Assembly: GCA_023256375.1 (NCBI GenBank)
Contig: JAGDXE010000001.1
Span: forward strand, 1 to 39,615
Length of the DNA stretch: 39,615 nucleotides
DNA from: Thermoproteati archaeon
GTDB lineage: Archaea > Thermoproteota > Thermoprotei_A > Marsarchaeales > UBA168
Direction: 5' to 3'
Under the pieces are notes generated by a model. The model saw only the letters and a list, made by a program, of their open reading frames with translations. It did no database searches and was not told the origin of the DNA. The position numbers were made by a program, and so were the translations under genes. Below are positions 1 through 39,615 of this stretch, piece after piece (position 1 is the first letter of the stretch; each line of letters begins with the position of its first letter).

Positions 1-60
1 GCGGGCAAATCGGGCGTGCCCCACCCTACCGCTACCGCATAAAATTATTAATAAATCTTT
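1..60 (-). mobile_element. Truncated IS605-type tnpB 3'-tail remnant plus upstream AT-rich segment (repeat copy A, runs off window start)
   Basis: Positions 2-37 are identical to 38462-38497, and 38-55 are identical to 38500-38517. The reverse complement encodes VAVGWGTPDLP, typical of the TnpB C-terminal tail. Confidence 0.6.
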
Positions 61-141
61 ATTATTAGGGGGAAATCCGCCTATCTCCTCCCTGAAGGTC
101 GGACTTTTACTGCTTCCCCTAAACCCCTAACTTTCCTATAA

Positions 142-1020
142 CTATTCTATCGGCATGCGCCAATCGATATTAATAGTTGCACCACCTACTTTTCCTATGG
201 GAGGGGCCTTCCGTTTATGATCGGATTTTATGACTAATGAGGAATAGCGCTTTACGCTCTCTACGGGCAAACCCAGAATCGCGGCTATCCTTTCCTCGGG
301 GTACCTTTGATCCACGCGATAATAAAGAAGCCTGTCCAAAACCTCGTAGGATAAGCCAAGTTCAGATTGAGCTGTTTTTCCTTTTATTAGTTGAGGCGAC
401 GGAGGCTTAAGCCATATTCTTTTTGGTAATCCGACCTTAGAAGACATAAATCTCACCTGAGATTTATATAGGTCTCCGATAGGAAGAAAATCAGCACCGC
501 TGTCACCATATTTTGTAGTATATCCTAATAATAACTCCGATTTATCACTCGTACCCATTACCTGAGCCTTGCCTAAGGAGTTAGCAACGGCGTAAAGCAA
601 TATCATTCTTATCCTAGCCTTTACATTTGCAAGCGCAATCTGATTCCCCGAGATCTCTGGTAGGGCCGCTACAAAAATATTTATTAAAGGGGTTATTTCT
701 TTTTCTACCAGCTTTACCTGCAACAATTCGGCTACGGCGTGAGCGTCTTCAATATCGTAATCTGGGGTTGTGCCCTGTTCGGGTAAGAAAAGGGCGACTA
801 CGTTTTCCTTCCCAAGCGCCTGAACGCCCAAGTAAAGGCTTAGAGAACTGTCCACCCCTCCAGATAACCCAATTACTATTTTTTCCGCTCCCGTATTCGC
901 GAGGTGCCACTTTATTTCGTTTATTATATCTTTTTCTGCTTCACGCCAATCGAATCTTAATTCATCAGGTAAAGGATATTCCCCTCCAGCTTGCCTTTCA
1001 TCAGGTAATTTTTCACTCAC
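142..1020 (-). CDS. nadE: NAD synthetase, ammonia-ligase domain
   Basis: SGGVDSS P-loop pyrophosphatase motif; GTSDKSELLLGYTTKYGDSGADFLPIGDLYKSQV NadE signature. Confidence 0.95.
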   Translation of the reverse strand: MSEKLPDERQAGGEYPLPDELRFDWREAEKDIINEIKWHLANTGAEKIVIGLSGGVDSSLSLYLGVQALGKENVVALFLPEQGTTPDYDIEDAHAVAELLQVKLVEKEITPLINIFVAALPEISGNQIALANVKARIRMILLYAVANSLGKAQVMGTSDKSELLLGYTTKYGDSGADFLPIGDLYKSQVRFMSSKVGLPKRIWLKPPSPQLIKGKTAQSELGLSYEVLDRLLYYRVDQRYPEERIAAILGLPVESVKRYSSLVIKSDHKRKAPPIGKVGGATINIDWRMPIE

Positions 1021-1904
1021 ATTGTACCACCTTCCCTCATTTCCTTGAACGCGGCTTCATAATCCTTTATAACTTCCTCTCTTTCCTCTTTTAACATGGG
1101 GTTTATTTCCCGGAACTTCCTTTCCTTGTACAGGTCCAAGTCAGCCATAACCAAAGATTCCTCCCTCAAAGGGGCACCCGCTATTGAGTTACCCTCGAAG
1201 TCTATAACTTCGCTACCTCCCCAAAAATTGACCATATCTTGACTTCCTGCCTGATTAACAAAAACTACGTACAACGCATTTTCTATTGCGCGAGCAACTA
1301 GAAGGGAGTGGGTCATTTTAGGCTTTTGAAGCGTCTTAGGAGAGCTGGCTATTGCAAATACCACTTGAGCCCCCCTTGTAGCAGCTATTCTAACGCTTAA
1401 AGGCTGCCAATAATCTTCGCATATTACAACGCCTGCTTTAAATAAGCCAGCTTTACTAGATAAATCGTAAATGGGAACACCTGAGCCAGGCGCAAACCAC
1501 CTACTTTCTTCAAACATCCCATACGTAGGTAAATAAAGTTTCCTGTAAGAGCTAACTTTTTTACCGAGCCAATTAGCCTTAATCACACCGCCGTTACCAA
1601 GTATCATTGCCGCATTGTAAAGAGTCCCCATGAAATCTTCTTCTACCATACCCAGTACTACGTTAATATCTTTGGCTAATTCAGCAAGCTTTTTTAGATT
1701 AGGATTAGACTTTTCGGCAACATCAAAAAAAATTCCCTGAGAAAGGTAACCAGCAGTAGCTAGTTCAGGAAATACAATTACATCAGCGGCATTTTTGACG
1801 GCCGCTTCAGTAAATGAGTATATCTTCTGAAAGTTACCCTCTACGTCCCCCATTTTAGGGGCTATTTGGGCTAAAGCGACTCTAATTCTGTCGGGCGCCG
1901 ACAT
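1017..1904 (-). CDS. Nitrilase-superfamily glutaminase/amidohydrolase, probable partner of NadE
   Basis: Glu-Lys-Cys triad contexts FPELATAGY, YRKLYLPTYGMFEESRWF, VVICEDYW; 4-nt overlap with nadE. Confidence 0.85.
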   Translation of the reverse strand: MSAPDRIRVALAQIAPKMGDVEGNFQKIYSFTEAAVKNAADVIVFPELATAGYLSQGIFFDVAEKSNPNLKKLAELAKDINVVLGMVEEDFMGTLYNAAMILGNGGVIKANWLGKKVSSYRKLYLPTYGMFEESRWFAPGSGVPIYDLSSKAGLFKAGVVICEDYWQPLSVRIAATRGAQVVFAIASSPKTLQKPKMTHSLLVARAIENALYVVFVNQAGSQDMVNFWGGSEVIDFEGNSIAGAPLREESLVMADLDLYKERKFREINPMLKEEREEVIKDYEAAFKEMREGGTM

Positions 1905-1955
1905 TTCATCATTAAATTAAAACAGCATAAAAAGCTATGTTGGAAAACTACGAGA

Positions 1956-2639
1956 TCATTGGAGTAACTTACTTTGCATATTTTCTGCGCCGTCGAATTC
2001 AGCGTCTAATAGTTGGCTTATTATTGATGCCTTACCCTTGCCTATACCATCTATTTGAGTAAGTTCGCCCTCAGACGCCTTCATAACCGAGCGCACACTA
2101 CCAAAATACTTCAGCAACCTCTCTGCTAATTCCTTGCCAATTCCAGGTAATCCCTCAACAACATATATTTGCCTTTCCTTAGTAGATAATATCTTAGGTT
2201 TTTGCCTAATTTCGTATTTTCCCTCATGATTTTCCCAGACCCTATGAGAAATAACCGTAATTAGCTCCGCAGTGTCTTTCATGCTAGATGTAAAGAGGGG
2301 AACTAGACCGTCGTCTAAGGCGATAGCTACTAGCGCCCCCCAATACGCGCGTGGATTTCTCCGCCAAGCAATTGCTGACGCGAAATCGCCTTCAACTACA
2401 AGAAGGGCAGTTTGGTACACGCCCTTAAGCCTTTTAGCCTGTTCAAGCAGCCTCCCATCAAATAGAGATTTCACAAAATCCGCCGCTGATTTCCTTTCTA
2501 TTGCTGTTTTGTTATCTATTACGTAGTCACCTATTGTAAGTTGCTTAATTTCAACCGGCAATCCGCGTTCGGCTAGTAATTCGACGATTTCCAGTGGTTC
2601 CCTTGTATCAACAAATAATTTAGGCCCTTCTTCATCCAT
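1956..2639 (-). CDS. xpf: XPF/ERCC4-family nuclease (short, helicase-less form)
   Basis: ERKSAADFVKSLFDGRL nuclease motif (ERKxxxD) and C-terminal HhH2 (LPGIGKELAERLLKYFGS, IDGIGKGKASII). Confidence 0.9.
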   Translation of the reverse strand: MDEEGPKLFVDTREPLEIVELLAERGLPVEIKQLTIGDYVIDNKTAIERKSAADFVKSLFDGRLLEQAKRLKGVYQTALLVVEGDFASAIAWRRNPRAYWGALVAIALDDGLVPLFTSSMKDTAELITVISHRVWENHEGKYEIRQKPKILSTKERQIYVVEGLPGIGKELAERLLKYFGSVRSVMKASEGELTQIDGIGKGKASIISQLLDAEFDGAENMQSKLLQ

Positions 2640-2775
2640 ATTCAGAAATCTCGATGACTTATTTTGTTATCGCTCCGGATGATTATAGCCATAACTTCAA
2701 TGGCGATTACTTAATACTACTTCCCTCACCCATTACTGGCATTCGATACTTGCTAAAGGATCGAAGCCCTCCTAT

Positions 2776-4260
2776 TTACTCATGGCTATCAAGCTCGGAC
2801 GCGGGCCTTAAAGATTGTAAGAAATACTTAGAGTAAGCTCTAACTCTTTTGTCAATTACGTACATTGATGCGAAATAAACTACGGCGGCTACAAACACAT
2901 CCAGTATTATTATATATGAATGAGATCTCGGCAACAGCAACAAAATAAAGCTCATAATAATTGAAGATAAAACAGACCGCAAGAATGAATCCAAAGGAAA
3001 GATTCCCCTAATTCTTTTGCCAGCAATAAAAATTCTACCCGTTAGCATTAGCATTGAACCGATCAAGATCGCGAACGCCATCCCTACTGCCCCAAAGCGT
3101 ACCGCTAATACCCACATAACCGGGGCCATCACTGCTAGTACTGTGGCTTGCATTAAAAGGCCTTGAAAAAACTTACTTTGAAAAAGTTGCCTAGAAGTTA
3201 ACTCAATTTTCTCGCTCCCGTAGATTAGCGAGTCAAAGAAGGAGAAGAAACTCGATGAAATAAAGTAAGCGATGGCTAGGAGCAATAACGGCCATTTTGA
3301 AACCAAAGCATAATGCTTTGAAAAAATTGATAGAAGGGGGGAGGAAAAAATTATCAGGCCAAAAACCATTGGAACAGAGAAAATTAATATAAGCGCTAGC
3401 ACATCTCTGCTGGCTTTCTTGTCCTCACCACCCGCCCTTAATATGTGGGGGTACAATGCTGTTGATAAAGAGGAAACCGGATTTAACTGCCTAGCAAGTA
3501 ATAATGCTATGGCATAAGTGCCTAGCTCGGTTTCCGAAATTATACCTAAAAAATACTTATCCAATCCCCCGTAAAAATACGATATTATCGCTGAAAACGC
3601 AACAAGCCAAGATAAAGATAACCACTTTTTGATGCGCTGAAAATCCCACATTGTTTTTTCATGAACTATTTTTCTGAGCTTGACGTACGCGTAAACTACG
3701 CTGGTAAGATATGCCGCGCTAATCGAGATCTCAGCCCCAACCAGGCCCAGCCTGAACGAGAGCACCAAAAAAAATGCAGCAACTATCTTTATAATGTCAC
3801 CAAGCAGTTCCATACCAGCTAGCGACTGTGGGCTAAGCGCATTAATCGTTGAAGTCATAGACGAAAGCGTAAAAGTAAGAATTATTATAGGAGAAGCGGC
3901 TAGCAGCGCTAAATCAGAAATATGGCCTTGCCCAGCAAAATAACTAGCCATAATAACATACATTACGAGAAAAGGCACTGACATTACTAGGTTAAAGGTA
4001 AGCGAAACGTATGCACCCCCTCTGCCAGTTGCTACGTCTCTTGTAGACCAGTATGGTATTACACCCGCAAAAAATATAAAAAATGCCAAGGTACCGTTTA
4101 TAAAATATACCCCACCAAAACTTGATTGAGTCAGATTACGGGCCAAAAGCCACATAAAATAAAGACCGGTAAAAGCGGTAGCCACCTTAGATAAAAACAC
4201 TACCAGGCCGGAATACCTAAGGCGAACTCTTTGACCCGTATTTGTCTTGCTGGTCATCAT
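2776..4260 (-). CDS. Polysaccharide-biosynthesis / MATE-like flippase membrane protein
   Basis: About 12-14 hydrophobic segments; N-terminal pattern typical of RfbX/Wzx-like flippases. Confidence 0.7.
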   Translation of the reverse strand: MMTSKTNTGQRVRLRYSGLVVFLSKVATAFTGLYFMWLLARNLTQSSFGGVYFINGTLAFFIFFAGVIPYWSTRDVATGRGGAYVSLTFNLVMSVPFLVMYVIMASYFAGQGHISDLALLAASPIIILTFTLSSMTSTINALSPQSLAGMELLGDIIKIVAAFFLVLSFRLGLVGAEISISAAYLTSVVYAYVKLRKIVHEKTMWDFQRIKKWLSLSWLVAFSAIISYFYGGLDKYFLGIISETELGTYAIALLLARQLNPVSSLSTALYPHILRAGGEDKKASRDVLALILIFSVPMVFGLIIFSSPLLSIFSKHYALVSKWPLLLLAIAYFISSSFFSFFDSLIYGSEKIELTSRQLFQSKFFQGLLMQATVLAVMAPVMWVLAVRFGAVGMAFAILIGSMLMLTGRIFIAGKRIRGIFPLDSFLRSVLSSIIMSFILLLLPRSHSYIIILDVFVAAVVYFASMYVIDKRVRAYSKYFLQSLRPASELDSHE

Positions 4261-4268
4261 CTTATCGC

Positions 4269-4946
4269 CTAATCTATTTTAATACTACTTTTAGTTTTAA
4301 GGAAAATTAAACAAGCTATCAATGAAACCGCAGCATTAGCTGTAAGCCTGCCATCGTAAAGCGAAACTTTAGGTCCCAAGCGCAAAGTTTCAGAGGGTAT
4401 CTTCCCCTTTTGAAAAGCTCCTACAACAAAGGCTAACTTCCCGCTCGGAAAGCTGATCGCGCTAAACGATTTTCCACCTTGTTCAAGGACGTAAACCGAG
4501 TACCCATTTTCGTTAAGAAACGCATTTAAATTAACCTTTTCTACCCATATTAGTGGTTCGTTGTCTAATGGCGCCCTGCCGTTAGTTAAAACCTGTTCCA
4601 TTAACCCTTTGAACTGGTCGTAATTCCTAGGTAGGCGCACGCCACGCTTAAAATGTAACAACCCAGCTGCATTTCTTAATTCGACTATTACGTCGAGGTA
4701 GCCGTCTAAATAAGCCGGGGAATCCATAGCTTCTATTAGGCATTGATGGACGATATCCGGTCTGCCCCTAGATTCGCGATCCTTAAGCGCGTTCATGTCC
4801 CACCCGTGAAGAGATACGTCTAATAAAATCTGGCCGGGCTTTTTATTTTTCTTATTGGCGCTAGAAATTACCTGCTTTCCTTTCCAAAGCTCTTCGGGAA
4901 CTAATTCCAACGAAGAATTTGCCAGTACAAGAAGATTATCCCCCAT
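4269..4946 (-). CDS. nep1: Nep1/Emg1-type SPOUT rRNA pseudouridine methyltransferase
   Basis: ILLDVSLHGWDM, RGRPDIVHQCLIEAMDSPAY, RLPRNYDQFKGLMEQ motifs. Confidence 0.88.
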   Translation of the reverse strand: MGDNLLVLANSSLELVPEELWKGKQVISSANKKNKKPGQILLDVSLHGWDMNALKDRESRGRPDIVHQCLIEAMDSPAYLDGYLDVIVELRNAAGLLHFKRGVRLPRNYDQFKGLMEQVLTNGRAPLDNEPLIWVEKVNLNAFLNENGYSVYVLEQGGKSFSAISFPSGKLAFVVGAFQKGKIPSETLRLGPKVSLYDGRLTANAAVSLIACLIFLKTKSSIKID

Positions 4947-4977
4947 AGGTAGCTCACCGCTAATTAAACGAAAAAAA

Positions 4978-7437
4978 TCAAGCTATATCAATTAATGGGG
5001 CTTGCTGTAACGGAAGGTTGCTGAGGGGCGGCGCTGGGTTTAACTTGTAAATAACGACTAGCACGAACCCACCTTCCTGGGGGACAAACGCAGCGTAAAC
5101 TAATTGAAACTTCGTAAGGGGGGGATACTGGGCTAGATTACTGTACAAAAGTGAGTCCTGCGCGTACGTCGAACCGTAACTACTCATAACCGAGGCTAAA
5201 TATTGGTAGTTCATGAAATAGGGTATGAACTGGTTTGGATATATGAACGGATCCATTAGCATCTGATAAAGAAATGTATTATAATAAGGAACTTCTTGTG
5301 GCGTTGTCCAGAATATGCCATCATACTTCGGGTTATCCGCTATCCACTGCGAGGCCGTATAGCTCGTCTCATTCTTCTGCTTGGCTAATTGCGCAATTAG
5401 TGGCGCCTTAGTTACGTTTGTTTCGTATACTGTCCCATTGCGGTTAAATATTATAAGGTCGCCATCAGATAAGTTCGCTACAGTCGTATAACCATAATTG
5501 CTGAGGTAAGGATTACTCATAGGTATGGTAAAATCATAACCAAAATTCGAAGCGATTTGGACGTAGGTCGTATTCAGGTAATGCGAGACTTTGCTCGAAT
5601 TCCAACCCAATATTGTCATCATAGCTGTACTCTTGCCTATATCGCCGATTCCTATCGGAAGGGCAGTACCTGGATAAACTTGACCTCCATACGTCCAATA
5701 CCCGAAAGCTTCTGTGGTAACTACGTATTGCGCGCCTAGCTTATACAATACGTCGTATGCTTCAGTCTGATTGCCCATAAACGCCTGAGCCACTTGCCTT
5801 ATCCTGGCCGTGCTTATAGTTGCCCCGTCATTTAGTTCGGCCCTGTCAGCAACCGTATTAATCCAATAGCCGTAATCCCACCAAGAGGCCACAACAGCGT
5901 TTTTAGGGGTGTTAGTTTTTAGCCATTCTAGAGACTGAAGCCAACTCGTATCTATTGCCGATGTACCTAACCCCGTATCAATCATGGGTGGCATCGCCGC
6001 GTCATCGTAAGCTGGTTTTACCGAATAAAACGCTACGCCAACTAATACTAGGCCTAATACTACGGTTGCCCCTATTCCCCTATTATGAATGCTCACGGAC
6101 CGCATTAAGGCGCTGAACAATTTTTCTAACGCGTAAGCGCTCCCGATTATAGCTGGGATATCCAAAAGCTGATCTAGTCTTACCATCGAGGCCTGCGCGT
6201 AAATACCCATGAAAATCATCAGAGCGAAAAGCAAGTTCAAATCAGTCCTATTTTTAAGCAACAAATATACTGCAAAGGGTATTAATGGAAGAATAAAGAG
6301 GTAATCCTGATAAAACGATACCCAACTACTTAGTTCCTGCTCGCCGACCGTCGTCTCGATACCAGTTGCTGAAAACGGGTTAATAACGGTGGCTAATCTT
6401 CCAGAAGGAAATAAATGCAGGTACGGAATTTCTGCCCCAACGAAAAGTATGATGAATGAACCAGTTAACAAGATTAAAGTAGCCATAGATAGGGCGTGAA
6501 GGCGTTCTTTTGACGCTTTAGCCCACGTAGCATAAATAACTATTAGCAGGATTGCAGACAGAGGCATTATCCACGCCGAAAAAGAGCGAAGCCACGTTGC
6601 ACCTTCGGGCAGCAACATGGCAGGCAAAACTGCAGAGGGCACCAATACAGACATTAAGACCTGCCCTTTAATATCATCAATTCTTTCTAGCAAAACCATG
6701 CCTATGGCAAAGATCGCAATTGCATTCATTATATATAAATATCCTCCCCAGACAGACCCGGAAAAGCCAATGAGGAGGCCTGCCACTAACCCGTATAGTG
6801 GTTTGCTTTCCTTATAAGCTATAACAAAAAACGTGAGACCTATCATCCAAAGAAAAACCGCGATCGGCTCCCCGTCTATGTGACCTGCCATACTTCTATT
6901 TATCATGGCGGGCGCAAGCACGCCAAGCGCCGCCGCGAGTATACCAGCTTTCCTATTAAATAAGATTTTTCCGAGGGGATAAAGCAATACCACGGTAAAA
7001 GCACCAAGCACTGCTGGCATATAAATAATTATTTGACCAACAGTTGGATAAAGGTCGAAAAAGCGCGCTACCCAATAAGTAAACGTTGAGAAATAAGCTA
7101 TGCCTACCATATAATTGGCGGTAACATCTCTGCCGGGGAACCAAGTGGAGGTGTCATTCCAATACGCGTAGTGAAGTGTAGGGTAAATAGATGAAAAGAA
7201 AGATGAAGTACCATACTCAACGAGGCGCAGCGTAACCAAGTAGTGAAAGAAGGGATCCAGAGTGGCGATTGCCCACGGAAAAGCGATTGGCATGTCGCTG
7301 CTTTGAACATAAACCAGGGGCTCAAGCCTTTCTGCTAAAGCAACGAAAAAAATTACAACTAGTAATAGGAAATCAATGATCGGAGAAGTGAATACCCGTT
7401 TCAGATCGTAACTCAAATCGCTGTTAAAAGTCCTCAA
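4978..7437 (-). CDS. aglB: Oligosaccharyltransferase AglB/STT3
   Basis: WWDYGYW catalytic motif, multiple TM segments, 819 aa. Confidence 0.93.
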   Translation of the reverse strand: MRTFNSDLSYDLKRVFTSPIIDFLLLVVIFFVALAERLEPLVYVQSSDMPIAFPWAIATLDPFFHYLVTLRLVEYGTSSFFSSIYPTLHYAYWNDTSTWFPGRDVTANYMVGIAYFSTFTYWVARFFDLYPTVGQIIIYMPAVLGAFTVVLLYPLGKILFNRKAGILAAALGVLAPAMINRSMAGHIDGEPIAVFLWMIGLTFFVIAYKESKPLYGLVAGLLIGFSGSVWGGYLYIMNAIAIFAIGMVLLERIDDIKGQVLMSVLVPSAVLPAMLLPEGATWLRSFSAWIMPLSAILLIVIYATWAKASKERLHALSMATLILLTGSFIILFVGAEIPYLHLFPSGRLATVINPFSATGIETTVGEQELSSWVSFYQDYLFILPLIPFAVYLLLKNRTDLNLLFALMIFMGIYAQASMVRLDQLLDIPAIIGSAYALEKLFSALMRSVSIHNRGIGATVVLGLVLVGVAFYSVKPAYDDAAMPPMIDTGLGTSAIDTSWLQSLEWLKTNTPKNAVVASWWDYGYWINTVADRAELNDGATISTARIRQVAQAFMGNQTEAYDVLYKLGAQYVVTTEAFGYWTYGGQVYPGTALPIGIGDIGKSTAMMTILGWNSSKVSHYLNTTYVQIASNFGYDFTIPMSNPYLSNYGYTTVANLSDGDLIIFNRNGTVYETNVTKAPLIAQLAKQKNETSYTASQWIADNPKYDGIFWTTPQEVPYYNTFLYQMLMDPFIYPNQFIPYFMNYQYLASVMSSYGSTYAQDSLLYSNLAQYPPLTKFQLVYAAFVPQEGGFVLVVIYKLNPAPPLSNLPLQQAPLIDIA

Positions 7438-7719
7438 GTTAAAAATATACTTTGAATTACTTAAAAACCTTAGCCTTGCATGATAAACAAGTCTACCTCT
7501 AACCTATTACAAGCACTGAGCTACTCCTCAGCTTAAGCATTGAAGCCTTCTACCCACCTCCAAGCCTTTAACGTAGCCTTAAAGTTAATGCGGTGGTCGG
7601 AGACCGTCTGCCAAGACCCTAGAGATTAAGTATTTAAAATCGATGAGGTTGCAAACAGAAACAAAAAGTTTAGAGGAGTACCATGCCCTTCACTACGCGC
7701 CGCCCGAAAATAAGACCCT

Positions 7720-8331
7720 CTATTTATAGCGAGCAAGCTGGCCTTTTAAGAAAATCCTTCTATATTCAATGGATACCTTTCTCATTTCCTTGTAACCACA
7801 AGTATTGCACCGCAAAACCCCATCGTGATCGTGATTTAAAGTGGACCCACATTTAGAACACCTGGCGCTAATTACTCCTAAGTCCGGGTCGGATATTGAT
7901 ACTTGCATCGGAACCCAATTCGTTATTAACTTTACTTTTATTACATCTCCTGGCTTAACGAGCTCGCTCACCGCCCTTGCCCTTCTAATACCTCCATTGC
8001 TTATATGGAGGAGCGCTGAAAAAGGATATAATCTACCTAAAGAACCAGGAACATAAATAGTGATTTGTGCAAAGTTTTTCTTTACGTCGTCCACTATACC
8101 TAAAAATTTATCTCCAACTTTAAGCGATTCAGGAGCTAACTTTTTAATTGGTTTTATCCATACGTAATGATTTGCCATATCATATTCTGGAACTCCTATC
8201 TTTGAAGAATAGACGCCGCCTCCTTCTTCATAAGACATCGCTTTGGCAGAAAACTCCTCTATTGTAGATATATAGAAACCAGGCATCAACAACCCTTTAG
8301 GTAAAGACCTTCTCTTTTTTGGGCGCGGCAC
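7720..8331 (-). CDS. csl4: Exosome subunit Csl4
   Basis: N-terminal LMPGFYISTIEEF, S1-like domain, C-terminal zinc ribbon CSKCGSTL...CNTCGY; GTG start overlaps the S27e stop. Confidence 0.9.
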   Translation of the reverse strand: MPRPKKRRSLPKGLLMPGFYISTIEEFSAKAMSYEEGGGVYSSKIGVPEYDMANHYVWIKPIKKLAPESLKVGDKFLGIVDDVKKNFAQITIYVPGSLGRLYPFSALLHISNGGIRRARAVSELVKPGDVIKVKLITNWVPMQVSISDPDLGVISARCSKCGSTLNHDHDGVLRCNTCGYKEMRKVSIEYRRIFLKGQLARYK

Positions 8332-8534
8332 TAACTATCATCCTTATTTTGCGTTTGAATAATTTCGGCTAAAATTTTAACTTTTCCTCCCGTAGGCTTT
8401 GCCAATAAAGATCCACAAATTTTGCACTTTATTTCGGTAGTAGCGTGAGAATAAATCAAAGTTTCGGCCCCGCAGTCCTTGCACTTAACCCTTATATAAG
8501 TAGACACCGGCTCAGGAACTTCTTCTAGTTTCAT
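8331..8534 (-). CDS. rps27e: Ribosomal protein S27e
   Basis: VKCKDCGAETLIYSHATTEIKCKICGSLLAKPTGGKV. Confidence 0.95.
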   Translation of the reverse strand: MKLEEVPEPVSTYIRVKCKDCGAETLIYSHATTEIKCKICGSLLAKPTGGKVKILAEIIQTQNKDDS

Positions 8535-8535
8535 T

Positions 8536-8814
8536 TTAACGCGCTACCTCTGCTTTTCTAAGCCTAATGCCAGTAGTCATTGAGATCCTACCGCATTTGC
8601 TGCACTCAAGTTTCAAAGCAACTTTTTTTGTTGTCTTCGCAAATTTTTTCTGGACTGGCTTTCTAGACCCACCGTATCCCTTCAACCTTCTTGCATGTCT
8701 CCTTTCACCTTCCTTTAGGGGGCTTCTTTTACCAGCTTTATATATACTAACCTTATGAAGGGTATACGTCTTACACTTAGGGCAGTACTTCATCAAGGTT
8801 GACGGGATTTCCAA
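8536..8814 (-). CDS. rpl44e: Ribosomal protein L44e
   Basis: [42 protein letters not shown]-terminal CSKCG. Confidence 0.96.
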
Positions 8815-9217
8815 TTCTAATTACTAATTTGATTTTTCCTTGACTTATTAAGTCTTCTGCAGTTCCAGTATTGATAGATATTATCTGGCCAGGCAAAAAA
8901 GTCCTATCTCCTACGCTGATTTCTTGAAGAACTTTAACCAAGCAAGTACCCCCGCCGTAGAGGGTTTTCCTAATGCCTTCTTGGAGAATTTCTTCTTCAG
9001 AAGACAACTCCCCCCTAGAGCCGCGAAAAATTTTCTCTAACCTTAGCTTGACTATTTCCCTTGCCAATTCACGAAGCATTTTATCGTAATAACTCAGCGC
9101 GTAACGCGATCTTGCGCTTTTAATCAACAATACTTGTCTTTTAGACAACGGTAGAAGGCTATCAGATGATAGCTCAGCATCAAGCGTGGACACAAGTTCT
9201 TCAAAGGCATTAGGCAA
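8777..9217 (-). CDS. Archaeal GINS-family replication protein
   Basis: [27 protein letters not shown] helical A-domain; position between L44e and PriS as in other archaea. Confidence 0.75.
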
Positions 9218-9241
9218 CTCCTATCTTGTATTTTACACTAC

Positions 9242-10258
9242 TTAACCTATAGCTTTTGCTAACCCTTTTAATAGCAGAAAGACAGCTACTGATCTGTTAA
9301 GCCTTAAGATTCTCCCCGTTAAATCGCTAGAAATTATTAGGTCTCCTACAACTAAGCCGTTAAACAATTCGGCGTGTTCCATCTTGACGAGAACTTCTTC
9401 ATCGCTTTTTACGACGGCGTGGACGTAGGGATCAAATGAATCTATCCCATCTATTGAAATTGGTGTAACGACAAGCCCTGTCCCTGCGTGAAGCGTGTGT
9501 ACGTGCCTAATTAGGCGATGCAGATCTAGCAAGACGTTTTCATCTATATCAAGTGACGCCTCTTTTACCGCGTCTTCTGCGCTCATTTTCTTTTCATCCA
9601 TTATCTTTCTTATTCTTTCCATCCAGCCTGGCTGGGAAAAAGTTATCTCCCTTACTTTGCGCCTTGCACTCAACCGCGTAAAAACGGAGTCTACGTCTAG
9701 ATCAGCACCATTTATGTATGACGCTAGACGCCTTCTGGCATCTTGGTCTAAATCAATATAATCGTTAGCCCTAACTCTAACGTGAAATCCCCGATTCCCT
9801 GAAAAATTTATGCTTATTTCCTTATCTTGAAGACCAAAATCTTCAATCAAAAAATCATAGATTAGGTGTTTGGTCCGATCCTTTACGAGTGACCAATCAG
9901 AATTATCCAAAACACCCCTTTTCACATTTGGTTTATCCCTTAATTCCTTCATGTGATCAGCGTCAAACTCAAATATCATTTCGCTCCCTATCCAACCTTT
10001 AGCATTCATATCCGGTTCGGAAGGACGCTCGTAAAGCGCCGTGGAAGAATACACGTGAGAGGGCGGGAGGGCTACCAGATATTTTTTTAAAGACAAAGCA
10101 TCACTAAATGCGAGGTGCCTTATCATTTCTTTTTTATCAGGGCGCAAAAATCCGAACTCTCTTTTAGTAAAATCGGGTAGTTCGAGCATTTTATAGTCCA
10201 AACCAGCGTAATAATCATGGAAATGACTTTGCACAATCTGTTCCGGCGTTTTTATCAC
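9242..10258 (-). CDS. priS: DNA primase catalytic (small) subunit
   Basis: Start of motif I region EMIFEFDADH, SGNRGFHVRV, DLHRLIRHVHTLHAGTGL. Confidence 0.93.
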   Translation of the reverse strand: MIKTPEQIVQSHFHDYYAGLDYKMLELPDFTKREFGFLRPDKKEMIRHLAFSDALSLKKYLVALPPSHVYSSTALYERPSEPDMNAKGWIGSEMIFEFDADHMKELRDKPNVKRGVLDNSDWSLVKDRTKHLIYDFLIEDFGLQDKEISINFSGNRGFHVRVRANDYIDLDQDARRRLASYINGADLDVDSVFTRLSARRKVREITFSQPGWMERIRKIMDEKKMSAEDAVKEASLDIDENVLLDLHRLIRHVHTLHAGTGLVVTPISIDGIDSFDPYVHAVVKSDEEVLVKMEHAELFNGLVVGDLIISSDLTGRILRLNRSVAVFLLLKGLAKAIG

Positions 10259-11264
10259 CCTTTAATTTTTTCTCAATAGAAATTCTGTAATACAAGAGGG
10301 GATGACTCATGTGCGTGCATAACCCCTCTCTACAAACGCAAACCCCAAGAGTTCTTAGCGTATCGCATCTTGGAACGGAGTATTTTTTTCCAGATCCCCT
10401 TTCTCCGGCCAAATCCTCTATCTGATAACGGGCTATGCGCTCATCGTAATCAGGCGTATGCTTAAAATAATTTAATACTTCATCAACATCCATATCCAAA
10501 GCGATTAAAAAAGTAGCCACTAAAAAGCGGGCTTGATGGGGTATGTTTACGCCTTTGTTCATTTCCGCTGCCCAAAATTTAATGCATGGGGGGAACAAGG
10601 ATTCAACTGGAGATAAGGACGAAACGTCGACCTCTAGCCCTTTTTTCTTAGAAAAATCTGCCATTATAGAATTTATGGCGGCCTTAACGCGATCGCTGAG
10701 AGCAGCATGCCTGAGTTCGGCCATCTGAGATTCCATTTTGTCTACTACGACCCAGCGAAACACTCTTGAAATCATTAAACGAAAGACGTTCGGGCTGAGG
10801 TAAATCGTTCCCCTTTTTAAGGGCAGCTGAGGCAGCATTAACGCGGGGTCGTTGTCAATACCCTTTAGTTTAAGATAATCTACTAACGCCATATCAAAGC
10901 GCTGACCGTCATAACCAGCTTTCATCCCCAATGATGATGCCACTGTTAGGTAACTTTTAGGCGAATCCATTGCCAGGTTCTCTTCAAGCTCGCGGGAAAG
11001 CGCGTACCCGTAAGACCGTATAAGCCTCCTATTATTTGTAAATGAAACCATTGCCAGAGACGCGGTAAAAACTGCTACTGATTCTTTTTTATCGTTAATA
11101 TTTGGTGGCAATTTAGACAACCTAAGCAAAAATCTGATCTTGTTTTCTGCTAGTTCTAAGATCCTTGGAAATTCATCTAGATTGGATAGAGATAGACCCA
11201 CTAAGTAAGTATCTGCTCCAATCAAAAAAGGATATTTTTTCAATGCTTCGGAAGCCATTACCAT
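10215..11264 (-). CDS. priL: DNA primase large subunit (Fe-S)
   Basis: PPCIKFW...RCDTLRTLGVCVCREGLCTHMSHPLLYY Fe-S cysteine pattern; overlaps priS. Confidence 0.92.
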   Translation of the reverse strand: MVMASEALKKYPFLIGADTYLVGLSLSNLDEFPRILELAENKIRFLLRLSKLPPNINDKKESVAVFTASLAMVSFTNNRRLIRSYGYALSRELEENLAMDSPKSYLTVASSLGMKAGYDGQRFDMALVDYLKLKGIDNDPALMLPQLPLKRGTIYLSPNVFRLMISRVFRWVVVDKMESQMAELRHAALSDRVKAAINSIMADFSKKKGLEVDVSSLSPVESLFPPCIKFWAAEMNKGVNIPHQARFLVATFLIALDMDVDEVLNYFKHTPDYDERIARYQIEDLAGERGSGKKYSVPRCDTLRTLGVCVCREGLCTHMSHPLLYYRISIEKKLKGDKNAGTDCAKSFP

Positions 11265-11275
11265 CTTTATTACCG

Positions 11276-12016
11276 CTAAAGCCTTGGGGCCAAAATAAAT
11301 TGAAACACCGTTCCGTCCGCCATCTTATACTCTAAATGCAATGGCTTATCCCGGGCAAACTCCAAAAATACGCTAGGAGAACCCTTGAACGAGGTAATAG
11401 TTTCTAAATATTGAAGGCTATATTTAGCATTAGCTTCTTCAGCAATATCGTAGTCAAGAATCATCCCGCTGTCCTTGCTTAGCCTCTGCTCGACTGAGCC
11501 TTTATCGCTACTCGCCGAAATTAAAAGAGTCCCGTCTTTAAATGAACCAAAGATTATCTCATCGGCAACCGTAGCCGCATCTTTTATACTAGATGATAAC
11601 GCGTCAGATAAAATGCTATATTTACTGGTAAACTGGACGTTAATAGTAGGAGTTTCTTGACCTCCTAGATCTAATAGGGGTATTTTAAAAGACCTAGAAT
11701 ACTTGTTAATTGCGAATGACACCGTTAGCTTACCTTTATCGCTTTCTAGCGTTAATGTATCTTCGGGTCTCAGCCTTTTTAGCACGTTAAGTAACTCTTC
11801 GAGGTTGACACCTAATTTTTCCTCCGATTCGACTTCCAGGGATTCGAAGGCCGTCGGTGGAAAGTCAAATTCCACCATCGCTATCCTACTAGGGTCAAGT
11901 TCCTTCATGACAAGCCCATTATTTGAAATCCTAAAGACACCCTCACTTACTACTCCCGACGCGTTTTGAATTATATCCCTGAACCCTCTTGGGTCCTTCA
12001 ATATTAGTTTAGCCAA
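11276..12016 (-). CDS. pcn: DNA polymerase sliding clamp PCNA (start refined from 12109 to a TTG at 12016)
   Basis: LVMKELDPSRIAMVEFDFP and C-terminal HLEYKMADGTVFQFILAPRL. The (M)AKLILKDPRGFRD N-terminus fits PCNA, with a TATA-like CTTTAATA about 25 nt upstream. Confidence 0.85.
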   Translation of the reverse strand: MAKLILKDPRGFRDIIQNASGVVSEGVFRISNNGLVMKELDPSRIAMVEFDFPPTAFESLEVESEEKLGVNLEELLNVLKRLRPEDTLTLESDKGKLTVSFAINKYSRSFKIPLLDLGGQETPTINVQFTSKYSILSDALSSSIKDAATVADEIIFGSFKDGTLLISASSDKGSVEQRLSKDSGMILDYDIAEEANAKYSLQYLETITSFKGSPSVFLEFARDKPLHLEYKMADGTVFQFILAPRL

Positions 12017-12039
12017 GCTAATTAGAGAACGTTTTTCGG

Positions 12040-12090
12040 TATTAAAGTTATGGCCTAAAAATAACACTCTAACTAGGATAAAGATTTTAT
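12040..12090. promoter_or_regulatory. Divergent promoter pair for pcn (-) and aIF2alpha (+)
   Basis: Minus-strand CTTTAATA near 12040-12048; plus-strand AAAGATTTTAT near 12080-12090, each about 25 nt from its start codon. Confidence 0.5.
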
Positions 12091-12109
12091 GCGGGGGCTC
12101 CTGTAACAT

Positions 12110-12910
12110 ATGGCTATATTAAGAAGAGAAAAATATCCATACGTTGGCATGGGAGTAGTGGCTACTGTAGAAAAACTCGAAGAGCATGGCGCTTACGTTA
12201 CAATAGATTCTTTTAACGGCATTCGTGGATACTTACCCATTAATGAAATTGCCAGCGGATGGGTAAAAAACATACATGACTACGTAAAAGAGGGAAGAAA
12301 AATCCCGCTCAAAGTAATCATGGTTGATCCAAGCAAAGGTCAAATAGTACTATCGTTAAAAAAAATAAGTGCAGGCGAACAAGAAAAGACGTATTCTGAT
12401 TGGAATAAAGAAAAAAAGGTCGAGGCGATAGTAATGGTAGCGGCGAAAGCGCTCAATAAAAAGAAGGAAGACGCTTATAAGGAGGTTATTTGGCCGCTTA
12501 AGGATAAGTATGGAGACGCCTACTCTGCGCTAACATTAGCACTAAAAGAGGGTGATTCGGCTTTAAAAAACGCCAATATAAGCAAGGCTTGGGTTGACGC
12601 CCTTTACCCGTTAATACAAAAGCACGTAAAAACGGAGAACGTAACTATATCGTTTAAAGTAAGCCTATTTTATGAGGGAAAAGGTGGAATAAATAAGATA
12701 AAAAGCGCGTTTTCGAACTTAATCGAGTGGGGCAAGTCTAAAAACGTTCTGATAAAGGCCTCATATTTAAGTGCCCCAAACTATTTAATCAAAATTGAGG
12801 GCAGCAATTACAAAGAGCTCGAAAGCATATCTCAAGAAATGAAAGACTTCCTGACCGATTACGTTAAGAAAACTGGTACCACCGTAAGCATCGAAAGGTT
12901 AAAGTCTTAA
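12110..12910 (+). CDS. aif2a: Translation initiation factor aIF2 subunit alpha
   Basis: YPYVGMGVVATVEKLEEHGAYVTIDSFNGIRGYLPINEIASGWVKNIHDYVKEGRKIPLKVI S1 domain. Confidence 0.96.
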   Translation: MAILRREKYPYVGMGVVATVEKLEEHGAYVTIDSFNGIRGYLPINEIASGWVKNIHDYVKEGRKIPLKVIMVDPSKGQIVLSLKKISAGEQEKTYSDWNKEKKVEAIVMVAAKALNKKKEDAYKEVIWPLKDKYGDAYSALTLALKEGDSALKNANISKAWVDALYPLIQKHVKTENVTISFKVSLFYEGKGGINKIKSAFSNLIEWGKSKNVLIKASYLSAPNYLIKIEGSNYKELESISQEMKDFLTDYVKKTGTTVSIERLKS

Positions 12911-12915
12911 AGGGG

Positions 12916-13092
12916 ATGCGCTTGAAGCTAATAAAAAAATGCCCGAAATGCGGGAGATATACGCTTAAAGACCGTTGCCCGTCATGCGGTTCTCCAACAT
13001 TAGTAGCTTCTCCTCCAAAATTTTCACCGGATGATCCATACTTATCTTATAAAATAAGGGCAAGGCGGACCTATCAGGAAAACAAAAATTAA
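12916..13092 (+). CDS. nop10: Nop10-like H/ACA RNP protein (not in ORF track)
   Basis: Manual translation MRLKLIKKCPKCGRYTLKDRCPSCGSPTLVASPPKFSPDDPYLSYKIRARRTYQENKN*; directly follows aIF2alpha. Confidence 0.93.
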   Translation: MRLKLIKKCPKCGRYTLKDRCPSCGSPTLVASPPKFSPDDPYLSYKIRARRTYQENKN

Positions 13093-13673
13093 ATCAAACC
13101 AGAAATTTTCTTAAGTTGAAATTTGACCACTAATATCCATGGTAGCGTTGCGTCAAGTATACCTTGGACCAAATTTAGCGCAGCAACGTACAAAAATAAA
13201 GCCAAAAGCGATCCCCCGAAAAACTTCTCGACTACCTGTGATATTGGCATACCCAAGAAAACAGGAATCGCCCAATAATAATTCAATAAAAACGCCAAAA
13301 AAATACGAACGATTATACCAGAGGCCGAGCCCAGAGCGTATAACTTAGGGCCAAAAAGAGAAGAGGCATTGCCTCCAGATATTTTTTCGACCGCCCATGG
13401 CATAAAAAACATGGGGGCCGTTGCGGTTAACTTCATAGCGGCCCCTACAAACCCAGTAGGACTATAAGCCGACATTAACAGAAAAGTGCCCAATGAAGTA
13501 TAAGTAGCCGTTTCAATCCCATAAAGCAAAAATGACGCTACCCAAACAGTACCAACGAGATCTACTTTCATACCAAAAAATGCGCGCGGCAAAGGAAAAA
13601 GGTCCGCCATAACAGAGAGAGCTATCAATATGCCCGTCCTAGCGACAAGCTTTGAGCGCAGCTCTTTGTCCAA
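13089..13673 (-). CDS. Putative ECF transporter substrate-binding (S) component
   Basis: Six-TM protein with N-terminal ARTGILIALSVMADLFPLPRAFFGMKVDLVGTVW; ECF A/A/T genes lie 2.4 kb away. Confidence 0.55.
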   Translation of the reverse strand: MDKELRSKLVARTGILIALSVMADLFPLPRAFFGMKVDLVGTVWVASFLLYGIETATYTSLGTFLLMSAYSPTGFVGAAMKLTATAPMFFMPWAVEKISGGNASSLFGPKLYALGSASGIIVRIFLAFLLNYYWAIPVFLGMPISQVVEKFFGGSLLALFLYVAALNLVQGILDATLPWILVVKFQLKKISGLI

Positions 13674-13750
13674 TCTGCTTATTTTTTTTGGCCGTTTTTA
13701 AGCCTACCTATATTTTGTTAGCTAATTAAAAAATATTAATATTCTCGGAC

Positions 13751-13924
13751 TTATGCTGGAAGTATTTCTTTGCTTATAACAGCTCTGAAATTCCTGCCGC
13801 ACGTAGGACAGTGGAAAATGCCGTTGGTGAGCTTCACGCGTTTGCCACCTAGCGGCTTTCCAGTCATAGTCCAAGTTTTAGTAGGCGTCGGTACTTCCGT
13901 CCCGTCATAAGGACATTTGGCCAT
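13751..13924 (-). CDS. Small zinc-ribbon protein, 57 aa (not in ORF track)
   Basis: Manual translation MAKCPYDGTEVPTPTKTWTMTGKPLGGKRVKLTNGIFHCPTCGRNFRAVISKEILPA*; one CxxD-type and one CPTCG knuckle; TATA-like AGTTTATAC upstream. Confidence 0.75.
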   Translation of the reverse strand: MAKCPYDGTEVPTPTKTWTMTGKPLGGKRVKLTNGIFHCPTCGRNFRAVISKEILPA

Positions 13925-14365
13925 TCTGGACCAAAATAAACACCCAAGTCATGTATAAACTTATTGTTGATCAAAGACGACCAGTAAACACGGGCGAGCA
14001 AACGTAAAGTAAGTAATCCAGAATCCTGCTCCGCGAGCTCCTGAGACCGCCTTGCTCAAAAAATTATTCAAGAATCATTTAAACCTTGTTCAGGCTTTAT
14101 GCCAGGTACGCTCTAATAACATATTTTCAAGCGTCGAGCGCAAATTAACGAGTCCACCCCAGGAGAAAACACGATTAAGTTACTAATCTCTACGCCATTC
14201 GTTTGATCTCGCTCCTTTATGACTCTGCCCGTCGATATCAGGCCGCACGATCTTTATCATTTAACCGAGCCATTTATGCGTTAAGATAGGGCAATGCGGC
14301 ATTCTTCACATTAAAGTCAGAAAAAATTTAAACTATTCTTAAAAACGCGGGGTCTAGTATTTATT

Positions 14366-14842
14366 ATGGAGGTTAACGTAATAATAGAAATCCCACAGGG
14401 AAGTGATGTAAAGTATGAAATTGACCATAAAACTGGCAAAGTTTACGTGGACAGATTTCTATACGCCGCCGCGCATTATCCATTTAATTATGGCTTCATA
14501 GAGGGTACAATCGCTCCCGACGGCGACCCATTGGACTGCCTCGTAATAAGCCGCGAGGCAGTAACCCCAGGCGCGATAATAAGGTCCAAACCCATTGGCG
14601 CGCTAAGGACAGTTGACGAGAAAGGTGAAGACGTAAAAGTAATTGCCGTGCCATTTGGAAATATAGACCCATTTTATTCTGATATCAATGACATTGAACA
14701 AATAGCAAAGTCGATAAAGAATGAAATTGAACACTTCTTCAATCATTACAAAGAATTAGAACCCGATAAATTCGTCAAGATTATGGGATGGATTGATAGA
14801 AAAGAGGCTGAAAGCGTAATAAAGAAGTGCAGCGTGGTTTAA
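14366..14842 (+). CDS. ppa: Inorganic pyrophosphatase (family I)
   Basis: DRFLYAAAHYPFNYGFIEGT; DGDPLDCLVI signature. Confidence 0.97.
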   Translation: MEVNVIIEIPQGSDVKYEIDHKTGKVYVDRFLYAAAHYPFNYGFIEGTIAPDGDPLDCLVISREAVTPGAIIRSKPIGALRTVDEKGEDVKVIAVPFGNIDPFYSDINDIEQIAKSIKNEIEHFFNHYKELEPDKFVKIMGWIDRKEAESVIKKCSVV

Positions 14843-14843
14843 T

Positions 14844-15401
14844 ATGAATAATGAACAAAAATTACTAAATAAAATAATTGATAGAATACTTATATATGGA
14901 ATAAGGCCGTTAATATTAGTTGTAACTATAATATTAATTGGTATTTTAATATTAAGTATAGGCATTTCTAAATCTAGTATGTCAATGATTCTAATCAGCT
15001 CCATAATAATCTTAATAGGGGCAATATTAGCAATCGGCTTTGCTTCAACAACTGTTGTTAAAAAGAAATCTGTATCCCACGCACCCCAAAACATGATCGG
15101 TCAAATCGGTGAAGCAAAAAGCAATATTAAACCTCATTCTGATGGAGTAGTTTTGGTTGCAAGCGAACTTTGGAGCGCTTCATCCAATTCTGACGAAGAA
15201 ATAAGAGAGGGAGACAAGATAATCGTGACGGGTCATGACGGGGTAAAGCTCATAGTAAAGCGCGAAGAAACCCCGTCCGAGCGACGCTTGCTCCCTGCCC
15301 ACGATCGCGGGCAAGTCTCCTTTATTCTTATAGTTATTACTCCTAAGATAAAATACAGGTCCCACAGCCGGCCTAGCGGCTACGAAGGGAATTCAAACTA
15401 A
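14844..15401 (+). CDS. NfeD-like membrane protein with anomalous C-terminal tail
   Basis: Two TM segments then an OB-fold: MIGQIGEAKSNIKPHSDGVVLVASELWSASS...GDKIIVTGHDGVKLIVKR. The tail after about 15262 looks unrelated. Confidence 0.7.
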   Translation: MNNEQKLLNKIIDRILIYGIRPLILVVTIILIGILILSIGISKSSMSMILISSIIILIGAILAIGFASTTVVKKKSVSHAPQNMIGQIGEAKSNIKPHSDGVVLVASELWSASSNSDEEIREGDKIIVTGHDGVKLIVKREETPSERRLLPAHDRGQVSFILIVITPKIKYRSHSRPSGYEGNSN

Positions 15402-15535
15402 TTAACTAATTAACCCAGAAACGGACCAATTTAACCGCTTGATAAGCCCGACGCTAAGCCGCGTTAGCTTGCGTCCAATACCTCGGCGTTTACCAAGAGC
15501 AAGCGTTTCAACGCCCAGATGGCCGTGCCTTCAAA
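15255..15535 (-). mobile_element. Possible decayed TnpB C-terminal tail plus right end
   Basis: Minus-strand open fragment ...HLGVETLALGKRRGIGRKLTRLSVGLIKRLNWSVSGLIS* (stop 15402-15404), followed by GC-rich hairpins (AGCCG-CTAGGC-CGGCT; TGCCC...GGGCA). Confidence 0.35.
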
Positions 15536-15542
15536 CCATCGA

Positions 15543-16280
15543 TCAGATCGTTATATCGATATACCTATTTAATATCAATATAACCATTAATGCAAGCACG
15601 GCTGCGGTCAAAGCTATCTCATAAAAGGATGGCTTAATAGAGCCATAAGAAGAGACGTTTTTACTATACCCGAACCCTCTTGTCTCTAAAGCCTGAGCGG
15701 CTGAATCGGCTTTCATCAGCGATATAACCATAAGCGGGATAAGTATTGGAACGTAATTCTTTACCAGTTTAATTGGATTGCGCGTACTCATATTAAAACC
15801 TCTAGACCGTTGGGCGTCAATGATGTTTTGAGCCTCTTGAGCCAATAATGGTAAAAACCTAATCGACATCATGAATGCTACAACTAGTGAATATGGAAAG
15901 CCAGCGCGCGTCATAACTGCAGCAGTATCTTCCGGGGAGGTTGTAAGGGAGTATACAGAAAAGGCCGAAACAATCACCAAAAAACGAATACCCATTGCAA
16001 CAGAAAAAGCTAACTCCCCAAGAAATATATAATCTAGTAAAGCTATTATAAAAGCTACCAGGAAACTCATTTTCATAGTTGACCACCAACGTTTCATTTG
16101 TTTTGCAGCCACGATCAACATCAAACTAATAAAAAACAGTAGAGCTAAGTGCAACAAATCTTGATAAATATATATTGCGGCTACAAAAAATAATATTACA
16201 ATAGCTATTTTCGGAAGCGGGTTCAGTCTATGCAACCAACTATTTCCGTGTACAAACGTCAAACCAGCGGCCCAGCTCAT
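15543..16280 (-). CDS. ecfT: ECF transporter transmembrane component EcfT
   Basis: NSWLHRLNPLPKIAI; MSIRFLPLLAQEAQNIIDAQRSRGF EcfT motif; ALETRGFGY. Confidence 0.9.
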   Translation of the reverse strand: MSWAAGLTFVHGNSWLHRLNPLPKIAIVILFFVAAIYIYQDLLHLALLFFISLMLIVAAKQMKRWWSTMKMSFLVAFIIALLDYIFLGELAFSVAMGIRFLVIVSAFSVYSLTTSPEDTAAVMTRAGFPYSLVVAFMMSIRFLPLLAQEAQNIIDAQRSRGFNMSTRNPIKLVKNYVPILIPLMVISLMKADSAAQALETRGFGYSKNVSSYGSIKPSFYEIALTAAVLALMVILILNRYIDITI

Positions 16281-17092
16281 TTAGCCACTTCCTCCTTAAA
16301 AGCTTCGACGAACTCTTCGCTAGTAAGAGGGTGAGATGAAATGCCGGTAATTTTTGCTATTGAAACCGTCTGGGGCTCTAATATGCCGGCCGATTTCCAA
16401 TCGCCCATGTAAAATATGTCTCTGGTTGGCCCGTCGGCAACAATTTTTCCGCTTGACATTATTACGACTCTAGAAAAATTGCGAGCGGCAAAATCCATAT
16501 CGTGAGTGCTAGCAATTACGGCTTCACCTTTAAACGAAGATAATAAATTCCCGATCTTTTTTTTCTGCTCAATGTCTTGGCCTGCAGTTGGCTCATCAAG
16601 TACTAAGATCTGCGGTTCATAAATTAAGACGCTTGCTATAGTAAGCCTCTTCTTTTCTCCAACGCTGAGTAGAAAAGGGGATTCATCTTTATAATCCCAC
16701 AGCCCAAAAAAACGGAGCGTAGATTCTACCCTTTTTTCGATTTCAAGATCATCGTACCCAAAATTTTTCAGAGCAAAAGCTACTTCATCCCAACACGTTT
16801 GCGCAAATAATTGATGGTTGGGATTTTGAAATACTATACCAACCTTTCTTGATAAGTTCGAAGTATTGGTTTTTCTTGTATCTTCTCCGTATATTTTTAC
16901 GCTTCCCTTATTTGGCCTTAAAAGACCATTCACGTGCTTAAGCGCAGTAGTTTTACCTGCGCCGTTTCCCCCTAAAAGGGCTACCCTTTCTCCCTTAGAT
17001 ATTTCTAAGGTCATTCCGTTTAAAGCTGGTTTCTCTGATAAAGGGTAGGTATAGTAAACTCCATCAAACGATATGATGCTCACTTCAACCAC
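16277..17092 (-). CDS. ecfA: ECF transporter ATPase (EcfA)
   Basis: GGNGAGKTT Walker A; LSVGEKKRLTIASVLIYEPQILVLDEPTAG signature and Walker B. Confidence 0.9.
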   Translation of the reverse strand: MVEVSIISFDGVYYTYPLSEKPALNGMTLEISKGERVALLGGNGAGKTTALKHVNGLLRPNKGSVKIYGEDTRKTNTSNLSRKVGIVFQNPNHQLFAQTCWDEVAFALKNFGYDDLEIEKRVESTLRFFGLWDYKDESPFLLSVGEKKRLTIASVLIYEPQILVLDEPTAGQDIEQKKKIGNLLSSFKGEAVIASTHDMDFAARNFSRVVIMSSGKIVADGPTRDIFYMGDWKSAGILEPQTVSIAKITGISSHPLTSEEFVEAFKEEVAK

Positions 17093-17939
17093 CTGTTCTT
17101 GGTTTTTTTCTTATTCCAGATAAAAATTGGCTAATCAACAAAGGCATTTCCCCCTCGTAGTAACCCGCCTGCTTAAGCGCGTTAGCGATCAAAAAAATAT
17201 CTGGTATTTCAACTAAATCTTGATTTATATATTTATTTAATACGTCAATTGTATTACCGTAATCTATTAGCCTTCCTTTGTCCATTATTGCTAACTTGTT
17301 TGAATAAGGGGCAGCTAATGACAAACGGTGCTCGCTTAAAACTATAGTCATACCTTCATCGTTAAGGTGATGTAGTAAATCTAATAAAGCTGATGCGCTA
17401 AGGGGGTCTAGGTTAGACGTAGGCTCATCTAGGAGCAAGATTTTCGGATTGGAAATCAGGGCTGCGGCTATGGCTACCTTTTGTTGTTCCCCGCCGCTTA
17501 ACTCATTAGGGGAACGGTACCGTAATTCGCATAAACCGAACTTCTTCAAAGTACTATCTACAATTTTTTTCATGTCTTGCCTAGCAAGTCCCGCGTTCTC
17601 CAGGGGAAAGGCCAATTCTCTTTCTACCGAAAAAGTCAAAAGCTGATTCTCCGGCTCTTGGAAAACCGTACCAACTATTCTGAACAGCTGATGAGGCTCC
17701 TCATTTGGCACGCGATGGTCATCAACTATTACATCTCCTTCATATTTGCCCCTGTAAAAATGTGGTATAAGCCCATTAAAAGCCCGGATCAAAGTTGATT
17801 TACCACATCCACTTGGGCCCGCTATAATAACGAAATCACCCTCTTCGATATCCATGTTTACGTCTTTTAGCGCATATTTTCCAGAACCTTCATATGAAAA
17901 CGAAAGATTACTCGCAGCTATGGCTTTCAATATATTCAC
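17085..17939 (-). CDS. ecfA: ECF transporter ATPase (EcfA)
   Basis: GPSGCGKST Walker A; LSGGEQQKVAIAAALISNPKILLLDEPTSNLD. Confidence 0.9.
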   Translation of the reverse strand: MNILKAIAASNLSFSYEGSGKYALKDVNMDIEEGDFVIIAGPSGCGKSTLIRAFNGLIPHFYRGKYEGDVIVDDHRVPNEEPHQLFRIVGTVFQEPENQLLTFSVERELAFPLENAGLARQDMKKIVDSTLKKFGLCELRYRSPNELSGGEQQKVAIAAALISNPKILLLDEPTSNLDPLSASALLDLLHHLNDEGMTIVLSEHRLSLAAPYSNKLAIMDKGRLIDYGNTIDVLNKYINQDLVEIPDIFLIANALKQAGYYEGEMPLLISQFLSGIRKKPRTGG

Positions 17940-18053
17940 CAGTTTACTTAGTCGCCATTGAGGCTCATATATTTTTACTTACTTGTTTTTAAGTCGTTCC
18001 TAGCCGGTTAAGGGCACCTTCTTCAAGGGATCAGATGTAAAGGAGGTAAGGCA

Positions 18054-18482
18054 TAAGCATACAAACATGAGGAAGACGCTTCAAGAGAAAAGAAGGCTGG
18101 ACGTTGTAAGTAGGCTCAGCAGAAAGGAAACAAAAAGAGCTATGCGCGACCTTCACGTCATATCGAAGGAAGCCGTAAAATACGCGCTTCAATTTCCTTT
18201 CCCGTGATAGTCATAAAAGCTAACGGGCATAAGGAATCGTTTCGACAAGGGCAAGAGGTTAAACAGGAGGTTTCACTCTCTACCATTCAGGAAGCTGTAG
18301 CAGATGATAGAGTACAAGGCAAAGGTTAACGGGGTTAATGGCCTACGTTAATCCCAAGAATACCTCGAAAACCTGCCATGACTGCGGCCATATCGTCGAG
18401 GTAGACGGAAGGGAGTTCAGGTGCCCTAACTGCGGGCTGGCCTACAACCGCGACCTCAACGCGGCCGTAGATAGCCCTTAAC
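18054..18482 (+). pseudogene. tnpB: Degenerate IS605-type TnpB (OrfB) with intact zinc-finger segment
   Basis: Fragments in shifting frames: RHKHTNMRKTLQEKRRLDVVSRLSRKETKRAMRDLHVISKEAVKYAL and NGV-AYVNPKNTSKTCHDCGHIVEVDGREFRCPNCGLAYNRDLNAAVDSP*. Confidence 0.85.
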
Positions 18483-18548
18483 GAGGGGTATGGGTCGGGG
18501 ATAGATAAACAACCTGAGGGGGGGATGAAGGCGCGCCGCGAAGGCCAC

Positions 18549-18590
18549 CCGAAACTAAGGCCCCGCCCGCAAGGACGGGGTAGTCTACCA
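18549..18590 (+). mobile_element. IS605-type right end hairpin
   Basis: CCCCGCCC-GCAA-GGACGGGG at 18561-18580 followed by TAGTCTACC, downstream of the TnpB remnant. Confidence 0.65.
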
Positions 18591-18596
18591 TCAGGA

Positions 18597-19541
18597 TCAA
18601 AAACTTCCGGTTTTCAGCCGAGCGATCAACCTAGTCTTTATCCCCCTTAACACGTTTTCAACAGAATCTTCGATGTATGCCCCTGCAGCTCCCTCATGCC
18701 CCCCTCCACTTTCTTTAAAGAAGTCGGCTAAATTAATCCCAGAGCTTACGGCTTTCTCATCCGCTCTACCAGACACCCTGACCCCTTTCCCGCGAGGAGC
18801 AGCTACAAAAGCTATATCGGCCCCGAGGTTCAGAAGTGCCTCAGCGATTTCTCCCTCGAATATATCTGTAGTGGTAAACGCAATTATTAAGTCTCCACTA
18901 TTTAATAGTTCAATCGATTTTGCCGCCTTTAATTTAGCCATCCTCAGACTTTTAGTTAACTCGCGCTTTGAAAAAGTTAAAGCAGTCTGATAATCTCCCC
19001 CTATATTTATCAATTCAGCCGCACTTATAACAGATTCAGAGCCAGCGTATTTAAAAATGGCAGTATCAAACAAGAGCCCAGCAAGCAAAGCTGTAGCCAT
19101 ATCAGGCGTCAAAGCAAAGCCTAAAGATGAAGATATTTTCAAAATTAACTCGCACGAAGAGGAGGCGTGGGGATCAACAAAGCTTTTGCTGCCACTTATT
19201 GAACCGCATTGATGGTGGTCGATTACAAACACTTCTGACCCATGGAACTCTTTTCCTCTGTGGCTATACTTGAGGCCGCAGGCATCAACTACTAGTGCAA
19301 TATCGGGAAGGAAATCTGCAGGTGGTGCAGAAGGACGGTATTTTTCATTCATACGCTTAGCTAAAGAATTCATATCGTCTAAATAAGCGTACGAAGACAA
19401 AGCGCCTATATAATTCAGCATATACGAAGATACCAAAGCAGCTGCAAAACCATCGGGGTCAACGCGCGGGTGAGAAAATACCGCGACCTTCTTCCCTTGC
19501 ACGCTACGCTTTAGTTCTTCAGAAAAATATTCTATACCCAA
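18597..19541 (-). CDS. DHH/DHHA1 family phosphoesterase (RecJ/nanoRNase-like)
   Basis: HPRVDPDGFAAALV; VFVIDHHQCGS; C-terminal GGGHEGAAGAYI DHHA1 motif. Confidence 0.9.
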   Translation of the reverse strand: MGIEYFSEELKRSVQGKKVAVFSHPRVDPDGFAAALVSSYMLNYIGALSSYAYLDDMNSLAKRMNEKYRPSAPPADFLPDIALVVDACGLKYSHRGKEFHGSEVFVIDHHQCGSISGSKSFVDPHASSSCELILKISSSLGFALTPDMATALLAGLLFDTAIFKYAGSESVISAAELINIGGDYQTALTFSKRELTKSLRMAKLKAAKSIELLNSGDLIIAFTTTDIFEGEIAEALLNLGADIAFVAAPRGKGVRVSGRADEKAVSSGINLADFFKESGGGHEGAAGAYIEDSVENVLRGIKTRLIARLKTGSF

Positions 19542-19547
19542 AACTTA

Positions 19548-19907
19548 TCACGAATTACCGGTAACGCGAAACGCTTGACTCTTTAATAGCATTTCTCTTC
19601 TAACTTTGTTTATTTCGCTTGACAGCGCCTCTTCGCGCTGCTTTAATGTTTGAAACATAAGAGAATCGTTTTCTTTCTTTTCCTGCAACTCTTTTTTTAT
19701 AGCATCCCTTTCCTTTTTTACCATTATATTACCTACTACTTGGTAAACGGCTTCTCCATCGGGAAGAGCCTCTATTTCAGAGAGTACCCTATCAATATCT
19801 TTTATCTCCATTTCTACGTTCTGCCTTTCCTCAGTTGTAGCGCGCAATTGCTCAGTTAAACTCTCTAATTTTTCAGCGTAATCAACAGAACCATTCTCAT
19901 CGGACAT
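19548..19907 (-). CDS. pfdB: Prefoldin beta subunit
   Basis: Two coiled-coil arms around IDRVLSEIEALPDGEAVYQVVGNIMVKKER. Confidence 0.92.
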   Translation of the reverse strand: MSDENGSVDYAEKLESLTEQLRATTEERQNVEMEIKDIDRVLSEIEALPDGEAVYQVVGNIMVKKERDAIKKELQEKKENDSLMFQTLKQREEALSSEINKVRREMLLKSQAFRVTGNS

Positions 19908-20137
19908 TATAGTACTTCACCATTAAGAGTTTTTAGGATTGTCGAAATTAATCTAGTTTCGCTTTCAATCCAAGCCCTAGCCTTTGATTCTCTTTCAAAA
20001 ACCGCTTGCATAATTACCTCATTATTACTTGCGTTAACCTTAGCTCCTGCGTCTGGCTTGAGGGCGATCGCTATTATGTCAGCTATCTTCGCGTCCGCCT
20101 TAAGGGTAACCGTTATAGACCGAAGTTGCATTTTCAC
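19907..20137 (-). CDS. pcc1: KEOPS complex Pcc1-like protein
   Basis: About 76 aa alpha/beta protein, IADIIAIALKPDAGA; position between prefoldin beta and L37Ae. Confidence 0.75.
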   Translation of the reverse strand: MKMQLRSITVTLKADAKIADIIAIALKPDAGAKVNASNNEVIMQAVFERESKARAWIESETRLISTILKTLNGEVL

Positions 20138-20373
20138 GCGCTTATTACTTGGCTATAAGGCTTAGGGCTAAACGCCGATCCAGTAAAAGTATATCCACAT
20201 TTAGGACAACGCCATATACCAACTGCTAACCTTTCCATTGCTACATGCTTACCGCAAGAAGGGCAACGCATCGGCTGCTTTTTTTGGCTCTTTAATCTAA
20301 CGTAATCTCTCCTCAGTTTCATGCCATATTTAACGCCGAGCTCACCGCCAGCCCGTTCCTTAATTACGCTCAA
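20134..20373 (-). CDS. rpl37ae: Ribosomal protein L37Ae
   Basis: CPSCGKHVAMERLAVGIWRCPKCGYTFTGSAF. Confidence 0.95.
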   Translation of the reverse strand: MSVIKERAGGELGVKYGMKLRRDYVRLKSQKKQPMRCPSCGKHVAMERLAVGIWRCPKCGYTFTGSAFSPKPYSQVISA

Positions 20374-20376
20374 GTT

Positions 20377-21207
20377 TCACTCACTATCCTTATTTGCCCT
20401 GCTTTTATGTTTTTTTACCGTTTTTAACACCAATTCGCGGAGCTCGTCTCCTTTTTTCTTGGCCAATATAACGGCCTTCATTACGTCCTCTTCATTTAAA
20501 GGCCCCGAGAGGATCTTCTGCATAGACGATATGCGCCCATCTTCAAGCGAGGTAACGGATAACTCCGAATCTAGGTAATCCTCTTCCTCAATAGAGGGGT
20601 CAACTAGCATAAAATCGCTGATTTTGCCCAAAGTTACTGAGACAGGAAAGTGCAAAAGTTCTAAAGAATCCCTTCCAAGCGCGCTCGCTATTTCTTCAGG
20701 AAAACGAGCGCTCATCAAAGCGGCGAGCGCTGCAATCGAAGCAGCATCCTGGGCATTACCTTCATGGTTTATTAACGTTAAATCAAGCCATATTATGACG
20801 ACCTTCCTCCCTTCTTCTATTACGAGAGAACCTAAATCAATCGCCTTCCCTTCTCTTATCCCCCTATCTACAACGCGACCCCATCCTACAGCTTTCTCGT
20901 CTGGAGGACCAGGTTGGAACTCGGGATGAGCGAAAGGCGCCAGATCTAATCCCACGGTTAAAACTCCTTCATCCGGGGTGTCAGCGTAAGGAACACCCGC
21001 GGTTAGTTTAACCCCCGCGAGCACAGAAGTTTTACCTAGCTGAACCTGGGCGCTTCCTTCAGCCTTTGGAACAACGTTTAAATCTATTTTCAAATCCCTA
21101 TAAGAATCTAGGGTACGGCCGTCAACCCTTTGGTTAGCCTTCAGCTTTTCAATTAAATATTCGTAATAATCCTGCCCCAAACTTCCCTGAAAAACTGGTT
21201 TACGCAT
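20377..21207 (-). CDS. rrp42: Exosome subunit Rrp42
   Basis: RVDGRTLDSYRDLKIDLNVVPKAEGSAQVQLGKTSVLAGVK RNase PH fold; adjacent to Rrp41. Confidence 0.95.
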   Translation of the reverse strand: MRKPVFQGSLGQDYYEYLIEKLKANQRVDGRTLDSYRDLKIDLNVVPKAEGSAQVQLGKTSVLAGVKLTAGVPYADTPDEGVLTVGLDLAPFAHPEFQPGPPDEKAVGWGRVVDRGIREGKAIDLGSLVIEEGRKVVIIWLDLTLINHEGNAQDAASIAALAALMSARFPEEIASALGRDSLELLHFPVSVTLGKISDFMLVDPSIEEEDYLDSELSVTSLEDGRISSMQKILSGPLNEEDVMKAVILAKKKGDELRELVLKTVKKHKSRANKDSE

Positions 21208-21210
21208 GAT

Positions 21211-21960
21211 TTATCCCTCTTTTGAAACCGCTAAAGGAGTATACTTCTTCTTAAGCGCGTTAACCTGAATCGTATAAAGCGAGCCGATAACGCCCCTAGC
21301 CATATCTATAGATTTCTTTATTTCTGCTTCATCTAATAATCCATTCATTTGCAACAACGTTATCTTATCTTTATTTGGCATCATAGCGATGGGGAAATCC
21401 GCCTGGCCATTCTCGTCCTCTAGATCGTTAATATCTATTACTAAAGTATCCCTTATCTTTCCAATTGCAACTGCAGTAACCAAATCTTTCATGGGAATGC
21501 CCGCATCTGCTAACGCTACGCTAGCAGCATTCACAGACGCACACCTAGTACCGCCATCAGCCTGAAGCACTTCTATAAATACGTCAATCTCGGTTCTCGG
21601 CAAATCAGTAAGTATTACAGCTGGCTCGAGCGCTTCTCTGATCGCCCTGCTCAGCTCCATTTCCCGTCTGGAATACGTAGGTGATTTTCTATCATTTGTA
21701 GAATATGGCTGCATGTGGTACCTAACTTTAAGCACCGCCCTATCCAGATATTGGGAGTGCCTTTCTGCCTCATACGGTCCCATAACGCCTGCAAGTATCA
21801 CGTTTTTTCCCTGTCTAACCAAAGCGGAACCATTTGCCTGAGTTAAGACACCTACTTCTACTTCAAACGGTCTAGCTTCGTCTACGCGCCTCCCGTCATT
21901 CCTTATCCCATCATCTGTTAGTAGTTCTTCCTGAGATAGCTTAGACATTTTTATCTCCAT
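21211..21960 (-). CDS. rrp41: Exosome catalytic subunit Rrp41
   Basis: RNDGRRVDEARPFEVEVGVLTQANGSALVRQGKNVILAGVMGP; LQADGGTRCASVNAASVALADAGIPM. Confidence 0.96.
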   Translation of the reverse strand: MEIKMSKLSQEELLTDDGIRNDGRRVDEARPFEVEVGVLTQANGSALVRQGKNVILAGVMGPYEAERHSQYLDRAVLKVRYHMQPYSTNDRKSPTYSRREMELSRAIREALEPAVILTDLPRTEIDVFIEVLQADGGTRCASVNAASVALADAGIPMKDLVTAVAIGKIRDTLVIDINDLEDENGQADFPIAMMPNKDKITLLQMNGLLDEAEIKKSIDMARGVIGSLYTIQVNALKKKYTPLAVSKEG

Positions 21961-22642
21961 ACCTCTTAATTAACAATTCCTTTATCCTATCAGTAAGGCC
22001 ATACGTATATGCCTCTTCCTCGATCTTTCTCAAAACCGATATTGTAAACGTTACATCCTCTGCGCTTCCTCCTTGTATAATTATATAGCCGTTTTGACCA
22101 ACTAAAAGCCGAGTTTTAAGCATCTTATCTAGCATTGAAATCATAGACCCTTTTTTCCCTATAATCCTAGGGACCCTTGAGGGTATTACAGAAATGGGTA
22201 TACCGCCGTGTATTTTTCCTAGACCCCTTTCTCTTATAGACAGGGATGGAGGAGTGACTCTATCAAAACTTAAAACATGAGCGGCTATATAATCGCCCAC
22301 ATCAAAATAATGCCTTAAATCTATTGTTATAGGATCGACCTCTATGCCAGCTTCTTTCGAATCAAGCCGGGCGAGGTAAGGAGAATTTATATCTATGGTC
22401 CAGTCCATTAAACCTACTTCTACCACTTTTCCTATAACAAAATCTCCTACTCTAGGTAAATATTTTCCCCGCAAAGCCCTTATCCTAATTCCCCGATCGG
22501 ACTCCCTCTCAACCACCCCCAGTAAGCTAGAATAAACGCCGTCGTTGTCTTTGTAAGCTCCCTCGGCGGTCTTAAGGCTTGCATCTCCAAGCTTTTCTCC
22601 TGGTACTACTACCTCGCGAACTTTCTCTATTTTTTCTGACAA
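21941..22642 (-). CDS. rrp4: Exosome cap subunit Rrp4
   Basis: S1 domain plus KH domain (VPRIIGKKGSMISML, GQNGYIIIQG). Confidence 0.94.
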   Translation of the reverse strand: MSEKIEKVREVVVPGEKLGDASLKTAEGAYKDNDGVYSSLLGVVERESDRGIRIRALRGKYLPRVGDFVIGKVVEVGLMDWTIDINSPYLARLDSKEAGIEVDPITIDLRHYFDVGDYIAAHVLSFDRVTPPSLSIRERGLGKIHGGIPISVIPSRVPRIIGKKGSMISMLDKMLKTRLLVGQNGYIIIQGGSAEDVTFTISVLRKIEEEAYTYGLTDRIKELLIKRYGDKNV

Positions 22643-22652
22643 TAAATTCCAC

Positions 22653-23348
22653 CTAAGCTTCTTCTACGGTTACTTCAGCCGTACCCTTAGTTAGGTTATT
22701 TATTTTTTCCATGACCTCGGATCTAGCCCCTCCAGGAACAAGCAAGGTCATATTAATTGAACCGTCATCAGCCCATTGGGAGCTTTTAAGCTGACCTAGA
22801 GCGCTTATCAACTTAAAAGTCCTAGAGGCATAAAGCGAGGGAATTTTTATCTTAAAGTTAAACTGGACTACCTTTATTGGTAAAATTGGTTTCAAAACTT
22901 TTATTGCGTCATTCATTTGCTCTTCAACGGATTTAAATGGATCAACAGTAAACCTTGCCTGTGAAAGGGCTAATTCTATTCTTGTTGGGGGGTGAGGGAG
23001 TTTCGTCTTGGGGTCAACCGTACTTCTGCTTATTAAGTTTATAATTTGTTTTCTTTTAGATTCTACCATTTCTCTTCTCTGATCGGTCGTTAGAAGCAAT
23101 TCGCCTTTTTTTAAAACTTCTAATGCAACCTTAGACTGATCTTGCGTCCCGAATATTTGCATTAAATTAGACGAAGAAACCTTCTCGCCTTTCCCAACAT
23201 CCTTGAATACTTCATCCGTAACCAGTACATCCCTCGGAGAAATTGGTTCGCCGCCTTTATAACGCCAAGCTTTTTCTGGGACTACAACCACTTCGAACTT
23301 TTGTCCTTTCAATTCGAGCCGCACTATGGTGTTTTTCCCTATGTCCAA
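22653..23348 (-). CDS. sdo1: SBDS/Sdo1 ribosome maturation protein
   Basis: [56 protein letters not shown]. Confidence 0.96.
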
Positions 23349-23360
23349 GTCATATCACCA

Positions 23361-24083
23361 TCAGGCTTTGGCTTTTTCAACGTACCCCATTACCGTTTCT
23401 TGATTTAGTTTTTCGAATAATCCACTTTTAGCGGATATTACGGCTACTTCAAAATTACCGGATGATAACCCTCCCTCAACTACTGGGGCCATGGCTTTCA
23501 GGGCCATTACAATTGCTTCATTTAATGGCGCTTTTTCGTCATAATTCTTTTCTAAATAATCCATAACGGTACTAAACCCTGAACCTATTGCATTAGCAAA
23601 GTATCCTGCGTAAGCTCCTCCTGGGTCGGTGCCGTAGAGCTTGGGCTGGCCCTTGAAAACACCCCCGATCATTAACGAAACTCCAAAAGGTCTAGCTCCC
23701 CCGTGCAACGTATAATCATGCATTATATCGCAAATATAACGAGTCAAAGTTTCGACGTCAATCGGCTCGTCGTAGACGAGTTTATAAATTTGGCCATAAA
23801 CCCGCGCCTGGTCTATCAAAAATCTAGCATCAGGGGATAAGCCCGCGAAGACCGCGCCTATGTGATCGTCTATTTTAAATATCTTTTCTGTGTAGGCGGG
23901 GTCTATTAAGCGAGTATATCTCTTTTTTTCAACGGCCAGAATTACGCCGTCAGACGCTTTAATACCGAGCGTTATCCACCCCTTCTTTACAGCCTCTAAG
24001 GCATAGTCTACCTGATAAAGTTTACCATCAGGAGAAAACGTAGTTGGAACCCTATCATAGCCCATTGACGCAGGGGAGTACAA
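23361..24083 (-). CDS. psmA: Proteasome alpha subunit
   Basis: GYDRVPTTFSPDGKLYQVDYALEAVKKGWITLGIKASDGVILAVEKK. Confidence 0.96.
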   Translation of the reverse strand: MYSPASMGYDRVPTTFSPDGKLYQVDYALEAVKKGWITLGIKASDGVILAVEKKRYTRLIDPAYTEKIFKIDDHIGAVFAGLSPDARFLIDQARVYGQIYKLVYDEPIDVETLTRYICDIMHDYTLHGGARPFGVSLMIGGVFKGQPKLYGTDPGGAYAGYFANAIGSGFSTVMDYLEKNYDEKAPLNEAIVMALKAMAPVVEGGLSSGNFEVAVISAKSGLFEKLNQETVMGYVEKAKA

Positions 24084-24190
24084 ATCTTATCAGAAACTAT
24101 CTCACCGTCAATAATATGCTTTTCTATTTAAAAAAACGCTATTAATACAAACGCTAAAATTATTGGCTATTGCGCCGAGCCAACTGGACG

Positions 24191-25657
24191 TTACGTCTTA
24201 CCCAGAGGGTTTACGGATTTAGCTTCAACTTCTAATGAGCGCCTATTTTCTTTACCCCTAATAAATGATGCCACTGCAGCCAACACAGCCAACATAATGG
24301 ATAGACGAAAAGCGTAATCCATACCTTTAACGTAAGATAACATAACTGAACGATTTATGTTTACGCTACTCCCTAAAAATAAGGCAAAAACCGCTGATTG
24401 AGGCATGGCCCAAGACGCAATGAGTAAAGCTAAAGCTATGCTAATAACTTGGCCAGTATTCCTAAGCGTTGTCATCATACCGGATCCTACGCCGTAATAC
24501 CCCCTTGGAGTAGACGACATGACAGCACTGGCATTAGGCGAAAAAAATAGTCCGCTGCCCACTCCCATAATGCCAAGGCCTGCTGCGATTAAAAAATACG
24601 GCGATAATACCGTTAAACCCGATAAGATATATAGCGCAAATGCCTGAATTATTATCCCGATTGTAGCGGGTATCCTGGCGCCCACTTTGTCGGAAATAGC
24701 GCCCCCTACGGGTGCTAACACGCTCGAAAGTAATGGCATTGGTATCAATAAAATAGATGATTCTATTATGCTGTAACCTTTAACGCCTTCAAGGTAAAAA
24801 ATCACTAGAAACATTATCGCAAACATTGCTAATGATTGCAAAAATGAAGCCCCCGTCGAGGCGAAGTATACCCGATTTTTAAATAAATTAAACTTGAATA
24901 CAGGGGAATTTACTTTAGTCTCTACAAAAAAGAAGGTAAATAGTACTAAAAACGACGCAAATAATATAGCGCTATTTAGAAAATCCCATCCAACCCCTAT
25001 GCTCATAGTTATAGCGATGAGCAATAATGATATAAAAATCGTGAATAGCGCCGCGCCCAAAATATCAAAAGTCTCTTTCTTCTTAACCTCCACAAACCCT
25101 TTCAAACGAAAACGCGCCCAAAGGACGGCAAATAATCCGATTGGTACGTTTACGTAAAATATGTAGCGCCAACCTAAGTACGTTATTATTACGCCCCCTA
25201 TTATGGGGGCGACTACGCCTCCTACACCCCAAGCGATAGAGTTTATACCGAATGCTTTGCCCCGCTCATTTTCGGGAAAAGCTTCTGATATTAAAGCCCA
25301 CGAATTACCTATCATCATCGCACCTCCTATTCCTTGCACAAATCTGAAGGTCACCAGCTCCGCGCCATTAAAAGATAAACCGGATAAAGCAGAGCCAAGC
25401 GTAAAAACTAAGAATCCCATCTCATAGACCTTTATTCTGCCATAATTATCTCCGATCCTCCCTATCGCAAGAACCAGCGAAGTGCTCATCAAAATATACC
25501 CCATAATTACCCAAGCCATTTCGATTAAATTGGCGTGAATTGATTGCATGATTAACGGGATTCCTAGTATAACAATAGTAGAGTCTATTGCGCTCATCAA
25601 AGTTCCAAGAGTAGTTACGGAAACTACGGTCCATCTCCTGGAATAATTAAAGGACAT
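24191..25657 (-). CDS. MFS transporter, DHA2/EmrB-like (about 14 TM)
   Basis: TLGTLMSAIDSTIVILGIPLIMQSI; GRIGDNYGRIKVYEMGFLVFTLGSALSG; RFVQGIGGAMMIGNSWALI. Confidence 0.9.
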   Translation of the reverse strand: MSFNYSRRWTVVSVTTLGTLMSAIDSTIVILGIPLIMQSIHANLIEMAWVIMGYILMSTSLVLAIGRIGDNYGRIKVYEMGFLVFTLGSALSGLSFNGAELVTFRFVQGIGGAMMIGNSWALISEAFPENERGKAFGINSIAWGVGGVVAPIIGGVIITYLGWRYIFYVNVPIGLFAVLWARFRLKGFVEVKKKETFDILGAALFTIFISLLLIAITMSIGVGWDFLNSAILFASFLVLFTFFFVETKVNSPVFKFNLFKNRVYFASTGASFLQSLAMFAIMFLVIFYLEGVKGYSIIESSILLIPMPLLSSVLAPVGGAISDKVGARIPATIGIIIQAFALYILSGLTVLSPYFLIAAGLGIMGVGSGLFFSPNASAVMSSTPRGYYGVGSGMMTTLRNTGQVISIALALLIASWAMPQSAVFALFLGSSVNINRSVMLSYVKGMDYAFRLSIMLAVLAAVASFIRGKENRRSLEVEAKSVNPLGKT

Positions 25658-25780
25658 CTAAAGTAAAATTATGAATAATATTTAAAGGTGATCTTGCGCG
25701 CACAATTACGCGTAAGAAATAGCCGTTACTACTTTAATGAGACCCCGGAAACCCTCCTTCGCCAAGAAAAATTTTGCCTA

Positions 25781-26788
25781 TCACTTAACTTCTTCCGCAT
25801 TAATGAGCGCCCAATTATTCGCCCACGAAATACTGTTCTGCGAGCTTAAGGAGAGAGATGGTGATATCATCGCCCATGAGCCACCTTGAATTCCGTAGTT
25901 TGATAACCCCGAGTAATAATAGACCCGAGTCAGATTTGGAACTTGAACCAAAAGCTCGTAAGAGTACTCGCTGGGATTTATCTTATTATTAATTAGTGCT
26001 ATTGCGACGTTTACATGTTCAATGCGCAAGAGCGTAGCAGCCAACTCGCATACTTCAAGCTGATTTACGTTACCGCCAACTAACACTTCTAACGGCGAAA
26101 GTAACTGGCCACCAGTCGTGTTAGAGTACGGTAAAGCCGAAGTAATGCTAAGCACGTTTTTCAATGCTTGGCTGTAATTCCCCGCTTCTATTGAAAGCAC
26201 GGATATATCGTAAGCGGTTAAGACGGGAGTGGACCAACTAGATATGTTGCTAAACAAAGCCAAGTTCTGAGCGTAACTACCCGATCCAGCATAAGCGGTT
26301 GCCAAGGCAGCCCAACTGGCGTTGCCGGCATCTATAGAGGATAAAATAACCGCTGAGGCTAGTGAGGCTTGTGAATAACTAGAAACCCCAGATGGCATTA
26401 AAGATAAAGCATAACCATACCAACCTACTAGCTTAGGCGGCAAGCCCAACGCTTTCCACTCATAATAATGATCTAATGCTTGGTCAACCTGAACCTCTGA
26501 CAGTATGAGCTGCTTCAAATGCGCATTGGCCTTCTGCGATTGCCAATATTCATTTAAGGCGTAATAATAACTTTGGTTTATGCTGGCTACCTGATTCTTT
26601 AAATTAATTATTTCTTGATTATTTTGATTTATTAATCCGTAAAGCCCCTGGTTTACTTCTTTTAAATTAGTATCAGATCTTAATAGGGGCCTATAATACA
26701 CGTAGTAATACGTGCCCATACCTGCCCCAAAACCCACAAGTAAAATTATCAAAAGGGCAAAAAAACCCACGCTTACGCTGATTCTCAC
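25781..26788 (-). CDS. Hypothetical membrane-anchored coiled-coil protein (likely GTG start at 26788)
   Basis: VRISVSVGFFALLIILLVGFGAGMGTYYYVYY TM anchor then coiled-coil (LYGLINQNNQEIINLKNQVASI); TATA-like CCTTTTTATT about 25 nt before the GTG. Confidence 0.65.
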   Translation of the reverse strand: MRISVSVGFFALLIILLVGFGAGMGTYYYVYYRPLLRSDTNLKEVNQGLYGLINQNNQEIINLKNQVASINQSYYYALNEYWQSQKANAHLKQLILSEVQVDQALDHYYEWKALGLPPKLVGWYGYALSLMPSGVSSYSQASLASAVILSSIDAGNASWAALATAYAGSGSYAQNLALFSNISSWSTPVLTAYDISVLSIEAGNYSQALKNVLSITSALPYSNTTGGQLLSPLEVLVGGNVNQLEVCELAATLLRIEHVNVAIALINNKINPSEYSYELLVQVPNLTRVYYYSGLSNYGIQGGSWAMISPSLSLSSQNSISWANNWALINAEEVK

Positions 26789-26984
26789 GGTAACAACACT
26801 TTCGTGCCAAATAAAAAGGTTATGTTGAACATTTTCACACAAATTCATCTTTACGTTTTTTCGGCAAGCCCTAACATCCTTAAACGTTTAACGCCTAACA
26901 TGATTTATGATAACGCTTTAATGCGCTTAACGGAGCGATGTAGCTCAAAAAGCTTAAAGCGAGTAAACACATTAACGTGTTAAG

Positions 26985-29189
26985 TTGCCAAAATATAGAC
27001 AAACAGAGGAAATATTAAATTTAATGGAAAATAAGGAGCAAATAAGAAATATCGGGGTAATTGCCCACGTTGATCACGGAAAGACAACCATGAGCGACAG
27101 CTTACTTATGGCTGCTGGCATTTTATCCCCTAAAGTAGCGGGCACAGCACTAGCAATGGACTATTTAGAAATTGAGCAAAAAAGGCAAATGACAGTTAAG
27201 GCAGCTAACGTAAGCCTTCTGCACGAAAGAAACGGTAAGAGTTATGTGGTTAACCTTATAGATACTCCTGGGCACGTAGACTTTACAGGAAAGGTCACCC
27301 GTTCGCTAAGGGTAATGGATGGAGCGGTTGTAGTTGTTGATTGCGTAGAGGGGGTAATGACCCAAACTGAAACGGTAGTAAGGCAGGCGCTTGAAGAAAA
27401 AGTAAAACCTGTTTTATACATTAATAAACTTGATAGGTTAGTCAAAGAATTAAGGCTTTCCCCCCAAGAGGTCCAAAATAGGCTATTGGCAATCATACAA
27501 GATTTTAATAAACTAATAGAGGAGTACGCTGAGCCCGAGTATAAAGAAGCGTGGAAAGTCAATGCAAATAAAGGACAGGTAGCTTTCGGCGCTGCGAAGG
27601 ATAAATGGGGCTTCACTTTACCTATGGCCATGGAAAGAGGAGTTAAATTCTCTGACGTTGTTACTGCTTACACAACTGGCTCCCCTGACTTCTTGGTGCA
27701 AAAAGTTCCTCTCTACGAGGCAATACTAAACATGGTAGTAGACCACTTGCCATCTCCGATAGAGGCACAAAAGTATAGGATACCTAAAATCTGGCAGGGA
27801 AAAGCGGATTCGCCTTTGACAAAATCGCTTATTGAATGTGACGAAAATGGTCCTACCGTAATTGCTGTAAACAACGTGGTAGTTGATCCGCACGCTGGCC
27901 TAGTAGCTACGGGAAGAATTTTCTCGGGTACGATCAAAACGGGGGACCAATTGTATTTAATAAACGCAGGGACGACCCAAACAGTTCTGCAGGTAGGTAT
28001 ATTCATGGGCCAAACTAGAGAAGTAGCCGATAAGATCCCAGCGGGCAATATGGTTGCCCTGCTAGGATTAGAGCAGGCTAGGGCGGGTGAGACCGCTCTC
28101 GACCCCAATTTCCAAAAAGAGGGAGTATTTGAAAAAATGGCATACATAAGCGAGCCCGTGGTGACAGTTGCTATCGAGCCTAAAACCACGAGCGATCTGC
28201 CAAAATTCATAGATACCCTTCACAAGATGAGTATCGAAGACCCGAACTTGCAAGTAAAAGTCAGAGAAGATACAGGTGAGTATTTGTTAAGCGGGATGGG
28301 GCAGCTACACCTAGAAATTGCTCTATGGGATTTGCAGCAAAGGGGGTTTGACGTCGTAACTAGCCCCCCGCTGGTAGTTTATAGGGAATCCATTCAAGCA
28401 AACGGAGGCCCCACGGAGGGAAAATCCCCTAACAAGCACAACAGATTTTACGTAGCAGTTGAGCCTTTATCAGAAAAAACGCTTCAATTAATTCAAGAGG
28501 GAAAAGTTTACGACACCCAAGACTTCCGCGAAAGGGCAAAAATACTTAGGGAAGAGGCGGGATGGGACACGGATGAGGCAAGGAGCATATGGACAATAGA
28601 TGAAAGGATGAACATATTCGTTGATAGGACAAAAGGCCTTCAACACCTTAGAGAAATCAAGGAAACTATAATACAAGCATTTATGTGGAGCACGGAGGCA
28701 GGCCCACTAGCCCAAGAGCCCATGAGAGGAGTAAAAGCAGCCCTTGTGGACGCTTTAATTCACGAGGACCCAGCGCATAGAGGCCCCGCTCAAGTTATGC
28801 CCGCTATAAAAAACGCTACAATGGCTGCTTTCTTAACGGCAAATCCGACGCTATTAGAGCCGTGGCAGAAAGTCGATATAAGGGTTAGCACAGAATACAT
28901 GGCCCCACTGAACAGAATAATGAATCAAAAGAGGGGAAGAGTATTAGAAGTCATACCGTCAGCTTCTGGAAATAATATGCAGATAATAGCGGAAATACCA
29001 GTTTCGGAATCGTTTGATCTTAGCAATGAAATAAGGAGTGCTACTGCTGGTAAGGCTCTCTGGGGAGCTCAATTTAGCCACTGGGCGCCAGTACCTCCCT
29101 CTTTGCTAAACGACCTTATACTAAAGATAAGATCGAGGAAAGGCCTTCCACAAGTAATTCCTAAGCCCGAAGACTACATAGAAGCGTAA
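26985..29189 (+). CDS. fusA: Elongation factor 2 (TTG start)
   Basis: AHVDHGKTTMSDSLL, DTPGHVDF, NKLD, diphthamide-site context HEDPAHRGPAQ; crenarchaeal-type EQKRQMTVKAANVS. Confidence 0.97.
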   Translation: MPKYRQTEEILNLMENKEQIRNIGVIAHVDHGKTTMSDSLLMAAGILSPKVAGTALAMDYLEIEQKRQMTVKAANVSLLHERNGKSYVVNLIDTPGHVDFTGKVTRSLRVMDGAVVVVDCVEGVMTQTETVVRQALEEKVKPVLYINKLDRLVKELRLSPQEVQNRLLAIIQDFNKLIEEYAEPEYKEAWKVNANKGQVAFGAAKDKWGFTLPMAMERGVKFSDVVTAYTTGSPDFLVQKVPLYEAILNMVVDHLPSPIEAQKYRIPKIWQGKADSPLTKSLIECDENGPTVIAVNNVVVDPHAGLVATGRIFSGTIKTGDQLYLINAGTTQTVLQVGIFMGQTREVADKIPAGNMVALLGLEQARAGETALDPNFQKEGVFEKMAYISEPVVTVAIEPKTTSDLPKFIDTLHKMSIEDPNLQVKVREDTGEYLLSGMGQLHLEIALWDLQQRGFDVVTSPPLVVYRESIQANGGPTEGKSPNKHNRFYVAVEPLSEKTLQLIQEGKVYDTQDFRERAKILREEAGWDTDEARSIWTIDERMNIFVDRTKGLQHLREIKETIIQAFMWSTEAGPLAQEPMRGVKAALVDALIHEDPAHRGPAQVMPAIKNATMAAFLTANPTLLEPWQKVDIRVSTEYMAPLNRIMNQKRGRVLEVIPSASGNNMQIIAEIPVSESFDLSNEIRSATAGKALWGAQFSHWAPVPPSLLNDLILKIRSRKGLPQVIPKPEDYIEA

Positions 29190-29190
29190 A

Positions 29191-29350
29191 CTAGCCCAGC
29201 CCTTTAGGATGGGATAACCTATTTCTGGGAGCCACCACCAGATGCATACCAAACGGAGGTCTCGCGTGAGGTCTCTACGGATGGATCTGGTTGGTCAGTC
29301 CAGCTCACTTGATTATATTTATGGCCGCATTCCAATCCTTCAATAGTTTA
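29191..29350 (-). mobile_element. Decayed TnpB C-terminus and right-end hairpin directly after the EF-2 stop
   Basis: Minus strand: DWNAAINIIK (about 29309-29338), frameshift, TDQPDPSVETSRETSVWYASGGGSQK* (stop 29219-29221), then hairpin at 29195-29213 (plus strand CCCAGCCCTTTAGGATGGG). Confidence 0.7.
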
Positions 29351-29689
29351 GGCTTTTCAGCCGTCCGCGTAGTCGGACGGCATCAGGCACTGTGCCTATA
29401 GCAAATTTAAGGAAGATAAGTACATGATCGCTTTTTTGCCCTAAAACCGTACAATGATACAGCCATTGCCTTTTTCATACGGTAGTCGTTCCCCGAAATT
29501 TCCATTACTTTCAAAGCTTTCAGCATTATGGTGTCGTGCCGCCTAGCAGTTTATTGGGAAAGCCATCGCGCTTGTTCCTGGACCCCTCTCCCTTTTTCGG
29601 AACCCTTACGTTTTACCCGTTATTTCGGTACAGATTTGGCGAGGGCTAGTATTGTTTATAAAATATTAAATAATTATAGGGATTTCAAC

Positions 29690-31060
29690 TTGAAAAGACC
29701 CACATCTTTTTTATTTTCTTGGAACTATATATTTCTAAACCAGCGCAAGAGAGCTTTCGGCCCACAAGTTAAATTTTCAAATGGGCAATTTCTGCCCCTC
29801 CCCTCAACCTCTTGGCTTAAAGGAAAGTGGGAAGTAGGCACGGCTATATTTAACGTAGCGCTTGGCGCTACATCCGCCCTTACGGCCTTTCTCATAATTT
29901 TCCTCAAAGGGAACCTAATAGACGTGGGCGCGTTTTTCACGGTTTTCTCTGGAGTTTCTGTACCATCGCTTTTTTTCTGGGGCAAGTTATCAGATAAATA
30001 CGCCGATAGAGGCGATTTGTTGGCTGTAAGCTACGCATTTTCTGGAATCTCACTGCTCGTAATGGCAATTTCCAACAATTTATACTTATTATTCTTAGCT
30101 GGGTCTTCTCTATCGTTTTTTTCCTCCGCTATGGCTCCTGTTACTAGTATGATGGCAGTTGAAGAAGTCCCAGAGTACTTATGGAACAAGCGCGTCGGTA
30201 TAGTTAATGCATACATAAATTACGGGTATGGTTTAGGTCTTCTTTTAGATGTAGCTTTTGTTGGATACCAAGGAGCTAAAAATGCGTTCATTCTAGCTTC
30301 GGCGCTTTGCATGATAGGGGGATTCTTAGTATATGAAAGCATGAAACAAATCACGTTAAGAAAAATTGAAAGGCAGTCATTTCACAAAATAAAAGTAGCC
30401 CGTTCAGGAATCCTTGAGAGGCATGGCCTGCACAACACTATAATTTTCCACCTCCCAAGCCTTAAATTAATCATTAAAATGTTAAAACAAAAAAATGAGC
30501 GCTTAGCTTTACTAGTGATCTTAAGCGCTTCGCTTTTCGTGGCAGCTTCAAGTTTGGCCTGGACTCCTATACCAATTTTTATAGAAAGAATTGTTGTCGA
30601 TGAAAGACTGGTATTCGTCCTTATGTTCATGAATTCGTTCGCAACGGCTCTTTTCTTCGAATTAGAGGGAAAAAGAGTATCTTTTGATCGCGAAGAAAAA
30701 GTTTACGTAGAGAGTCTCGGCTTAAGGGCGTTTATTTATTTAGCTTATATCGCTGCTATATTTTTTTCCCCGCTAAAATTCTTGATTTTGGTTTTTTCGC
30801 TTTCTTTATCTGGAATGATTTGGTCCACGTATTCGCTTTCATTAACAGGCCTTTTGGCAAAAAGCACTACAACCGAAAACAGGGGAACAGCTTTTGGTAC
30901 CTTAAACTCGATGACGGGACTAGCTTCTCTACTGGCTTCTTACGCCTCAGGCTGGGTGGCTTCGGCCTTAGGGTTTTCAGCGCTGTTCTTATTTGCAACT
31001 ATAGTTACCCTCGCTGCATTTATAACGGGTTACTCCATGAAATGGTATGGAAAAAGTTAA
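29690..31060 (+). CDS. MFS transporter (start refined from 29528 to a TTG at 29690)
   Basis: GAFFTVFSGVSVPSLFFWGKLSDKYADRGDLLAVSYAFSGI MFS loop 2-3. TATA-like TTTATAAAATATTA at 29655-29668. The 54 N-terminal residues of the listed ORF look non-coding. Confidence 0.75.
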   Translation: MKRPTSFLFSWNYIFLNQRKRAFGPQVKFSNGQFLPLPSTSWLKGKWEVGTAIFNVALGATSALTAFLIIFLKGNLIDVGAFFTVFSGVSVPSLFFWGKLSDKYADRGDLLAVSYAFSGISLLVMAISNNLYLLFLAGSSLSFFSSAMAPVTSMMAVEEVPEYLWNKRVGIVNAYINYGYGLGLLLDVAFVGYQGAKNAFILASALCMIGGFLVYESMKQITLRKIERQSFHKIKVARSGILERHGLHNTIIFHLPSLKLIIKMLKQKNERLALLVILSASLFVAASSLAWTPIPIFIERIVVDERLVFVLMFMNSFATALFFELEGKRVSFDREEKVYVESLGLRAFIYLAYIAAIFFSPLKFLILVFSLSLSGMIWSTYSLSLTGLLAKSTTTENRGTAFGTLNSMTGLASLLASYASGWVASALGFSALFLFATIVTLAAFITGYSMKWYGKS

Positions 31061-31087
31061 GGGTACGCGTATAATTAAATTTGAGGA

Positions 31088-32680
31088 ATGAAAGAAGAAA
31101 GCGATAACGGCAATGTGGAGTATAAACTAAGGATAGCCCCGACAGACCATGATCGGTTTCTTGAACTGGCCACTCAAATGCTTTATAGGCTGAATGAAGG
31201 GGGTGGAGAAGCTTTTTATGAATTAGGATTATCGAATGAGGGGGAGCCAATAGGGTTACCACCCGAAGAATTAAAAAAAAGCCTTGAAAACTTTAAAAAT
31301 CTTTGTGAGTTTATTGGATCCAATTATCACATAGTTAACGTGGAAAAAGGGGCAAAGGGCAATGTACTTGAAATTCACCTTACAAGAAAAAGAAAGGACG
31401 AAGACCCAATTTGCGTCAACGTCGCGTTATTGGGAAACGTTGACGCGGGAAAGTCTACTCTTAAAGGAGTACTGATATCTAACGAATTAGACGACGGAAA
31501 TGGAAAAGCAATGGAAAAAGTTGCGCGTTACCTACACGAAATAAAAAGCAGGAGGACTTCTTCCGTTACTGTCCACGCGCTCGGTTTTGATACGGATGGA
31601 AAAGCCGTAAACGAATCGCTCTCACATTATAACGAGGCTGAGGTATTCCTTAGATCACGGAAGCTCGTCTTTTTAATAGACCTAGCAGGTCACGAACGCT
31701 ACATAAAGACGACGCTTGCAGGTCTTATGGGGCATTCTCCAGATTACGCAGCTATCATAATAGCCGCCAACGCTGGGACCGTGGGCACTTTTAAGGAGCA
31801 CCTAGGTATAGCGCTCGCGCTTAATTTGCCAGTTTTTGCGGTTATAACAAAAATAGATTTGTCGCCGCACGAAATCACAGAAAAAACTCTTAATGAAGTT
31901 GAACGCTACCTAAAATTACCGGGAATCAGCAAAATACCCTTTATAATCAAAAATACAAGCGACGTAGTAATAGCAGCCAAAAACATGCCTTACTCTAGAG
32001 TGACACCTATTTTTATGATTTCAAACGTCGATGGAACAGGAATAGCACTTTTGAAGAGTTTTTTGGATTTGCTCCCGCCTAGGATTAGGTGGGTCGAAAG
32101 GGGAAATTACCCTTTTATGGCCTATATTGATGAGAAATTCAACGTAAGCGGAGTCGGATTAGTTGTAAGTGGTCTCGTCGAACAGGGAAGGGTAAAAAGC
32201 GAAAGTACACTAGACATGGGCCCATTTTCAGATGGCACTTTCAGAAAGGTACGCGTAAAGTCTATTCAAACTAACAGAGTTTTTGCCGAAGAAGCTTACG
32301 CTGGCAGCGATGCTGCTTTTGCTTTAGCCGGGGTTGGCTATGATGAAGTAAGAAAAGGGATGATCTTAGCCGATGCTTCTTTATCGCCTAGGGCTAGCCT
32401 GGGGTTCGTTGCGAAAATTAGAGTCCTACATCACCCAACCACGATAAGGGTGGGTTATACACCAGTTGTACACGTACATACAATAAGGCAAGCCTGCAAA
32501 ATAATACGCATGAATAAGGAGACCCTCAGAAGTGGTGACGTTGATGAGGTAGAAATGATGTTTACGATGCGGCCTGAGTTCGTTAGAACGGGAGATACTT
32601 TTATATTTAGGGAGGGACGCGCTAGGGGGCTTGGCGTAATATTATCGCTTATACCGCCTTCTTCCCAACAAACGATTTAA
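31088..32680 (+). CDS. GTPBP1-like translational GTPase family protein
   Basis: LGNVDAGKSTLKGVL, DLAGHERYIKTTLAGLMGHSPDYAAIIIAANAG, TKIDLS. Confidence 0.9.
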   Translation: MKEESDNGNVEYKLRIAPTDHDRFLELATQMLYRLNEGGGEAFYELGLSNEGEPIGLPPEELKKSLENFKNLCEFIGSNYHIVNVEKGAKGNVLEIHLTRKRKDEDPICVNVALLGNVDAGKSTLKGVLISNELDDGNGKAMEKVARYLHEIKSRRTSSVTVHALGFDTDGKAVNESLSHYNEAEVFLRSRKLVFLIDLAGHERYIKTTLAGLMGHSPDYAAIIIAANAGTVGTFKEHLGIALALNLPVFAVITKIDLSPHEITEKTLNEVERYLKLPGISKIPFIIKNTSDVVIAAKNMPYSRVTPIFMISNVDGTGIALLKSFLDLLPPRIRWVERGNYPFMAYIDEKFNVSGVGLVVSGLVEQGRVKSESTLDMGPFSDGTFRKVRVKSIQTNRVFAEEAYAGSDAAFALAGVGYDEVRKGMILADASLSPRASLGFVAKIRVLHHPTTIRVGYTPVVHVHTIRQACKIIRMNKETLRSGDVDEVEMMFTMRPEFVRTGDTFIFREGRARGLGVILSLIPPSSQQTI

Positions 32681-32987
32681 ACATTAAGTCTCGGCGCTTT
32701 CTCACTCATCGTCAGCAGATTGATAGATAAGAAAAGCTTAATCTTTTTACAGCCCCTCAAAAGCGATGCCGCCCTTAATCTGGAAAGGCAATTAAAGCCT
32801 AGCCACAAGGGTAAGATCCTCTGATTACTTATTGATAAATTGACCAATATTTACCGCATACTTAACGTTATGATCAATCCGCCCCCATTTTTCCCTTTGA
32901 GGGCAAACGCAGCCCAATTTAGTACTAAGATTTTAACTAGAAAACCCCATACCTTTTAAGGTTAGAAACGTTTCAATTAGTAAAGCC

Positions 32988-33767
32988 ATGAGGGCCGGAC
33001 AACACTTTTTAGTTGATCGCGAGTACATAATGAAGGAGCTGCAAGCACTTTCCCCATCCAAGTCTGATTCCGTATTAGAAATCGGAAGCGGAGAAGGTCA
33101 TATAACTAGGCTAATAGCAGAAAAAGCGAAAAAGGTCATTGCCATCGAAAAAGATCCAATGCTAATGATCGTAGCTAAAACAAATAGCCCGCCTAACATA
33201 ATTTGGAAACTTGAAGACGCCCTTAAATTAAATTTCGAGAGCGTAGACCTAGTGTTCTCTAACGTACCTTATTACATATCTTCTCCTCTTCTTCTAAAAA
33301 TAATAAAGTGGGGCGAGTTCAAAAGGGCAATATTATCATTTCAAAAGGAATTTGCTCAAAGATTAATAGCACTGCCTTCTTCCAAAGAGTACGGGAGGAT
33401 ATCCGTAATATTTAAATTATTAGCTAATGCAGAACCGCTTTTCGATATACCTCCTTGGGCTTTTAAACCAAGGCCCAAAATATGGTCTTCTGTAATAGAG
33501 GTAAAGCCAAGGGAAAAAAGACCAGTAAGCGAATTAGGTAAATTAGAACCCTTCACATCAGCTTTGTTTTCACAAAAAAATAGGTTAATCCCTAAGGCGT
33601 TATGTAAATTAAAAATGTTTGACTCCCAGGCGGAAGCCATTAAGGCAATCGATGATTATTCAATCGCTAAAAAAAGGGTAAGAGAATTAACTCCTGAAGA
33701 GGTTTTGTTCCTTTCAAAAAAATTGGGGGAAAAGCGTGAAATTGCCGATTTATCCACCATCGGATGA
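32988..33767 (+). CDS. ksgA: rRNA adenine dimethyltransferase KsgA/Dim1
   Basis: GQHFLVD, VLEIGSGEGHITRLIA, VFSNVPYYISSPLLLKII. Confidence 0.94.
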   Translation: MRAGQHFLVDREYIMKELQALSPSKSDSVLEIGSGEGHITRLIAEKAKKVIAIEKDPMLMIVAKTNSPPNIIWKLEDALKLNFESVDLVFSNVPYYISSPLLLKIIKWGEFKRAILSFQKEFAQRLIALPSSKEYGRISVIFKLLANAEPLFDIPPWAFKPRPKIWSSVIEVKPREKRPVSELGKLEPFTSALFSQKNRLIPKALCKLKMFDSQAEAIKAIDDYSIAKKRVRELTPEEVLFLSKKLGEKREIADLSTIG

Positions 33768-34284
33768 CACTTTTCTATTAATAGATTCGCTACCTAGGTC
33801 GCTTCATAATAAGAGCGTGTTAGAGGTTGGAACGGGTTCCGGTACTGTAGCAAAAACCGCGCTTAAAAAAGGGGCCTCAAGCGTTTTAGCAACCGATGCT
33901 TCACTAGATGCTGCTAACGCGGCAAAAAAGCTTGGTCTCGAGGTAATCGTAGGCGACCTGGTCACTTTTTTAAACAAAAATGCAAAGTTCGACCTAATCC
34001 TTTTTAACCCGCCTTACCTAGCGAGCGACCGCGCCGATTCCATTCGTTGGACTGGGGGCAAGGGTGGATGGGAAATTTCATATAAATTCGTATTGCAATG
34101 TAAGAGCCACGTAAAAAAGGGGGGTAGGATAATTTTAGTGGCTTCTTCTTTAACAAACAAAGCTTTAGTTAAAAATATTAAGCGCTCCGGATTATCAATC
34201 TCTACAATAAAGAAAAAATCATTCTTCTTTGAAACGCTTTATACGTATTCTATTAGGTTGGCTTCCAACCGAAACTTTTTTTAG
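33736..34284 (+). CDS. HemK/PrmC/Mtq2-like methyltransferase
   Basis: PSDDTFLLID, VLEVGTGSGTVA, FDLILFNPPYLAS (NPPY motif). Confidence 0.9.
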   Translation: MKLPIYPPSDDTFLLIDSLPRSLHNKSVLEVGTGSGTVAKTALKKGASSVLATDASLDAANAAKKLGLEVIVGDLVTFLNKNAKFDLILFNPPYLASDRADSIRWTGGKGGWEISYKFVLQCKSHVKKGGRIILVASSLTNKALVKNIKRSGLSISTIKKKSFFFETLYTYSIRLASNRNFF

Positions 34285-34411
34285 AGCCGCCTAAAAGCGG
34301 GCTCATTGGCCTGGCAGTCAATCAAAAATGCCCTTTGCGAGCAGCCCAAAAATCGATAAACGTTAGGATAATAAAACATAAAATGCAAGCCTTATATCAA
34401 AACAGGTTCCG

Positions 34412-35143
34412 ATGAAAGATCTTAATAATGTTTACGTCTTGCTAGTCCAGCCAACTGGGGAGTTTAACGTAGGCCTTGCTGCAAGAGCGGCTGCCAATTT
34501 TGGGGTGGCGGGTTTGAGGTTAATAAATGTCCCGCTGGGAATTGCCTCTGCATCGTTACATTACTCTTCCGGCGGAAGGGAGCTTCTCTTAAATGCCCAA
34601 TTTTATAGGCGTTTAGATGACGCTATTGCAGATTTGGATTACTCGATAGCTACCACGGCAAGAACTGGAGGGAGGACCAACGTTCTTAGAGAGACTTATC
34701 GCCCAGCGTCGATATTACCTTTTGTAAATAGCGGGAAAAAAATAGGAATCGTATTTGGAAGAGAAGATCGTGGCCTTACGAATGAAGAATTAATGAAATG
34801 CGATTTTTCCGTTACTATAGATACTTACGAGAAATATCGCGTCCTGAATCTTTCTCACGCGGTAGCGGTATTATTACACTATATCTTCATAAACGTGAAC
34901 CAGGAAAGAGCCAGTCAACACGAACCGCTTATTCGGTTAAGGGAAGTTTTCCTACAAGAATTTTCCGAATTGATGAAAAAATCAGGGTATCCCGAGAGAA
35001 AATGGCAGGAGACCTGGCTTACCATGAGAAGATTGTTAGTAAGAAGCGATCCAGAAGAATGGGAACTAGCCCTGATTACGGGATCGCTTCGGGCGGCCAA
35101 CAGAGCCTTGAATTTGGCCGCCGACCAGAAGAAAGATCAATAA
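34412..35143 (+). CDS. trmJ: TrmJ-like SpoU tRNA 2'-O-methyltransferase
   Basis: VLLVQPTGEFNVGLAARAAANFG, IGIVFGREDRGLTNEEL, YRVLNLSHAVAVLLHYI. Confidence 0.92.
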   Translation: MKDLNNVYVLLVQPTGEFNVGLAARAAANFGVAGLRLINVPLGIASASLHYSSGGRELLLNAQFYRRLDDAIADLDYSIATTARTGGRTNVLRETYRPASILPFVNSGKKIGIVFGREDRGLTNEELMKCDFSVTIDTYEKYRVLNLSHAVAVLLHYIFINVNQERASQHEPLIRLREVFLQEFSELMKKSGYPERKWQETWLTMRRLLVRSDPEEWELALITGSLRAANRALNLAADQKKDQ

Positions 35144-35925
35144 GAGAACGGGTTAGTGAACAAAATTCCATGCTCTCCCGAGAATTCACGCACTTTCTTT
35201 ACTACTTTGGCATAGGCTAATTGGGACTCGTATTCTAAATCGCCATGAAAAAAATTACCCATAATTTCAGTCAATTCCTTTCTTAAACCCGGTCTAAACC
35301 TTAATTTATCGACACTCAACTCCTTGACACCTATATCTCTAAGCTCTGCGAGCAAATACTCAAGGTCAATATCCGTCCACGCGGGTATAACGGGTCCCAA
35401 AAAAGCGAATACATAAATGCCGCGGTCTGCGAGGTAAGCCATAGCTTTTATCCTTGAATTCACGCTTGGCGCATTGGGCTCTAAGGCGTCTTTTACGTTT
35501 CCATCCAAACCCAAGACCGTGAATCCTACCTGTACGTTTTTAGCATTATACTTTAATAAATTTAAATCCTTTAGCACTAAAGGCGACTTTGTCTGTATAA
35601 CTACCTTCATGCCGTTTGCAAGCAACTGCTGTAATGCATCAGAAGTTAACCCGTACTTGGATTCAATTGGTTGGTATGGATCCGTCAAAGACGATAAAAA
35701 AAAGCTCGATCCCTTTTTTATTCTTGGATTCGTAAGCTCTTTTGCTAATGTTACATGCAGATTCACTTTTACCTTGACCTTGCTTTTCCACTCGGGATTT
35801 TTAGTAATTTTGGGAACGTAGCAGTAAGCGCATTGATGCTGACATCCAATGTAAGGGTTTATGGAATAATCACCTAAAGCTGATCTTGAAATGCACCTAT
35901 CGCAGCGCGTTTCTTCATATAGCAT
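35137..35925 (-). CDS. Radical SAM protein (SPL-like)
   Basis: NPYIGCQHQCAYCYVPKITKNPEWKSKVKVKVN: CxxxCxxC cluster motif. Confidence 0.9.
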   Translation of the reverse strand: MLYEETRCDRCISRSALGDYSINPYIGCQHQCAYCYVPKITKNPEWKSKVKVKVNLHVTLAKELTNPRIKKGSSFFLSSLTDPYQPIESKYGLTSDALQQLLANGMKVVIQTKSPLVLKDLNLLKYNAKNVQVGFTVLGLDGNVKDALEPNAPSVNSRIKAMAYLADRGIYVFAFLGPVIPAWTDIDLEYLLAELRDIGVKELSVDKLRFRPGLRKELTEIMGNFFHGDLEYESQLAYAKVVKKVREFSGEHGILFTNPFSY

Positions 35926-36586
35926 ATTTTACTCGCCGTTGCAACGCGGCTTCTACAGCTACTTCCACAACTATTTGCTTGGCCAAAAATTCAGAGCTTG
36001 CCCCACATATAAATATGATTTCGTCGCTACTTGGCCCAATATCCAATAATTTTTTATTATCCTCAGCCGAAACGTGGCTCAAAGGGATACCATCGGGAGG
36101 TATTACAATTTCGTTTTCGTGCATCACCAGAGTAGTCATACCTGTGGCGCCTTTACGCACGGCAATATCCCTTAATTTAATTGGATTTACTTGGCCAACC
36201 ATACTAGAGCTAGCTAATGCAACGGCATTGTAATCGCCCATATTTAAATAACTTAATTTCAGTATCGCTAATTTAAATAGATATTTATGTAGGCCAAAAA
36301 CCAAATCCCTTCCTTTTTCGGTTAACCTGTTTCCATTCCGTTTAGTCTCAATAAGTTCGCTATTCCTCAAAGTAATAACTAAAGTTTTAATTGCGCCGCC
36401 TCCTAAGCCCAGCTCTTCTGCCAATTTATCGCGGCTTATTTCTTGCCGATCAAAAAGGTAAAACAGGGCTAAGATCAAATGGCCGTAGCTGAAGCTGCGT
36501 GGGGGGCCCAGCTTCTTATGCGATAAGCGGTTAATTTCTTCAAGAGCCGAAATCGCTGAAATAGGCGCCTTCCCTTGCATCTCCAT
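35915..36586 (-). CDS. DUF4443-like protein with N-terminal winged helix
   Basis: LGPPRSFSYGHLILALFYLFDRQEISRDKLAEELGLGGGAIKTLVITLRNSELIETKRNGNRLTEKG. Confidence 0.75.
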   Translation of the reverse strand: MEMQGKAPISAISALEEINRLSHKKLGPPRSFSYGHLILALFYLFDRQEISRDKLAEELGLGGGAIKTLVITLRNSELIETKRNGNRLTEKGRDLVFGLHKYLFKLAILKLSYLNMGDYNAVALASSSMVGQVNPIKLRDIAVRKGATGMTTLVMHENEIVIPPDGIPLSHVSAEDNKKLLDIGPSSDEIIFICGASSEFLAKQIVVEVAVEAALQRRVKYAI

Positions 36587-36686
36587 AAGTTATAGAAAAA
36601 GTTATATATAAGGGATTGATCTAGTTGGCTCAAGGGGCAACCAGAAAAACTCTTTATTTATAAAGCAATGCAAAGTAACACCTGAA

Positions 36687-37589
36687 ATGGACGATAAAAC
36701 TCTTGAAGGATATTTAAAAGCTGGAAAAGCATTAGCCCGTACCAGAGAGAAGACCAAAAACTGGGTCAAAGCTGGAGTTAAGTATACGGACCTCGTAAAA
36801 CAGGTAGAAGACGACCTAGTATCAAATGGAGTGCTTCCTTCTTTCCCCACCAACGTAGACGTAAATGAAGTAGCTGCTCATTATACACCTTCATTAAACG
36901 ATGATTCTACGATCCCTGAGGATTCTATCGTGAAAATCGATCTAGGCTCTCATGATAATGGGCTTATAGCCGATTCAGCAGTAACGGTGTCACTTTCCGA
37001 TAAATATGCCGATCTAGTCTATGCTGCTGAAGATGCCGTTGATAAGGCCCTCAAAATAGTAATGCCAGGGACGCCAATAAGTGAGGTGGGAAAAGTGGTC
37101 AGTAGGGTGCTAAAGAATTACGGCTTTCAAGCGGTAGCCAATTTAACTGGCCACTCTATAGAGTACTACGAATTACATGGGGACGTAAGCATACCAAATG
37201 TGCCCATCGACTGGGATATGGGCAAATTTGAAGAGGGCAAAGTATATGCCATAGAACCTTTCGTTACTTTTGAGGGCAGACCTTCAAAAGTAGTGGATTC
37301 GAAACCGGGAGGTATATATATAATAAATAAGTATAAAAGAATTAAAGATCCAGATGCGAATTTATTACTGACCGAAATAAATAATAGATTTAAGGGTTTG
37401 CCGTTTGCAGAAAGATGGCTTTTAGATGTACTATCGGTTGATAAATTAAATTTAGCTATGTCTAAACTTTTGCACGAAAAAGCTATTTACCAATACCCCT
37501 CGCTTTTGGAAGTCGACGGAAGGCCCGTGGCACAGGCAGAGCACACGTTCGTAGTAACTAAGGACGGAGCTTTAGTCACAACCGAGTGA
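36687..37589 (+). CDS. map: Type II methionine aminopeptidase
   Basis: Metal ligands in KIDLG, ADSAVTVSL, LTGHSIEYYELHG, AIEPF, AEHTF. Confidence 0.96.
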   Translation: MDDKTLEGYLKAGKALARTREKTKNWVKAGVKYTDLVKQVEDDLVSNGVLPSFPTNVDVNEVAAHYTPSLNDDSTIPEDSIVKIDLGSHDNGLIADSAVTVSLSDKYADLVYAAEDAVDKALKIVMPGTPISEVGKVVSRVLKNYGFQAVANLTGHSIEYYELHGDVSIPNVPIDWDMGKFEEGKVYAIEPFVTFEGRPSKVVDSKPGGIYIINKYKRIKDPDANLLLTEINNRFKGLPFAERWLLDVLSVDKLNLAMSKLLHEKAIYQYPSLLEVDGRPVAQAEHTFVVTKDGALVTTE

Positions 37590-38220
37590 CATTTGTATTA
37601 AATTTAGTGTCAGCATAAATCCATATACTCCATACAAATTCAAGCTTACTAATACCCATCCGACTTGCTACTTCTTCAACGGCCTGCATTACTTCAATTT
37701 GATTTCTAAATTTTTTGTTGAGAAATTTCGATAAGAAATCGCTAATAACCCTATCTGGAATAGCTACATCTAAACCCACCTGCCCTCTAAGATATTGTAT
37801 TGTAAAAACGCCAAGCCCCTTAGTTGCCGAAAACTGATCGGCCCTTTTCAACGGATCTGCTTTAATAGCCCAATTTTTGATCCTGGTGAATTCTTCATCT
37901 AGCGTATCCCCATTTACTGAAAAATTTTTAATGGCTGAAAGTACGATACCTCTACACCTTTCAGAGACGCAATACCAGTTCTTGTTTTGAAACAGAGGGG
38001 CCGATTTCGCCAGCGTAAGTTCATCGCTTAACGTGCCCTGAAATTTTCTAACCCTTGGCTCAACAAAATTAAAATAGCTAAATCCCGTTGACGTAAGCGA
38101 TGTATCAAGAATTATTAAAAGTGGATTACCCCCCCACCGCCTTCCGTTCAAGCACTCTTCGGCATATTTGCTACCTAAAGCCATGTATGGATGTAGAAAC
38201 TTTTTAATACGCGCGATCAT
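37576..38220 (-). CDS. Uncharacterised HhH-GPD-like (DNA-glycosylase-like) protein
   Basis: GRRWGGNPLLIILDTSLTSTGFSYFNFVEPRVRKF; ATKGLGVFTIQYLRGQVGLDVAIPDRVI (HhH plus downstream Asp). Confidence 0.6.
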   Translation of the reverse strand: MIARIKKFLHPYMALGSKYAEECLNGRRWGGNPLLIILDTSLTSTGFSYFNFVEPRVRKFQGTLSDELTLAKSAPLFQNKNWYCVSERCRGIVLSAIKNFSVNGDTLDEEFTRIKNWAIKADPLKRADQFSATKGLGVFTIQYLRGQVGLDVAIPDRVISDFLSKFLNKKFRNQIEVMQAVEEVASRMGISKLEFVWSIWIYADTKFNTNVTRL

Positions 38221-38372
38221 TACGTATACCTATACTATTTTTAAGGCTAAAATTTAGGATCTTGGCCTGTTTTGTACATAAAGAAGCGGCTTCTGTGTTT
38301 GCCATACTTCCGATCTACTCGCCGGGAAGTCGAAAGCTCCAGGTTCAATGACGCGCCGCTGGTATCAGCGAA

Positions 38373-38540
38373 CTACCCCGCCCTCTGGATGGGGCTTCCC
38401 GCTTCAACGACCGTGCGTTCCCGCACGGGTATATAGTACAGGCCCGAAGCAGCAATCTCCACGGGCAAATCGGGCGTGCCCCACCCTACCGCTACCGGTC
38501 ATAAAATTATTAATAAACCTATAGGGGAGGTCCGCGTATC
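38373..38540 (-). mobile_element. Internally deleted IS605-type element: AT-rich/TATA-like segment + tnpB tail + right-end hairpin (repeat copy B)
   Basis: Minus-strand (P)VAVGWGTPDLPVEIAASGLYYIPVRERTVVEAGSPIQRAG* (stop 38373-38375). Hairpin CCCCGCCC-TCT-GGATGGGG on plus at 38376-38394. Upstream AGGTTTATTAATAATTTTATG. Shared with window positions 2-55. Confidence 0.65.
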
Positions 38541-38657
38541 CCATCGCTGAAGCTTGATTTGTTTCCTCAAGCTCCTAGCATTAGCTTTAAACTCTTAGAT
38601 TCATCAAAGTTTAGCCTTTCTCCTGAAAACTTTTATAAAAATTAAACAAACTATACT

Positions 38658-39080
38658 TTATTGGGCTTGGCTTTTCAAGAAATCTTCGTAAATCTTTTTA
38701 ACTTTTTCCGCCGTAGGTCCGACCCCCGAGACTCCCCTACCAGTAACCCTTACCCTGTCCGCAACTATTATCAGAGAACCTCCCTCGTCTACTTTTACCA
38801 TTCTAGGGAAAGTTTTTTCCAAAATGTCGGCTAAAGCGCGTAAATCAATATTTTTTTCTTCGATTATTATTTGCTCTACAGTATTACCTGGTATGAAGAC
38901 GACCGGAAAAGATTCCCCTTTTTCGTTTTTAGCATCTTCTAAATAAACGTGCATTTTATCGGGATCTACTGACTTCATCGTGCCCTCGAATTGTCTGCCA
39001 GTAATAGTGATGACCTTTACCTTGCGATCTTGAAAGCCCATAACGTCAGAAGCAAACTTGTGAGCCGTGATAAAACTCAT
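38658..39080 (-). CDS. Lsm/Sm-like protein with C-terminal extension (SmAP3-like; start probably ATG at 39080)
   Basis: RKVKVITITGRQFEGTMKSVDPDKMHVYLEDAKN (Sm1); VVFIPGNTVEQIII (Sm2); additional about 60-aa C-terminal domain. Confidence 0.85.
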   Translation of the reverse strand: MSFITAHKFASDVMGFQDRKVKVITITGRQFEGTMKSVDPDKMHVYLEDAKNEKGESFPVVFIPGNTVEQIIIEEKNIDLRALADILEKTFPRMVKVDEGGSLIIVADRVRVTGRGVSGVGPTAEKVKKIYEDFLKSQAQ

Positions 39081-39090
39081 ACTATCCACC

Positions 39091-39118
39091 TTAAAACTTT
39101 ATAGCCCATGCTTATAAG
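39091..39118. promoter_or_regulatory. Compact divergent promoter (Lsm on - / RpoG candidate on +)
   Basis: Minus CTATAAAG (about 39096-39104) and plus CTTATAAG (39111-39118); each about 25 nt from its start codon. Confidence 0.5.
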
Positions 39119-39139
39119 GGATTATCCTTACAAATTAAG

Positions 39140-39457
39140 TTGAAGTTTGACCTAATTGTAAGGCAAACCGCCGAATCCATAAATGGCGTTAAAAAAATTA
39201 CTTTAGAGGGAAAAAATGGATTCGTAACTATGGATGAACCTGAAAAATTATTTTCATTAAAAATAGGTGATCAGGTATTTCTAAACGTAAACGAGGGAGA
39301 AGAGGGGTTTTACGCCGCTTCGTATCTGCCAGTATATAAAAGGCAGGAGGGAGACCGTATAAGTTATCTTTATTCTGCGTATGGCCTTCTAATAAAGTTC
39401 GAGGGAGATTTTAACCTCCCATATGAGACAATAAAAGTTACGTTAACTAAACAGTAA
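39140..39457 (+). CDS. rpoG: Candidate RNA polymerase subunit RpoG/Rpb8 (TTG start)
   Basis: 105 aa all-beta-like: KITLEGKNGFVTMDEPEKLFSLKIGDQVFLNV ... RISYLYSAYGLLIKFEGDF, resembling the Rpb8 'DLGDKF...YVSFGGLLMRLEG' pattern. Confidence 0.45.
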   Translation: MKFDLIVRQTAESINGVKKITLEGKNGFVTMDEPEKLFSLKIGDQVFLNVNEGEEGFYAASYLPVYKRQEGDRISYLYSAYGLLIKFEGDFNLPYETIKVTLTKQ

Positions 39458-39615
39458 CACGCTTCTAGCCAGAGGGATTATTGGCGCCCTCTAGTCCCTT
39501 CGGCGCTTTCCTGATCATGATTCAGTGATCGCAATAAGTACCAATAGCTTACTGATTGTGAGCAAGAAGGCTCCGAGTAGGAGGAGATGATTTGTGAATA
39601 GTATATAAAAACGTT

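Follow-up and report, generated by a model that had tools for sequence, protein, structure and literature searches.

What is the end of a TnpB-like reading frame doing directly behind a promoter-like box, with the nuclease gene itself missing? The locus lies in a 39,615-nt stretch of DNA from a Thermoproteati archaeon (the window), and its minus strand from 38591 to 38368 reads, in order, TTTAA, a type-A left end, an AT-rich box, a tnpB tail, a right-end hairpin and TTCGC, followed by flanking DNA (Table 1); the sequence GGTTTATTAATAATTTTATG is located at 38519-38500. We regard this anatomy as close to certain. The segment 38586-38368 is a non-autonomous IS200/IS605-type element of about 216 bases, with no long open reading frame and no transposase-coding capacity, which lacks the nuclease gene and retains a promoter-like start and a guide-RNA-encoding stretch side by side. 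A first-pass annotation of the DNA had described an AT-rich box joined to a TnpB-like tail and then a right-end hairpin, and the minus-strand sequence confirms this arrangement. The element is larger than that annotation proposed, as the left end extends to the TTTAA at 38591-38587.

Table 1. Features of the element and of the two further copies in the window.
Feature	Position	Strand	Basis or remark
TTTAA motif, directly 5' of the left end (target site / TAM-like)	38587..38591	-	sequence
Left end type A, sub-terminal palindrome region AGCTAATGCTAGGAGCTTGAGG...CAAGCTTCAGCGATGGGATACGCGGACC	38518..38586	-	common to other copies
AT-rich TATA-like box TTTATTAATAATTTTATG	38500..38517	-	found in nine type A/B copies
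Retained tnpB tail VAVGWGTPDLPVEIAASGLYYIPVRERTVVEAGSPIQRAG*, 40 codons + TAG stop, frame open	38373..38495	-	sequence; PF07282 precedes scaffold in relatives
OmegaRNA-like scaffold	38368..38494	-	covariance model R1: 98 bits, full model length 1-124
P1 hairpin of scaffold, GGGTG-GGGCA-CGCCC	38472..38486	-	covarying stem
Internal hairpin CCGTGCG-GGAA-CGCACGG	38411..38428	-	sequence and fold
GTTGAAGC, most conserved stretch of scaffold	38401..38408	-	near-invariant, alignment A1
Right-end hairpin type B GCCCCATCCAGAGGGCGGGG	38376..38395	-	also in C19:12856, C19:14272 and the C11 tnpA-only element
Predicted guide (flank) TGATACCAGCGGCGCGTCAT	38348..38367	-	after TTCGC end
Second copy, truncated by contig end; type-A left end, AT box 38-55, scaffold start	1..140	-	
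Type-C copy left end, truncated at other contig end; contains GTATATAAAAA	39553..39615	+	

As the 40 codons of the tail form an open frame in the window copy, the locus could be taken for a small peptide gene and not an RNA gene. However, the ATG that ends the AT box (38502) is in a different frame from the tail, so the element is not a short TnpB, and translation from the ATG past the box, out of frame with the tail, yields an unrelated 32-residue read. The tail frame of the copies C9 and C17a, as we read it, also contains early stops. A peptide gene is therefore very improbable.

A DNA search of the host genome (an assembly of 559 kb in 29 contigs, 62% complete) gave 27 matches, the element itself included, the best of the others at E = 8.5e-29, 1.1e-23 and 4.9e-21, so the element is not a product of chance. 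The absence of further copies would have counted against the first-pass annotation; many were found. The matches fall into two conserved blocks, of which one covers the left part together with the AT box and the other the right end. The loci read around them contain three left-end types (A, B and C) and three right-end types in varied pairings, with two scaffold classes between the end modules. The host genome (G000) holds at least 15 promoter-joined copies by hand count. Counted by hand in the same loci were nine copies of type A/B that have the AT box (the window copy, the copy at window 1-140, C19:12856, C19:14272, C28, C4:4583, C9:52739, C11:46880 and C26:18700) and six type-C copies (C17:16094, C23:11712, C26:22175, C11:21829, C8 and C3), most with an AT-rich stretch of their own. 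The left end of the window element is also found in C4:4583, C9:52739, the 1-140 copy, C23:11712 and the intact tnpB element L001. Within the window, the 18-mer TTTATTAATAATTTTATG occurs exactly twice, each time inside an element copy, and the left end at 39553-39615 is nearly identical to the beginning of the full copy around C11:21829-22060. The assembly breaks within copies at both ends of the window contig and at ends of C4, C9, C11 and C13. An exact 28-mer search of the genome_contigs collection gave no match. Outside the host genome, a DNA search of three same-genus genomes gave one match, and covariance model R1 (see below) a few in the same genus, among them type-C copies in G002 and G003 that carry the joint GATAACCAA..CCGATGGTAGGG. 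A protein search with the tail across the order matched only the element's own genome. Judged from a single protein, the closest record that bears a name is Thermoprotei archaeon SpSt-1254, at 73% identity. One set of nested insertions (L047, C23:11500-12200) has a type-C copy at TTAC within an older element.

The nature of the scaffold was addressed with R1, which was built from 13 scaffolds (window copy included) and run against ten genomes of the order; its matches at E ≤ 1e-3 were compared with those of the TnpB C-terminal domain (PF07282). The window copy and 12 others formed the training set, which means that independent evidence comes not from their scores but from the matches in a sister family. 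In that family, of the same order, 18 of 34 R1 matches lie directly behind PF07282 on the same strand, mostly with a gap of 6-7 nt, and the scaffold-linked tnpB frames are often 400-460 aa long. The corresponding count in the window's genus is 2 of 41 (Fisher p = 2.7e-6), and 29 of the 31 scaffold matches in the window's genome have no preceding TnpB domain; since some of the 39 other genus matches follow decayed tnpB genes (e.g. C1, G003a), a match without the domain is not always a promoter-joined copy. The position behind the C-terminal domain in the sister family identifies the scaffold, by comparison, as a tnpB 3'-end (omegaRNA) locus. The link also holds within the host genome, where the tnpB remnant C17:32688 and the promoter-joined copy C19:14272 share a scaffold type, tying the two forms together. 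The full-length relative sought by the first-pass annotation thus exists in the order, as tnpB with the same 3' scaffold, but no intact one was found in the host genome. Rfam gave no match above gathering score in the window. A weak PF07282 match at 20188-20268, with similar weak ones in all three same-genus relatives, was rejected as a tnpB remnant because it reads like a ribosomal zinc-ribbon protein. Separately, window 18338-18590 holds a further tnpB remnant (the zinc-finger part) with a right-end-like hairpin, GCCCCGCCCGCAAGGACGGGGTAGTC.

Comparison of the copies identifies the scaffold as a structured RNA whose helices show compensatory changes. For P1, 21 distinct stems from the copies and genomes, aligned by hand, had 90% of cells paired against 67% when shuffled (0 of 10 000 shuffles as high), with GC, CG, TA, AT, GT and TG all seen at pair 5. 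The long-scaffold class consists of eight sequences, of which six are promoter-joined copies, one is a tnpB remnant and one, from G006, is an unclassified copy. In this class both members of 11 pairs were altered, where shuffles gave 3.0 (0 of 500), and the pairing was destroyed when the partners were slid. The scaffolds of type-C copies retain the helices. The consensus structure of the short-scaffold class, which includes the window copy, was weak, the region of the internal hairpin (38411-38428) varies among copies, and in single-sequence folding the minimum free energy of the window scaffold was no lower than that of shuffles (z = -0.34). Since covariation can stem from the parental tnpB elements, it establishes a structured RNA but not selection on each promoter-joined copy; the constraint on the helices may have acted in those parental elements, before the deletion.

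The AT-rich box stands at a regular distance from this scaffold. In each of the nine A/B copies a match to TTTAWAWA (7/8 or 6/8) begins 25-31 nt ahead of P1, a position that in ten tnpB-linked scaffolds is occupied by coding sequence alone, with a lower mean peak A+T. Type-C copies have the box roughly 40-55 nt from P1, with less regular spacing. A TATA-like box lies 28 to 30 nt ahead of the start codon in several genes of the window (e.g. 13089, 14366, 24191, 36687 and 38658), as expected of leaderless archaeal genes, and the same spacing puts the predicted start of the element at or just before P1. A bacterial promoter/terminator scan found nothing, as expected for an archaeal host. In the full-length relatives, an AT-rich stretch lies between the left end and the tnpB start (GGAAAGACATAATAATATTGC in L001, GGAAAAATTTATGAATATTCC in G005:C58); copy C26:18700 has the comparable GGAAAGATTTATAAGTAATGC, and the box occupies the same position after the type-A left end as these stretches do before full-length tnpB. 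The doubt that the AT-rich segment could be unrelated flanking DNA is thereby removed, as it lies inside the element and is common to the copies. The box could also be a part of the left end that is required for transposition, with no promoter function, since all A/B copies examined have it beside the left end, with hardly any variation in sequence. We consider this unlikely: the minimal copies L058 and L060 carry both ends without the box, the AT-rich sequence differs in full-length elements, where it lies upstream of the ORF, and type-C copies place the box at a different distance. Transcription from the box is somewhat more probable than not.

Whether such a transcript would be used depends on its possible partners. 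The assembled 62% of the host genome yielded neither an intact cognate TnpB nor an intact TnpA that matches the element ends. The only full-length TnpB assembled, L001 (373 aa), keeps its catalytic and zinc-finger residues on inspection; its tail differs and no R1 match adjoins it. The left ends of the copies resemble those of L001 and of G005:C58, the right ends those of G005:C58 and of a tnpA-only element in C11, whose tnpA, flanked by the matching ends, is interrupted by a stop codon. A Y1-transposase-like gene (L037, C7:6956-7297) is also open in its matches in G001-G003 (four genomes); the HUH motif of L037 looks changed by reading (PNAVYVEL), pointing to a possible domesticated relative of TnpA. 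Three IMG/VR contigs (L165, L167 and L168) have a scaffold of the same kind about 1 kb from a gene for a 414-aa TnpB, which is 97% alike across them and ends without the tail. Unrelated genes lie between the two (membrane, zinc and dUTPase-like proteins in L167), GGTATATAAAAAATGC lies upstream in L165/L167, and the sequence past the scaffold varies between viruses; this scaffold is possibly a detached omegaRNA gene in archaeal viruses.

With no intact cognate TnpB and an interrupted C11 tnpA, a relic has to be taken seriously: the element would be an ordinary IS605-derived MITE, its tail and promoter left over from the deletion, and the copies silent or unused by nucleases. In its favour, the assembled genome is essentially limited to a single intact TnpB, lacks an intact TnpA that matches, and abounds in tnpB fragments and nested elements. 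A relic also fits the ends-only copies, in which the left end is joined straight to the right end over roughly 60-70 bp (L058 about 302-370, L060 about 261-321), and the comparable decay described for haloarchaeal PATEs (PMC3119063). However, the promoter-scaffold spacing is fixed in the nine A/B copies despite their differing left and right ends, and the type-C joint is present in three species with the helices kept in their scaffolds. We put the relic at somewhat under an even chance.

The surroundings of the copies are in keeping with insertion. Type-B copies follow TTTAA or TTTAG, most type-A copies TTTAT or TTAAT, and type-C copies TTAC; in Sulfolobus islandicus, TTTAA/TTTAT motifs are described for IS200/IS605 elements, both tnpA+tnpB and tnpB-alone (PMC10640517). 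Orthologues of both genes flanking the window element are adjacent in G001-G003, with gaps of 27 bp in G003, about 214 bp in G002 and 437 bp here; the longer gap in G001 contains a tnpB remnant. The difference between 27 and 437 bp supports an insertion, though the site is not empty to the exact base. Flanks past the right end, the predicted guides, differ among nearly all copies. The guide proposed by the first-pass annotation was likewise the flank past the right end, but comparison with TTCAC-form right ends places its start at about 38367 and not 38369. The 20-mer GCTGATACCAGCGGCGCGTC, which overlaps the predicted guide, had no second match in the genome with up to three mismatches. An 18-nt guide match in viral contigs was rejected, as it was without a TTTAA-like motif and within chance. 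A second, decayed right end downstream of the element was also rejected (alignment score 20 against C26a, with 12 of 500 shuffles as high; nothing with other references). C19:12856 and C19:14272, 1.4 kb apart, have near-identical ends and different scaffolds, and share ~19 nt beyond the right end, a pattern that points to conversion or recombination, or to a guide that moved with the copy.

Guide loci away from their nuclease gene have a reported precedent in Ktedonobacter racemifer, where Altae-Tran et al. in 2021 reportedly described stand-alone IscB omegaRNAs, presumed to act in trans. Those belong to IscB (Cas9-like) and not TnpB, are bacterial, and have the omegaRNA 5' of iscB. The closest known kind of element is the haloarchaeal PATE, from which the promoter-to-scaffold fusion sets the window element apart. 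The PATEs of Haloquadratum, especially HqIRS71, are likewise short, with sub-terminal palindromes at both ends and no inverted terminal repeats, are related to IS605-type transposons, from which some arose through internal deletion, and occur in terminal-only versions; HqIRS71 retains non-coding C-terminal tnpB sequence. The consulted part of that source, which is older than the omegaRNA concept, describes no promoter-tail joint, RNA scaffold or guide (PMC3119063). The omegaRNAs or reRNAs of TnpB (such as ISDra2, SisTnpB1 and the Halobacterium sotRNAs; PMC8612924, PMC10640517, PMC12558985) also comprise the tnpB 3' end plus right end, with a conserved scaffold, a variable flank as guide (predicted here) and a right-end hairpin, and the TTTAA/TTTAT motif at the window element's left end is as in Sulfolobus. 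They differ in that the window scaffold, a candidate omegaRNA, stands apart from any tnpB, with its own TATA-like box. Titles and abstracts searched in an open-access library gave no description of promoter-joined TnpB omegaRNA copies.

Taken together, the window element is probably a palindrome-ended IS200/IS605 derivative that arose by internal deletion, carries a promoter-to-omegaRNA-scaffold joint and is predicted to produce an RNA. The deletion, within a tnpB element, would have taken out the part that encodes the nuclease and fused the left end, with the tnpB promoter, to the tnpB 3' tail (omegaRNA scaffold) and right end; the AT-rich stretch after the same left end in full-length relatives makes this the likeliest and simplest origin. 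Archaeal transcription would start ~25-28 nt past the TATA-like box, at about 38487-38492, and give an RNA of roughly 140 nt with the flank as its 3' end. More tentatively, a TnpA in trans would move the element, and a trans-acting TnpB with the element's RNA would cut the vacated donor site, so that repair restores the copy. Use of this RNA by a TnpB in trans is possible, with the chances somewhat against it. As the cognate TnpB was not found intact in the assembled 62%, the window element stays a candidate orphan omegaRNA, and the promoter-joined copies could constitute a family of free-standing guide RNAs. It would be a considerably bolder claim, and one we think unlikely, that the lineage at large has dispersed, promoter-driven omegaRNAs, programmed by their insertion sites and serving a few TnpBs in trans, which TnpA moves and TnpB maintains: an array of guides outside any CRISPR locus.

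Expression of the copies would mean that the guide RNA of a TnpB is separable from tnpB, self-spreading and able to build up to many per genome. Guides uncoupled in this way would be a step toward separate guide loci like those of CRISPR, and would account for the persistence of palindrome-associated miniature elements despite excision by TnpA.
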